A stretch of 64,000 bases of DNA, taken from assembly GCF_029023725.1 (NCBI RefSeq), contig NZ_CP119075.1:491501-555500 (forward strand), written 5' to 3'. Made by a program: the position numbers and the translations under genes. Below are positions 1 to 64,000 of the stretch, piece after piece. The stretch comes from Synoicihabitans lomoniglobus. GTDB taxonomy: Bacteria > Verrucomicrobiota > Verrucomicrobiia > Opitutales > Opitutaceae. Under the pieces are notes generated by a model that made no database searches, was not told the DNA's origin, and saw only the letters and a list, made by a program, of their open reading frames with translations. The number at the start of each line of letters is the position of its first letter. The first letter of the stretch is position 1.

Positions 1-303
1 GATTTGGAGGGTGTAGTTGCCGGAATCCGAGGGGGTGAGATTCGACAAGGTCAGAGCGGAGGCATTGGCACCGGGAATGGCGGTGCCGTCATGGAGCCAC
101 TGCCACTGCCAGCTCCCGATCGGTTCCGGCGAGTAAGCCGCTGAAAGCGTGATGGTGGAACCGGGTTCGTATTGTCCCGGAAGCGTATAGTTGCGCGGAC
201 TGACCTGCAGCTGAGGAGCCGCGGACAGGAGCGATGCGAAAAGCAGGGGGATAAGGACTAAGGCAGCGAAGACGCGGAGTCGAAGGATGGAAGTCGGTTT
301 CAT
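1..303 (-). CDS. Secreted protein with Ig-like domain (partial, N-terminal 101 residues)
   Basis: The gene runs off the left edge; only its N-terminus is visible. It starts with a Sec signal peptide: MKPTS, two arginines, a hydrophobic stretch to about residue 26, then a likely cleavage site near SAA. An Ig-like domain follows, with its core Trp in WQWLHDG and the typical closing strand LTPSDSGNYTL at about residues 86-96. Such domains are common in large extracellular proteins of Opitutaceae, often as C-terminal modules; here one follows the signal peptide directly. The GAGAG stretch about 5 nt before the ATG is a weak ribosome site. The full length and function cannot be told from this fragment. 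Confidence 0.75.
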   Translation of the reverse strand, partial: MKPTSILRLRVFAALVLIPLLFASLLSAAPQLQVSPRNYTLPGQYEPGSTITLSAAYSPEPIGSWQWQWLHDGTAIPGANASALTLSNLTPSDSGNYTLQI

Positions 304-408
304 GGATTCTCTCAAAGTGATTTAACTTTGGAGACAACCGAGCGCCGCCATGCCGCTATTCGCATCGGTCACTGGGCGTGCCCGATGGTGGGATCACCCC
401 GTCGGGGC

Positions 409-1737
409 TCACCCGAAGCGGCTGAAAAGATTCCAGGCGCCGGCGACGGTGAGGGCGATGCCGGAGAGCCAGAGAAACGTGGTCCACAGGCCGCCGGGGC
501 GCAGTTCGGCGGGGAGTTTTTTGTAGCGCAAGTAGAGCGCGCAGATGGCGAGAAACGGGAGCAGCAGCGCCTGGCCGACGCCGCTTATCATAATGAGCGT
601 GAGCGGTTGCGGCCAGACGACATAGAGTAGCGTGCCATAGAGCGGCAGGCCGATGCCAAACGCTTTGATGCGCTTGGCCTTGGCGTCCTCATTGGCGGCG
701 GGCTTCATGATGCCGAGTAACGGCAGGACATCGGCCATCAAGCGGGAGTTGGCGGCGGTGGCGGCGAAGGCGGTGGAGTAGAGGGTGGCAAACGCGCCGA
801 CCACGAAGACCCAGAAACCGAGCGGACCAAAGCTCTCCAGATACATGTTGGCGAGAGTCGGCACCATTTCGCTGTTATCGATGGTGAGTCCCTGGCGATG
901 GAGGATCGCCGCGCCCAGCAGGTAGAACACGACGGTCGCGGCGGTGTAGAGGAGGAGCGAAGCGAAGGCGTCGATCTTCATCACGCGCATCCAGCCATGG
1001 ACGCGTTCGTTCCAGCCGGGAGCTTCGGGCGCACCGACGCGGGCGGCGTATCCTTTTTCCAAGCACCAATACGGGTAGTAGATCAACTCGGCCGCGCCGA
1101 CGCCGATGATGCCGAGCGCGGCGAAAGCGACGGCGAAGTTCTCGGGTAATTTGAATTGCAGCCCCGAGACAATGTTGGCGGTGGTGACCTTGAAGTCGGT
1201 GAACTGGAGCGCGACCAACGCGAAGAGGGTCGAGATGGTGAAGAGGATGACGAGACCGATGGAGAAGCGCTCCACCAGTTTGTAGCGACCGATGCCGAGC
1301 AACGCGGTGAGGGAGAGACCCATGACGACGGCGATCGGTTTGGGACCGGCATCGATGCCGGCCATATTGAAGACCTGCGCACAGCCGCCGAGCATGCCGC
1401 CGATCACGGAAATCATGGCGACAAAAACGGGGAGGAAAATCCACACCATCCAGCCGACGTTGCGCATGCGCGGCCCCGGCACGGCGTCGAGCATGTGCAA
1501 GGTGGGCGTGCCGGTCGCGACGGCGTAGCGACCGAGCTCGACCTGCACGAAGACTTTCACGAGGCAGCCGAAAATGATGAGCCACAGCAGCTCGAATCCG
1601 TTTTCGGCGGCGACGTGCGGCGTGACGACCAGTTCACCCGTGCCGACGATCCCGGCGGTCAGGATCAGTCCCGGACCGATGTATTTGAGCGATTGGAGAA
1701 GCGTGGTGGGGGGCGGGGCGCCAGCGGGGGAAGGCAT
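409..1737 (-). CDS. Nramp-family divalent metal transporter, noncanonical
   Basis: A 442-residue polytopic inner-membrane protein with about 11 hydrophobic segments. TM1 reads IGPGLILTAGIVGTGELVVT, which is the Nramp TM1 pattern but with GTGE where canonical Nramp transporters have the metal-binding DPGN. The TM6 region (GVGAAELIYYPYW) lacks the MPH metal motif. The protein therefore belongs to the divergent Nramp branch seen in Planctomycetes and Verrucomicrobia, whose substrate is uncertain. The ATG at 1737 is chosen because translation further upstream gives an atypical basic, low-hydrophobicity extension. It is transcribed divergently from the TRAP operon across a 154-bp gap. Metal transport is a family inference and is weakened by the changed motif. 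Confidence 0.8.
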   Translation of the reverse strand: MPSPAGAPPPTTLLQSLKYIGPGLILTAGIVGTGELVVTPHVAAENGFELLWLIIFGCLVKVFVQVELGRYAVATGTPTLHMLDAVPGPRMRNVGWMVWIFLPVFVAMISVIGGMLGGCAQVFNMAGIDAGPKPIAVVMGLSLTALLGIGRYKLVERFSIGLVILFTISTLFALVALQFTDFKVTTANIVSGLQFKLPENFAVAFAALGIIGVGAAELIYYPYWCLEKGYAARVGAPEAPGWNERVHGWMRVMKIDAFASLLLYTAATVVFYLLGAAILHRQGLTIDNSEMVPTLANMYLESFGPLGFWVFVVGAFATLYSTAFAATAANSRLMADVLPLLGIMKPAANEDAKAKRIKAFGIGLPLYGTLLYVVWPQPLTLIMISGVGQALLLPFLAICALYLRYKKLPAELRPGGLWTTFLWLSGIALTVAGAWNLFSRFG

Positions 1738-1891
1738 AGGGGTATGCGTTTTGGTGCCGATGGATTGCTGGCGGGTCCACGTTTTTGCGCATGAAGAATG
1801 GTTAACGTGGGGCCCAAATCGTTCCCCCGGAGCGGTCGGGATGGATCGTTGACCACGGGCGGGCACGCGTAGCATGTTGGTTTCCTACCCC

Positions 1892-2896
1892 ATGACTCGA
1901 AAATATTCCCCTGTGTTAGTCGGCCTGGCGGCCGTCGCGTTGATGTTCTCCGTGGCCGCTTGTTCCTCGAAGGAAGCAGAAGTCATCACGCTGCGTGGTG
2001 CTAACCAGTTCGACAAAAACCACGTCTTCTCGCGCACGCTTTTCAAGTTCGAGGAACTGGTGAAGGAATACTACGGCAAGCCGGTCAATTTTGAGTTCTA
2101 TTTGAACAGCGAGCTGGGGTTGGAGAAGGAGTATTTCGCTTACATGAGTCAGGGGGTGTCGGTCGATTTCGCGCACGTGTCGCCGTCGCACATGTCGACC
2201 TTCTCCAAGGCCGCTCCGCTCATGGACATGCCGTTCCTGTTTCGCGACCTCGATCATTGGAACAAAGTCCTGTCGGGAGACGCCTTGAAACCGATCACGG
2301 ATGACGTGGAACAGAAGGCCGATGTGAAGCTCATCGGGTTTTCCGGCGGCGGCACCCGCAACATCACCGCGAGCAAGCGGATCACGACCATTGCCGAGTT
2401 GGAAGGGCTCGACATTCGCGTGATGGGCGCGCCGATCCAGACTCGCATCTTTCAGGCGATCCATGCCGCCCCGACCGTCATCGCCTACAACGAAATCTAT
2501 AACGCGGTGCAGACGGGGGTGATTGACGCGGCGGAGAACGAGGCGACGGGAATTCAGCAGATGAAGTTCTATGAAGTGGGACCGGAAATCTCGCTCACCC
2601 AGCACGCCATCACGGTGCGCCCGCTGGTATTTAGTGGGAAAACCTTCCGACGTCTGCCGGAGGATTTGCAGGCGGCGATCCTTCGCGCCGGCCGCGAAGC
2701 CGGAGAATTCGGGCGCGAGACCGAGGCACGCGAAGACCACGCGACGCTGCTCCAGATGGAGGCGGAGGGCAAGATTCGCACCCACGAGTTTACGGAGCGC
2801 GCCGCCTTGCTTCGATTGGCGGCACCCGTGAAGGAGGCCTACGCGAATGAACTCGGAGTGCGGGAGGTTTTGGCCCGCATCGATGCGGTTAAATAA
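1892..2896 (+). CDS. dctP: TRAP transporter substrate-binding protein, DctP family (lipoprotein)
   Basis: A 334-residue periplasmic solute-binding protein of a TRAP transporter. The N-terminus is a lipoprotein signal: MTRKYS, a hydrophobic core, then a lipobox ending VAAC at about residue 24. Family signatures follow: an early SELGLEKE segment, VDFAHVSPSH, the MPFLFRD block, and a NEIYNAVQTGVIDAAENE segment that carries the DctP signature, including the Asn/Glu typical of ligand contact. DctP proteins bind organic acids or sugar acids and hand them to the DctQM permease. The start at 1892 keeps the signal peptide compact; an in-frame ATG at 1874 would add six residues. dctQ and dctM follow at once, so the operon is complete. 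The substrate is unknown. Confidence 0.93.
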   Translation: MTRKYSPVLVGLAAVALMFSVAACSSKEAEVITLRGANQFDKNHVFSRTLFKFEELVKEYYGKPVNFEFYLNSELGLEKEYFAYMSQGVSVDFAHVSPSHMSTFSKAAPLMDMPFLFRDLDHWNKVLSGDALKPITDDVEQKADVKLIGFSGGGTRNITASKRITTIAELEGLDIRVMGAPIQTRIFQAIHAAPTVIAYNEIYNAVQTGVIDAAENEATGIQQMKFYEVGPEISLTQHAITVRPLVFSGKTFRRLPEDLQAAILRAGREAGEFGRETEAREDHATLLQMEAEGKIRTHEFTERAALLRLAAPVKEAYANELGVREVLARIDAVK

Positions 2897-2913
2897 TCCG
2901 GTCCTCCATCGCG

Positions 2914-3408
2914 ATGAAGGCCCTCCTGGACGGTTATCACCGAATGCTGAAACGGTTGCTCACGATCTTGATGGGAGTGCTGATCGTGCCAGTGACCATC
3001 CAGATCCTGTCGCGCTACACGGGCCTCATGCCGCGATATATTTGGACCGAGGAAGTCGCGCGGTTTTGCTTCGTGTGGATGATCATGATCGGGGCCATGA
3101 TCGCGGTGCGGGATAAGTCGCATTTCGAAGTCGACGTGCTGCCTGCGCCTCGCACGCCGCGTCAGGCAGGCATCGCGGGATTAGTGGTGCATCTGGGCAT
3201 GATGGTGATGGCGGTGGCGTTCGTTCGTTACGGATACGAATTTGCGAAATTCGGCTTCATCCAGACGTCGGAAATGAGTGGCATCAACATGCTCAGCATC
3301 TACATCGCGTTTCCCTTGGCGGGCGTGACCTGGGTGCTTTTTTTGGCCGAGAAAATGGTGGCTGACGTGCGACTGATCAGGTCCCCCGCAACCGAGCCGC
3401 ACGCATGA
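2914..3408 (+). CDS. dctQ: TRAP transporter small permease DctQ
   Basis: A 164-residue inner-membrane protein with four predicted hydrophobic segments. It includes the DctQ hallmark RYIWTEEVARFCFVWM at about residues 41-56. The small permease pairs with the large DctM subunit in sodium- or proton-driven TRAP uptake. It lies 17 bp after the binding-protein gene and its last 4 nt overlap the dctM start (ATGA), which indicates translational coupling. Its length is typical of the family. Confidence 0.93.
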   Translation: MKALLDGYHRMLKRLLTILMGVLIVPVTIQILSRYTGLMPRYIWTEEVARFCFVWMIMIGAMIAVRDKSHFEVDVLPAPRTPRQAGIAGLVVHLGMMVMAVAFVRYGYEFAKFGFIQTSEMSGINMLSIYIAFPLAGVTWVLFLAEKMVADVRLIRSPATEPHA

Positions 3409-4706
3409 GTCCCGGCGAAGTGGCAGCGATCATGTTTGGCACCTTCGCGGTGCTGGTGGTGTTGAGGATTCCCGTTTCATTCGCGTTGGGGCTGGCTTGT
3501 ATCCCGGTGTTCATCGCGGACGATCGTTTGTCCCCGTCGCTGTTGATGAGTGAAATGTGGAAATCCTACAATTCGTTCATCCTGCTGGCCGTCCCGTTCT
3601 TTTTGTTGGCGGCCAATCTCATGAACTCGGCGGGAATCACCGAGCGGCTGGTGAATCTCGCGAAGGCGACGGTGGGGCATTTGCCGGGAGGGCTGGGTCA
3701 CATCAACGTGATGGTGAGCATGCTGTTTGCGGGCATCTCGGGATCGTCGACGGCGGACGCGGCGGGGATCGGTTCGCTGCTGATTCCGGCGATGAAGAAG
3801 CAGGGTTACGACACGTCGTTTACGGTGGCGATTACCGCGTGTTCCTCGGTCATGGGCGTGATCATTCCGCCGAGTATTCTCATGGTGGTCTGGGGGGGCT
3901 TGATGTCGGTTTCGATCGGCGGCCTGTTTCTCGCGGGCGTGTTGCCGGGATTGCTGATGGCCCTGTTCATGATGGCGACCGTGTGGGGGTATGCGCGCAA
4001 GCGGGGGTATCCGATCTATCAACGGGCGTCGGGGCGTCAGTTTCTGCAGGCGGCGGTCAAGGCGGTCTGGGCGTTGATCACGCCGATCATCATCATCGGC
4101 GGCATCGTGGGAGGATTTGTGACGCCGACGGAAGCGTCGGTGCTGGCGGTGATCTACTCGGCGATTTTGGGCGGATTGGTTTATCGTTCCGTGCGCTGGG
4201 GCGATTTCCCCAAGATACTGTATGATTCGGCGCGCCTTTCGGCGGTGTCACTTTTTTGCATCGGGACGGCGTCGGCCTTTGGCTGGTTGCTGGCTTATTT
4301 CCGAGTGCCGCAGACGTTGGTCGATCTGGTGGCGTCGGCCGGGACGGGACCGATCTCGGTGGGGTTGTTGATTGCCGGGGCGTTTTTACTTATTGGCATG
4401 TTCATCGATGCGATTCCGGCGATCATCATCCTCGGCACGATTTTGCTGCCGGTGTCGCAAAGCGTCGGGATGCATCCGATCCACTTCGCGATCATCGGGG
4501 TGATCTCGCTGGCGTTTGGCCTGGTGACGCCGCCCTACGGGTTGTGTTTGCTGATTTCCGCGGAGGTGGGCGGGACCAAGGTCGTGCACGTATTGAAAGA
4601 TGTGGTGGTCGTGCTGCTGCCCATGCTGCTGCTGTTGCTGTTGGTGATCTTGTTTCCCGAAATCGTGCTGTGGATTCCGCGTTTGATCGCGCCGCAGTTT
4701 TTGTAG
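3405..4706 (+). CDS. dctM: TRAP transporter large permease DctM
   Basis: A 433-residue polytopic membrane protein of the DctM/SiaM group, the ion-coupled transport subunit of the TRAP system. Characteristic blocks are visible: FALGLACIPV near the start, the GISGSSTADAAGIGSLLIPAM motif at about residue 107, IIPPSILMVVWG, and FVTPTEASVLAVIYS in the second half. The C-terminal GLVTPPYGLCLL is also conserved. The start ATG overlaps the dctQ stop. It is the last gene of the TRAP operon and converges with the dehydrogenase gene after a 117-bp gap. Confidence 0.95.
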   Translation: MSPGEVAAIMFGTFAVLVVLRIPVSFALGLACIPVFIADDRLSPSLLMSEMWKSYNSFILLAVPFFLLAANLMNSAGITERLVNLAKATVGHLPGGLGHINVMVSMLFAGISGSSTADAAGIGSLLIPAMKKQGYDTSFTVAITACSSVMGVIIPPSILMVVWGGLMSVSIGGLFLAGVLPGLLMALFMMATVWGYARKRGYPIYQRASGRQFLQAAVKAVWALITPIIIIGGIVGGFVTPTEASVLAVIYSAILGGLVYRSVRWGDFPKILYDSARLSAVSLFCIGTASAFGWLLAYFRVPQTLVDLVASAGTGPISVGLLIAGAFLLIGMFIDAIPAIIILGTILLPVSQSVGMHPIHFAIIGVISLAFGLVTPPYGLCLLISAEVGGTKVVHVLKDVVVVLLPMLLLLLLVILFPEIVLWIPRLIAPQFL

Positions 4707-4749
4707 TAAATCGAGCCTCAAACTAACGTTCCGTAGCAGCTGTATTTCA

Positions 4750-4774
4750 CACCAAGAGCGCAAAGTTCGCAAAG
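4750..4774 (+). repeat. Half-site of a tandem short repeat (CGCAAAG units)
   Basis: In the convergent gap between dctM and the dehydrogenase gene, CGCAAAGTTCGCAAAG contains the 7-mer CGCAAAG twice, preceded by CACCAAGAG. The pattern is like one arm of the intergenic inverted repeats seen elsewhere in this window (5873, 63592), but no facing arm is visible. No clear terminator was found in this gap. The call is tentative. Confidence 0.3.
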
Positions 4775-4823
4775 CCTTGGAGGCATGACCCGGGGTGGAC
4801 TCTGCGATTTTCGGGTATGGATA

Positions 4824-5855
4824 TCAGATCTCGATTTGGACTTTGACCGAAGTGGGGGCGGGGGCTTTGGCGTAGTCGAAGGCGGCGATGCTGTCGGCGA
4901 AGGCGTAGGTCTCGGTGATGAGCGGTTTCACGTTGAGTTGCCCGGAACCCATGAGGGCAAGGCAGCGAGGGAAAACGTGCGCATAGCGGAAGACGTGCTC
5001 GACGCGGGCTTCTTTGATTTGAGCGGCGACAACATCGTATGGAATCGGTCCGCCGGGCATGCCGATGTAAACGACACAGCCACCGGGACACAGCGTTTCA
5101 AAGACCGAGGCGGCGGCGCGGGCATTGCCACTGGCTTCGAAGACGAGGTCCGCGCCCCAACCGTCGGTCGCGGCGGCGATGATTTCGGGCAGTGATTCAT
5201 TCGCGATATTGACCGGCGTGATGGCACCGAGCGTGGCGGCGAGGTCGAGTTTGGGTTGAGCGACGTCGGTGATGAACACCCGGCTGCAACCGGCGGCGAG
5301 GGCGCTGAGCGCGGTGACGAGTCCAATGGTGCCGGCGCCGAGGACGACCGCGACATCGCCGGGTTTGACGCGGGCCTTGGTGGCGGCGTGCATGCCGACG
5401 GCGAGGGGTTCGACGAGAGCGGCTTCGCCGAGCGAGACGGCGTCGGGGACTTTGAAGGTAAACTGGGCGGGATGCACGACGCTCGGGCGTAGCACGCCGT
5501 GGATCGGAGGGGTGGCCCAAAAGCGCACATCGGGATCGAGATTGTAGAGGCCGAGTTGGGTGGCACGGCCGAGAGGATTGGGAATCCCGGGTTCCATGCA
5601 CACGCGATCGCCAACCGCGAGGTGAGTGACATTGGGGCCGGTTTCGGCGACGACACCCGCGGCTTCGTGGCCGAGAATCATGGGAGCCTCGACGACGAAC
5701 GGTCCGATGCGTCCGTGCGTGTAGTAGTGGAGATCACTGCCGCAAATACCGACGGTTTTGATGGCGATGCGCACATCGTCGGGACCGAGGGTTTCGGCGA
5801 TGTCGAAGTCGCGGAGGGAGAGAATATCCTGACGTTCGAGAACGAGTGCTTTCAT
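4824..5855 (-). CDS. Zinc-dependent alcohol dehydrogenase, xylitol/sorbitol dehydrogenase type
   Basis: A 343-residue medium-chain dehydrogenase. The catalytic zinc site is present: [10 protein letters not shown] (Cys about 39), GHEAAG (His and Glu about 63-64), and LVEPLAVG. The Rossmann motif is [10 protein letters not shown] at about residues 172-181, and ITDVAQ suggests NAD(H) preference through its Asp. The lobe that normally carries four structural-zinc cysteines reads [15 protein letters not shown] and has none, a pattern known in some xylitol dehydrogenases. It probably oxidises a polyol to a ketose in the cytoplasm. The upstream SDR gene and the TRAP transporter suggest a small uptake and oxidation module, but the substrate is inferred. 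Confidence 0.88.
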
Positions 5856-5872
5856 AAAGGAAATTGGAGTTT

Positions 5873-5959
5873 AACCACAGATGGGCACAGATAAACACGG
5901 ATCAACTCCGGTGAAGCGGCTGAATTTCAATCTGGGCTTATCTGGGTCCATCTGTGGTT
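5873..5959 (+). repeat. Intergenic inverted repeat, 87 nt (AACCACAGATGG arms)
   Basis: A perfect 12-bp inverted repeat (AACCACAGATGG / CCATCTGTGGTT) closes the element, and imperfect pairing continues to about 30 bp. Each arm holds short direct repeats (CACAGAT, CACAGAT, CACGGAT). It fills the gap between the SDR gene and the dehydrogenase gene, both on the minus strand, and could fold as a hairpin in their RNA. CACAGAT-type repeats are common in non-coding DNA of many bacteria. The same design recurs at 44737 and 63592. Confidence 0.75.
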
Positions 5960-5972
5960 GAAAAATGCGGTG

Positions 5973-6767
5973 TCACTGGGTGACCTTGAGCCAGCCACCG
6001 TCGACGTAGTAGGTGGAACCGACGCAGTAGCTCGCTTTGGGCGAACAGAGGAAGACGAAGAAGTTGGCGACCTCTTCGGGCGAGGCGAAGCGCTTGATGG
6101 GGGTGTTGTCCTCGGCGATTTGGTTGAGGTAGTCGTCGGCGGTGCGGTCGGTGCCCTCGGTGAGGATGCCGGCGGTCTTGCGCCAATCGGGGGTGAGGAC
6201 GAGGCCGGGGTTGATGGTGTTCACGCGAATGTCGTCGGGAATGAGTTCGTTGGCGAGGCACTTGGAGAACATCACCAAGGCCGACTTGGTGGTATTGTAG
6301 ATCGGCTCGTAGTAGAGCGGTTGCGTCGCGCAGATGGAGGCGTTGTTGATGATCGCGCCGCCGCCGCGAGTTTTCATGGTGGGGGCGAGGGCGCGGGAGA
6401 GACGCACGGCGGCCATGACGTGCAGGTCCCAGTAATACTGCCACTTGTCGTCGGGCGCGGTAAGGATCTTTTCCTCGGAGCCGGTGCCGGCGTTGTTGAT
6501 GAGGATGTCGATGCCGTCCCATGCGGAGGTGAGCGCGGTGACGAGATGATTGATGTCGGCGGCTTGGGCCACGTCGGCTGGGAGGGCGAGCGTTTCGACG
6601 CCGTGTGTTTGCGCGATGGCGTCGGCGGCGGCCTGGGCGCGATCACCATTGCGGGCGCAAATGGCGATGTGCACGCCCTCGGCGGCGAGAGCATGTGCGA
6701 CGGCGAGGCCAATGCCCACGCTGCCGCCCGTGATGAGGGCGCGTTTTCCGGAAAGTGCTAGGTCCAT
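5973..6767 (-). CDS. SDR family oxidoreductase
   Basis: A 264-residue classical short-chain dehydrogenase/reductase. The nucleotide-binding motif GGSVGIG sits at residues 14-20, ILINNAG at about 88-94, the catalytic Ser in IINNAS, and YNTTK supplies the YxxxK catalytic pair. INPGLV follows, and the C-terminus ends in the common YYVDGGW. CARNGD after strand beta-2 would fit NADP(H), since an Arg follows the Ala. The gene shares direction with the downstream dehydrogenase, with the 5873 repeat between them. The physiological substrate cannot be read from the sequence; oxidation of a sugar or polyol intermediate fits the context. Confidence 0.9.
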   Translation of the reverse strand: MDLALSGKRALITGGSVGIGLAVAHALAAEGVHIAICARNGDRAQAAADAIAQTHGVETLALPADVAQAADINHLVTALTSAWDGIDILINNAGTGSEEKILTAPDDKWQYYWDLHVMAAVRLSRALAPTMKTRGGGAIINNASICATQPLYYEPIYNTTKSALVMFSKCLANELIPDDIRVNTINPGLVLTPDWRKTAGILTEGTDRTADDYLNQIAEDNTPIKRFASPEEVANFFVFLCSPKASYCVGSTYYVDGGWLKVTQ

Positions 6768-6848
6768 GGGGTAGGAGGAGGATGAAGTGTGTGTTTAACT
6801 GATGGTATGGCTTGGGCGAAGCCTGGGACCGGCCGGAATTGTTGAACG

Positions 6849-7676
6849 TCAGCCGAAGAGTCGCGTGAAGTTGGTGGCGACAGTGTCCTCCAATTCGGCG
6901 ACGGGGATCTGGCGCAGTTCGGCCAGATAATCGTAAGCGAGCCGCAGGTTGGCGGGGTGGTTGGACCAGGTGGGCGGCGGTGGTGGGTCGAGCAGGTAAG
7001 GACCTGCGGAGGCGGGCGGCGGGGTGGCCGGGGCGTCGGTCTCGACCAGCAAGCGATCGGCGGGAATGGCGCGGAACGCCGCATGTTGGCGTTTTCGGCG
7101 CGGATCGAGGAAGGAGGTGTTGAAAGAAAAGTAGGCCCCCAATTCCACGAATTCGGGCACCATTTCGGCGGAGCCGCTGTAGGCGTGAAGCAAGAAACCC
7201 CGGGCAGGGCGGGCGGATTGCTTCAGCACATCCAGGAGTGTGCCGACGGCGCGCACGCAATGGATGCTGGCGGGGCGGTCGTGGGCCGCCGCCCAGTTGA
7301 ACTGCCATTGGAACACGGCGCATTGCTCATCCATGGGCGCGCGTCGGGCTTGGCCCGGCGATGGTTCCCGGTCGAGCATGGCTTGATCGATGCCGATCTC
7401 GCCGACGGCGGCGCGAGGATCGCTCTCGAGACGGGCCGTGAATTTGGCCTGCCAGTCGGAGGGACGGATACCGCAGTCCCACGGATGAATACCGTAGCTC
7501 GGGCGCACCCAATCAAAACGCTGCGCGAGCGCGGCGACATCGTCCCAATCGTCGTCGGGATGCGTGCCATTGGCTACAATGCCGCCGAGATTGATCGCCG
7601 TTAGCTCGGGCAGAACGGCTTCGAGATAAGGCGCGAATTCGGCGAAATGGAGATGATTGTGCGCGTCGTAGAGCAT
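6849..7676 (-). CDS. TatD family metal-dependent hydrolase
   Basis: A 275-residue TIM-barrel hydrolase of the TatD group. The first metal site is DAHNHLHF at residues 4-11 (HxH), followed by GIHPWD, a GEIGID block that supplies the Glu ligand, SIHCVRA, and LLVETDAP near the C-terminus that supplies the final Asp. TatD enzymes are metal-dependent DNases or hydrolases of uncertain cellular role. The ATG at 7676 is chosen because the upstream in-frame sequence is arginine-rich and unlike the family. The start lies 8 bp after the sufE stop, so the two genes are probably cotranscribed. Confidence 0.88.
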   Translation of the reverse strand: MLYDAHNHLHFAEFAPYLEAVLPELTAINLGGIVANGTHPDDDWDDVAALAQRFDWVRPSYGIHPWDCGIRPSDWQAKFTARLESDPRAAVGEIGIDQAMLDREPSPGQARRAPMDEQCAVFQWQFNWAAAHDRPASIHCVRAVGTLLDVLKQSARPARGFLLHAYSGSAEMVPEFVELGAYFSFNTSFLDPRRKRQHAAFRAIPADRLLVETDAPATPPPASAGPYLLDPPPPPTWSNHPANLRLAYDYLAELRQIPVAELEDTVATNFTRLFG

Positions 7677-7684
7677 CGGCCGGT

Positions 7685-8095
7685 TTACATCCAGCCGCGG
7701 GCGAGCGCAGCGATGCGTTGGCGCACGGCGGCGAGACCGTTTTGGCGGGTGGGGGAAAGGTCGCGGGTCACACCCAATTCCTCCAGCACTGCCGAGGCGG
7801 TCGAGGCGGCGTCGGCTGGGGCGACGCCGTCGTAGGACTTGCACAGCAATGCCACCAGACCGCGCACCATGGGCGAGTCACAATCGGAGCGAAAGCGGCA
7901 CACGCCCTCGGTGTATTCACCTATCAACCACACGCGGGACGTGCAGCCGGGCACGAGATGGGTCTCGTTGCGTTCATCCTCGGAGAAGGTGGGCTGGGTG
8001 CGGGCGGCGTCGACGATGGCGCCGAGGCGTTCCTGGCGATTTTCGATGAAACCGTAGTCTTCGATGAGTTGGTGTTGGAGATCGCGGACGGTCAT
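7685..8095 (-). CDS. sufE: SufE family cysteine desulfurase activator
   Basis: A 136-residue SufE-like protein. The sulfur-accepting cysteine is in VPGCTSRVWL at about residue 51, matching the conserved PGCxSxVW motif. RFRSDCDSPMVRGL is the second family block. SufE takes persulfide sulfur from a SufS-type desulfurase and passes it to Fe-S cluster assembly. The ATG at 8095 gives the usual family length; a longer in-frame start would add a non-conserved 37-residue leader. No suf partners are nearby. It is divergent from the TPR operon. Confidence 0.93.
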   Translation of the reverse strand: MTVRDLQHQLIEDYGFIENRQERLGAIVDAARTQPTFSEDERNETHLVPGCTSRVWLIGEYTEGVCRFRSDCDSPMVRGLVALLCKSYDGVAPADAASTASAVLEELGVTRDLSPTRQNGLAAVRQRIAALARGWM

Positions 8096-8217
8096 GGGAG
8101 GAGGCCAAGTCGGGAATCGAGACGGGCGCATCCAACCTGTCGCGATTGATGACGGCGTCAAAACGGATCGGCCGCCGGACTTGCTTCCGGCGAGAGCGGC
8201 TCGCATGTTCCGAGGCG

Positions 8218-10839
8218 ATGCTTGGGTGTCGAAGTGCGGTTATTTTATCGGGATTGCTCGTGATGAGCGGGTTGAGTCGTGGCCAGAATGTGGCCACGGA
8301 TCCGGCGTTGCCGCCCTTGATGGGAACGGCGGAAGCGCCCGGCGATCCGGTTCCCGGTTTCGCGCGGGAAGGGGCGGCGCGACGCGCCTTGGAAATGGGG
8401 TTTCCGAGTGTGGCCACACGGCTTTATGCGGAGTTGGTCGCGGCCGCGACAGATCCGGTCGAGCGCGACCGACTCATTCTGGACGGGGTGATGGCGCTTT
8501 TTGAGGCCGATCGCATCGATGAGGCGGCGACGGCGATGTTGGATTTGTCGGTGCCAAACGGGCCGCGTTCGCGCTTGCGGCGCGGATTGATTGCGATGGC
8601 GCGAGGGGATGTGGCCGGGGCGGATGCGGCCCTGGTGCCGGGGATGGCGGCGACGTTGCCGGTCAATGAGCGGGCGTGGTTTCACTATCTGGTGGGGGCG
8701 ATCGCCGGTGCCCGGGATGAGCCACAGTTGGCGCGTCGAGCCTACGCAAATGCGATCGCGGCGGCGACCTCGGGATTGCAGCGAGCCCGGTTTGAGTTGG
8801 CCGATCTGCGTTCGAGCTGGCACGTCAGTCAGCCGACGCCCGAACAGGCATCGCGACTCCTGCGACGTTGGCAGGAATACGAAGGTGAGCAGATCGGTTA
8901 CGACTCGGCCAAGCGCTATGCGGCGGTGGTGGCGGCGCTCGGTGACAAGGCGACGGCGATTTCATTTCTACAAAACCAAATTCTGGTGCTGAGAGGTGGC
9001 CAAGTGGCGCAACGGGACGATTTTCGGTTGCTGCTCGGGTTGATCGCCGGAGCCGATAACGACATGGGGCGCAATGCCTTGCTGCGCCTGCTGGCCGAAG
9101 GGGCGGGGCGGGAAAAACAACGCATCGCGCTGCGAATGTTGGTGGAAGGTTCGAGTGACGACGCGCAGCGTGCGAACTTACGGAATGAAATCAGCCAGTT
9201 GCTGGCGGAAACCGAGGCACACCCGATCGAGCAGGACTTGTTGCTGTTTCGCGCCCAGTTGACCCCGGACACCACGGCGGCGACGCGCGATGCCCTGAGT
9301 TTGTTGGAGCGGTTCCCGGCCTCGGATTTGCGGCCGACGGCGCTGAGTATTCTGGTGGGGGCGGCGTGGGATTCGGGGCGTTATCGCACGGCGGCGGGAT
9401 ATGCCGCCCAGGCGCGGCGGGAGCTCCCGGCCGGGGAACGCGAAGTGCGCGCGCAGATGGGACTGTTGCAAGCGGAGGCATTTTTTCGCGGCGACGATTT
9501 TCGCAGCGCGGCCGACGCCTACGCGGCGGCGCTGGACGAACTGCCGTCCGGGGTGGCGGCCGGGGATGTGGTTTTCCAGGAGGTGCTGGCTCGGATTGCA
9601 GATAATCAACTGACGGCGGCGGCGACACGGATCGATCTATTGGCAACGGATCCGCGTTTCGATGTGATCAACCGCTGGCAGGCGGAGTGGAATCTGGCGA
9701 GGGCGATGCAGGCGCAAGGGCGGGCAGCGGACGCCTACGACCGGGTCAATCAGTTGATGGCGGAATTGGGGGCGGGACGCGCCGTCATCCCGGACGCGCT
9801 CGCGGTGCGGATCGCGTGGTTGCAGGCCCGACTGGCCTTGGAGGCGGGGGAGCCGGAGCAGACTTTGACGCGGGCACCGGAAGTGCGCCGACGGGTCGGG
9901 TCGGTTTCGCCGGAACTGCGCGAGGAAGTCCTATCGTCGATGCAGTTGTTGGAAGCCGAGGCGTATTTCGCGCTGGGGCGCCATGATGAGGCGCTCAGCA
10001 CTCTGCAGGCGTTGCGCGCCGAGCATGCCAACACGGAGGCGGCGGTTTATTCCTACATCGCGGAAGCCAATGCGCAGGCGGCGCAAGGGCTGCTGGTGGA
10101 GGCCCAGCGTTTGTTGACCGAGTTGGTCAGCACGTATCGAGATAATCGTTACGCACCGTTTGCGCTCTATCAATCGGCGCTCATGGCCGAGGGCCGGCGG
10201 GAGGATATTTACCTGCGCGAGGCGATTGAGAAGATTGAGGAATTGGTGACGCGGTATCCGCAGAGCGACCTGGTGTTTTATGCGCGATTCAAACAGGGTG
10301 ATCTGTTGCGGAAACTCAATGAATGGGGCTCGGCCCGCCAGGCCTACGAGTTGATCATCAATCAATATCCGCAGCACGAGGATGTGCGCGCCGCCCAAAT
10401 GGCACTGGCCGACACCATGAAGGCGCAGGCGGGCGTAAACGACCGTTCGCTCAAGGACAGTGCGGCGGCGATTTACGAGCGATTGCGGGACTTGGCGACC
10501 GCGCCGATGGAGTTGCGGATCGAGGCCGGGTTCAAGTCCGGTCACCTGCTCTCGGAACGAGGCCGGTGGGAACGAGCGGCCGAGACCTGGTGGCAAGTCG
10601 TGGATGAATTTTTGTTGGAAAACAACGATCCGGCGGCACTGGGCACCCGCGGCCGCTATTGGTTGGCGCGGACGTTGCGCTACCTGGGGGAATTGTTTGA
10701 GCGTCAGGGACGGTGGGAAGAGGCGCGTCGGTCGTATGCCGTCATGCGGGATAGGGGACTTTCGCAAGCGGGCTGGGCGGAGGCGCAACTCGAACGCCTC
10801 GGGGTGCGCGGCACGGTGGAAACCACGACGGGTCGTTGA
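8218..10839 (+). CDS. Large TPR-repeat protein, secreted, of an ExbB/ExbD cluster
   Basis: A protein of about 873 residues rich in tetratricopeptide-type helical pairs. The clearest lie in the C-terminal third, for example FKQGDLLRKLNEWGSARQAY followed by YPQHEDVRAAQMALADTM. An N-terminal signal peptide is visible (MLGCRSAV, hydrophobic core, GLSRGQ), so it is probably exported. It resembles the large TPR proteins placed before ExbB/ExbD genes in Verrucomicrobia. By analogy with CpoB/YbgF beside Tol-Pal it may couple envelope complexes, but this is inference. In-frame ATGs at 8146 and 8149 would add a long basic leader; 8218 is preferred for the signal peptide. exbB follows after 36 bp. Confidence 0.75.
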   Translation: MLGCRSAVILSGLLVMSGLSRGQNVATDPALPPLMGTAEAPGDPVPGFAREGAARRALEMGFPSVATRLYAELVAAATDPVERDRLILDGVMALFEADRIDEAATAMLDLSVPNGPRSRLRRGLIAMARGDVAGADAALVPGMAATLPVNERAWFHYLVGAIAGARDEPQLARRAYANAIAAATSGLQRARFELADLRSSWHVSQPTPEQASRLLRRWQEYEGEQIGYDSAKRYAAVVAALGDKATAISFLQNQILVLRGGQVAQRDDFRLLLGLIAGADNDMGRNALLRLLAEGAGREKQRIALRMLVEGSSDDAQRANLRNEISQLLAETEAHPIEQDLLLFRAQLTPDTTAATRDALSLLERFPASDLRPTALSILVGAAWDSGRYRTAAGYAAQARRELPAGEREVRAQMGLLQAEAFFRGDDFRSAADAYAAALDELPSGVAAGDVVFQEVLARIADNQLTAAATRIDLLATDPRFDVINRWQAEWNLARAMQAQGRAADAYDRVNQLMAELGAGRAVIPDALAVRIAWLQARLALEAGEPEQTLTRAPEVRRRVGSVSPELREEVLSSMQLLEAEAYFALGRHDEALSTLQALRAEHANTEAAVYSYIAEANAQAAQGLLVEAQRLLTELVSTYRDNRYAPFALYQSALMAEGRREDIYLREAIEKIEELVTRYPQSDLVFYARFKQGDLLRKLNEWGSARQAYELIINQYPQHEDVRAAQMALADTMKAQAGVNDRSLKDSAAAIYERLRDLATAPMELRIEAGFKSGHLLSERGRWERAAETWWQVVDEFLLENNDPAALGTRGRYWLARTLRYLGELFERQGRWEEARRSYAVMRDRGLSQAGWAEAQLERLGVRGTVETTTGR

Positions 10840-10875
10840 CGCATGACGTCGGATCCCCTCTAACCGGAAGCTTCC

Positions 10876-11559
10876 ATGGGCGATTTTGAATTCAGTTTAT
10901 TGGCGCGGGGCGGTCCGATGATGATCGTGTTGCTCGTCATGGCGGTGGTGGGGCTGGTGTTGTTTGTGGAGCGCACGCTTTACCTGCATCGGGGGCAGAT
11001 TCGCTCCACGGCTTTTGTGGACGGGATCAAAAACATCCTTGGGAAGCGGCGGGTGCTGGAAGCGCTCACGGTGTGTGAAGAGACCCCCGGTCCGGTGGCG
11101 GCCGTGGTCAAGGCCGCCCTGATGCACGTCCACGATGACGAGTTGAAAATGCGTTTCGCGGTGCAGGAAGCCGGGGTGGTGGAGATTCCCGCCCTGGAAC
11201 GACGACTGGGGGCGATCGCCGCGATCGCGCAGGTGGCCCCGTTGGTGGGTTTGCTGGGCACGGTGCTGGGAATGGCGACGACGTTTTATACCTTCATGAC
11301 GGGAGGAACCGAATACGCCACGGCCAGTGCGCTCTCGGATGGCATGTGGCAGGCGCTGCTGGTGACCATTGGCAGCCTGACCATTGCCATCCCGGCCCAT
11401 CTGGGATACCACTTTCTCCACGGTCGCGTGCGGGCGATCGTGCGCGACATCGAATGGGCGGGCAACGAGATCATGCGGTATCTCCAAACTGAATACCGCG
11501 AAACCGGCGAGGCCGAAGGGAATGCCCGTCCCGCCCCGGAAACGGACCTCGAATCATGA
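10876..11559 (+). CDS. exbB: MotA/TolQ/ExbB proton channel family protein
   Basis: A 227-residue inner-membrane protein with three predicted transmembrane segments (about residues 14-34, 114-138 and 158-180). The family signature is VAPLVGLLGTVLGMATTF in TM2, and TM3 reads ALLVTIGSLTIAIPAHLGYH. ExbB/TolQ proteins form the pentameric core of a proton-motive-force motor with ExbD/TolR. The gene overlaps the following ExbD gene by 4 nt (ATGA) and follows the TPR gene. Whether the complex drives TonB-like import or a Tol-like envelope function is not clear. Confidence 0.93.
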   Translation: MGDFEFSLLARGGPMMIVLLVMAVVGLVLFVERTLYLHRGQIRSTAFVDGIKNILGKRRVLEALTVCEETPGPVAAVVKAALMHVHDDELKMRFAVQEAGVVEIPALERRLGAIAAIAQVAPLVGLLGTVLGMATTFYTFMTGGTEYATASALSDGMWQALLVTIGSLTIAIPAHLGYHFLHGRVRAIVRDIEWAGNEIMRYLQTEYRETGEAEGNARPAPETDLES

Positions 11560-12023
11560 TCACGCGACCGTTGGATTTGGCCTCCCGGCTGCGGCCGCCC
11601 CCGCGGTCGATGGACGCCGTGTTTTACGCCAACGTTGTGCTGTTGGGATTGTTTTTCGCCTTCTTCGGCTCGCGGTTTGTGCTTTCACCCGGAGTGGCGC
11701 TGTTGCAGACGGATTTCGCCATGCCGGCATCGATGGATGCCACCGTCGCGGCCGTGAGCACCACGGCGGTAATCAGTGTGCTGGGGCCGGACATGGTGTT
11801 CACCGATGCGGGCCGGATGACCTATGCCGAACTGGCGCTATGGTTGCCCGGACAGGTGGCGCGGGGCGGGGAGGCGGAGTCCCGGTTACTGGTGCGGGCG
11901 GATGCGCGAGTTTCGGCCCGCGATCTGATGCGACTGTCGGACCTCGCCCGTGGGGCGGGTTTTTCCGGCGTGCAGTTGGCCTTGGAGAGCAAGCCAGCGA
12001 ATGCATTTGGTCCGAACCCTTGA
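11556..12023 (+). CDS. exbD: ExbD/TolR family biopolymer transport protein
   Basis: A 155-residue protein with one N-terminal membrane segment (about residues 22-38) and a periplasmic domain ending in LLVRADARVSARDLMRLSDLARGAGFSGVQLAL, the ExbD/TolR C-terminal fold. The family carries one conserved Asp at the start of the membrane helix. Here Asp20 lies at the helix edge, and the best-aligned internal position may be Asn26, so the proton-relay residue is uncertain. The gene is translationally coupled to exbB and abuts the next gene (TGA then ATG). Confidence 0.88.
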   Translation: MITRPLDLASRLRPPPRSMDAVFYANVVLLGLFFAFFGSRFVLSPGVALLQTDFAMPASMDATVAAVSTTAVISVLGPDMVFTDAGRMTYAELALWLPGQVARGGEAESRLLVRADARVSARDLMRLSDLARGAGFSGVQLALESKPANAFGPNP

Positions 12024-12758
12024 ATGATGGCGGGGCGCAAACGAAAGTTTCCCTGGGCGGTGGTCTCCCTCTTGGCCGGGACGTTGATCCTGGCGGTGGT
12101 ATTGGGAGTCAGAAGCCCCCACGTGGAACTGGGGGCGGTGGCGGGCGCACCACCCCATGCGCCGGTGGCACTGGCGGATATGCCGACCGAGGAGGGGAGC
12201 GATATCATGCGGGCGGAGTTTGCACTGCAGGACCCCACGCCGCTGTTCCTTCCCACAGAGTGGAACAGCGGGCGGGTTGATGCCAGCATGACCAGTGAGC
12301 AATCGCCAGGGACGTCGTTTGGATCCATCGAGCCCAAATTTGTCTATCCGACGGACAATAACCGCTTGGAAGTGCCCGATGTGGTGAAACTGCCCACTAG
12401 TGCGATCGAAATACTAGACAGTTTGGATCATCCCATCGCCGTGGCGGAACTGGCTCGGCAGGATGCGACCGTTAAAACCCTGCCCCGACGGTTTGCCGCC
12501 CTCGAGGTGCAACGGTTGCGTGATGGCAAAGTGGTTTTGTCCGTTGAAATTGAAGAGGGATCGAGCTTGCCGGGACGAATTGTCCCAATTGAACTCCTTT
12601 TCATGGTCGAAAGAGCAGGACTGGTGGGAGCGCCGACCGTTATTGGCGTCGCAGAAGATACAGTTGTTGATTTGGAGGTCGTGTCAGAAGTGCTGAAATC
12701 GGCCCGATTAGGCGCGGTATTAGGCCCGGGAATCTATCGTATCTTACTTGGTCCGTGA
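12024..12758 (+). CDS. Unrecognised single-pass membrane protein, possible TonB/TolA-like partner
   Basis: A 244-residue protein with a basic N-terminus (MMAGRKRKFPW), one membrane segment (about residues 11-28) and a probable periplasmic remainder. The middle (about 35-130) is low-complexity and probably extended; the C-terminal 100 residues are more compact (RRFAALEVQRL ... GPGIYRILLGP). Position directly after exbB-exbD and this topology match TonB or TolA, but I see no clear TonB C-terminal motif. A role as energy transducer is an inference from position. Two tandem ATGs (12024, 12027) are possible starts. Confidence 0.7.
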   Translation: MMAGRKRKFPWAVVSLLAGTLILAVVLGVRSPHVELGAVAGAPPHAPVALADMPTEEGSDIMRAEFALQDPTPLFLPTEWNSGRVDASMTSEQSPGTSFGSIEPKFVYPTDNNRLEVPDVVKLPTSAIEILDSLDHPIAVAELARQDATVKTLPRRFAALEVQRLRDGKVVLSVEIEEGSSLPGRIVPIELLFMVERAGLVGAPTVIGVAEDTVVDLEVVSEVLKSARLGAVLGPGIYRILLGP

Positions 12759-12785
12759 AATTTAGGACTACTTTAAAAATAGCAG

Positions 12786-12814
12786 TTGACGGTGGATTTC
12801 GCGCTGTCCACGTT
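12786..12814 (+). promoter_or_regulatory. Candidate promoter for tRNA-Thr/tuf
   Basis: A good -35 box (TTGACG) is followed after 17 nt by CACGTT, a poor -10 match. Initiation would fall about 35 nt before tRNA-Thr. The placement is sensible but the -10 is weak. Confidence 0.3.
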
Positions 12815-12852
12815 CGGCGCTCTTTTCTCGTCTTTTGACGAAGTCACGTAGC

Positions 12853-12928
12853 GCCCAGATAGCTCAGTTGGTAGAGCACGTCCTTGGTAAGGACGAGGTC
12901 ACCGGTTCGAGTCCGGCTCTGGGCTCCA
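12853..12928 (+). tRNA. tRNA-Thr (anticodon GGT)
   Basis: A 76-nt cloverleaf. The acceptor arms GCCCAGA and TCTGGGC pair fully, D-stem GCTC/GAGC, anticodon stem CGTCC/GGACG with loop TTGGTAA, and a TTCGAGT T-loop. The anticodon GGT (12886-12888) reads ACC and ACU threonine codons. CCA is encoded. The T-stem has one A-C mismatch at its base. It lies just upstream of tuf, a common arrangement. Confidence 0.97.
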
Positions 12929-12984
12929 TGTCGACTTAGTCACAAGAACTATCCAAATAATACAAATAAACGTCTCCAACCCAA

Positions 12985-14175
<1,191 letters not shown>

Positions 14176-14199
14176 TAGAATTCAGTCGTTTTACCGACC

Positions 14200-14226
14200 G
14201 CCGAGGCCTCGATGAGGGGCCTCGGC
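14200..14226 (+). terminator. Stem-loop after tuf
   Basis: A perfect 9-bp stem (GCCGAGGCC / GGCCTCGGC) with a 9-nt loop, 24 nt after the tuf stop. It is not followed directly by a T-run, so it may be a weak terminator or an RNA-processing hairpin before tRNA-Trp rather than a full stop. Confidence 0.45.
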
Positions 14227-14259
14227 TGCGTCGTCTAAAGAATAAACCAGCTTTTTTAT

Positions 14260-14335
14260 AGGCGTGTAGCTCAATTGGTAGAGTAGCGGTCTCCAAAACC
14301 GTCGGTTGGGGGTTCGATTCCCTCCGCGCCTGCCA
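14260..14335 (+). tRNA. tRNA-Trp (anticodon CCA)
   Basis: A 76-nt cloverleaf. Acceptor arms AGGCGTG and CGCGCCT pair with one G-T, anticodon stem GCGGT/ACCGT with loop CTCCAAA (anticodon 14293-14295), T-loop TTCGATT, encoded CCA. It precedes secE by 13 bp, the usual bacterial placement. rpmG, often found beside it, is absent here. Confidence 0.97.
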
Positions 14336-14348
14336 CTTTAAATTCCTG

Positions 14349-14552
14349 ATGAAAAACCCGTTCCGCACCACCCGCATCTTTTTCGGCGAAATGGTGGGTG
14401 AGCTCCAAAAAGCCACCTGGCCCACTCGCACCGAACTGCGCGACTCCACCATCGTGGTGATCGTGGCTGCGGTCATTCTCGGTGTTTTTACCAGCATCAG
14501 CGACTTCGCTCTTTATCAGGTGGTTGACCTGCTCACCTCCTGGGTAAGCTGA
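14349..14552 (+). CDS. secE: Preprotein translocase subunit SecE
   Basis: A 67-residue single-pass membrane protein of the SecYEG translocon. The amphipathic segment GEMVGELQKATWPTRTEL holds the conserved WPT motif, followed by a transmembrane helix at about residues 35-59. It is the short one-helix form common outside Enterobacteria. It lies between tRNA-Trp and nusG, its standard position, and ends 2 bp before the nusG start. Confidence 0.95.
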   Translation: MKNPFRTTRIFFGEMVGELQKATWPTRTELRDSTIVVIVAAVILGVFTSISDFALYQVVDLLTSWVS

Positions 14553-14554
14553 TT

Positions 14555-15136
14555 ATGTCCGATACGCCCACCACCCCTACCTGCGACCAATGGTTCGCGC
14601 TGCACACGCTCTCCGGTCAAGAGGGCAAGGTGAAGAAGTATATCGACAAGTTTAAGAAGATTGAGGAGCTCGACGACCAAATCTTCGAGGTGCTCATGCC
14701 GACGGAAATCGTTTCCGAGGTCAAAAACGGCAAAAAGTCCACCAAGACGCGGAAGCTCTATCCCGGTTACGTCTTCATCAACATGCGCCTCTATGGAGAG
14801 GACAAGAAGCTGATTAACAAGCCGTGGTATTTCGTGAAGGAAACGTCCGGCGTGATCGGTTTCGTGGGTGGTGAAAATCCGGCTTCGCTCCGCAAAGCGG
14901 AAGTCGAAGAAATTCGGGCCCGCATCGAAGCTGCCAGCGGCAAAGAAGTGCCGAAGGTGTCCTACGAAGTCGGCGAGACCGTCAAGATCAACGACGGTGC
15001 TTTTGCCAATCTCACCGGTCGGATCGACGAAATCGATCCCGATCGCGGAAAACTCAAGATTTCCGTTTCCATTTTCGGCCGGTTCACGCCGGTCGAGCTC
15101 GAATACTGGCAGGTGGAACGCGACACCGAAGGGTGA
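14555..15136 (+). CDS. nusG: Transcription termination/antitermination protein NusG
   Basis: A 193-residue NusG. The N-terminal NGN domain begins WFALHTLSGQEGKV and has the PGYVFINM core; the C-terminal KOW domain (about 138-190) reads VGETVKINDGAFANLTGRI. NusG binds the RNA polymerase clamp and links it to Rho or to ribosomal S10. The start is 2 bp after the secE stop, so the two genes are coupled. A region of about 80-100 residues (EIVSEVKNGKKSTKTRKL) matches the family. Confidence 0.97.
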   Translation: MSDTPTTPTCDQWFALHTLSGQEGKVKKYIDKFKKIEELDDQIFEVLMPTEIVSEVKNGKKSTKTRKLYPGYVFINMRLYGEDKKLINKPWYFVKETSGVIGFVGGENPASLRKAEVEEIRARIEAASGKEVPKVSYEVGETVKINDGAFANLTGRIDEIDPDRGKLKISVSIFGRFTPVELEYWQVERDTEG

Positions 15137-15213
15137 CGCGACGCCTCTTTCTCACCGCCGACGTTCAGCAAGTCCCAATACGTCACTAAACACCCGCCAA
15201 TTCATCACTCTCC

Positions 15214-15639
<426 letters not shown>

Positions 15640-15712
15640 TCTATATTTCACACCCAACCCAAACTCAGCGCGGGAGTTCCCCCCGGAACATTTGCACCGC
15701 AAGGAGTCATTA

Positions 15713-16405
15713 ATGGAAAAACACAGCAAACGATACCGCTCCGCGACTTCGAGTTCCGACTTGAAGCAGGAGTATTCCTTGGTCGACGCCGTCGAGGTGC
15801 TCGCGAAGTTCCCGAAAACCAAGTTCGACGAAACCGTCGAGCTTTCGTTCCGCCTCACGGTCGACCCGACTCAGGGCGATCAAATGGTGCGTGGCACCAC
15901 GCCGTTGCCTCATGGTTCCGGTAAAACCGTCCGGGTGCTCGTCTTCACCGCCGATCCCGAAGCCGCCATCGCGGCTGGCGCGGAAAACGCTGGTTTGGAA
16001 GACATGATGAAGAAGGTGCAAGAGGGCTGGCTCGACTTTGACGTCGCCATCGCCACTCCCGACGCCATGAAGTCGGTTCGCACCATCGCCCGTGTGCTCG
16101 GCCCGAAGGGCTTGATGCCCAATCCCAAGAGCGGCACGGTCACCGACGACATCGCTGGTGCCATCAAGGCGGTCAAAGCGGGTCGCGTGGAGTATAAGGT
16201 CGACAAGTCCGCCAACATTGGCGTCGGCATCGGCAAGCGCTCCTTCACCAGCGAGCAAATCGTTGAAAACGCCCAGGCCGTCATCGCGGCCATCGGCAAG
16301 GCCCGGCCCAACTCGGTCAAGGGCACCTACATCAAAAATGTCTCCCTGTCGGCTTCCATGAGCCCGGGAGTCAAGGTCGCCAGCACCGAATACAACCAAT
16401 TCTGA
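15713..16405 (+). CDS. rplA: 50S ribosomal protein L1
   Basis: 230 residues. L1 forms the mobile stalk at the E-site and is in many bacteria the repressor of its own L11-L1 mRNA. The L1 core is clear: FDETVELSFRL, VFTADPEAA, GPKGLMPNPKSGTV, and GKRSFTSEQIVEN. The start at 15713 is fixed by AAGGAG at 15701-15706 with 6 nt spacing; an in-frame ATG 21 nt upstream would precede that site. Confidence 0.98.
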   Translation: MEKHSKRYRSATSSSDLKQEYSLVDAVEVLAKFPKTKFDETVELSFRLTVDPTQGDQMVRGTTPLPHGSGKTVRVLVFTADPEAAIAAGAENAGLEDMMKKVQEGWLDFDVAIATPDAMKSVRTIARVLGPKGLMPNPKSGTVTDDIAGAIKAVKAGRVEYKVDKSANIGVGIGKRSFTSEQIVENAQAVIAAIGKARPNSVKGTYIKNVSLSASMSPGVKVASTEYNQF

Positions 16406-16415
16406 GGAACCGGAC

Positions 16416-16937
16416 ATGAGAGTTGAGAAGAAATACCTGATCGAAGAGGTCCAAAACCACCTCAAGAAATCCGACTACGTCATCCTGACGAACTACTCGG
16501 GCATCACCGTCGACGAGACGGCTGAATTGCGCGAAAAGCTCGCCGAAGACGGAGCCGAGTTCCACGTCGTCAAGAACAGCTCGCTGAAAGTCGCGGCCAA
16601 GGCCCTGGGCCTGCCCGAGATGGACGAGTCCCTTGAGGGCCCCACCGCGATCATCGTGGGTGGCACGAACTCCCCCGGTGCCGCCAAGGCGATCACCTCG
16701 TTTATCAAGGACAAGAAGAAGCTTGAGGTGAAGTCCGCCGTTCTCGGCGACAAGCTCATCTCGGCCGACGAGGTCAAAGCCCTCGCCGAACTCCCGTCGT
16801 TGGACGCTCTCCGTGGCCAGCTCCTCGGTTTGCTCAACCAGCCCGGCACCATGTTGGTTCGCGTGCTCAGCGCACCGGCCCAGCAATTCGCCAACGTGCT
16901 CCAAGCCAAGGTTCGCGCCGAAGGTGGCGAGGACTGA
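16416..16937 (+). CDS. rplJ: 50S ribosomal protein L10
   Basis: 173 residues. L10 anchors L7/L12 dimers to the 50S stalk. The N-terminal RNA-binding domain (VILTNYSGITVDETAELR, VKNSSLKVAAKALG) and the C-terminal helix for L12 binding are visible. It follows rplA by 10 bp. A 167-bp gap with a hairpin separates it from rplL. Confidence 0.98.
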   Translation: MRVEKKYLIEEVQNHLKKSDYVILTNYSGITVDETAELREKLAEDGAEFHVVKNSSLKVAAKALGLPEMDESLEGPTAIIVGGTNSPGAAKAITSFIKDKKKLEVKSAVLGDKLISADEVKALAELPSLDALRGQLLGLLNQPGTMLVRVLSAPAQQFANVLQAKVRAEGGED

Positions 16938-16981
16938 TCCGTTTCACTTCCGTTTTTTAATTCATCATTTTCTAACAGCGG

Positions 16982-17001
16982 GGCGGCCACGTGCCGCCTA
17001 C
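16982..17001 (-). repeat. REP-like GTAG-headed hairpin in the rplJ-rplL gap
   Basis: Read on the minus strand it starts GTAG and runs into a hairpin: GGCGGC, loop ACGTG, GCCGCC. On the plus strand an extra outer CAGCG/CGCTG pairing extends the structure to 16976-17005. The GTAG head plus palindrome matches the REP style seen at 51352, 51386 and 63123. On the plus-strand mRNA it may also stabilise or separate rplJ and rplL messages. Confidence 0.5.
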
Positions 17002-17104
17002 GCTGGATGAAAGCCCAAAAATCAACCGCAACTGACTAGGAGATACGTCTCTTAAACGCGCTTCAGGTTCGAAGCCGCTATTCAGGAGCAGGAGATATCA
17101 TATC

Positions 17105-17488
<384 letters not shown>

Positions 17489-17535
17489 GCCCTGCTGACT
17501 TGTTCAAAACCGACGCACAACGTCCGTTTATTTCG

Positions 17536-17565
17536 GGACAGGCCGTGTTTTCACGCGGCCTGTCC
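17536..17565 (+). terminator. Rho-independent terminator/attenuator between rplL and rpoB
   Basis: The stem GGACAGGCCG(TG) pairs with (CG)CGGCCTGTCC around a short TTTT-containing loop, followed by TTTGCCTTTTC. It sits 48 nt after rplL and about 150 nt before rpoB. A terminator or attenuator here is typical and lets L12 outnumber RpoB. Confidence 0.8.
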
Positions 17566-17712
17566 TTTGCCTTTTCTATTTCCGTTCTTTTTTTGCCAGT
17601 TTCAGCTCCGTCGCGTCGTCATTTGGGCACGTGCGTGAGCGTTTGAGTGCGGTGCCGCCGTCGTCGCATCGCCTAGTCTTTTCTTCATCCATCCATCCAA
17701 CCGGGAACATCC

Positions 17713-21558
<3,846 letters not shown>

Positions 21559-21582
21559 TCAACTGTAAGGGATAATCAGCAA

Positions 21583-25728
<4,146 letters not shown>

Positions 25729-25755
25729 GCTACCTTCAGTTTTCCAAAATGTTTC

Positions 25756-25789
25756 GAGCCGCTCTGTTTTTCAGAGCGGCTCTTTTTTT
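25756..25789 (+). terminator. Rho-independent terminator after rpoC
   Basis: A perfect 11-bp stem GAGCCGCTCTG/CAGAGCGGCTC with loop TTTT, followed by seven T. It lies 28 nt after the rpoC stop and ends the rpoBC operon. Confidence 0.95.
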
Positions 25790-25812
25790 GGTGACCATGC
25801 CGCAATTAATCC

Positions 25813-25927
25813 TTGTCAACGGTATCCATACTTCTGATTCTGATAGTCCCTCCCGCCAAAACCACTATGTTGAGCCTAGCTCCGTAGTGGTTATTCGCCC
25901 GGTCCTCGTGACCGGGCGATTTTTTTG
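25813..25927 (+). ncRNA. Candidate small RNA or second terminator between rpoC and rpsL
   Basis: A possible promoter (TTGTCA at 25813, 17 nt, GATTCT at 25836) precedes an RNA of about 80 nt. Two hairpins can form. The first (25860-25892) has AACCACTA/TAGTGGTT with an inner GAGC/GCTC stem. The second (25896-25918) has CGCCCGGTC/GACCGGGCG followed by seven T, a textbook terminator. The strand and length fit a trans-acting sRNA; the simpler reading is a tandem terminator for rpoC. The -10 box is a weak match. Confidence 0.4.
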
Positions 25928-26256
25928 GCCCGGACGAAGGGAAGTTCTCATTTGAGGAACAGGGCAGGGGAGGAGTGTTTCCGGTGGAGGCGACGTCAGG
26001 AAAGCTCGAAAAGGGTAAGAATTACGCAATTTCGATTTCCGAGCTTGTCATCGGGTTAAACAATCTGTGCGCTCTTCCTCCTTTTCCTCGTATTACAGCG
26101 TTCGCCACCTCGGTAGAGGGCGCTTTTATACCGCGAGCCGGACGTTTTCGCCATGGCACGCGCCAGTCTTCTTTTTCGCCAAAATTGTGCTTGATCGCGC
26201 TTTGGCGATTCTTCACGTTCCGCCTCTTTTCTCAACTTCACACCCTCGTTTCAGAC
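25928..26256 (+). other. Non-coding leader of the str operon
   Basis: This 329-bp stretch before rpsL holds no gene I can support. It contains pyrimidine-rich DNA and a second TTGTCA at about 26047 without a convincing -10. An in-frame upstream extension of rpsL exists, but it is not conserved in S12 and is rejected. A promoter for the str operon must lie here or read through from upstream. Confidence 0.6.
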
Positions 26257-26637
26257 ATGCCCACCATCAACCAGCTCGTGCGTAAAGGTCGTCGCCAAAT
26301 TGTGGCGAAGTCCAAGTCGCCCGCCCTCGATTCCAATCCGTTTCGCCGCGGCGTCTGCGTGCAAGTCATGACCCGCACCCCAAAGAAGCCGAACTCGGCC
26401 ATCCGTAAGGTGACCAAGGTGCGTCTCACCAACGGCAATGAAGTGATCGCTTACATTCCCGACGAAGGTCATAACCTGCAGGAGCACAGCATTGTGCTCG
26501 TGCGCGGCGGCCGGGTGAAGGATCTCCCGGGTGTGCGTTACCACGTCGTCCGTGGTGCCCTCGACGCGACCGGCGTCGAAAAGCGCCGCCGCAGCCGCTC
26601 CAAATACGGCGTGAAGCGTCCGAAGGAGAAGAAGTAA
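26257..26637 (+). CDS. rpsL: 30S ribosomal protein S12
   Basis: 126 residues, including [11 protein letters not shown] (streptomycin-sensitive Lys43 form) and [13 protein letters not shown], whose Asp is the methylthiolation site. S12 sits at the decoding centre. The ATG at 26257 gives the universal [11 protein letters not shown] start. It leads the str operon with rpsG 22 bp downstream. Confidence 0.99.
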
Positions 26638-26659
26638 CCTTTTTTAGAAAGATCCGACC

Positions 26660-27133
26660 ATGTCACGTCGCCACAGAGCCACTAAGCGCAAAGTCATTCC
26701 TGACGTTCGCTACAACAGCCCTCTCGTTTCTCACCTCGTCAACGTGGTGATGCAGGACGGCAAGAAGAGCATCGCCCAACGTATTGTTTACGGTGCGTTT
26801 GAAAAGGTTTCCGAGAAACTCGAAAAGGGTGATCCGGTTGATCTCCTCATTGGTGCGATGGAAAACGCCCGTCCGCGTTTGGAGGTAAAAAGCCGTCGCG
26901 TTGGTGGTGCCACCTACCAGGTGCCCGTCGAAATCTCCTACGAGCGTCAAGAAAGCCTCGCTCTGCGTTGGATCGTGACCGCCGCTTCCGGCCGCAAAGG
27001 CATCACCATGCGTGACGCCCTCGCGAACGAAATCATCGATGCTTACAACAACACCGGTGGCGTCGTGAAAAAGAAGGAAGACACCCACAAGATGGCCCAA
27101 GCCAATCGCGCTTTCGCTCACCTCCGTTGGTAA
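26660..27133 (+). CDS. rpsG: 30S ribosomal protein S7
   Basis: 157 residues. S7 nucleates assembly of the 30S head and contacts the E-site. The [10 protein letters not shown] start, [15 protein letters not shown] and the [11 protein letters not shown] beta-hairpin are present. In other bacteria S7 represses its own str mRNA; no such site was identified here. Confidence 0.99.
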
Positions 27134-27145
27134 GGAATTTTTTAA

Positions 27146-29335
27146 ATGTCCGCTGAGACTCCCAAGATCACCGTCGTCACCAACCGCGCCAAAGCTGCTG
27201 CGGTTAACGCCAAAGAGCGTCCCTTCCCCTTGGAATGGACCCGTAACATCGGCATTGCCGCGCACATCGATGCGGGCAAGACGACCACCACCGAGCGCAT
27301 CCTGTTCTACTCCGGTGCCGTTCACAAAATCGGCGAAGTGCACGAAGGTGACACCGTAACCGACTGGATGGCGCAAGAGAAGGAGCGTGGTATCACCATC
27401 ACGGCTGCCGCTATCTCCTGTGCGTGGGATGCTTCCTGCGGCCCGTGGAAGGGCATCAAGCAGCGGATCAACATCATCGACACTCCCGGTCACGTGGATT
27501 TCACGGCCGAGGTGGAGCGCTCCATGCGGGTGCTCGATGGCGCCGTCGCCGTCTTCTGTGCCGTGGCCGGGGTTCAGCCGCAGTCCGAGACCGTGTGGCG
27601 CCAAGCCAACAAATACGGCGTTCCCCGTATAGCGTTCGTCAACAAGATGGACCGCGTGGGTGCCGACTTCTTCACCGCCGTTTCCGAGATGCGTGAAAAG
27701 TTGGGGGCCAATGCGCACCCGTTGTGCATCCCGATCGGCGCCGAGGAAAACTTCACCGGCCTGATCGATCTCGTTCAGAACGTTGCTTACATTTTTGGCA
27801 CCGAAGAAGACGCTCTGGGACTGTTGCCCGTCGCGGTTGAAGTGCCCGAGGAATACAAGGAGCAAACCGCCGAATACCGTGAAAAGTTGATCGAGGCGGT
27901 TTCCGATTTCGACGACAACATCGCGGAGAAATATCTCGGTGGTGAAGAGATTGAAGTCGAAGAGCTGATGTTCGCGGTCCGCAAGGCCACGATCTCGCTC
28001 GAATTCACCGGTGTGATGCCCGGCTCCGCCTTCAAGAACAAGGGCGTGCAGCGTTTGCTCGACGCCGTGGTCAACTACCTGCCTTGCCCGATCGACCTTC
28101 CCCCCATCAAGGGCCAGGACAGCGATGGTGAGCCCGTCGTGGCGGAAGTCGATGACGCCGGTAAATTGGCTGGTCTCGTTTTCAAACTCTGGACCGATCC
28201 GTTCGTCGGTAAGCTCGTTTTCTACCGCGTTTACACCGGTCAGATGAAGCGCGGCAACCCCGTTTACAATCCTCGCACTCGTCGCTCGGAGCGCGTTTCC
28301 CGTCTCGTGCTCATGCGCGCCATGGACCGTGACGAAATCGATGTCGCTTACTCGGGTGACATCTGTGCGGTCGTGGGCGTCAAGGACATCATTACCGGCG
28401 ACACGCTGTGTGATGCCGACTTTGACATCCGTCTCGAGCCGCCGTCCTTCCCGGAGCCGGTTATCGCCATGTCGATCGAGCCGAATTCCAAGGCTGACCA
28501 GGAGAAGATGGGCACGGCTCTGCAACGTCTCGTGGCTGAGGATCCGACCCTCACCGTCAAAACCGACGAAGAGACCGGCCAGACCATTCTCGCCGGCATG
28601 GGTGAGCTTCACCTCGATATCATCATCGACCGTATGCGTCGTGAATTCAAAGTCGAGGCGACCACCGGCAAGCCGCAGATCGCTTATCGTGAAACCATCC
28701 TTGGCACCGCCAACGGCGAAGGTAAGTTCGTCCGTCAGTCGGGCGGTAAGGGCCAATACGGTCACGCCGTCATCACGATGGAGCCCAATGAAAAGGGTAA
28801 GGGGATCGAAGTCATCAACAAGATTGTTGGTGGTGTCATTCCCAAGGAGTTCATCAAACCCACCACCGACGGTCTCATGGAGGCCTGCAACAATGGTGTG
28901 GTCGCCGGTTATCCGGTCGTGGACGTCAAGATGACGATCATTGATGGTTCCTTCCACCCGGTCGACTCCTCTGAAATTGCGTTCAAGATGGCGGGTATCT
29001 TCGCCTTCAAGGAAGCGATGAAGAATGCCGATCCGATTCTCCTCGAGCCGATCATGAAGGTGGAAATCACCACGCCCGAGGAATTCCAGGGTGACCTCAT
29101 CGGTGACATCAACCGTCGTCGGGGACGCGTCAATGGCATGCAAAGCAAAGCCGGCGCCGCGATCGTCGATACCGACGTCCCGCTCGAAATGTTGTTCGGT
29201 TACGTCACCGACATCCGTTCCCTCTCCAAGGGTCGCGCCAGCGCGGCCATCACGCCTTCGCACTTCGAGCAGGTTCCGGCTTCGGTCCTGACCAAGATCG
29301 TGGAGAGCTCCACCAAGGCCCCGGCCCGCACCTAA
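27146..29335 (+). CDS. fusA: Elongation factor G
   Basis: 729 residues, about 30 longer than usual. The extra length is mainly an N-terminal extension (about residues 1-28, Ala/Lys rich) before the G domain ([15 protein letters not shown]). RGITITAAA (switch I), DTPGHVDF and NKMDR are intact, unlike in the EF-Tu of this window. Domains II-V are complete ([26 protein letters not shown]). EF-G drives translocation and ribosome recycling. It is 12 bp after rpsG. Confidence 0.98.
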
Positions 29336-29359
29336 TCCTCTTCGTTCTTTATACCAGCC

Positions 29360-29668
29360 ATGAAAGGCCAACGCATTCGCATTAAACTCCAGGGTTTCGA
29401 TTACCGTGTAATCGATCAATCCGCTCTGGAGATCGTCGAAACCGCCAAGCGCTCCGGTGCCCGCGTCTCGGGTCCCATCCCGTTGCCGACCCGCATCGAG
29501 AAGCTCAGCGTGAATCGTTCTCCGCACGTCGACAAAAAGTCGATGGAGCAGTTCGAGACCCGCACGCACAAGCGCCTCATCGACATCATCGAACCCACCG
29601 CCCAAACGGTCGACGAGCTCAAGAAGCTCAACCTTCCGTCCGGCGTGGACATCACCATCAACGTTTGA
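29360..29668 (+). CDS. rpsJ: 30S ribosomal protein S10
   Basis: 102 residues with [15 protein letters not shown] and [15 protein letters not shown]10 is a 30S head protein and the NusE antitermination factor that binds NusG. Here it sits directly after fusA, with no tuf in between. A structured 129-bp gap follows before rplC. Confidence 0.99.
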
Positions 29669-29713
29669 TTCCGCCTCCGCGCGATTTCACCCAGTAACTA
29701 TTTCACCAACAGT

Positions 29714-29753
29714 TTAGCGGCACCTCCGGTGGGCCAACCACCGGAATCGCTAA
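29714..29753 (+). promoter_or_regulatory. Structured RNA element upstream of rplC
   Basis: An inner stem TCCGGTGG/CCACCGGA with loop GCCAA is stacked on TTAGCG/CGCTAA with an asymmetric internal loop. The hairpin lies about 45 nt before the rplC start in the rpsJ-rplC gap. It has no T-run, so it is not a classical terminator. By place it could be an autoregulatory leader of the L3-L4 genes (L4 is the S10-operon repressor in E. coli); this is inference. Confidence 0.4.
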
Positions 29754-29797
29754 TGTAGGTCTAACTAAACGGAAACCCTCCACCTACCACTTAGCCC

Positions 29798-30448
29798 ATG
29801 ATCAACACCATTATAGGTAAGAAGATCGGCATGACCCAGGTCTACGATGACAACAATGTCCTCGTGCCGGTCACCGTAGTCGAGGCCGGACCCTGCCCAG
29901 TCGTCCAGGTCAAGACAGTCGATACCGACGGTTACAACGCCGTCCAACTCGGCTACTCCGCCAAAAAGGCGAAGAATACGTCCAAAGCCGAAACCAACCA
30001 CGCCAAGAAAGCCGGCCTCGAGCTGGCTCCGCGTATCATCGACGAGGTTCGCCTCGCCGAAGCTCCTGAAGTCAAGGCCGGTGACACCGTCACCGTGGAA
30101 GCCTTCACCGTCGGCCAGCTGATCGATGTGACCGGCGTCTCCAAGGGCAAAGGCTTCGCCGGCGTCGTCAAACGCTTCCGCGTTGCCGGCGGTCCCGCCA
30201 CCCACGGTTCCATGTTCCACCGTCGTATTGGTTCGGTGGGTATGCGCCAGACCCCTGGTCGCGTGTTCAAGAACCAAAAGATGCCCGGTCAAATGGGTAA
30301 CAAACGCCGCACCGTGCAGAACCTCCGCATCGTCCTCGTCGACGCGGCGAAGAATCTGCTGCTCGTTCGCGGAGCCATTCCTGGCGCCAACGGCGAAACC
30401 GTCGTCGTGCGCTCGGCTGTCAAGGGCCAGAAAAAGGCCGCTGCCTAA
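29798..30448 (+). CDS. rplC: 50S ribosomal protein L3
   Basis: 216 residues, starting with the conserved GKKIGMTQVYDDNNVLVPVTV. The extension loop containing GSVGMRQTPGRVFKNQKMPGQMG reaches the peptidyl-transferase centre; its Gln is methylated by PrmB in other species. It heads the S10-operon block after the structured gap. Confidence 0.99.
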   Translation: MINTIIGKKIGMTQVYDDNNVLVPVTVVEAGPCPVVQVKTVDTDGYNAVQLGYSAKKAKNTSKAETNHAKKAGLELAPRIIDEVRLAEAPEVKAGDTVTVEAFTVGQLIDVTGVSKGKGFAGVVKRFRVAGGPATHGSMFHRRIGSVGMRQTPGRVFKNQKMPGQMGNKRRTVQNLRIVLVDAAKNLLLVRGAIPGANGETVVVRSAVKGQKKAAA

Positions 30449-30466
30449 TAAGGAGGAAACGCACCC

Positions 30467-31099
30467 ATGAAACTCACAGTTTTTAATTCAGACGGCACCA
30501 GCAGCCGCGAGCAGGACTTCAGCCTCCCCGAATTCGAGGGCAGCAAGGGTCTGCAAGCGCTCAAGGAAGTCATCGTCGCCATCAACGCCAACAACCGCCA
30601 AGGCACCCGGTCGACCAAGACCCGTGGTGACGTCTCCGGCGGTGGCAAGAAGCCCTGGCGCCAAAAGGGCACCGGCCGCGCTCGTCACGGTTCCACCCGC
30701 TCCCCGATCTGGGTCGGCGGTGGTGTCGCCCACGGACCAAAGCCCCAGGACTTTTCCAAGAAGATCAATTCCAAGGTGAAGGCCCTCGCTTTTTCCCGCG
30801 CGCTCTTTGATCGCGCCGTCGCCGGTGAAATCGCGGTGATTGAGGAATTCTCCGTTGCTCCCGCCAAGACCAAGGTCGCCGTGGAAGTCCTCGGACGCAT
30901 CGCTCCGACCGGCAAGGTTTTGCTGGTCGACGCCCCGTTCGCCGACACCACCGTGCTCGCCGCTCGTAACATTGAACGCGTTTCCTTCCAGGAAGCCGCG
31001 AAACTCAACCCGCTCGATTTGGCGCAATACGCCAAGATCGTCGTCAGCTCCAAAGCCCTCGAGGCGATCATCGCCCGCGTAAACGGAGGTAATAACTGA
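30467..31099 (+). CDS. rplD: 50S ribosomal protein L4
   Basis: 210 residues. The extended loop RQGTRSTKTRGDVSGGGKKPWRQKGTGRARHGSTRSP is intact; it lines the exit tunnel, where macrolide-resistance changes occur. An AAGGAGG ribosome site precedes the ATG. The stop overlaps the rplW start by 1 nt (TGATG). Confidence 0.99.
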   Translation: MKLTVFNSDGTSSREQDFSLPEFEGSKGLQALKEVIVAINANNRQGTRSTKTRGDVSGGGKKPWRQKGTGRARHGSTRSPIWVGGGVAHGPKPQDFSKKINSKVKALAFSRALFDRAVAGEIAVIEEFSVAPAKTKVAVEVLGRIAPTGKVLLVDAPFADTTVLAARNIERVSFQEAAKLNPLDLAQYAKIVVSSKALEAIIARVNGGNN

Positions 31100-31380
31100 T
31101 GCACGCTGATAAAGTTCTCAAAACCGTCCGCTTCACCGAGAAGTCCAACGCCCTGTCCGCCGAGTTCGGTCAATACACCTTCGAAGTGTTCCCGACCGCC
31201 ACCAAGGCCGCCATTGCCAGCGCTGTCGAGAAGACCTTCAAGGTCACCGTCAAGCGCGTCAATGTGATGAATATTCTCGGCAAGACCACCCGCGGCCGCA
31301 CTGGCAAGCCGGGTAAGAAGTCCGACTATAAGAAGGCCATCGTTACGCTCAAGGCCGGCGACAAGATCGAGCTCGTCTAA
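31099..31380 (+). CDS. rplW: 50S ribosomal protein L23
   Basis: 93 residues. L23 sits at the tunnel exit and docks trigger factor and SRP. KVLKTVRFTEKS and VKRVNVMNILGKTTRGRTG are visible. GGAGGT 8 nt before the ATG fixes the start inside the rplD end. Confidence 0.98.
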   Translation: MHADKVLKTVRFTEKSNALSAEFGQYTFEVFPTATKAAIASAVEKTFKVTVKRVNVMNILGKTTRGRTGKPGKKSDYKKAIVTLKAGDKIELV

Positions 31381-31411
31381 GCGAACTCGCACAACCTGGA
31401 GAATACATCCC

Positions 31412-32284
31412 ATGGCTATCAAATCCACTCGTCCGGTCACTCCCGCCCAGCGCACGACCACGATCACTTCCAGCAAGGGTCTCACCAAGAAGCGTCCGGA
31501 AAAGGCGTTGACCGAGCCCAAGCCCAAGTCCGGTGGTCGCAACGCCTACGGTCGCATCACGTCGCGTCGTCGCGGCGGAGGCCACAAGCAACTCTATCGC
31601 ATCATCGACTTCAAACGCACCGACAAGCTGGACGTTCCGGCCACGATCATCGCGATTGAATACGATCCGAATCGCTCCGCCAACATCGCGTTGGTCGAGT
31701 ATCCGGAAGGCGAGAAGCGTTATATCATCGCCCCCAACGGGCTCGAGGTCGGCGCCAAGATTGTCGCCGGCACCACGGCCACCATCAACGACTTCAACGT
31801 GGGTAACAACTACCCGCTGTCGCTCATGCCTCCTTCCACCCGCGTGCACTGCGTCGAGCTGCTGCCCGGTCGTGGTGCGCAGATGGCGCGTGGCGCGGGC
31901 GTCTCCGTTGAACTCGTGAGCATCACCGATGAGGGCTACGCCCAAATCAAGCTCCCGTCCGGCGAAGTGCGCCTGGTCAACGGTTCCTGCCGTGCGACCA
32001 TTGGCGAAGTCGGCAACGACACCCACAACCGTCAATCCCTGGGCAAGGCCGGCCGCAATCGCTGGCTCGGCAAGCGTCCCCGCGTCCGCGGTGTCGCGAT
32101 GAATCCCGTCGATCACCCCAACGGTGGTGGTCAGGGCAAGTCCAAGGGTGGTGGCGGTCGCCAACACTTGTCCTCCCCGTGGGGTCAACTCGCCAAGGGT
32201 TTCCCGACCCGTCGTCGTTCGAAAGCCTCGAACAGCCTCATCCTCGTTCGCCACAACGGCATGAAGCCGCGCGGCAAGAAATAA
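31412..32284 (+). CDS. rplB: 50S ribosomal protein L2
   Basis: 290 residues, slightly longer than E. coli L2. Family blocks: GGRNAYGRITSRRRGGGHKQLYR, and VRGVAMNPVDHPNGGGQGKSKGG, whose conserved His lies near the peptidyl-transferase centre. A GGAG site precedes the ATG. Confidence 0.99.
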   Translation: MAIKSTRPVTPAQRTTTITSSKGLTKKRPEKALTEPKPKSGGRNAYGRITSRRRGGGHKQLYRIIDFKRTDKLDVPATIIAIEYDPNRSANIALVEYPEGEKRYIIAPNGLEVGAKIVAGTTATINDFNVGNNYPLSLMPPSTRVHCVELLPGRGAQMARGAGVSVELVSITDEGYAQIKLPSGEVRLVNGSCRATIGEVGNDTHNRQSLGKAGRNRWLGKRPRVRGVAMNPVDHPNGGGQGKSKGGGGRQHLSSPWGQLAKGFPTRRRSKASNSLILVRHNGMKPRGKK

Positions 32285-32299
32285 TCTACCTGATTTCCC

Positions 32300-32575
32300 A
32301 TGGCACGTTCCATCAAGAAAGGCTTCTTCGTCGACTACCACCTGATCGAGAAAATCGAGAAGGCCAACGCCGGCGGCGGATCCAAAAAGCCCATCCAAAC
32401 CTGGTCCCGTCGTTCCACGATCACGCCGGAGTTTGTCGGATTCACCTTCAATGTGCACAACGGCAAGCAGTTCACTGCGGTCTACGTCACCGAGAACATG
32501 GTGGGTCATAAACTCGGCGAATTCTCGCCGACGCGCACCTTCAAGAACCACGGCGGCATGACCCGCAAGGACTGA
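32300..32575 (+). CDS. rpsS: 30S ribosomal protein S19
   Basis: 91 residues, starting [34 protein letters not shown] and the basic tail are typical. S19 is in the 30S head near the A-site finger. No clear Shine-Dalgarno lies before the ATG. Confidence 0.99.
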
Positions 32576-32682
32576 TCCCGTCGTTCGTTTCGTCATCTAT
32601 TCTATCAAGACAATCAAAGGGCAGGGTGGTCCGCCTCGGACCCGCTGCTGTCGCCCCTCGTAGGGGAATCCTCACTACACAC

Positions 32683-33024
32683 ATGGAAGTTCAAGCCCTC
32701 ACTCGCTACGCGCGCATGTCGCCGCAGAAGATGCGCGAGGTTGCCCGCACCATCCAGGGTCGCAAAGCCCCGGAAGCCGTCGGTCTCCTCTCGATCATTC
32801 CGCGCAAATCCGCGCGCCTCATCGCCAAGACCCTGGCCAGCGCCATCGCCAACGCCGAGAACAACAACAACGTCTCGGCCGACGAGCTCATCGTGCACCG
32901 CGCGCTGATTGAGCAAGGTCCCGTGCTCAAGCGTTTCAAGGCCGGTGCCCGTGGCACCGCCAAGCCGCGCCGCAAAGGCATGTCCCACATCCGCATCGTT
33001 CTTTCGGACGGCAACAACTCCTAA
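32683..33024 (+). CDS. rplV: 50S ribosomal protein L22
   Basis: 113 residues. The start at 32683 ([21 protein letters not shown]) matches the family; an in-frame extension upstream reads like leader RNA. The hairpin [21 protein letters not shown] forms the tunnel loop contacted by macrolides. Confidence 0.98.
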
Positions 33025-33031
33025 TACTTCC

Positions 33032-33673
33032 ATGGGTCAAAAAACCAATCCCATCGGCTTTCGTCTGGCCGTCCGCCGCAACTGGCAATCCCGCTGGTAT
33101 GCGAACAAAAAAGATTTCCCCACGCTCCTGCGTGAGGACCAGCTCATCCGTGAGAAACTCATGGAAAAGCTCAAGCAGGCCAGTGTGCCGCGCATCTTCA
33201 TTGAGCGCGCCTCCAGCCGCGTTCGCGTCAAGATCTACACCGCCCGTCCGGGCATTGTGATCGGTCGCAAGGGTCAGGAAATCGAGAAGATCAAGGACGA
33301 GCTCTCCAAGCTGACCGGCAAGGACATCCTCCTCGACATTCAAGAGGTCAAGAAGCCCGAGATCGAAGCCCAATTGGTGGCCGAGAACGTGTGTCTCCAA
33401 CTCGAGCGTCGCATCGCATTCCGTCGGGCCATGAAGCGCACGGTGGAAATCGCCATGGCTCTCGGCGCCGAGGGTATTCGTATCCAATGCTCCGGTCGCC
33501 TGGGTGGTTCCGACATTGCCCGCCGCGAATGGCAGCGCAAGGGCCGGGTGCCGTTGCACACCCTGCGCGAAAACATCGACTACGGCTTTGCGGAAGCGAA
33601 CACCGTTTACGGCAAGATTGGCGTCAAGTGCTGGATCTGTAAGCCGGAAGCCGACAGCAACCAGCCCGCTTAA
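33032..33673 (+). CDS. rpsC: 30S ribosomal protein S3
   Basis: 213 residues. [12 protein letters not shown] at the start, a KH domain with [15 protein letters not shown], and the C-terminal domain with [13 protein letters not shown] are clear. S3 shapes the mRNA entry tunnel. The start at 33032 is 7 nt after the rplV stop and has no Shine-Dalgarno; expression probably depends on coupling. Confidence 0.98.
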
Positions 33674-33710
33674 AGCCGGCTACGGAATTAACCTTTAAGA
33701 GACAAATACT

Positions 33711-34130
33711 ATGGCTCTCGCTCCCTCTCGCACCAAATACCGCAAAGTCATGAAGGGCTCCCGCGCCGGCAACGCCAAGGGTGGTAACACCATTGCGTTC
33801 GGCGAATTCGGACTCCAATCCCTGACTCGTGGCGCCATGACTGGTCGTCAAATTGAAGCCGCTCGTGTGACCATGAACCGTCACCTCAAGCGCAAGGGCA
33901 AGATCTGGATCCGCGTGTTCCCGCACAAGCCCATCACCAAGAAACCCGCCGAAGTCCGCATGGGTTCCGGTAAAGGTTCGGTCGACCATTACGTCGCCGT
34001 TATCAAGCCCGGCGCCATGTTGTTCGAGCTCGCCGGCGTGCCGCAATCCATCGCCAAAGAGGCCTGCCGCCTGGCCGACGCCAAGCTGCCGTTCCACTGC
34101 CGCTTCGTGGTTCGCGAAAACACCATCTAA
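33711..34130 (+). CDS. rplP: 50S ribosomal protein L16
   Basis: 139 residues with [47 protein letters not shown] and [19 protein letters not shown]16 organises the A-site tRNA region of the 50S subunit. Confidence 0.99.
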
Positions 34131-34151
34131 TCCCTCGATCCCCAACCCGTC

Positions 34152-34349
34152 ATGAATTCCAAAGACATCCGCGAACTATCGCCGGCCGAGATCGAGACCA
34201 AGCTCCGCGAAACCCGCGAAGCCCTCGTGCAGCTCCGCCTGCGCAAACACACCGGTCAGGTCGAAAAGACCCACGAGCTTCACGCGCACCGCAAGGACAT
34301 TGCCCGGCTCGAGACCATCCTTAACGAGAAGAAAATCGCCGCCGCTTGA
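34152..34349 (+). CDS. rpmC: 50S ribosomal protein L29
   Basis: 65 residues, a two-helix protein at the tunnel exit. [20 protein letters not shown] and [15 protein letters not shown] fit the family. It lies between rplP and rpsQ as in most bacteria. Confidence 0.96.
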
Positions 34350-34372
34350 GCGCGTCACAACCCATCACTGCC

Positions 34373-34726
34373 ATGTCCACCGAGACCCGCAACAATCGTC
34401 AGACCCTCATCGGTATTGTCTCCAGCCGCACCGGCGACAAGTCCGTCAAGGTCACCATCCCTTACAAGATCCCGCACCCCCGCTACAAAAAGGTGATTAA
34501 TCGTAAATCCGTCGTGCATGTGCATGATGAGAAGAACGAAGTTCACGTGGGCGATAAGGTCGAGATCATGGAAACGCGTCCGCTCAGCCGCCTCAAACGG
34601 TTCCGCGTGCTGCGCATCGTCACCCTCTCCGCCGACGTCGAAGTCGCGGCCGCCCGTGCCGCCGCCGAGGTCAAGCATGACGTCGAGCCCCCGGCTCCCG
34701 TCGCCACGGCCGAGACCGAATCCTGA
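34373..34726 (+). CDS. rpsQ: 30S ribosomal protein S17 with C-terminal extension
   Basis: 117 residues, longer than the usual 80-90. The OB-fold core (IGIVSSRTGDKSVKVTI, YKKVINRKSVVHVHDE, VGDKVEIMETRPLSRLKRF) is followed by an Ala/Glu/Pro-rich tail of about 30 residues that is likely disordered. The ATG at 34373 is preferred to a TTG at 34346 that overlaps the rpmC stop. Confidence 0.97.
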   Translation: MSTETRNNRQTLIGIVSSRTGDKSVKVTIPYKIPHPRYKKVINRKSVVHVHDEKNEVHVGDKVEIMETRPLSRLKRFRVLRIVTLSADVEVAAARAAAEVKHDVEPPAPVATAETES

Positions 34727-34757
34727 TCGAAAGCCCTGAACACCTGAAAGGCATCTC

Positions 34758-35123
34758 ATGATCCAACTTCGATCCGTTCTCCAAATCGCCGACAACACCG
34801 GCGCTCGCAAAGCTCACATGATCTCCAAAAAAGGAGCCGGCCGTAACGTCGCCGGTGTCGGAGACATCATCACCGTCAACATCAAGGACAGCTCCACCGA
34901 TTCGTCGGTGAAGAAGGGCGAGGTCGCCAAGGCCGTCGTCGTTCGCACCAAGGCCCCGATTCGTCGGGCTGATGGCAGCTACCTGCGTTTTGACTCCAAC
35001 GCCATCGTCATCATCAACCCGGACGGCAACCCGAAGGGCACCCGCATCTTCGGACCGGTCGCCCGCGAACTTCGCGCGAAGAACTTCATGAAGATCATCT
35101 CGCTCGCACCGGAGGTCCTCTAA
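34758..35123 (+). CDS. rplN: 50S ribosomal protein L14
   Basis: 121 residues. [30 protein letters not shown] and [20 protein letters not shown] are conserved. L14 forms an intersubunit bridge and binds the silencing factor RsfS. rplX follows after 1 bp. Confidence 0.99.
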
Positions 35124-35124
35124 C

Positions 35125-35397
35125 ATGCAGAAATTCCACATCAAACGCGGCGACGAAGTCGTCGTCATCGCCGGCGCCCACAAAGGCAAGACCGGTAAAG
35201 TTCTCGAGATTCTGGCCGCCAAGCAGCGCGTTCGCGTTGAGGGCGTCGCCATGATCAAGCGTCACTTGAAGAAGTCGGAAGAAAACCCCAACGGCGCCAT
35301 CGTCGAACGGGAAGGTTCCGTCCACATCTCCAATTTGATGCTCAAGAGCCGCCACGATGCTTCCACCAAGCGTGAAGCCGTCGCCGCCACTGCCTGA
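35125..35397 (+). CDS. rplX: 50S ribosomal protein L24
   Basis: 90 residues, shorter than E. coli L24 (104). The KOW domain reads KRGDEVVVIAGAHKGKTGKVLEI, followed by GVAMIKRHLK. L24 is an assembly initiator of the 50S subunit. A GGAGG lies upstream inside the end of rplN. A 136-bp structured gap follows. Confidence 0.97.
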   Translation: MQKFHIKRGDEVVVIAGAHKGKTGKVLEILAAKQRVRVEGVAMIKRHLKKSEENPNGAIVEREGSVHISNLMLKSRHDASTKREAVAATA

Positions 35398-35413
35398 TCC
35401 TACTATTCCGCCG

Positions 35414-35458
35414 CCGGTTCATCAGCTGACGTAATCTCCTTGCCAAGCTGAACACCGG
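35414..35458 (+). promoter_or_regulatory. Long hairpin in the rplX-rplE gap
   Basis: CCGGT and TCAGCT pair with AGCTGA and ACCGG across a small internal loop (TCA against AC), leaving an 18-nt apical loop. The position matches the place where S8 regulates the spc operon in E. coli, but the sequence was not matched to that site. It has no T-run. Confidence 0.4.
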
Positions 35459-35503
35459 ACTGCGTTACTCGTCCTCTTTTTCCCGTAATCTCTCATTTAC
35501 CGC

Positions 35504-35524
35504 CGTTGGGTCGGAAATCCAACG
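35504..35524 (+). promoter_or_regulatory. Hairpin adjoining the rplE start
   Basis: CGTTGG/CCAACG with a 9-nt loop ends 9 nt before the rplE ATG. No Shine-Dalgarno is seen between hairpin and start. With the upstream hairpin (35414-35458) it may form a translational control region. Confidence 0.4.
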
Positions 35525-35533
35525 ACATCTCTC

Positions 35534-36106
35534 ATGAGCACTTCATACTCTCCCGCCCTCAAGGCCCAATACGCTGAGCAGGTTGTCCCTGCGCTGACGG
35601 AAAGCCGTGGCTACAAGAACGTTCACCAAGTCCCGCGCGTGGTGAAGGTCTCCATTAACTCCGGTTTCGGCACCGATCTGGACAAGAACCAAATCGCCGA
35701 TGTGTTGCGTGATCTCACGTTGATCGCCGGTCAAAAGCCCGTCACCGCCAAGGCCCGCAAGTCCGTCGCGAACTTCAAACTTCGTCAGGGACAGATCATT
35801 GGAGCCCATGTCACTCTGCGGGGTGACTCGATGTGGGACTTCCTCTATCGTCTGATTGCCGTGGCGCTGCCCACGATCCGCGACTTCCGCGGTGTGCCGA
35901 CCCGTCTCGACGGCAATGGCAACTACACTCTCGGCATTAACGATTTCACCATTTTCCCGGAAATCACCGTGGAAAACGTGAAGCGCAATCTCGGCTTCGA
36001 CGTGACGATCGTCACCACGGCCGAAACCGACGAAGAAGGCCGCGAGTTGCTCAAACTCCTCGGTATGCCCTTCCGTCGCGCCTCTGAAACCGCGCAAGCC
36101 GCCTAA
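35534..36106 (+). CDS. rplE: 50S ribosomal protein L5
   Basis: 190 residues. VPRVVKVSINSGFG, LTLIAGQKPVTAKARKS and FPEITVENVKRNLGFDVTIVTTA are conserved. L5 binds 5S rRNA and the P-site tRNA. It opens the spc segment after the structured gap. Confidence 0.99.
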   Translation: MSTSYSPALKAQYAEQVVPALTESRGYKNVHQVPRVVKVSINSGFGTDLDKNQIADVLRDLTLIAGQKPVTAKARKSVANFKLRQGQIIGAHVTLRGDSMWDFLYRLIAVALPTIRDFRGVPTRLDGNGNYTLGINDFTIFPEITVENVKRNLGFDVTIVTTAETDEEGRELLKLLGMPFRRASETAQAA

Positions 36107-36118
36107 ATTCTTCCCGCC

Positions 36119-36424
36119 ATGCCGAAGACCTCTGCCATTCACCGCAACATCAAGCGCCAGAAGCTGGCCACCAAGTTCGCCGCCAAACGGGCTGAACTCA
36201 AAGCCACCCTGCTCAACCCGGAGACTCCCGATGAGGAATTCTTCGCGGCGCAAAAGAAGCTGCAAAAACTGCCGCGCAATTCGTCCCAAGTCCGGGTTAA
36301 GAATCGTTGCTCCATGAGCGGTCGCCCCCGCGCTTACATCCGTAAATTCGGTGTCTCCCGCATCACCTTCCGCGAGCTCGCGCTCGCCGGCAAGATCCCG
36401 GGTGTCATCAAATCTTCCTGGTAA
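36119..36424 (+). CDS. rpsN: 30S ribosomal protein S14 (zinc-independent, long form)
   Basis: 101 residues, the long C-minus form without the CxxC...CxxC zinc motif. The C-terminal half [30 protein letters not shown] is typical. It sits between rplE and rpsH as usual. Confidence 0.97.
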
Positions 36425-36516
36425 TTTTTTTCACAACTTTCAGCCGACGGGGGTTCGGTGCGATCCCCGCTCCACGGATATGACCCGCCGGCCGAGAACC
36501 TAACAAACATCCACCC

Positions 36517-36909
36517 ATGACAGATCCTATTGCTGATTTTCTGACGCGGCTGCGCAATGCCAGCAACGCTCAGCTCGAAGAATGCGTCGTTCCGCATTCC
36601 AAACTCAAGGCCAGCCTGGCCGGCATCCTGAAGTCCGAGGGCTTCATTCTTGATGTCGCCGAAGGTGCCGACGCCAAAGGCCACAAGACGCTCATCGTGA
36701 AGATGAAGTATGTCGGTGGCACCCCGGCTCTCACCGGCTTGAAGCGCGTGTCGACCCCCGGTCGCCGCCTTTACTACCGCTACACGGAAATCCCGCGCGT
36801 CCTCAACGGACTGGGCATCAGCATTCTGTCGACCTCCAGCGGGTTGATGAAGGATCAGGATTGCCGTCGCAACAAGGCCGGGGGCGAGCTCCTCTGCAAC
36901 ATCTGGTAA
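36517..36909 (+). CDS. rpsH: 30S ribosomal protein S8
   Basis: 130 residues. MTDPIADFLTRLRNASNA, and a C-terminal STSSGLMKDQDCRRNKAGGELLCNIW in which the usual TSKG..T..EA is replaced by variants. S8 binds helix 21 of 16S rRNA and represses spc operons in other bacteria. It follows a 92-bp gap. Confidence 0.97.
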   Translation: MTDPIADFLTRLRNASNAQLEECVVPHSKLKASLAGILKSEGFILDVAEGADAKGHKTLIVKMKYVGGTPALTGLKRVSTPGRRLYYRYTEIPRVLNGLGISILSTSSGLMKDQDCRRNKAGGELLCNIW

Positions 36910-36924
36910 TAGGAAACCAAGCAC

Positions 36925-37461
36925 ATGAGCCGCATCGGTAAACAACCCGTTCCCATCCCGGAGAAAGTCAAAGTCGACATTTCCGGACAAACCGTCTCCG
37001 TCGAAGGTCCCAAGGGCACCCTGACCAAGACCTTCAACAGCGCCGCCAAGATCACCCTCGTCGAGGGGGAGATCATCGTCGCTCCGGCCGACAGCACCCG
37101 TTTTGCCAACGCTATGTATGGCACCGCCCGTTCGATCATCGCCGGCATGGTGCAAGGCGTGACCACGGGATTCGCCAAGGATCTCGAAATCTCCGGCGTT
37201 GGTTTCAAAGCCGTGCTCAAGGGCAGCACCCTTGATTTGGCGTTGGGCTACTCGCACCCCATCCTCTATCCGGTTCCGGATGGCATCAAGGTGACCGTCA
37301 CCGACCAGACGAAAGTCAAAGTCGAGGGCGTTGACAAGCAGCTGGTCGGCGAGGTCGCCGCCAACATCCGCTCCTACTACCCGGCCGAGCCCTACAAGGG
37401 CAAAGGCGTCAAATACTCCGACGAGCGCGTGCGCCGTAAGGAAGGTAAGACTGTCGCCTAA
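36925..37461 (+). CDS. rplF: 50S ribosomal protein L6
   Basis: 178 residues, two-domain L6. MSRIGKQPVPIPEKVKVDI, SGVGFKAVLKGSTLDLALGYSHP and AANIRSYYPAEPYKGKGVKY are conserved. L6 lies near the sarcin-ricin loop. Confidence 0.99.
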   Translation: MSRIGKQPVPIPEKVKVDISGQTVSVEGPKGTLTKTFNSAAKITLVEGEIIVAPADSTRFANAMYGTARSIIAGMVQGVTTGFAKDLEISGVGFKAVLKGSTLDLALGYSHPILYPVPDGIKVTVTDQTKVKVEGVDKQLVGEVAANIRSYYPAEPYKGKGVKYSDERVRRKEGKTVA

Positions 37462-37484
37462 CGCGCAGAAAGGTAACCGCACCC

Positions 37485-37847
37485 ATGAAAACTATTCTCA
37501 AAGCCAAACTGCTCCAAAAGCGCAAATGGCGTATCCGCAAGAAGGTCAACGGCACCGCCGCGCGTCCTCGCTTGACGGTCAAATTCACCTCCAAACACAT
37601 CTACGCCCAAGCGGTCGACGACGATGCCGGCACCACGCTGGCTTACCTGTCCAGTCTCGACGCCGAACTGCGCAAGCAGAAGTTGGCCGCCAATGTGGCC
37701 GGAGCCCAAGCTCTCGCCCAAGCCTTCACCGCCAAGGCGACGGCAGCAGGCATCTCCGATGTCGTATTCGACCGCAACGGAGCCCTGTATCACGGCAAAG
37801 TTAAAGCATTCGCCGACGCCGCGCGTGAGGCCGGTCTCAAATTCTAA
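37485..37847 (+). CDS. rplR: 50S ribosomal protein L18
   Basis: 120 residues. [25 protein letters not shown] and the C-terminal [28 protein letters not shown] match L18, which binds 5S rRNA with L5. rpsE follows after 4 bp. Confidence 0.98.
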
Positions 37848-37851
37848 GCAA

Positions 37852-38568
37852 ATGGCTATGAGCACTCCTTCCGCTAATCCTTCTTCCAACGCTCCCGGTG
37901 CCGGCCAAAATCGTGGCCCGGGTGGCAACCGTGGCCCGGGTGGTCCCGGTGGTTTCAATCGTGGCCCGGGTGGCCCCGGTGGCAATCGCGGCCCTGGTGG
38001 CAATCGCGGTCCCGGTGGTAATCGCGGTCCCGGTGGCAACCGTGGTCCCGGTGGCAACCGTCGCGGTCGTGACAATGGTTCCTCGCAAGACGACGGTCCC
38101 GATCTCTTCGAGAAGGTCGTCTTCATCAACCGCTGTTCCAAGGTCGTCAAAGGTGGTCGTCGTTTCAGCTTTTCCGCTCTCGTGGTGGTTGGCGACGGCA
38201 AGGGCCAAGTCGGCGTCAACATGGGCAAGGCCAATGAGGTTCCCGAAGCGATCCGCAAGGGCACCGAAGGCGCCCGCAAGCACATGACCAAGGTGCAGAT
38301 CAAGGGCGACACGATCCCCCACGAAGCGCTCGGTATTTCCGACGGTGGCAAGGTTCTGCTTCGCCCCGCCACGCCCGGCACGGGCCTCATCGCCGGTGGC
38401 GGTGTGCGTGCGGTTCTCGAAGCAGCCGGTCTGCATAACGTGCTGACCAAGTCCCTCGGTTCCAACAACCACCAAGCCGTCGTCAACGCGACGTTTGCCG
38501 CGCTGAAGCAACTGCGTGTTCGTGAGACCATCAAGGCCTTGCGTGCTCCCGTCACCGCTGAAGCCTGA
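37852..38568 (+). CDS. rpsE: 30S ribosomal protein S5 with glycine-rich N-terminal repeats
   Basis: 238 residues, about 70 longer than usual. Residues 20-70 are a low-complexity tail with seven NRGPGG units, then NRRGRD and an acidic patch. The ordinary S5 double-stranded RNA-binding core ([61 protein letters not shown]) follows intact. The start is at 37852 or the ATG 6 nt on. S5 acts in mRNA unwinding and fidelity. The next gene is rplO; rpmD (L30), usually in between, is missing. Confidence 0.97.
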
Positions 38569-38603
38569 TTCTTCCAAAATTCTATAAGTTAGTTAATCCG
38601 AGT

Positions 38604-38629
38604 CCCGATCCCGCATCTGCGGGACCGGG
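38604..38629 (+). promoter_or_regulatory. Hairpin in the rpsE-rplO gap
   Basis: TCCCGCA/TGCGGGA with a TC loop, extended by CCCG/CGGG across single bulges. It lies 22 nt before the rplO ATG in an 82-bp gap where rpmD is missing. It may mark a regulatory site or a remnant of the lost gene junction. Confidence 0.35.
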
Positions 38630-38650
38630 GCGCTTTCTGAGGACATATCA

Positions 38651-39097
38651 ATGAAACTCCACGAACTCAAAAATGTTGCCGGTGCCGTGCACCGCAAAAA
38701 ACGCAAGGGCACCGGCGAAGGTAATGGTCATGGTAAGACCTCCGGTCGCGGTGGCAAAGGCCAGACGGCCCGCTCCGGCGGTGGTATCCGCATCGGCTTC
38801 GAAGGTGGCCAGATGCCGCTTTATCGTCGTCTCCCGATCCGCGGCTTCAACCAGAAGAATTTCCGCGTCGAACCCGTGGTTTGCAACGTGGGCGATCTCG
38901 CCAAACTCGACGAGTCCGTCACCGAGGTGAACGCCGAGGTGCTCGCCCAAGCCGGTATCATTCGCGCTGATGAGAACTACTTGAAAGTTCTCGCCGATGG
39001 CGAAATCACGCGGGCTTTGAAAATCACGGCCAGCAAGTTCTCCGCCGCTGCCAAGGCCAAGATCGAGGCCGCTGGTGGCGAGGCGATTGTCGCCTGA
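38651..39097 (+). CDS. rplO: 50S ribosomal protein L15
   Basis: 148 residues. Arg/Gly-rich N-terminus (GTGEGNGHGKTSGRGGKGQTARSGG), then FEGGQMPLYRRLPIRGF. L15 is a late-assembly protein binding domain II and V of 23S rRNA. GAGGAC before the ATG is a plausible ribosome site. Confidence 0.98.
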   Translation: MKLHELKNVAGAVHRKKRKGTGEGNGHGKTSGRGGKGQTARSGGGIRIGFEGGQMPLYRRLPIRGFNQKNFRVEPVVCNVGDLAKLDESVTEVNAEVLAQAGIIRADENYLKVLADGEITRALKITASKFSAAAKAKIEAAGGEAIVA

Positions 39098-39203
39098 TTC
39101 CAATGCGACATGCCATCGGTGACACGCGGGTAAACGATCATCCCGTGTCCCGCTGCTGTTTTCCGCATTCCGAAATCTAAAATAAGAATTCCCAAAACCT
39201 CTC

Positions 39204-40712
39204 GTGCTCTCCGCCTTTACGAACTCGCTGAAGATTCCTGAGCTCCGGCAACGGATCTTCTACACGTTGTCGTTGCTGTTTATCGCCCGTGTGGCCGCCG
39301 TTGTGCCGCTGCCCGGTCTCGATCCGGCTCCCCTGAAGCAGTTCTTTGCGGACCAAACCGCCGCCGGTTCCGGCGCGTTGGTGGGCATGATGAACATGTT
39401 TACGGGTGGGGCACTGACCCAGGGAGCGATCGGCGCACTGGGCATCATGCCCTACATCAGCGCGTCCATTATCTTTCAGTTGATGACGGCGGTGGTGCCG
39501 GCTTTGTCCCGTCTCCAGCAGGAGGGGGATGTGGGGCGGCAAAAGCTCACGCAATACACCCGTTATGCGACCGTCTTGATTTGTTTGGTGCAGGGCACGT
39601 TGTTGATTCTCGCGCTGGAGAATCCGGCTCGATTGTTCGGCAGCAGTTTCGACGTCAATACCTACGGTGACATTGTGATCGTGAGTAAGGCGTGGTTCCT
39701 CGTCACTTCGGTCATCATCATGACCGCGGGCACGATGCTTCTCATGTGGCTGGGTGAGCAAATCACCCAACGCGGCATCGGTAACGGTGTGTCTCTTTTG
39801 ATTACCGTCGGTATTTTGGCCGACATCCCCGGAGCCGCGCAGGCGACCTACCAACTCTTCTTTGCTCCCGTGGGGGTGCAAACCCTCGGACTGCCGCAGG
39901 GCATTATCATGTTCGGCCTCTTCATCCTCGTGACGATGGGCATCATCATGGTGGTCCAGGGCCAACGGAAGATTCCGGTCCAATACGCCAAGCGCGTGGT
40001 GGGCAACAAGGTCATGGGCGGACAAAGTTCGTTCATGCCGCTCAAGGTGAACTACTCGGGCGTCATGCCGGTCATTTTCGCCAGCGCGATTTTGATGTTC
40101 CCCCAGCAAATCCTGTCGCAACTCGGCGCGGCCTTGGAGTTGGATTTCCTCGTCGATTTCTCCAACAACCTGCTGCGCGGTCACTGGATGTATTACGCGG
40201 GTTTCGGCTTCCTGATTCTGTTCTTCAGCTACTTCTGGGTGTCGGTCATGTTCAAGCCGATCCAGATCGCGGATGATTTGAAGAAGTATGGCGGTTACAT
40301 TCCGGGTGTCCGTCCCGGTCAGCCGACGGCCAAGTTCCTCGACTTCATCATGACGCGTCTGACCCTGGCGGGCGCGATTTTCCTCACCATCATCGCCGTA
40401 TTGCCCGACGTGCTGCTCTTCGAGCTCAACGTCCCGCAACGTATCGCCATTTTCTTCGGCGGCACCGGCATGTTGATCACCGTTGGTGTCGTGCTCGACA
40501 CCATGAAACAGATCGAGACCTTCCTCCTGCAACGTCACTACGACGGCTTCCTTAAGAAGGGCAGGGTGCGCGCTCGTTCCAACTCTGCTTCCCGTCCCGG
40601 TTCACTCGGCGACGCGGCCAGCGCCGACGCCGTCTTCAAGCTGACCGCCTTCATGGGTGGAATGTTGCTCTTCGGTCTGGCCATCTGGTTGTGGCGTCAG
40701 TTTGGGGGCTGA
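39204..40712 (+). CDS. secY: Preprotein translocase subunit SecY, with extra C-terminal membrane segment
   Basis: 502 residues with a GTG start; SecY is usually about 430-450. The ten channel helices are present, with PLPGLDP after TM1, GIMPYISASIIFQLM (plug and TM2 region), GQRKIPVQYAKR and the C-terminal QRHYDGFLKKGRVRAR. After this, where SecY normally ends, about 35 further residues lead into an additional hydrophobic helix (about 477-497, FMGGMLLFGLAIWLW). SecYEG exports unfolded proteins; SecE is at 14349. It lies after rplO as usual. Confidence 0.97.
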   Translation: MLSAFTNSLKIPELRQRIFYTLSLLFIARVAAVVPLPGLDPAPLKQFFADQTAAGSGALVGMMNMFTGGALTQGAIGALGIMPYISASIIFQLMTAVVPALSRLQQEGDVGRQKLTQYTRYATVLICLVQGTLLILALENPARLFGSSFDVNTYGDIVIVSKAWFLVTSVIIMTAGTMLLMWLGEQITQRGIGNGVSLLITVGILADIPGAAQATYQLFFAPVGVQTLGLPQGIIMFGLFILVTMGIIMVVQGQRKIPVQYAKRVVGNKVMGGQSSFMPLKVNYSGVMPVIFASAILMFPQQILSQLGAALELDFLVDFSNNLLRGHWMYYAGFGFLILFFSYFWVSVMFKPIQIADDLKKYGGYIPGVRPGQPTAKFLDFIMTRLTLAGAIFLTIIAVLPDVLLFELNVPQRIAIFFGGTGMLITVGVVLDTMKQIETFLLQRHYDGFLKKGRVRARSNSASRPGSLGDAASADAVFKLTAFMGGMLLFGLAIWLWRQFGG

Positions 40713-40727
40713 AAATAACCCTTTACT

Positions 40728-41207
40728 TTGGCGTTCGCGGTATCCACGTTCTGCCCCCTTTCGCTTGGTGGCAGCCCCGCCAAGTCGAAGGTAGTGGTCC
40801 TCGGACCCCTTTCATCGGCTCAGGCCGATCGATCCCGTTCTTTGAATATTGAGCACGTCTCTTCTGCCATCTTGATAAAGCAGGAGATTTCGCGTCGCAC
40901 GCCCCTCGGCTCTCAGGCCTCCCGGGCGTTGGCTCAGGAACAACCCGTTCCTGACCAAATCATCCTCAGCATTTTGCGGAGATGGTTCTGGGCGCGCAAA
41001 CCCGATGCGGGTTTTGTCCTCGCGGACTTCCCGGCTACGTTGCTCCAAGCTCAAGTGTTTGATGAATGGCTCGAAGCTCGCGATTCCACGCTCACTGCGT
41101 GTGCGACTTCCAGTGACAGCGACACCGTCGCTGCTCCCGCCATCATCGATCACTATCGCACTCTCGGTGTCGAAATATTCGACGCTGAAACCTTGTTTGC
41201 CGCCTGA
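40728..41207 (+). CDS. Adenylate-kinase-like protein, P-loop lost (probable pseudoenzyme)
   Basis: About 159 residues in the position of adk between secY and map. Its outline follows adenylate kinase: VVVLGPLSSAQADR (residues 22-35) aligns with the P-loop segment LLGPPGAGKGTQ; EISRRTPLGSQASRAL, VPDQII and GFVLADFPATLLQAQVFDEWL align with GTELGKKA, VPDEVV and GFLLDGFPRTxxQA. Key residues are gone: the P-loop Gly/Lys/Thr, the STGD of the AMP site, and the Arg of DGFPR (now ADFPA). The LID domain is missing. The start is uncertain (TTG 40728 or GTG 40794). It likely does not phosphorylate AMP; a true adk is probably elsewhere. Confidence 0.7.
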   Translation: MAFAVSTFCPLSLGGSPAKSKVVVLGPLSSAQADRSRSLNIEHVSSAILIKQEISRRTPLGSQASRALAQEQPVPDQIILSILRRWFWARKPDAGFVLADFPATLLQAQVFDEWLEARDSTLTACATSSDSDTVAAPAIIDHYRTLGVEIFDAETLFAA

Positions 41208-41210
41208 CTG

Positions 41211-42014
41211 ATGGCCATTCCGATTAAAAACCAGAACGCCATCGCGAAGATGCGCGACGCAAGTGCGATAGCCGCCACGGTGCTTTATACTTTAAACGAG
41301 CATGTGGCCCCCGGGATCACTACTTATGACTTGGACCAAATCGGCCGTGATTTAATCGCGAAGCTCGGTGCCCGCAGTGCCTGTTATGGTTACCAGGTCG
41401 GTTCACGTCGCTTTCCTGCCTACACCTGCCTCTCCGTCAATGAAGAGGTGGTCCACGGTATCGGAAGCATGAAACGCATTTTGTCCGATGGCGATATCAT
41501 CGCCCTCGATGTGGTCGTCGAATACGATGGATACATTGGTGACAATGCGATGACTGTGCCGGTGGGAGCCATCTCCGATGACCGCGCGAAACTCTTGCGA
41601 GTCACCGAAGAAGCCCTGCGCCTCGGCATTGCCAAGGCCACCGTCGGTAATCGCATTGGAGACATTTCCTACGCCGTTCAGACCTACGTTGAAAAACACG
41701 GGTTTGGCGTCGTTCGCGACATGGTCGGCCATGGGGTGGGGACTTCGATGCACGAAGAACCGCAAATTCCCAACTTTGGCCGCCGGGGCAAAGGTGAACT
41801 GATTCGCCCGGGCATGACGCTCGCCATCGAGCCCATGGTCAACATCGGCAACTGGCGCACCAAAACCCTGCGCGATGGCTGGACCATCACCACCGTCGAC
41901 AATTCCGATTCAGCTCACTTTGAGCACACCGTGCTCACGACCGAACAAGGCCCCGAGATCCTCACCATCCCTCGGCTCGATTCGTCACCCACCGTTCATG
42001 CCATGACCGCATGA
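41211..42014 (+). CDS. map: Methionine aminopeptidase, type I
   Basis: 267 residues. The pita-bread fold shows its five metal ligands: Asp in VVVEYDGYIGDNA (two Asp), His in VGHGVGTSMHEEP, Glu in LAIEPMV, and Glu in VLTTEQGPEIL. It removes initiator methionine from nascent proteins in the cytoplasm. It lies directly after the adenylate-kinase-like gene (3 bp gap) and before rpsM; infA and rpmJ, often here, are absent. Confidence 0.98.
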   Translation: MAIPIKNQNAIAKMRDASAIAATVLYTLNEHVAPGITTYDLDQIGRDLIAKLGARSACYGYQVGSRRFPAYTCLSVNEEVVHGIGSMKRILSDGDIIALDVVVEYDGYIGDNAMTVPVGAISDDRAKLLRVTEEALRLGIAKATVGNRIGDISYAVQTYVEKHGFGVVRDMVGHGVGTSMHEEPQIPNFGRRGKGELIRPGMTLAIEPMVNIGNWRTKTLRDGWTITTVDNSDSAHFEHTVLTTEQGPEILTIPRLDSSPTVHAMTA

Positions 42015-42076
42015 CCGTTTTTCCCTTTTCTTTTCTCTAAACTAACCTTCCTCCCAACTCACAACTCCTTCCACTT

Positions 42077-42448
42077 ATGCCTCGTCTACTTGGCGTCGAT
42101 ATTCCGGCGAAGAAAAAGCTCTCTTACGCGCTTCGCTACATTTACGGCATCGGTCCGCAACGTGCCGATTTCATCGTGCAATCCACCGGTCTCGATCCGG
42201 ACATGCGCGCTAACGATCTCGATGAGGAGCAGCTCAACCAGATCCTCAACGTCATCACCGAAAAGAAGTGGGTGGTTGAGGGCGATCTGCGTCGTGAGAT
42301 CACGGGCAATTTGAAGCGCCTGCAAGCCGTCGGTTGCTACCGCGGCATCCGCCACCGTCGCAGCCTCCCGGTTCGCGGTCAGCGCACCAAGACCAACAGC
42401 CGCACCCGCAAGGGCCCGCGTAGCACCGTTGGCGTAACCAAGAAATAA
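42077..42448 (+). CDS. rpsM: 30S ribosomal protein S13
   Basis: 123 residues. [70 protein letters not shown] are conserved. S13 bridges 30S head and 50S. It opens the alpha operon. Confidence 0.99.
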
Positions 42449-42459
42449 TCGATACCGTC

Positions 42460-42993
42460 ATGGCCGAAGAGAATTCCACTCCCGAAAAAGAAACGCCGCC
42501 CGTCGAAGGCGCGGCCCCCGAGGCTGCTGCTCCCGCCGAGAAGCCGGTTGAAATGGTCGGCGGTGTCCCGAAACAGCCCACGGCTGAGGACCTGCTCAAA
42601 GAAGAACTTGGTGCGGTAAAGATCCGTAAGGCCAAGGGCTCGAAGAATGTGACTTCGGGCATCGTCAGCGTGCTGGCGACCTTCAACAACACCATCGTTT
42701 CCATCACCGATCCCAAAGGTAACGTCATTTCCTGGTCCAGTGCCGGCAAGTGCAACTTCCGCGGTTCGCGCAAGTCCACCGCCTACGCCGCGCAGATCGT
42801 CTCCCAAGACGCCGCCCGCGCCGCCATGGCTCACGGTCTCAAGGATGTCGTCATCAAGGTCAGCGGTCCCGGCCTCGGTCGTGACAGCGCCGTGCGTGCC
42901 ATCCAAGCCATTGGCCTCGAAGTCACCTCGATCATCGATACGACTCCGGTTCCCCACAACGGCTGCCGTCCTCCCAAGCGTCGTCGCGTCTAA
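42460..42993 (+). CDS. rpsK: 30S ribosomal protein S11 with N-terminal extension
   Basis: 177 residues; the S11 core is about 128. The first 48 residues are Glu/Pro/Ala-rich and probably disordered, then [33 protein letters not shown] begins the core. [30 protein letters not shown] and [12 protein letters not shown] are standard. S11 supports the platform near the Shine-Dalgarno helix. Confidence 0.98.
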
Positions 42994-43028
42994 GTTCGCG
43001 CCTCGCATTGCCCATTACATTTTAAAAT

Positions 43029-43042
43029 AAGGATCACCTCCC
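43029..43042 (+). promoter_or_regulatory. rpsD leader with 16S-3'-end-like sequence
   Basis: The 14 nt before the rpsD ATG contain AAGGATCACCTCC, 11 nt of which (GGATCACCTCC) equal the usual 3' end of bacterial 16S rRNA, including the anti-Shine-Dalgarno CCTCC. AAGGA itself may act as the ribosome site. Confidence 0.35.
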
Positions 43043-43654
43043 ATGGCTCGTTACATCGGACCCACCACCCGCCTCAGCCGCCGCTTCGGCCAGCCGCTGT
43101 TTGGCGCCACCAAGGCTTACGAGAAGCGCCCTTTCCCGCCCGGCCAACACGGCCCGCGTCTCCGTCGCAAGAAGTCGGAATACGCCATCGGCCTCGATGA
43201 GAAGCAAAAGCTTCGTTACGTCTACGGCCTCCTCGAGCGCCAGTTCCGCCGCACCTTCGAAAAGGCCAAGCGCGAAAAGGGCGTCACCGGCGAGCGCTTC
43301 ATGCAGCTCCTCGAGACCCGTCTCGACAGCACGGTTTACTCCCTCGGCTTCGCCAAGACCCGCGCCGCTGCTCGTCAGCTGGTCAACCACGGTCACGTTC
43401 GCGTCAACGGCGGCAAGGTCGACATCTCTTCCTACACCGTCGTCCCCGGCGATGAGATCATGATCAAGGACTCGCCCACCTCCCGCCAGATCGCCACGCG
43501 CAATCTCGAGGAGACCCGTGGTCGCAATGTCCCCGGTTGGCTCACGCTTAACGGCGAGACCTACACCGGCGTCGTGAACCGCATGCCGACCCGCGAGGAG
43601 ATGACTCAGGATATCAACGAGCAACTCATCGTTGAATTCTACTCCCGCTTCTAA
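43043..43654 (+). CDS. rpsD: 30S ribosomal protein S4
   Basis: 203 residues, zinc-free form. MARYIGPTTRLSRRFG, KKSEYAIGLDEKQKLRYVYGLLERQF, and the S4 RNA-binding domain (RLDSTVYSLGFAKTRAAARQLVNHGHVRVNG) are visible. S4 starts 30S assembly, and in E. coli represses the alpha operon. Confidence 0.99.
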   Translation: MARYIGPTTRLSRRFGQPLFGATKAYEKRPFPPGQHGPRLRRKKSEYAIGLDEKQKLRYVYGLLERQFRRTFEKAKREKGVTGERFMQLLETRLDSTVYSLGFAKTRAAARQLVNHGHVRVNGGKVDISSYTVVPGDEIMIKDSPTSRQIATRNLEETRGRNVPGWLTLNGETYTGVVNRMPTREEMTQDINEQLIVEFYSRF

Positions 43655-43707
43655 GTTCGTTATCCTTTCGATCGTCTTTTCTAACCGCCAAACAAGCAGC
43701 GACCATC

Positions 43708-44712
43708 ATGCCTAAACGCCTCGGTAAGTTCGAACTACCTAACAAACTCACGAAGGTGGAGGAAGGCTCCACCGATACCTATGGCAAGTTCATCGCCGAG
43801 CCTTTCGAGGCTGGCTATGGCCACACCATCGGTAACTCCCTCCGCCGGGTTCTCCTGAGCTCGATTGAGGGCGCCGCCATCGCCTCCATCAAGATTGACG
43901 GAGTCAACCACGAGTTCCAGAGCGTCGACGGTATCGTCGAAGATGTCACCGACATCGTGCTCAACCTCAAGAAGGTGCTCATCGTTTCGTCCGCCAACGC
44001 CGACGAAGTGGTGCTCTCCCTCAACGTCGATCGTGAAGGCCCCGTCACCGCTGCCGATATCCAGGCCGACGCCAACATCACGATCGTCAATCCTGACCAG
44101 TTGATCTGCACGCTCGACAAGCCGCAGTCCTTTGCCGCCGAGGTCACGATTAAAACCGGTCGTGGTTACTGCCCGGGCGAAGCCAACAAAAAGGAAGAGC
44201 AAGCCATCGGGGTCATCCCGATCGATTCGCTCTTCTCCCCGGTCAAGCTCGTCAAGTATTCGGTCGAGGCCACCCGCGTGGGTCAGATCACCGACTACGA
44301 CAAGCTGATTCTCGAGATCTGGACCGACGGCCGCATCAACCCGGACGACGCCCTCAAGCAAGCCGGTTCGATTCTCAAGCATCACCTCGATGTGTTCGAC
44401 CGTGTTTCGGAAGAGTCCTTCGAATTCGACAACCAACAGTCCGAGGTCAGCGAAGAGCAGAACAAGCTTCGCAAGCTCCTCAACATGTCGGTCAACGAAA
44501 TCGAGCTCTCCGTCCGCGCTGCGAACTGCTTGAACAACGCGAACATCACCACGGTCGGCGAACTCGCCATGAAGACCGAGCAGGAGATGCTCAAGTATCG
44601 CAATTTCGGTAAGAAGTCGCTCAACGAAATCAAAGACAAGCTCGAGGCCCTCGGTCTCTCGCTCGGCATGAAATTCGACGAACGCCTCCTCGACTCGAAG
44701 AAAGAAATCTAA
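43708..44712 (+). CDS. rpoA: DNA-directed RNA polymerase subunit alpha
   Basis: 334 residues. The N-terminal assembly domain has FEAGYGHTIGNSLRRVLLSSIEGAAI; the C-terminal promoter and activator domain (about 250-330) reads ELSVRAANCLNNANITTVGELAMKTEQEMLKYRNFGKKSLNEIKDKL. It completes the core enzyme with RpoB and RpoC of this window. Confidence 0.99.
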   Translation: MPKRLGKFELPNKLTKVEEGSTDTYGKFIAEPFEAGYGHTIGNSLRRVLLSSIEGAAIASIKIDGVNHEFQSVDGIVEDVTDIVLNLKKVLIVSSANADEVVLSLNVDREGPVTAADIQADANITIVNPDQLICTLDKPQSFAAEVTIKTGRGYCPGEANKKEEQAIGVIPIDSLFSPVKLVKYSVEATRVGQITDYDKLILEIWTDGRINPDDALKQAGSILKHHLDVFDRVSEESFEFDNQQSEVSEEQNKLRKLLNMSVNEIELSVRAANCLNNANITTVGELAMKTEQEMLKYRNFGKKSLNEIKDKLEALGLSLGMKFDERLLDSKKEI

Positions 44713-44736
44713 AGCCCGGCTGTCGCCGGGAAGGGG

Positions 44737-44816
44737 CAAGTAACAGGTATCAAGTATCAAGTAAAAGAGGCCACTCCGGTGCGCTTAACCTTCTTGATAC
44801 TTTCCACCTGTTACTT
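44737..44816 (+). repeat. Intergenic inverted repeat, 80 nt (CAAGTAACAGGT arms)
   Basis: The arms CAAGTAACAGGT/ACCTGTTACTTG (12 bp perfect) and AAGTATCAAG/CTTGATACTT (10 bp perfect) are separated by a 3-nt internal mismatch, giving 22 of 25 pairs. The left arm contains a tandem ATCAAGT. It lies in the rpoA-rplQ gap and would fold in the alpha-operon mRNA. The architecture is the same as at 5873 and 63592 but the sequence differs. Confidence 0.7.
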
Positions 44817-44913
44817 GCTACTTTTTCCACCAACCGGTCTTCGCGCCGCTCTGCCGCCATACGCTGCGTCTGGGTAGCCGATCGGAGACCACCCACCATC
44901 AGAATACACACCA

Positions 44914-45453
44914 ATGCGTCATAAAATGCACCGCCAGTCTCTTGGCGTCACCCGCGAACATCGTGCGGCCATGCTGGCCAACATGTCCGTTTCCTTGATC
45001 ACCCACGGGCGGATCAAAACCACCATCACCAAGGCCAAGGCCCTGCGTCCCTTCATCGAGAAGATCGTGACCAAGGCCAAACGCGCTCACGCCAAAACCG
45101 AGCCCAAGGACAAGCTGCACCTCCGTCGTCTGGCCATGGCCGACGTGCGCGACATCGCCGCGATCGACCTGCTTTTCGATGAGAAGGTCACCGAATTCCT
45201 CAACCGTCCGGGTGGCTACACCCGCATCTACAAGCTCGGACCCCGTATCGGTGACGCGGCGGAGATGGCGTTGATCGAATTCGTCAAGGCCGACGATCCC
45301 GGTTACAAGAAGCCGAAGAAAAAGGGTGCCGCCAAAGCCAAGAAAGCCGCTGCCCCGGCTCCCGTCGAAGCGACTCCGGTGGAAGCAGAAGCTCCCGCCG
45401 AAGCGCCCGCCGCTGAAGTCGAGGCTCCGGCCCCGGCAGAGAAAAAGGACTGA
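44914..45453 (+). CDS. rplQ: 50S ribosomal protein L17 with C-terminal extension
   Basis: 179 residues; the core is about 120. MRHKMHRQSLGVTREHRAAMLANM and RPGGYTRIYKLGPRIGDAAEMALIEFV are conserved. The last 50 residues are an Ala/Pro/Glu/Lys tail that is probably disordered. It ends the alpha operon, and a strong terminator follows. Confidence 0.98.
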   Translation: MRHKMHRQSLGVTREHRAAMLANMSVSLITHGRIKTTITKAKALRPFIEKIVTKAKRAHAKTEPKDKLHLRRLAMADVRDIAAIDLLFDEKVTEFLNRPGGYTRIYKLGPRIGDAAEMALIEFVKADDPGYKKPKKKGAAKAKKAAAPAPVEATPVEAEAPAEAPAAEVEAPAPAEKKD

Positions 45454-45490
45454 GGTCCTTTCGTCTCCCACGCTCTTCATTCCTTTTGCA

Positions 45491-45523
45491 ACGCCGTTCC
45501 GCCTTCGCGGAACGGCGTTTTTC
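45491..45523 (+). terminator. Rho-independent terminator after rplQ
   Basis: A perfect 12-bp stem ACGCCGTTCCGC/GCGGAACGGCGT with loop CTTC, then TTTTC. It closes the ribosomal supercluster 37 nt after rplQ. Confidence 0.95.
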
Positions 45524-45616
45524 TTTGTCTCCGCAACACCGTCGGTCCGTTCTGATTCACCCCGACACGGACTGACTTGAGATCAACCGACAGGCCGGTT
45601 CACTTTCCCTTCGCCC

Positions 45617-45844
45617 ATGTTCGACCTGACCACCGCTTCCGTTGCCTTCTGTCTCGTTACGGCTGCGTTCTTTTTGGGACTGTGGATCTATTACGACCGG
45701 CGGGACCATGCGCGATTCGAAGCGGAGCGGCGCAAAACCATCTTTCATTGCATCCGGTGCGACCACGTTTATCCGGGCCGAGGGAAACTGCACGAGTCGT
45801 TGTGCCCGGAGTGCGGGCAAAAAAACGGTCGATTGCGTTTCTAA
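45617..45844 (+). CDS. Small membrane protein with zinc ribbon
   Basis: 75 residues. One N-terminal membrane helix (about residues 7-25, LTTASVAFCLVTAAFFLGLWIYY) is followed by a basic linker and a CxxC...CxxC pair (CIRC at about 45, CPEC at about 63) that should bind zinc. I do not recognise the family. It follows the rplQ terminator and precedes guaA by 67 bp; it may be a short conserved Opitutaceae protein of unknown role. Confidence 0.75.
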   Translation: MFDLTTASVAFCLVTAAFFLGLWIYYDRRDHARFEAERRKTIFHCIRCDHVYPGRGKLHESLCPECGQKNGRLRF

Positions 45845-45911
45845 CGACAAGATTTCGGGTCACACCGGTATCGCCTCTTGATTCCGGCACTCCGGATGCT
45901 TTTGGTCCTCT

Positions 45912-47450
45912 ATGGTTCAGACGATTGCTGTCCTCGATTTCGGTTCCCAATACACGCAAGTCATTGCGCGTCGTATTCGCGAGTGTGAGGTTTACTCGAA
46001 AATCTATCACTACACCACGACCGCGGAGGAGCTGAAGCGCGATGGCGTGGCCGGCATCATTTTGTCGGGTGGTCCCAGCAGCGTCTTTGACAAGGCTGCG
46101 CCGATTCCGGACAAAGCCTTGTTCGACCTCGGTGTCCCGGTGTTGGGCATCTGCTATGGCATCCAACTCATGGGCAAATTGCTCGGCGGCAAGGTCGCCA
46201 AGAGTAAGGAGCGCGAGTTTGGTCTCGGCACGTTGCAGATCCAGAAGCCCGGCCGCCTGTTTTATCGCCTGCCCAAAAAGCTCAAGGTGTGGAACTCTCA
46301 CGGTGACAAGATTACGGAACTGCCGCCCGGATTCGATGCCATCGGCACCACCGATAATTCCCCTTACGCGGTCATTGAGGACCGGAAGCGGGATTTCTAT
46401 GGCATCCAGTTTCATCCCGAGGTGTTTCATACCGAGCGCGGCACCGATGTCATTCGCAACTTCCTCCTGCGGGTTTGCAAAGTGGCGCAGGATTGGACGA
46501 CCGAAGATTACATCAAACAGGCCGTTAAAAAAATCCGCCAGACCGTGGGCAAATCCCGGGTCATTCTCGGTTTGTCGGGAGGGGTTGATTCATCCGTCGC
46601 CGCCGCGCTGATACACAAGGCGATCAAGAAGCAGCTCACCTGCGTTTTTGTCGACAATGGCCTGCTGCGCAAAGGTGAGCGCGAATCCGTCGAAGCCCTT
46701 TACGGCAAGCATTTCAAAATCGACCTGCGGGTGATCGATGCCCGCCAACTCTTTCTCCGCCGGCTCAAGGGCGTCGAGGATCCGGAGAAGAAACGCCGTA
46801 TCATCGGCCTGACGTTCATCGAGGTCTTCGAAAAGTCGCTGAAGAAGATTGGTCACGCCGACTTCCTCGCCCAAGGCACGCTCTATCCCGACGTGATCGA
46901 ATCGGTCGCGATCGGCAATAACCCCGCGTCTCTCATCAAAAGCCACCACAACGTTGGCGGGCTGCCGGAGCGCATGAAGCTCAAGCTGCTCGAACCGTTG
47001 CGCGAACTCTTCAAGGACGAGGTGCGCGCCGTGGGTGCCGCGCTCGGTCTGCCCCGCGAAGTGGTGTGGCGTCAGCCGTTCCCGGGCCCCGGTCTCGGCG
47101 TGCGCGTGCTGGGCGATATCACCAAAGCCAAACTCGATGTGCTCAAGGAGGCCGACGCCATTCTCATGGAGGAAATGAAGGACTCCGATTGGTATTGGAA
47201 AGTCTGGCAGTCCTTCTGCGTTTTTCTCCCGGTCAAGTCGGTCGGAGTCATCGGCGACGAGCGCAACTACGCCTGGGTCATCGCCATCCGGGTGGTCGAA
47301 AGTATCGACGCCATGACCGCCGATTGGACCAAGTTGCCCTACGATCTGCTGGCCCGCATTTCCAATCGTATCACCAACGAAGTGCGCGACGTTTCCCGGG
47401 TCGTGTTGGACATCAGCTCGAAACCCCCGGCGACCATCGAGTGGGAGTAA
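45912..47450 (+). CDS. guaA: GMP synthase (glutamine-hydrolysing)
   Basis: 512 residues, converting XMP, ATP and glutamine to GMP. The class I amidotransferase domain has Cys in [10 protein letters not shown] (about 80) and HPEVFHT; the ATP-pyrophosphatase domain begins [14 protein letters not shown] (P-loop, about 220). The C-terminal dimerisation domain ([17 protein letters not shown]) ends PPATIEWE. It is the terminal step of guanine nucleotide synthesis in the cytoplasm. Confidence 0.98.
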
Positions 47451-47532
47451 GATTTACTCCTGAGCGATTGCCTTTGCAGCGGACTTGCGTTCGCGTGTTC
47501 TCCTCATCGATTGCCCCTTTTTGTAAGCGCCC

Positions 47533-48303
47533 ATGAAATCACTGCTACGTATCCTCCTTCCGATCATTGCGTTGTCTGCGCCCTTGGCTGCCGAAGCCGA
47601 TGCGATCATCGCCAAGGCGCGTTCCTACCTTGGCAGTGAGCAGGCCCTGCAGGCCGTGCGATCGGTTCACTACAAAGGCACGCTGACCTCCACCGTCGCT
47701 CCCGCCGACGTTGAGCCGCGCGTCGACGTGGCTTCGATCGAGATCATTTTTGCGAAACCGTATTTCCAAAAGATCATCATCAACCAAGCGGGAGATGCCG
47801 CCAACGAGGTGCCGGGTAAAATCGAGGTCACGGCGTTGGACGATTACGAAGCTTGGCAACGCATCGAGAACCCGCTGGATGCCAGCCAATGGCGTATGAC
47901 GCTTCTCGATACGGCTCAGATTCGCCGTCTGCGCGCCAACACGGCCGAGAACCTCGCGTTCTTCAGTGGCCGCGGCAGCACGGTGACCGACATGGGCGTG
48001 GTCAGCACCGATGACGGCAAGTTGCACAAGGTCGTCTATGATCATGGTTATGGCATTTCCTTCACGCGCTTTTTCGATCCCCAAACCGGTCGCCTGGTGA
48101 TCAGCCAGACTGACAACGGCGCCATAATCCGGGAGGAAGGCGAAAACCGCATCAGTGGCGTGCGGTTTCCCGGCGAAGTCACCACGATTTCCCAACGCCC
48201 GGATGGCGGGACGACCACGGTCAACGTGGTGTTTGACAGCGTGACGGTGAATGAGACGTTCCCGCCCACGGCCTTCCGCGTGCCTTCGGTGACCAACCCC
48301 TGA
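47533..48303 (+). CDS. Secreted protein of unknown function (LolA-like size)
   Basis: 256 residues. A signal peptide is present (MKSLLRILLPIIALSAPLAA, cleavage near AEA). The mature part is beta-rich, starting IIAKARSYLGSEQALQAVRSVHYKG, and ends SVTVNETFPPTAFRVP. The pattern resembles outer-membrane lipoprotein-sorting or LolA/YdhA-like beta barrels, but no motif is decisive. It lies between guaA and hisD on the same strand. Export to the periplasm is well supported; function is not. Confidence 0.6.
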   Translation: MKSLLRILLPIIALSAPLAAEADAIIAKARSYLGSEQALQAVRSVHYKGTLTSTVAPADVEPRVDVASIEIIFAKPYFQKIIINQAGDAANEVPGKIEVTALDDYEAWQRIENPLDASQWRMTLLDTAQIRRLRANTAENLAFFSGRGSTVTDMGVVSTDDGKLHKVVYDHGYGISFTRFFDPQTGRLVISQTDNGAIIREEGENRISGVRFPGEVTTISQRPDGGTTTVNVVFDSVTVNETFPPTAFRVPSVTNP

Positions 48304-48368
48304 GTTCAAGCGATTTTCCGTCTGGCCGGATTGACTCCCGGCCCGTAAGGCATGGTGCTTTTCCGCCC

Positions 48369-49667
48369 GTGCGTCTTCTTAACTACTCTTCCCCGTCATC
48401 CCGCCGCGCCCTTTCCGACTTCTGTCAGGAATCGGCGGTTCCTCCGGAAATTACCCAAAGTGTCGCCGCCATCCTCGCCGATGTGCGGGTTCGCGGTGAT
48501 GCCGCCGTCGTGGATTACGCGCGCAAGTTCGATGGTGTGACCATCAAGCCCGCCGGCTTCCGCGTGCGCCCCGCCTCACTGGCCGCCGCCGCCAAGCGCC
48601 TGCCAGCGGCGGAGATGAAAGCCATGAAGGCCGCCCTCGCCAACGTGAAGGCTTTCAACCGCCAAGGTATGCCGACCAACTGGACCGGAACCAACGCGCA
48701 CGGAGCCGAGGTGGGCGAACGCCACCATCCTATCCGTCGGGTGGGACTCTACGTGCCGGGTGGGGAAGTGCCGCTGGTTTCCACGGTCCTGATGACCGCG
48801 ACGCTCGCCAAGATCGCGGGTTGTCCCGAGATCGCCGTGTTCACGCCGTCGGATGCGAAAGGCAAAGTGGCCGACGGGTTGCTGGCGGCGCTCCACTTGA
48901 TCGGCATCACCGAAGTGTATCGCATCGGCGGCGTGCACGCCATTGGCGCCATGTCCTATGGGACCAAAACGATCCCGGCCGTGGATAAGGTTTTCGGTCC
49001 GGGCAACGCCTATACTTGCGAAGCCAAGCGCCAGGTGTTTGGCACGGTGGGGGTCGACAGTCTGCCCGGTCCCAGCGAAGTCATGGTGATCGCCGACGAC
49101 TCGGCCCGCGCCGATTTCGCCGCGGCCGATTTGCTGGCGCAGGCGGAGCATGGTTCGGGGCGTGAGAAGATTTACCTCGTCGGCACCTCGCGCGCGATCA
49201 TCGACGCGATCCAAGCCGAAGTCGCCCGACAATTGCCAACCTTGGGTCGCAATGAAAAGGCGGCGCGCGTCCTCGATGTGGGATTCCTCGGCTTGCAGGT
49301 GGCCTCCCTCGACGAGGCCATCGAGATTGCCAACTTTGTCGCGCCCGAACACTTGGAGTTACTCGTCAAACCCACCGCCGCGAAACGCCTGGTGCGTGAT
49401 ATCACGACGGCCGGCGCGATCATGATCGGCAACCTGACCCCTACCGCGTTGGGCGACTTCACCGCCGGACCGAGTCACGTCCTGCCCACGGGACGAGCGG
49501 GGCGATTTTTCAGCGGATTGCGCGTCGCCGATTTTTTACGGCGCACGAGCATCATTCGCTACGACCAGGATTCCATCCAAGCCGGTGCCAGGGTGGTGGC
49601 GGCGTTCGCGAGGATGGAGCGGCTCGACGCCCACGGGCGTTCGGCGACGATTCGCGTGGAGGACTAA
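48369..49667 (+). CDS. hisD: Histidinol dehydrogenase
   Basis: 432 residues with a GTG start. It oxidises L-histidinol to histidine in two NAD steps. Visible: PIRRVGLYVPGG, VDKVFGPGNAYTCEAKR, PGPSEVMVIADDSA, LAQAEHGSGRE (conserved Gln and His), AGAIMIGNLTPTALGDFTAGPSHVLPT. It opens a four-gene his run and abuts hisC (TAA then GTG). Confidence 0.98.
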   Translation: MRLLNYSSPSSRRALSDFCQESAVPPEITQSVAAILADVRVRGDAAVVDYARKFDGVTIKPAGFRVRPASLAAAAKRLPAAEMKAMKAALANVKAFNRQGMPTNWTGTNAHGAEVGERHHPIRRVGLYVPGGEVPLVSTVLMTATLAKIAGCPEIAVFTPSDAKGKVADGLLAALHLIGITEVYRIGGVHAIGAMSYGTKTIPAVDKVFGPGNAYTCEAKRQVFGTVGVDSLPGPSEVMVIADDSARADFAAADLLAQAEHGSGREKIYLVGTSRAIIDAIQAEVARQLPTLGRNEKAARVLDVGFLGLQVASLDEAIEIANFVAPEHLELLVKPTAAKRLVRDITTAGAIMIGNLTPTALGDFTAGPSHVLPTGRAGRFFSGLRVADFLRRTSIIRYDQDSIQAGARVVAAFARMERLDAHGRSATIRVED

Positions 49668-50768
49668 GTGAGCACGCCCTCTGATTTTGCCCGCCCGCAC
49701 GTGCCGGATCTGCACGCTTATACACCGGGGACGCAGCCCACGGACGGTTCGTGGATCAAGCTCAACACCAATGAGTGCCCGTATCCACCAAGTCCGCACG
49801 TAGCCGCCGCCATCGCGCGTGAAGTCGGCGCGGAAGGATCGTCGCTGCGGCTTTATCCCAGCCCCACCAGCGCGCCCTTGCGGACTCAGATCGCGAAACT
49901 GCATGGACTCACCCCCGCGCAGGTGATCGTGGGCAACGGCTCGGATGATATCCTGAATCTGTTGGTGAGGGTCTTCGGGGGGCCGACGGCACCGGCGGGA
50001 TTCACCCTCCCAAGTTACTCTTTGTATCCGGTGTTGGTGGCAATTCAGGACGGGGCCACCGCGGTGATCGAATTCGACCGTTCCATGCGCCTGCCGGTCG
50101 ACCGCATCGCGGCTTCCGGCGCGAAGGCATTTTTTCTGACCTCGCCCAACGCTCCCACCGGGGTCGGTTTTTCCAACGCCGAGATCAGTCGCGTGCTAAA
50201 CGCGTTCGACGGTATCCTTGTGGTGGATGAAGCCTACGCGCCCTTTGCCGAGGAAGACGCGATTCCGTTGCTGGCGGCACACCGCAATCTCGTGATCGTG
50301 CGCACGTTGTCCAAAGCACACGCCCTGGCGGGCATGCGGGTTGGCTACGCGTTGGCGGACCCCGAAACCATCGGCCTGCTCGATCGCGTGCGCGACAGCT
50401 ACAACGTCAATCGACTGTCCCAAGTCGCCGCGGCGGCCGCGCTGGCTGACACGCCCTATTACGATGCGATCATCGGTAAGATCAAACGCACGCGCGACAA
50501 TTGGGCGACGGAGTGGGCCGAGCGCGACTGGTTTGTCTACCGCTCCTCGGCCAACTTCCTGTTTGTGGAACCACGCAACGCCGCCGGAGAAGCGGGGGCC
50601 GACGTCGCGGCGGCACTGTTTGCGTGGTTCAAATCACGCAAAATTCTCGTCCGCGCCTTCCCGAGCCACGCCTTGACCGCGTCGTTTCTGCGAATCAGCG
50701 TCGGCACCGACGACGAGATGCTCGCCGTCGAAGAAGCAATTCAAGCATGGCTGACCAACGCACCGTAA
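49668..50768 (+). CDS. hisC: Histidinol-phosphate aminotransferase
   Basis: 366 residues, fold-type I PLP enzyme with a GTG start immediately after his[37 protein letters not shown] and [15 protein letters not shown] (PLP Lys in the SKxxxLAG motif) are present. It catalyses the transamination before HisB and HisD. The last 22 nt overlap hisB. Confidence 0.96.
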
Positions 50769-51343
50769 CCGTTTCTCGTAAAACCGCCGAAACCGCGATC
50801 GATCTCACGCTCGCCGTCGATGGCTCCGGCGTGGCCGACATCGCCACCGGCGTGCCGTTTTTCGACCACATGCTGACGCTGTTCGCGAAGCACGGTCTGT
50901 TTGACCTGACGGTGAAATGTGACGGCGACATCGACGTTGATTACCACCACACGGTCGAGGATGTGGGCCTCGTGCTCGGCGACGCGCTCAAGCAGGCGCT
51001 CGGTGACAAGAAGGGTATCCGTCGCTACGGTTTTTTCCTCCTGCCCATGGATGAGTCGCTGGCCCGCGTGGTCGTGGATATCGGCGGGCGCCCGCATCTG
51101 GTTTATTCGGCCGATGCGCCGACGATGTTCGTGCGCGATTTTAACATCATTCTGGTGAAGGAATTTTGCCGCGCCTTTAGCAATGCGCTCGGGGCCAATC
51201 TGCACATCGAACTGATCTACGGCGAAGAACCGCATCACGTGGCGGAAGCCATTTTCAAAGGCATGGCCCGCGCGCTCGACATCGCGACGTCGATCGATCC
51301 GCGCGCCGCCGACAGTCTGCCCTCGACCAAAGGTCTGATCTAA
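50747..51343 (+). CDS. hisB: Imidazoleglycerol-phosphate dehydratase
   Basis: 198 residues, the monofunctional dehydratase without the phosphatase domain. [30 protein letters not shown] (metal His/Glu) and [18 protein letters not shown] are conserved. The ATG at 50747 lies inside the end of hisC, giving [16 protein letters not shown], the usual N-terminus. Confidence 0.97.
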
Positions 51344-51351
51344 ATCGAAGC

Positions 51352-51407
51352 GCCTGCGAGCAGGCTGCCTACGTCTTTGGCAAGTGTAGGCCGCGAGCTT
51401 GCTCGCG
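51352..51407. repeat. Inverted pair of REP-like GTAG-headed hairpins (BIME-like)
   Basis: In the hisB-hisH gap, 51352-51372 read on the minus strand begins GTAGGCA then the hairpin GCCTGC/GCAGGC; 51386-51407 on the plus strand begins GTAGGC then CGCGAGC/GCTCGCG with a TT loop. Two REP-style units face each other, as in bacterial BIMEs mobilised by RAYT transposases. No RAYT gene is in this window. Confidence 0.6.
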
Positions 51408-51434
51408 CTCCTCAATCCGTTCTCCGTTTTTACC

Positions 51435-52076
51435 ATGTCCGCTTCCCTCATCGCTGTTATCGATAATGGTATTTGCAACCTGCGCAGCGTCACCAAGGCG
51501 CTGGAGTCCGTGGGGGCGCAACCACACGTGGTGCAGACTCCGGCGGAGCTCGATGCGAGCGGAGCGCATGGATTGGTTCTGCCGGGAGTCGGCGCGCTCC
51601 GTGATTGTGTGGCCTCATTGCGGGCGACCGGTTTGGCCGATTCGGTCCGGGAGTGGATCCGTGCGGACCGTCCGTTTCTGGGGGTGTGTCTCGGCATGCA
51701 GGCTCTGTTCGAGCGATCCGAGGAAGGTGACGGGGCGGTGGAAGGACTCGGTATTTTTGGCGGCGAAGTGAAACGCTTCCGGTTGCCGCGTGAGTTCAAG
51801 GTGCCGCACATGGGCTGGAATACGGTTCGTTTCGTGCAGACGGATTCCCCCCTGCGCGCCGAATTGGCCGTTGCAGGGGAGTCGTTTTATTTTGTGCACA
51901 GCTTTCACTGCGTGCCGACCGATCGCGATATCGTCCTCGCTGCGTGCGACTACGGCGGTCCGTTTACCGCCGCGGTGGGGCGGGGGCGCTGCTTTGCCAC
52001 TCAATTTCACCCCGAAAAAAGCCAAGCCAAGGGGCTGCAAATCTATCGCAATTTTGCGGCGGTGGCGGCGGCCTGA
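51435..52076 (+). CDS. hisH: Imidazole glycerol phosphate synthase glutaminase subunit
   Basis: 213 residues. The class I amidotransferase Cys is in GVCLGMQALFE (about 81), the catalytic His/Glu in ATQFHPEKSQ near the C-terminus, with IDNGICNLRSVTKAL at the start. HisH supplies ammonia to HisF. hisF and hisA are not in this window. The ATG at 51435 gives the family N-terminus MSASLIAVIDNG. Confidence 0.97.
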   Translation: MSASLIAVIDNGICNLRSVTKALESVGAQPHVVQTPAELDASGAHGLVLPGVGALRDCVASLRATGLADSVREWIRADRPFLGVCLGMQALFERSEEGDGAVEGLGIFGGEVKRFRLPREFKVPHMGWNTVRFVQTDSPLRAELAVAGESFYFVHSFHCVPTDRDIVLAACDYGGPFTAAVGRGRCFATQFHPEKSQAKGLQIYRNFAAVAAA

Positions 52077-52090
52077 GGCTCGATCAGGCC
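52070..52090 (+). terminator. Stem-loop over the hisH stop
   Basis: GGCCTGA/TCAGGCC with a 7-nt loop spans the hisH stop codon. A T-run is lacking, so termination is only suggested. Confidence 0.35.
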
Positions 52091-52209
52091 GGGCCTTGAT
52101 TCAGCGGGCTAACGTGAGGGAGTGATCGCTCTTATGTTACGCAATTGCTGCGCTTTGGACCGGTCTTTGCTTTGCAAGCTACCGTAATTTGCCTTTCTTT
52201 CCTCATCTT

Positions 52210-53496
52210 ATGTCAAAGACAGCGACCCTCAAGATAGACGACCAAGATCTCGAACTCCCCATTATTGTCGGATCGGAGGGCGAAAAAGCGGTCGATGTCC
52301 GCAAGCTTCGCGCCACCACCGGTTACATCACTTACGACGAAGGTTTCGGCAACACGGGGTCATGCCAGAGCGAGATCACCTACATTGACGGCGAGGTCGG
52401 AATCCTGCGCTACCGCGGTTACCCGATCGAACAACTCGCGGCGAAGTCCAACTTCATCGATGTTTCCTATCTGGTCATTTACGGTGAGCTCCCGACCCCG
52501 ACCCAGCGCAAAGAGTTTTCCCAACGCCTGACCAAGGAAGCGCCGATCCGCGAGGGGTTGGTGCGATTCATCCAGGGCTTCCCCCGCGACGCCCACCCCA
52601 TGGCGGTGTTGTCATCCAGCTTGAATGCGATGGGTGCCTACTACCCGCATATCGCATCGAATAATCACAAACGTGACCTGGAGCATTTCGACGAAGCCGC
52701 CGCCATCGCGTTGTCCAAAGTCCGCACCATCGCGGCGCACAGTTATCGCGTGGCCCGGGGACTCCCGCTGAACTACCCGAAACCCACGTTGGGTTATTCG
52801 GAGAACTTCCTGCACCTCATGTTCTCGGAGCCCTACAACGAGTATGTGCCCACGCCGGAAGTCGCGGCGGCGATCAATCTCTTCCTCTTGCTGCACGCCG
52901 AGCACGAGCAGAACTGCTCCACCTCGACCGTGCGCATGGTCGCCTCGGCCGGAGCCAACCTTTTTGCTTCAGCTTCGGCCGGCGTCAGCGCGCTCTGGGG
53001 CCCCCTCCATGGCGGCGCCAATCAAGCCGTTCTGGAGATGCTCGCGGCGATTCACGCCGACGGTGATGACGGTTCCAAGTTCATCGAAAATGCCAAGAAC
53101 GGCAAAGCCCGGCTCATGGGGTTTGGCCACCGCGTTTACAAGAACTACGATCCGCGCGCCAAGATCATCAAAGGCAGTTTCGACAAAGCCCTCGACAGCC
53201 TGGGTATCACGAACGATCCGTTCCTCGATATCGCGCGCAACCTCGAAGCCGCCGCGCTGAGCGATGATTACTTCATCTCGCGCAAACTTTACCCGAACGT
53301 CGATTTTTACTCCGGCCTCATCATGAATGCGCTGAAGATCCCGGTCGACATGTTCACCGTGATGTTCGCAATCGGCCGCATGCCGGGCTGGATCGCCCAG
53401 TGGCACGAGGTGGCGAAAAACCCGAAGTCCAAGATCAATCGTCCGCGCCAGATCTACGTGGGACCAACCCCGCGCGACGTGCCCGATGCCGTTTAA
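52210..53496 (+). CDS. gltA: Citrate synthase
   Basis: 428 residues, type II-like. It condenses acetyl-CoA and oxaloacetate. Catalytic His in [15 protein letters not shown] (about 273), second His in [15 protein letters not shown] (about 312) and Asp in [12 protein letters not shown] (about 367) are intact. The N-terminal barrel ([16 protein letters not shown]) marks the long bacterial form. The ATG at 52210 is chosen; a TTG upstream would add seven residues. No Shine-Dalgarno is seen; the leader is pyrimidine-rich. Confidence 0.98.
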
Positions 53497-54379
53497 GCGG
53501 TGGAGGCGATCGGTGGTGGGATTGAACCTGCTGGTCGCCACCCTGCTGTCCGCCGCATGGCGCGAGACAGACACCTCCGTCGGTTGGGTTGAAGCCGACG
53601 GGCCGGTCTGGCTCTACCGTTTTGACCGGGCGACGAGCCATCCATCGTTGGAGCCCCTCCGGATCCCGGAGGGCGTGAACCTCACGGCCGCAAGTTCGGC
53701 GAAAGGCCCCGGCGGCATAGGGTTCCAATGGGCGCAGATTAACGGGGTGGCGTATCCGTTGGTGGCGGGAGATTCAACTTCTCCCCACGGGACGCTTTCC
53801 TGGCGGGATCCGATGATTGAGCAGCTGCCTTCCGGCGGATTCATCATCAGGCAACGGATCGACTACCTACACCCTTCGGGCCGTTGCGACCTCGCCGAAT
53901 ATCGCGACCTGGTGATTTCCAAAGTGGGCGGTAACGGAAAATACACCATCGATTGGACCAGTCACTTTACCGCCGGCGCCGCCGGTGCCACGCTGGCGGA
54001 TACACCGGAACAAATAAGTGGGTTACGGCTGGCCCTCGCGGCGGTGTCTCCCGCGCCTGAATTCGTAAGTGGGGACGACGTGTTCGCTCCGATCACTGAC
54101 GGCCCGACGCTCACGCGCACACAAGGCGTGGGCACGATCATGTTTCCCACCCGCCGTCATCCCGGCAGTGTGGCCATGCTCGCCGATCCGCGGAGCACCA
54201 ACGGCCCGCAGGTGTGGATCGCGCAACCCCATGTTTTATCGGCGGCGTTATTGCACGACGGCCCCCGCCACTTGGAGCCCGGGGAGGTTTGGGAATTGAG
54301 CTACCGCATTGCGGTGCGGCCCAAGTATTGGGACCGCGACGACATGCAGTTGGAGCTGTTCCGCTGGCTGCAGCATTGA
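53486..54379 (+). CDS. DUF6807/PmoA-like protein, probably exported
   Basis: 297 residues. The N-terminus has a membrane or signal segment ([25 protein letters not shown]). The body resembles the DUF6807 (PmoA-like) family: an [16 protein letters not shown] opening and a [11 protein letters not shown] segment like the WKxINGxNYW of relatives. These are often linked to sugar or polyol catabolism genes in this group, but no such link is seen here. It overlaps gltA by 11 nt. Function is unknown. Confidence 0.6.
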
Positions 54380-54389
54380 TCCGCGGCGG

Positions 54390-55523
54390 TCATGGATTGA
54401 GCGTATCCAGATTTTCCCAACGCATAACGGGATGAGTCCGGGGCGCGGTCAACGCGTTGAGCACTTCGAAGGCGAAGTTTACCTGCTCAACCCGACCTTT
54501 GGTGATCAAGTTCAACTCGCGGGTTTCGTGGGGCGGCACCACCAAAACATCGCCTGAATTATAGAGTGAAAATATCCCCGCATTACGGAGGGTAAGGGGC
54601 GCATCGGAATGATTGGTCAGCTCGAATGCGAGGAGATCGTTCGATTCGTCGTAGCCATCAATCTCGAGTGACAGGGAAGCGTGCAGCAAGGTCTGCATCC
54701 ACGCTTCCCGACCGATCAAAGTGTCAGCATACCACACGACCGTGCGACGATCCATCAGGGCGGTTCGCACCGCCTCGGCGGTGCGATCTTCGGCAAAGAC
54801 CAAGGTCACGGGGCGATGCGTGTGGGGGTATTTTTCATAGTCCCAGGCAATCAAGCCGTGAATGTCGGACGTGCCCATGATGACCAGATTGTGATCGAGC
54901 GCGATTTGGAGGGCGGACTCCGAGTAGGTATCCTCGTTGATCACCTCGATACCGTGAAGCAGGCCCTCCTCGATCATTTGCCGGTGCATATCCGTCAGTC
55001 GCGAAACGCCATCGCGAACTTGCGACGTCCAGGCGGGGTGGTTCCAAAACAGAAATCCGCCTTGCACCACGGCTTCCCGCATGACGGTGAGCGGGTCGTC
55101 CTGGATCAAGCGATTCACGTCCTGCAGGAAAATCGCGTTGATGTGACCGGGCGGCATGCGGCGGGTGACTTCGGCCCCGCGGACGACAAGAATGTCGGCC
55201 TCCTTCGCGGCGGCGAGGGCGAGATCAAAACTGCGATTCCGGTCCGGGTGGGGGATGTCGTCGCGATGGGGTTGATATTCCAAGTGGTCGGTGACGGCCA
55301 TGACATCGAGACCGTCGCGGATGCCTTCTTTTACGCGGATGTCGGGCCAGACGGCACCATCCGAAAATACGGTGTGTTGGTGGAAATCGCAGACCAGAGT
55401 GAGCAGATCGGGCAGGTCCGGGAAATGGATGACGGGGTCGTTGTCGTGGGCGCGAACCGGGCTGGTGAGCGCCAGTCCGATTGCGGCCAGAGCGAGCAGG
55501 TTACGGGGAATTCGTTTGGGCAT
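54390..55523 (-). CDS. Secreted PHP-domain phosphoesterase-like protein
   Basis: 377 residues. Signal peptide at the N-terminus (MPKRIPRNLLALAAIGLALTSPVRA). The PHP core follows: DFHQHTVFSDG (metal HxH), MAVTDHLEYQP (second site), a conserved EVTRR, GGFLFWNHPAW and MGTSDIHGLIAWDY at about 245-258. PHP enzymes are metal-dependent phosphoesterases; the exported form may act on an extracytoplasmic phosphate ester. The ATG at 55523 is chosen because it starts the signal peptide; the upstream in-frame stretch is not conserved. Confidence 0.85.
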   Translation of the reverse strand: MPKRIPRNLLALAAIGLALTSPVRAHDNDPVIHFPDLPDLLTLVCDFHQHTVFSDGAVWPDIRVKEGIRDGLDVMAVTDHLEYQPHRDDIPHPDRNRSFDLALAAAKEADILVVRGAEVTRRMPPGHINAIFLQDVNRLIQDDPLTVMREAVVQGGFLFWNHPAWTSQVRDGVSRLTDMHRQMIEEGLLHGIEVINEDTYSESALQIALDHNLVIMGTSDIHGLIAWDYEKYPHTHRPVTLVFAEDRTAEAVRTALMDRRTVVWYADTLIGREAWMQTLLHASLSLEIDGYDESNDLLAFELTNHSDAPLTLRNAGIFSLYNSGDVLVVPPHETRELNLITKGRVEQVNFAFEVLNALTAPRTHPVMRWENLDTLNP

Positions 55524-55681
55524 GGCGGGAAACGTTCGAGTCGAATCTTTGAAATCGCGCCGCTGACGGTGGGCGCGTTCGGGCCCGCAGTCATACGTCC
55601 TGACCCGGACCACCGACAAGCGACCGATTGTGAAGATCATGAGACGGACCGACGCCGAGTTTGCGACGGTGGGCGCTTGCG

Positions 55682-57712
55682 TTACGCGGAGGGCGCGAGC
55701 CCGTCCGAAGCGGACCGGTTCAAGGGTAACCGTAATTCGAATACCGCGCCGTGCCCGACGCCGTCACTGCGGGCCGAAAGGCTGCCGCCGAGTTCGCGGG
55801 CCAGTAAAGCGCTGTTGTGCAGCCCAAACCCGTGCCCGGTGGTTTTCGTGGTGAATCCGAACGAGAAAAGTTGACTGAGGTTCTCCGCTGAAATTCCGAC
55901 CCCGGTGTCGGTGACGGCCACGATCAGGTCGTCGGTCCTAGCTGCGCTGATTGAAACGTGGAGGTGGCGCACCTCCGGGGAAACCTCGCGCAAGGCGTGG
56001 CGAGCGTTGGTGATCAAGTTGCCGAATATCTGCATCAACTTGTGACGCTCCAGGGCGAGGGTGGGGGTGAGCAGATAGTCGCGTGTGATCTTAACGGTCG
56101 GCTCGGAAGACAGATGATGAGTGATCGACTGATCGAGCAGCTCGGCGATGTCGGTATCTTCAACCACCCCACTGCGGCCGGCGTAGGATTGTTGTGCCGA
56201 AATAATTTCGCTGATGTGCGCCAGGTGCTTTTGCATGCCGGTCAGCTCACTTTGAAGCTCTTCGTTTTCCGTCACGAGCAGGGTGGCGAGGCTGCCGAGG
56301 TATTGTTTCGCGAGCTGTATCTTTTCCGCGTCGGTGGACGATTGCTCCGGTTCATCGATTGGGGCGCCCAGGATCTCGGCGAGCTGCGGCAGCTTTTGAA
56401 TGCGAGAGGTGCGAAGTTTGCTCCCGACGTGCGAAGCCGAAACCCCGAGACTGTTCAGGGTGTTGCCCACATTGTGCAGCACGCCGGCCGCGACCTCCGC
56501 CCGGCCAGCCTCACGCGATGCGTCGCGCAGTTGAAATTGTAGCGCGGCTTCCCGCTGTTCTTGTTCGATCTGCGGGGTGACGTCGCGGGATGCCGCGATG
56601 AGGTTGATGGGCTGTCCGGCGTCGTCGGTGAATATCCGTGCGTGGCAATCCAGGTGCACGATTTGTTTTGTCCGGGGAAGCTCGATGCGACACCGAAATC
56701 CGCAGGTTTCCTGTTTCGCCTGTGCGGACCGATGCAGGGTTTCCAAGACAACATTGCGATCGTCGGGGTGCACGAGTTCCACGATGGCATTGGGATAGGT
56801 TTTGAGGTCGATGCCTTCTTCCGTGAGTCTCGAAATGTCGTTCTCCACCCACAGCACCTTCCGACTGCGGACATCATACTCCCAATAGGAAATTCCCGCG
56901 GCTTGCGTCGCCAGCGACAATAGGTTCTTCTCCCGATGCAGCTCGTGATTGAGCCGTTCGAGTCGCTCGGCTCCTTCGCTGATCGAAGTGATCCGGTGCG
57001 AGTCGTAGATCGAGGTGATCAACGTGATGGCCAGCACGCCCAGCGCGAACATGCCGATCGCGATGGCCAGCCAGTTGTTGTCGATGGCGGTGCCGCCGTA
57101 GCAGATGGATCCCAGCGCGATGCGGCAGGCCGCCATGCCGGTGTAATGCATCCCGCTGATGCCCAGGCCCATCACCACGGCCGCGGCACTATGCAGGATG
57201 AGATTGTGTCGGCGTTGACCGGTGCGGAGTCGGAACGCCAACCACAGGGCGGCGGTCGAAGCCCCACACGCCACCACGACCGAAGCCACGACCAGCCAAG
57301 GATCATAGCGAATGGCGGGATTGATGAGAATCGCGGCCATGCCGGAGTAATGCATGGCGCTGATCCCGAGTCCCATGACGAGGGCGCTGAACAATAGTCG
57401 ACCGGTGCTCAGCTGCTTCCGACTCGCGACTCCCAGGGCAAATCCTGACGTGAGGATGGCGACGCCCAGAGAAAACAGCGTCTCTATCGCGCCATACAAG
57501 AGGGGCGTGTCGACGGAGTAAGCCAGCATGCCGACGAAGTGCATCGACCAAATCCCGATTCCCATCGCGATCGCTCCGCCGAGCAGCCACAGGCGGCCCG
57601 CGACGACTCCGCTTTCTGCCACGCGTGCCGCGAGCATCAGGGCGGAATACGACACGGTGATCGCGACCACCACCGACAGGACCACGAGCCAAAGATTATA
57701 CGTCGCGTCCAT
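55682..57712 (-). CDS. MHYT-domain sensor histidine kinase with PAS domain
   Basis: 676 residues. The N-terminal MHYT sensor has seven predicted membrane helices and three motif copies: MHFVGM (57-62), MHYSGM (120-125), MHYTGM (188-193), thought to bind a metal and sense O2, CO or NO. A PAS domain spans about 265-385 (ISYWEYDVRSRKVLWVEND). The phosphorylation motif is near GVLHNVGNTLNSL (His about 425), and the ATPase domain has FGNLITNARHAL (N box), DTGVGIS (G1) and GFTTKTTGHGFGLH (G2). No response regulator is adjacent. Confidence 0.9.
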   Translation of the reverse strand: MDATYNLWLVVLSVVVAITVSYSALMLAARVAESGVVAGRLWLLGGAIAMGIGIWSMHFVGMLAYSVDTPLLYGAIETLFSLGVAILTSGFALGVASRKQLSTGRLLFSALVMGLGISAMHYSGMAAILINPAIRYDPWLVVASVVVACGASTAALWLAFRLRTGQRRHNLILHSAAAVVMGLGISGMHYTGMAACRIALGSICYGGTAIDNNWLAIAIGMFALGVLAITLITSIYDSHRITSISEGAERLERLNHELHREKNLLSLATQAAGISYWEYDVRSRKVLWVENDISRLTEEGIDLKTYPNAIVELVHPDDRNVVLETLHRSAQAKQETCGFRCRIELPRTKQIVHLDCHARIFTDDAGQPINLIAASRDVTPQIEQEQREAALQFQLRDASREAGRAEVAAGVLHNVGNTLNSLGVSASHVGSKLRTSRIQKLPQLAEILGAPIDEPEQSSTDAEKIQLAKQYLGSLATLLVTENEELQSELTGMQKHLAHISEIISAQQSYAGRSGVVEDTDIAELLDQSITHHLSSEPTVKITRDYLLTPTLALERHKLMQIFGNLITNARHALREVSPEVRHLHVSISAARTDDLIVAVTDTGVGISAENLSQLFSFGFTTKTTGHGFGLHNSALLARELGGSLSARSDGVGHGAVFELRLPLNRSASDGLAPSA

Positions 57713-57839
57713 GACTCGCCGAAAATGAGTGGCACTTGCCTAAAGGCAATATCCTACGGGGTGGGTGAATTGACGGCGTTCGGAGGATGCGCTCTTCGAG
57801 GTTTTCGCTTGGTCGGGTCCATCCCGTGCCGCGCGGGGT

Positions 57840-58547
57840 TCAGCTCTGCTTCACATGCTCGGCGTGGAGCATTTCTTCGAATTTCAGACCGGTGAGCTTG
57901 GTGATGCCGCTCACCAAACGCCACAGGGCGAAGACGGTGATGATCATGGTCGGCACGACGATTACGGGCCAACTGAGGGCATTCATCTTGCCGAGCTCAG
58001 CATTGAATTCCGGCGAACCGGTGGGGCTGGTGAGCAACCACCGGGCGAGCACGAAATTGAGCACGGCGCTCACGACGAACGAGACGACGAGTAAATAGGT
58101 CGAGGAACTGAGCAGTTGATCGAACGCGGACCGATTAGCCCGCTCGTCGAGCGCGGCTTCGATTTTGTTCACGTCCATGACCTGGTCGCTGAACAGAAAC
58201 TGACGCACCAGGGGACGTTGGGTATACGTCGACAGCCACACGGCGATGCCGATGAGGGCGGGCACGGCAGCCTCCTTTACGGCAAACCAGAAATTGCCAA
58301 CCTTCATCAGTCCCAGACCGCCCGTCAGCATGACGCTGGCAAACCCGAGGATCGACACGAAGTTGGCCTGCCGACGTTGCACGAAATCCCACACGCCGTA
58401 GCTGATGGGAAAGGCGAGCGCGATGATCAGCCCCCAGACCGGACCCAATCGCTCGGGCGTGCTCGCTTTGGCGAGGATGAGCGACGGGATGGCGATGTTG
58501 AACGCCAGATTGACCAGCATGTTTTCGCGTTTGGCGGGAGGAGGCAT
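57840..58547 (-). CDS. VC0807-family membrane protein
   Basis: 235 residues with about six hydrophobic segments. The sequence AFNIAIPSLILAKAS, then GLIIALAFPISYGVWDF and the QFLFSDQVMDVNKIEAAL loop, fit the VC0807-type proteins (intracellular septation A-like). Function in the family is not defined. It is divergent from pdxJ across a 129-bp gap and shares strand with the MHYT kinase gene that lies downstream of it. Confidence 0.7.
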   Translation of the reverse strand: MPPPAKRENMLVNLAFNIAIPSLILAKASTPERLGPVWGLIIALAFPISYGVWDFVQRRQANFVSILGFASVMLTGGLGLMKVGNFWFAVKEAAVPALIGIAVWLSTYTQRPLVRQFLFSDQVMDVNKIEAALDERANRSAFDQLLSSSTYLLVVSFVVSAVLNFVLARWLLTSPTGSPEFNAELGKMNALSWPVIVVPTMIITVFALWRLVSGITKLTGLKFEEMLHAEHVKQS

Positions 58548-58676
58548 GGGCGGCTGATAAAGGGGAGGATTGGGCGGTCAGGAAAGCCGGAAGATGGATA
58601 AATCGTCTCTCGTGACCGTAACCTCTGGGTTTTCCTCGTTTCCTGTATCCACGATTTTGTATTGGATCGTTCTCCC

Positions 58677-59423
58677 ATGATTTTCCTCGGCCTCAATATT
58701 GATCACTGTGCCACCGTCCGACAGGCGCGCTATCGGGTGGTGCATCCCGGGGCGGAGCCCGCCGTCGAGCCCGATCCGGTCACTTTGGCGGTGCATGCCG
58801 AACGCGCCGGCGCGGACGGCATCACCATCCACCTCCGCGAAGACCGTCGTCATATCATCGATTCCGATGTGCACCGGGTGCGGGAGTCGATCGCCACCCG
58901 CCTCAATCTGGAAATGGCGTGCACGTCCGAAATGGCGAAAATCGCGGCGGAGGTGAAACCCGACTCGGTTTGCCTCGTGCCGGAAAATCGCGCCGAAATC
59001 ACCACCGAAGGCGGATTGGATGTGGTTGGTCAACGCGACCGTGTCGCCGCGATCGTGGACGCCATGGGAGCGGCCGGAATCGCCGTCAGTTTGTTTATCG
59101 ATCCCGATGAGCCTCAAATCGCGATGGCGGCCGAGCTCGGGGCTCCGTTTATCGAACTGCACACGGGGGCGTGGGCGAATCGGTTTTACGACGCAGAGTC
59201 GCGCGCGGAGGAGTTTGCTCGTCTCGTCCGGGGGGCGGGGCAGGGGCACGCCCTCGGTCTGACGGTCAACGCCGGCCACGGCATCAACTACCTCAATGTC
59301 GCGGAGATCAGGACCCTGCCTCACCTTCACGAGTGCAACATCGGCCACAGTATCATCAGCCGCGCCCTCTTCACCGGCATCGACGAGGCTGTGCGCGAGA
59401 TGCGAGCCCGATTGAACGACTGA
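58677..59423 (+). CDS. pdxJ: Pyridoxine 5'-phosphate synthase
   Basis: 248 residues. It condenses 1-deoxyxylulose 5-phosphate with 3-amino-2-oxopropyl phosphate to give pyridoxine phosphate. [16 protein letters not shown] carries the catalytic His; [37 protein letters not shown] and [12 protein letters not shown] are conserved. The ATG at 58677 gives the family N-terminus. Confidence 0.97.
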
Positions 59424-59480
59424 AGGGCCGGATGGCGGCGAGGCGGCTCAATTCACTTCCAGCGCCAGAATCGGATTTTC

Positions 59481-59506
59481 TTCCGAGTATTCTGTGTATT
59501 CCGTGG
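59481..59506 (-). repeat. Half-element of a CACGGAATA-type repeat
   Basis: On the minus strand the sequence holds CACGGAATA, CACAGAATA and CTCGGAA in tandem. It is like one arm of the inverted repeat at 63592. No facing arm was found. It ends 8 nt before the acpS ATG and may form part of its leader. Confidence 0.45.
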
Positions 59507-59514
59507 ACGAACCC

Positions 59515-59931
59515 ATGATTGATCTTCCTCCCGGTGGCATACTTCTCGGACTCGGTTGCGACCTCATCGAGGTGGATCGCATTCGCGGGGTCATCAGGCG
59601 GCAGGGGGAGCGGTTCTTAAACCGAGTCTTCACGGTCGAAGAACGCGCTTACTGCGATGGCATGAAGCACCCGCACAAGCACTACGCGGCGCGGTTTGCC
59701 GCCAAGGAGGCCGTGTCCAAATGCTTCACCACCGGTATCGGAGCCGAGCTCGGTTGGAAATCGATTTCCGTGTATCACGGTGAGCGTCATCAACCGCTGA
59801 TTCATTTGGACGAAGCCGGAGCCGCACTGTTGCAACGGCTCCAGGGATCGCATGTGCTGGTTTCCCTCTCTCACACGGAAAGCTCCGCCATGGCGGTCGC
59901 GGCCATCGTGAAAGCAACACCTTCCCCATGA
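59515..59931 (+). CDS. acpS: Holo-[acyl-carrier-protein] synthase
   Basis: 138 residues. LGLGCDLIEVDRIRG carries the Mg-binding Asp, and RFAAKEAVSKCF the catalytic Glu. It transfers 4'-phosphopantetheine from CoA to ACP Ser. The ATG at 59515 is preferred to 59494 because the earlier start lies inside the repeat. The next gene overlaps by 4 nt. Confidence 0.96.
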   Translation: MIDLPPGGILLGLGCDLIEVDRIRGVIRRQGERFLNRVFTVEERAYCDGMKHPHKHYAARFAAKEAVSKCFTTGIGAELGWKSISVYHGERHQPLIHLDEAGAALLQRLQGSHVLVSLSHTESSAMAVAAIVKATPSP

Positions 59932-60479
59932 GTGCCGAACCCTCTCTCGCCAATCGCAATCTCTCTCAAGTGCCGTCGTGGGTGCTCGCCGGTTTTCTCG
60001 TGGGGGTCGTCACCATGTGGCTGTTCCAGAGCAAGCCCGCGGAGCCGACCCCGGTGCCCGGCGCAGCGGTCGCCGCCGAACCCGCCGCGGAAACGGAAGC
60101 GCCGACGTCCAGTGCGCTCAGAGATGCCGAAAAACCGAGTATCGAAATCGTGGAGGCCCTGTTTGAACAGTTTCGCGATTGGGTCTTTTGGAGTGATGAC
60201 CGCACGCAAATCGCGGTGTGGAACAGCACCACGCTTTCGTTCTCCGACTACTTCGAAGTCGTGCGCACGGAGGAAGCGGACTACTTCCGGTCCATCCCGG
60301 GTTTTACGCGGCTGCCCCTCGATGGCTATGGTCCGGTAAACAGCCCGATTCTTTTCACGGAAACGGCGGAGCAGCGGGCGAAGCGTTTTTATCAAGCCAA
60401 CCCCGACAAGGTGAAGGTGCCGGACGCCCCGGCTCCGATCGAATTCAAAACGCTGCCGCGCGCTCCGGGCGGCGAATGA
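59928..60479 (+). CDS. Membrane-anchored protein of unknown function
   Basis: 183 residues. One membrane segment (about residues 16-33, SWVLAGFLVGVVTMWLF), then a Pro/Ala/Glu-rich linker to about 60, then a compact C-terminal region (IEALFEQFRDWVFWSDD ... DGYGPVNSPILFTETAEQR). I do not recognise the family. It overlaps acpS and the following nnr gene by 4 nt on each side (ATGA), so it is strictly coupled and probably conserved in relatives. Confidence 0.7.
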   Translation: MSAEPSLANRNLSQVPSWVLAGFLVGVVTMWLFQSKPAEPTPVPGAAVAAEPAAETEAPTSSALRDAEKPSIEIVEALFEQFRDWVFWSDDRTQIAVWNSTTLSFSDYFEVVRTEEADYFRSIPGFTRLPLDGYGPVNSPILFTETAEQRAKRFYQANPDKVKVPDAPAPIEFKTLPRAPGGE

Positions 60480-61996
60480 GAGGGGCTCACCCGGTGCCGT
60501 TCCTGTCTGGATCACATCCCATTCTCGACTGCGTGACGGCGGCGGCGTGGGAAGCGCGGATCTTCGGAGGCGACGAAAGCAAGGAATGGCCCGCGATGCA
60601 GGCGGCTGGAGCCGCCGTCGCTGACGGGATCATCCATGATCTCAAAACGGTCAGCGAGACCCTCACCGCGAAGCCGGGACGACTGCTCGTGCTGGTCGGA
60701 AAAGGTCACAACGGTGGGGACGCCTTGATCGCCGCGACGCGGTTGCTCGCCGCGGCCCCGGCGTGGACGGTCGAGGTCGGGTTTGTATTCGGCCAGAACC
60801 GGCTGCGTCCCTTGACGTTGGCGGCGTGGCGCCAGCTGCAGCATGCCGGCGGTAGCGCCCGCGTGCGGGCGATCCGACGCCGGGAAATGGCGGCGAGTTA
60901 TACGGTGGTGATCGATGGGGTATTCGGTTTTCAATTTCGTCCACCGTTGCGGGAGCCCGCCACGGGGTGGTTGCAACAGGCCGCCGATGTGAAGACGTCG
61001 CTGCGGGCTGCCGTCGACCTGCCGAGCGGCTGGGCGGAGGCGGTCGCGTTTCAGGCCGATGTCACGTATGCGACCGGCATTCTGAAATCGCCGTTGCTCG
61101 ATTTACCCAATGCCGGCCGTATCCGCTATTTGGATCTGGGATTCTTCGGCGACGACGCGGTCGGAAATCTGCGGGTGCTGACAGCGGCGGGGCTGGCTCC
61201 GTTGCAACAGCTGCGATCGTTCCATTCGGACAAGCGCAGCCATGGCCACCTCGCCATTGTCGGAGGTTCGCGCGATTTTCCGGGTGCGGTCGGTCTGAGT
61301 GTGGCCGCCGCTCTGCACAGCGGCGTGGGGAATGTCACCGCGTTTGTCCCCGAGTCGATTTCCGCCGCGTTTGCCGCGCGTTGGCCCGAGGCCATGTGGG
61401 TGGGTTGTCCGGAGACGGAAGACGGCGGATTGTCGCTCGATGCGGGTCAGCGCATTCGGACGAAGTGGGCGCGGGCGAGCGCGGCACTGGTGGGGCCCGG
61501 ATTGGGTCGCGACCCCGAGACCATGGCGCTGGTCAAAGACTTGATCGGCGAAGCCAAAATCCCCCTGGTGTTGGATGCCGATGCGCTGCAGCCAGAGGGT
61601 GTGATGGCGGGCAACGCGCCGCGGATTTTGACGCCTCATCAGGGCGAATTCGATCGGATAACAACATCGAAGAACGTGGCGTTGGACGCTCTTGCTTGGC
61701 CGCAACCCACCGTGACGGTGTTGAAGGGGCCGATCACCCGGGTCATCCAAGACGGCGTGATCTATCACGGTGTGGCCGGGGGACCGGTGCTCGCGCGCGG
61801 CGGCAGTGGTGACATGCTGGCGGGGCTGATCGCAGGGCGGCTGGCGGCCGAACCCGGCACACCATTGGTGGCCGCCGCCCAAGGTGTGGTGTGGCATGGA
61901 CTGGCGTCGCAACGTGTCGCGGACTCACGCGGGGAAGTCGCCGTTCGATCGTCGTGGTTGATTGATGAAATAAACGGCGTGCTGCGCGCGTTATAG
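60476..61996 (+). CDS. nnr: Bifunctional NAD(P)HX epimerase/dehydratase
   Basis: 506 residues. The N-terminal epimerase domain (YjeF-N) has GKGHNGGDALIAATRL and AVDLPSGWAEA with VVIDGVFG; the C-terminal dehydratase domain (ribokinase-like) has HGHLAIVGGSRDFPGAVGLS, LVLDADAL, ILTPHQGEFDRI and the catalytic Asp in ARGGSGDMLAGLIAG. It repairs hydrated NADH and NADPH. It overlaps the preceding gene by 4 nt and lies 4 bp before dprA. Confidence 0.96.
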   Translation: MRGAHPVPFLSGSHPILDCVTAAAWEARIFGGDESKEWPAMQAAGAAVADGIIHDLKTVSETLTAKPGRLLVLVGKGHNGGDALIAATRLLAAAPAWTVEVGFVFGQNRLRPLTLAAWRQLQHAGGSARVRAIRRREMAASYTVVIDGVFGFQFRPPLREPATGWLQQAADVKTSLRAAVDLPSGWAEAVAFQADVTYATGILKSPLLDLPNAGRIRYLDLGFFGDDAVGNLRVLTAAGLAPLQQLRSFHSDKRSHGHLAIVGGSRDFPGAVGLSVAAALHSGVGNVTAFVPESISAAFAARWPEAMWVGCPETEDGGLSLDAGQRIRTKWARASAALVGPGLGRDPETMALVKDLIGEAKIPLVLDADALQPEGVMAGNAPRILTPHQGEFDRITTSKNVALDALAWPQPTVTVLKGPITRVIQDGVIYHGVAGGPVLARGGSGDMLAGLIAGRLAAEPGTPLVAAAQGVVWHGLASQRVADSRGEVAVRSSWLIDEINGVLRAL

Positions 61997-62000
61997 CCGG

Positions 62001-63122
62001 ATGGAGCTCACCGATGCGCAAGCCTGCCTGATCCTGAACGCGTTGCCGCACATCGGGCCGGTCAACTTGCGTCGATTGTTGGCCGCGTTTGAAGATGACC
62101 CCCGCGAAGTGCTTTCCGCCGGGACCAAGGACCTGGAGCGAGTGAAGGGGGTGGGGCCGGCGATCAGTGGCACGATCGCGGCCTGGGAGGAGCACTTTGA
62201 TTTGGGGCGGGAGGAGGAGCGAATCGCCAAGGCCAAGGCCAGGTTTGTGACGTGCCGAGACGAAACCTATCCGGCAATGTTGCGAGAGATCTACGACCCG
62301 CCCATCGGTCTGTATCAGCGCGGTGACTACGGATTCGTCCGCCCCATGCTGGCGATGGTGGGCAGCCGCAAGACCACGCTCTACGGGCAGAAGGTGGCGA
62401 AGACCCTGGCACGCGAACTTACCGAGGCGGGGTTTTGCGTCGTGAGCGGATTGGCTCGCGGCATCGATACCGCCGCTCACGAGGGGGCGCTGGAGGCGGG
62501 AGGTCCCACGGTCGGTGTGCTGGGGACCGGCATGAATATTGTCTACCCACCGGAGAATCTGGACCTCTACCGCCAGGTCGCGGCGAACGGCGCGGTGGTC
62601 ACGGAGTTTCCCTTCGATCGGCGGGCGGACCGGCAGTCGTTTGCCATGCGCAATCGCATCGTGGCGGGCATGTCGGCGGGCGTGATCGTGATCGAGTCCG
62701 ATGTCGCGGGCGGCTCCATGATCACGGCGCGTTTTGCGGGCGAGCAGGGGCGGCAACTGTTTGCCGTGCCGGGGAGGATTGATCAACCGACGAGCGCCGG
62801 TTGTCATCAGCTCATTCGCGATGGCGCGATGTTGGTGACCTGCGTGGACGATATTCTGGCGGAGTTCAGTTACCTCGACGGGTTGAAACCCACACCTTTG
62901 GCCGCGAAAGAAACCGCCGATGGTGGAGAGGAAAGCGGGCCGCCAATGTCGGCGAGCGAGGACAAGGTGTTCGCCTGTTTCGCGGGTGGTGCCCAGCTCA
63001 GTCCGGATGAGTTAACCGGACTGACCGGCCTCGGTGTTTCGGAGGTCACCACCGCGCTCATGATGTTGGAGCTGCAGCGACGTCTCGCTCGGCGCACCGA
63101 CGGGCGCTACGAAGCGACATAG
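62001..63122 (+). CDS. dprA: DNA processing protein DprA
   Basis: 373 residues. An N-terminal helix-hairpin-helix/SAM region (ILNALPHIGPVNLRRLL) precedes the Rossmann core: MVGSRKTTLYG, VSGLARGIDTAAHEGAL, GTGMNIVYPPEN, MRNRIVAGMSAGVIVIES and GGSMITARFAGEQGR. A C-terminal winged helix follows (SPDELTGLTGLGVSEVT). DprA loads RecA onto incoming single-stranded DNA. It shares the operon with nnr. Confidence 0.97.
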   Translation: MELTDAQACLILNALPHIGPVNLRRLLAAFEDDPREVLSAGTKDLERVKGVGPAISGTIAAWEEHFDLGREEERIAKAKARFVTCRDETYPAMLREIYDPPIGLYQRGDYGFVRPMLAMVGSRKTTLYGQKVAKTLARELTEAGFCVVSGLARGIDTAAHEGALEAGGPTVGVLGTGMNIVYPPENLDLYRQVAANGAVVTEFPFDRRADRQSFAMRNRIVAGMSAGVIVIESDVAGGSMITARFAGEQGRQLFAVPGRIDQPTSAGCHQLIRDGAMLVTCVDDILAEFSYLDGLKPTPLAAKETADGGEESGPPMSASEDKVFACFAGGAQLSPDELTGLTGLGVSEVTTALMMLELQRRLARRTDGRYEAT

Positions 63123-63147
63123 GTAGGGCGGTTTCGCCGAAACCGCC
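63123..63147 (+). repeat. REP-like GTAG-headed hairpin after dprA
   Basis: GTAG directly follows the dprA stop and leads into a 9-bp hairpin GGCGGTTTC/GAAACCGCC with loop GCC. It resembles the other GTAG-headed hairpins (16982, 51352, 51386). Confidence 0.6.
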
Positions 63148-63238
63148 GAACGCGATGCCTCTCCGCCCGAATTACTGACACGGCGCGCTTGGCGAGCATG
63201 CCCTAACTTTGTTGATGGGCGAAATCGAATTCAGGGAC

Positions 63239-63580
63239 TCAACCGGGAGGCCACTGTAATTGGCGCTGGCCGAGGAGATGGACGTGAAGATGAGGGACGC
63301 TTTCGCAGCCGTCGGGGCCGTTGTTGATCACGACGCGGAAGCCGTTGTCGAGGTGGAGCTTTCGGGCGACGTTGCGAGCGATGAGCAGGAGGTGGCCGAG
63401 TTGAGCGCCGTCGTCGTCACCGGCTTCGGCGAGACGGGGAATAAGTTGCTTCGGGATGATCAACACATGCACCGGCGCTTGAGGCTGAATGTCATGAATG
63501 ACGATGCATTGGTCGTCCTCATGCTCAATTTTGGCGGGGATTTCACGATCAATGATCTTCTGGAAGAGCGTCTTGGGCAT
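63239..63580 (-). CDS. HIT family nucleotide-binding protein (HINT-like)
   Basis: 113 residues. The HxHxH motif is HLHVHLLG at about 97-104, with FQKIIDREIPAKI at the start and VHVLIIPKQLI in the middle. Ends QWPPG, like HINT hydrolases. It probably hydrolyses adenylated or aminoacyl-AMP substrates. It lies between the dprA-side REP element and the inverted repeat at 63592. Confidence 0.95.
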   Translation of the reverse strand: MPKTLFQKIIDREIPAKIEHEDDQCIVIHDIQPQAPVHVLIIPKQLIPRLAEAGDDDGAQLGHLLLIARNVARKLHLDNGFRVVINNGPDGCESVPHLHVHLLGQRQLQWPPG

Positions 63581-63591
63581 GGCGGAGTTTC

Positions 63592-63671
63592 TAGACCACG
63601 AAATACACGAATCACACGAAAACCGTCCGAGGTCGTGAACCTTTCGTTTCGTTCGGGTATTTCGTGGTCTA
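63592..63671 (+). repeat. Intergenic inverted repeat, 80 nt (TAGACCACGAAATAC arms)
   Basis: A perfect 15-bp pair (TAGACCACGAAATAC / GTATTTCGTGGTCTA) closes the element, and a further 11 of the next 15 bp pair. The left arm holds tandem CACGAAAT/CACGAAT/CACACGAA. It fills the gap between two minus-strand genes and runs 3 nt into the end of the upstream one. Confidence 0.75.
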
Positions 63672-64000
63672 CAAGAATAGCAGGTTCAGATTGGCGCTGG
63701 GGGCGGTGCGGGCGGCGGCGAGTTCACGGATGTAGCCGAGGGATTCGGCGTAGTCGCGCTTGCGGCGTGGAGTCTGCCGTTTGTCGGGCGGGAGCAGCGC
63801 GGGACGCAAGTTGGTGACCAGCAGCGTCGATTCGCGAAAGGGCGCGAGGCGCTTCAGGCCGGTCATGAGCTCGGCGCGGGCGAAGAGCGGCTCGGCGGCA
63901 GTGAGCGTGCGGGTGGCGTCCCAGTGAAAGAAGCCGTGTTTGGGCAGATGGCTGAACGATTCCTCGAGCAGGCGGGCGGCGGCGGTGTTGAACGCCGCAT
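63669..64000 (-). CDS. Partial CDS of unknown function (C-terminal about 110 residues)
   Basis: The open frame enters from the right edge and ends at 63669. The visible C-terminus reads LLEESFSHLPKHGFFHWD, then ELMTGLKRLAP, and a basic PPDKRQTPRRKRDY stretch before ANLNLLFL. I do not recognise the family. The first methionine visible inside (63866) is unlikely to be the true start because the frame continues upstream with similar composition. Confidence 0.55.
   Translation of the reverse strand, partial: AAFNTAAARLLEESFSHLPKHGFFHWDATRTLTAAEPLFARAELMTGLKRLAPFRESTLLVTNLRPALLPPDKRQTPRRKRDYAESLGYIRELAAARTAPSANLNLLFL

Follow-up and report, generated by a model that had tools for sequence, protein, structure and literature searches.

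Organisation of the rpoC-rpsL interval

The stretch of DNA analysed here, 64,000 nucleotides from Synoicihabitans lomoniglobus (contig NZ_CP119075.1, positions 491,501 to 555,500 of the forward strand; hereafter the window), carries rpoC and rpsL in the same orientation, and a predicted small RNA (sRNA) gene lies between them. The 5' end of the RNA was placed from the position of the -10-like element (+/- 3 nt) and its 3' end from the terminator. The features of the region are:

21583..25728, + strand: rpoC, the upstream neighbour (list of open reading frames; stop at 25728; tblastn query for synteny)
25756..25782, + strand: intrinsic terminator of rpoC, a stem and then 7 T, distinct from the sRNA (terminator scan)
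25813..25818, + strand: -35-like element TTGTCA of the putative sRNA promoter (CTTG at the equivalent place in 72 of 78 loci)
25836..25841, + strand: putative -10-like element GATTCT (nAnnnT in relatives), 17 nt after the -35 element (alignment)
25846..25926, + strand: predicted sRNA gene, about 80 nt (alignment, covariance model, covariation, folding)
25846..25859, + strand: 5' tail GTCCCTCCCGCCAA (single-stranded when the window sequence is folded)
25850-25857, + strand: tail core CTCCCGCC, nearly invariant (95-100% per column, 78 loci)
25860..25892, + strand: hairpin 1, nested, with a covarying 10-bp stem, a two-base bulge and a GAGC-CTA-GCTC tip (covariation)
25895..25926, + strand: intrinsic terminator of the sRNA, with a 10-bp stem at 25895-25919 and T7 at 25920-25926 (conserved in the alignment)
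26045..26050, + strand: TTGTCA belonging to a conserved promoter-like site that precedes rpsL, outside the sRNA (8-member genus alignment)
26191..26219, + strand: second rpsL promoter-like site, TTGATC, 17 nt, CACGTT, outside the sRNA (8-member genus alignment)
26257..26637, + strand: rpsL, the downstream neighbour (open reading frame 25975-26637; start put at the ATG at 26257; frame checked)

A sequence-only reading of this DNA had claimed a promoter-like site, a nested hairpin and a terminator with seven T, preceded by a separate terminator of rpoC. We located every one of these signals, including the rpoC terminator at 25756-25782 with its own 7 T. Their number in the single sequence is no better than chance: a generic scan of the window sequence alone gave 2 terminators against 1.9 +/- 1.4 in shuffles, and the sRNA promoter-like site was absent from the list produced by a generic promoter scan of the window sequence. 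The evidence that we regard as decisive for the reality of the predicted sRNA is comparative.

Distribution among relatives

When a 561-bp stretch of the rpoC-rpsL region was used in a DNA search of 57 relatives, the most widely recurring piece was query ~147-232, equivalent to window positions 25846-25931. A covariance model was built from 22 homologues (20 distinct) aligned without structure. Of 250 genomes from the window's family, 96 (100 loci) scored at least 60 bits with it; below that value the same 250 genomes yielded three loci at 43-51 bits, and the remainder reached at most 39.1. The best match outside the family in a sample of 273 genomes of the order scored 34.1 bits, and all matches at E <= 1e-6 in samples of the class (286 genomes) and the phylum (288) fell within the family, these order, class and phylum samples overlapping each other and containing family members. 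Among named genomes, a pattern scan found 65 loci, and 56 of these score with the covariance model; the nine that received no model score were dropped (L063, L077, L079, L086, L094, L095, L098, L104, L105). The titles of the 56 are Opitutaceae, Opitutae/Opitutia and Verrucomicrobia(ota), together with Opitutus, Lacunisphaera, Cephaloticoccus, Ereboglobus, Geminisphaera and Candidatus Synoicihabitans, which we take to be members of the Opitutaceae. So far, the sRNA has been found only in the window's family, which is the Opitutaceae by the titles of the named matches.

Not every member of the family carries it. Twelve family genomes with no strong match were examined and an rpsL locus was obtained from 11; the sRNA was absent from all 11 loci when the model was run with its filters off (best score 16.1 bits). 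The end of rpoC is also in view in four of them (L232, L235, L236 and L237), so the absence of the sRNA between rpoC and rpsL is real there, and the rpsL locus of L231 (G007) ends at a contig end. The low-scoring loci L054 (39 bits) and L146-L148 (43-51 bits) could represent decayed copies, or in some cases chance matches; the synteny and promoter counts include them.

One genome, G060, has four divergent copies (L140-L143) that keep the tail and the hairpin tip and differ in their lower stems and terminators. G128 has two near-identical copies, both at contig ends, that are possibly one locus. Three candidate paralogues in the window's own genome (L032-L034, at G000:C1 near 2103881, 1954812 and 889672) were rejected: they are 31-base matches at 84% that score 12-14 bits by the model. 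The similarity covers the tail and hairpin of the sRNA. Given these scores, and given that L033 adjoins an open reading frame that resembles a replication initiator by reading of its translation, the three are treated as chance or mobile-element look-alikes. Two further matches, G011:C1:3677492 (32.1 bits) and G012:C1:6891526 (23.2 bits), were set aside as mainly terminator resemblance.

A conserved, covarying structure

The nearly invariant 5' tail GUCCCUCCCGCCAA begins the predicted RNA and is followed by a hairpin and the seven-T terminator. The 81-nt product 25846-25926 folds at -37.6 kcal/mol (z -7.88 against shuffles), and the 49 nt of 25846-25894, which exclude the terminator, fold at z -5.58 against shuffles. 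Folding of single sequences gave the same hairpin 1 in the window and in six other full-length RNAs, L066 having one additional bulged base. A weak 3-bp helix takes in part of the tail in two of those six (L142 and L066); in the window and the other four the tail is unpaired. Conservation of the core CTCCCGCC at 95-100% per column holds over the 78 loci, weak copies included; the tail segment UCCCUCCC reads UCCUCCC in Geminisphaera colitermitum TAV2 (L066).

For the covariation score, 66 distinct sequences were aligned with the covariance model, an alignment that leans to the model. Over all pairs 97.3% of cells are paired, 14 of 22 pairs have changed on both sides, and in hairpin 1 this holds for 10 of the 13 pairs, with 97.4% of cells paired. 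The covariation score was 0.421 against 0.123 when shuffled and at most 0.086 with slid partners, and compensatory changes were seen in 201 cells, where shuffling gave 58.1 and sliding the partners no more than 36. A structure-blind alignment, with the RNAalifold consensus of that same alignment used as the structure, gave 97.3% paired cells, two-sided changes in 11 of 22 pairs (9 of 13 in hairpin 1) and a covariation score of 0.398 against at most 0.089 with slid partners. The compensatory changes are overwhelming. The sequence-only reading had named compensating changes in the hairpins as one test, and a lack of conserved pairing, or of a transcript start in 25830-25860, as grounds for abandoning it; covariation proved strong in both alignments, and the promoter-like site would place a start at about 25846.

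Among the homologues, hairpin 1 is almost free to vary in its lower stem, and stem and loop lengths differ by single bases in the alignment, whereas the tip is GAGC/GCUC in all distinct sequences except one, which has GAAC/GUUC; the tip pairs retain their letters in 65-66 of the 66. A paired tip conserved by letter suggests a job beyond that of a simple seed-plus-terminator sRNA. Inspection by eye found no reading frame shared among the 78 loci: inside the RNA, frames start at different points and are of different lengths. The RNA structure is conserved and non-coding.

Transcription signals and gene neighbourhood

Two of the six loci without CTTG at the -35 place, L142 and L143, are extra copies in G060; the other four are the weaker loci L146-L149. 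In fixed columns over the 78 loci the -10-like hexamer nAnnnT has its A in 58% and its T in 82%, and an A-rich stretch upstream of the tail is common to the loci. Applied to the 49 rpoC-adjacent loci, a fixed rule finds a separate terminator after rpoC and ahead of the sRNA in 39, and the sRNA terminator in 47. Upstream of rpsL, TTGTCA and TTGATC-17 nt-CACGTT are conserved in eight members of the genus, the former being the same hexamer as at the -35 place of the sRNA. A conserved pyrimidine-rich stretch follows the TTGTCA at 26045 (rpsL leader, genus), and the TTGATC at 26191 sits inside a CGCCAAAA...TTTGGCG inverted repeat. Taken together, the promoter and terminator evidence at rpoC, the sRNA and rpsL suggests three units, and the sRNA is predicted to be an independent transcription unit with a promoter-like site and a terminator of its own.

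Synteny was assessed at 78 loci, weak copies included, with adjacency defined as within 700 nt. The rpoC gene lies at most 700 nt upstream in 49 of them, and 37 of those 49 also have rpsL at most 700 nt downstream. In 22 loci whose upstream flank is in view for 700 nt or more it is not adjacent, and one of these has rpoC 4.3 kb away; the remaining seven have an upstream flank shorter than 700 nt. At nine copies neither of the two neighbours appears, 1.4 kb or more being in view on each side: L062 (Ereboglobus sp. PH5-10), L125, L073, L010 (G011), L141-L143 (the extra copies of G060), L146 and L149, of which L146 (44.8 bits) and L149 (61.2 bits) are the weaker. Two loci from the window's own genus keep the sRNA beside rpoC and have other genes, named by reading of their translations, between it and rpsL: about 1.5 kb with a hydrolase-like gene in L039, and more than 9 kb with transposase-like, fumarase-like and other genes in L040. 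The transposase-like open reading frames of L040 split an otherwise common rpoC-rpsL neighbourhood. In G011 a tRNA gene (L010 1372-1452) lies on the opposite strand, with about 50 nt separating it from the 3' end of the sRNA copy. The position between the rpoC and rpsL operons is usual, not obligatory, and the sRNA gene is thus tied to neither neighbour.

Comparison with known small RNAs

None of the families of Rfam 15 reaches its cut-off at the sRNA of the window, and the loci of 20 relatives reach none either, except for one tRNA. The best matches below the threshold in the window were to anti-hemB (24.8 bits against 49.5), the Betaproteobacteria toxic sRNA (20.9 against 50), suhB/mmgR (20.5 against 41) and SorX (19.8 against 46.6), and the similarity lies chiefly in a CCUCCC stretch and a terminator rich in G and C. 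Membership of RF02837 (anti-hemB) was rejected, 24.8 bits being below the gathering cut-off of 49.5. This best sub-threshold match (E 4e-4) has the CCUCCC motif, a hairpin and a GC-rich terminator in common with the sRNA, but the first hairpin of the family has no counterpart in the alignment. RF02278, at 20.9 bits against a gathering cut-off of 50, was likewise rejected. Its RNAs resemble the sRNA in being very short and in combining an unpaired, CU-rich segment close to the 5' end with a single small hairpin and a terminator; the members compared were ncS03, ncS05, ncS27 and ncS62 of Burkholderia cenocepacia (PMC5688073). These double-hairpin RNAs occur in several copies per genome, and the sRNA in four in one genome. 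Unlike them, the sRNA belongs to another phylum, its carriers have no Hfq that we could find, and the alignment spans the CU-rich start and the terminator while leaving hairpin 1 uncovered.

The Neisseria RNAs NmsRA and NmsRB also have UC-rich single-stranded regions and are sibling copies, but they possess three stem-loops and target the Shine-Dalgarno (SD) regions of TCA-cycle mRNAs (PMC5362039), whereas the host genome of the sRNA seems poor in SD motifs. No characterised Opitutaceae sRNA appears among the literature matches listed. We regard the sRNA as a genuine family outside Rfam 15, its novelty in print being limited to Rfam 15 and that literature.

The sequence-only reading had described the product as possibly of the Hfq type. 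A search for Hfq (PF17209) found it in none of 29 genomes, that of the window included, and was positive in five of 14 control genomes, which gives that description no support.

Target search and the Shine-Dalgarno background

In the window's own genome, the pattern GGCGGGAG followed by ATG matched 130 times and the reversed control 49 times, a count in which real sites are mixed with general G-rich and SD-like signal. With TGGCGGGAGG and ATG, eight genomes gave 38 matches, 30 of which became loci, with 12 open frames of at least 80 amino acids; there was no homology among these 12 candidate target frames of the eight genomes at E 1e-3. One pattern match (G060:C5, L191) falls on an sRNA copy itself, read from the opposite strand.

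Duplex formation was computed for 308 start regions of 313 open reading frames from 464 kb (20 stretches, L211-L230, and the window), with crude start calls. The mean for the tail was -8.3 kcal/mol at the start regions and -9.5 in upstream control DNA; 20 shuffled tails averaged -7.6 with a strongest value of -8.7 kcal/mol, and the mean of the real tail falls inside their range. Pairing of the tail was not enriched at these 308 regions relative to the upstream control DNA. With neither stronger pairing at starts nor recurrence between genomes, the target and the molecular effect of the RNA are ones that we infer.

GGAG, GAGG or AGGA stands upstream of the first ATG in 35 of the 308 starts against 23 of 308 in the control, and GGAGG in 6 against 1, pointing to an SD-scarce style of translation in this genome. 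The low counts agree with a survey (PMC10783764) in which some Verrucomicrobia, bacterium IMCC26134 included, are SD-scarce with a conserved CCUCC. With SD-like motifs near background, blocking of the ribosome binding site is not obvious as a mode of action and anti-Shine-Dalgarno blocking is unproven. A seed that pairs with G-rich mRNA sites has been put forward for the double-hairpin RNAs of Burkholderia with their CU-rich stretch (PMC5688073), and the UC-rich regions of Neisseria NmsR have been proposed and tested as anti-Shine-Dalgarno sequences (PMC5362039).

Discussion

Our findings support the sequence-only reading in placing an sRNA gene, roughly 80 nt long, between rpoC and rpsL, and the comparative evidence favours its being stand-alone: this status is supported by the promoter-like site, the terminator, the architecture, the covariation, the independence from neighbours and the lack of a shared reading frame. 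Its most likely nature is that of a trans-acting sRNA that pairs with other RNAs through its C-rich tail. We think it probable, with real room for doubt, that 25846-25926 is a stand-alone non-coding gene for a trans-acting regulatory RNA whose 5' tail pairs with mRNAs independently of Hfq. In such a scheme, sigma-70-type transcription would start near 25846 and stop at the T run, and the exposed, nearly invariant 5' tail UCCCUCCCGCC would be the seed for G-rich sites in target mRNAs. Pairing of the seed would change the translation or the stability of these mRNAs. Hairpin 1 with its invariant tip may be a stabiliser or a docking site for a protein, the terminator would end and protect the RNA, and the sRNA would act without Hfq.

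The tip that keeps its letters while the lower stem varies freely is what sequence recognition within a fixed shape would produce, and the pattern and duplex searches turned up no target. Both points favour a real RNA that binds a protein, by titration or as a scaffold, with the CU-rich tail and the GAGC-CUA-GCUC tip as its site, and the invariant tip keeps that explanation alive. We nevertheless judge it rather unlikely: RNAs that titrate proteins often bear several copies of the motif, and a 5' tail that is nearly invariant and mostly exposed is typical of a pairing seed. The usual place upstream of rpsL, with a promoter and a terminator that look like those of an attenuator, would suit an attenuated 5' leader through which a ribosomal protein or another signal regulates the rpsL operon in cis. 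This is very improbable, however, when two conserved promoter-like sites belong to rpsL itself, when about 1.5 kb (L039) or more than 9 kb (L040) of other genes can intervene, and when nine copies have neither neighbour, so that the RNA is not always in cis.

Variable context and the genome with four copies argue against such a leader and against a tandem terminator, in which the second hairpin pair would be a back-up stop for read-through from rpoC. The good terminator at the end and the closeness of rpoC, no more than 700 nt upstream at 49 of the 78 loci, are in keeping with that alternative, which the sequence-only reading had itself raised, but it fits poorly with a conserved promoter and 5' tail, a covarying hairpin 1 that is no terminator, copies without rpoC nearby, four copies in G060 and a terminator already ahead of the sRNA in 39 of the 49 rpoC-adjacent loci; we give it even less credence than the leader. 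The least credible explanation is a short conserved gene for a small protein. An open reading frame of 68 amino acids (25749-25955) does span the region in the window, yet starts and frame lengths inside the RNA vary by eye over the 78 loci, changes compensate in RNA pairs, and the lengths of stems and loops vary by single bases.

A base-pairing sRNA with a C-rich tail is the reading that we prefer. A bolder proposal, which we hold to be unlikely and a little more so than protein binding, is that of a lineage-specific core regulator whose anti-SD-like tail and GAGC-CUA-GCUC hairpin act jointly on an unusual partner. The partner, a protein or a part of the translation machinery taking the place of ordinary ribosome binding site blocking, belongs to this proposal and is just as doubtful. 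If it were true, it would represent a new mode of sRNA action in the Verrucomicrobiota. A conserved and sometimes multi-copy sRNA in genomes with no detected Hfq and few SD motifs offers a handle on riboregulation in such bacteria, and the covariance model would let annotators mark the sRNA across the Opitutaceae.
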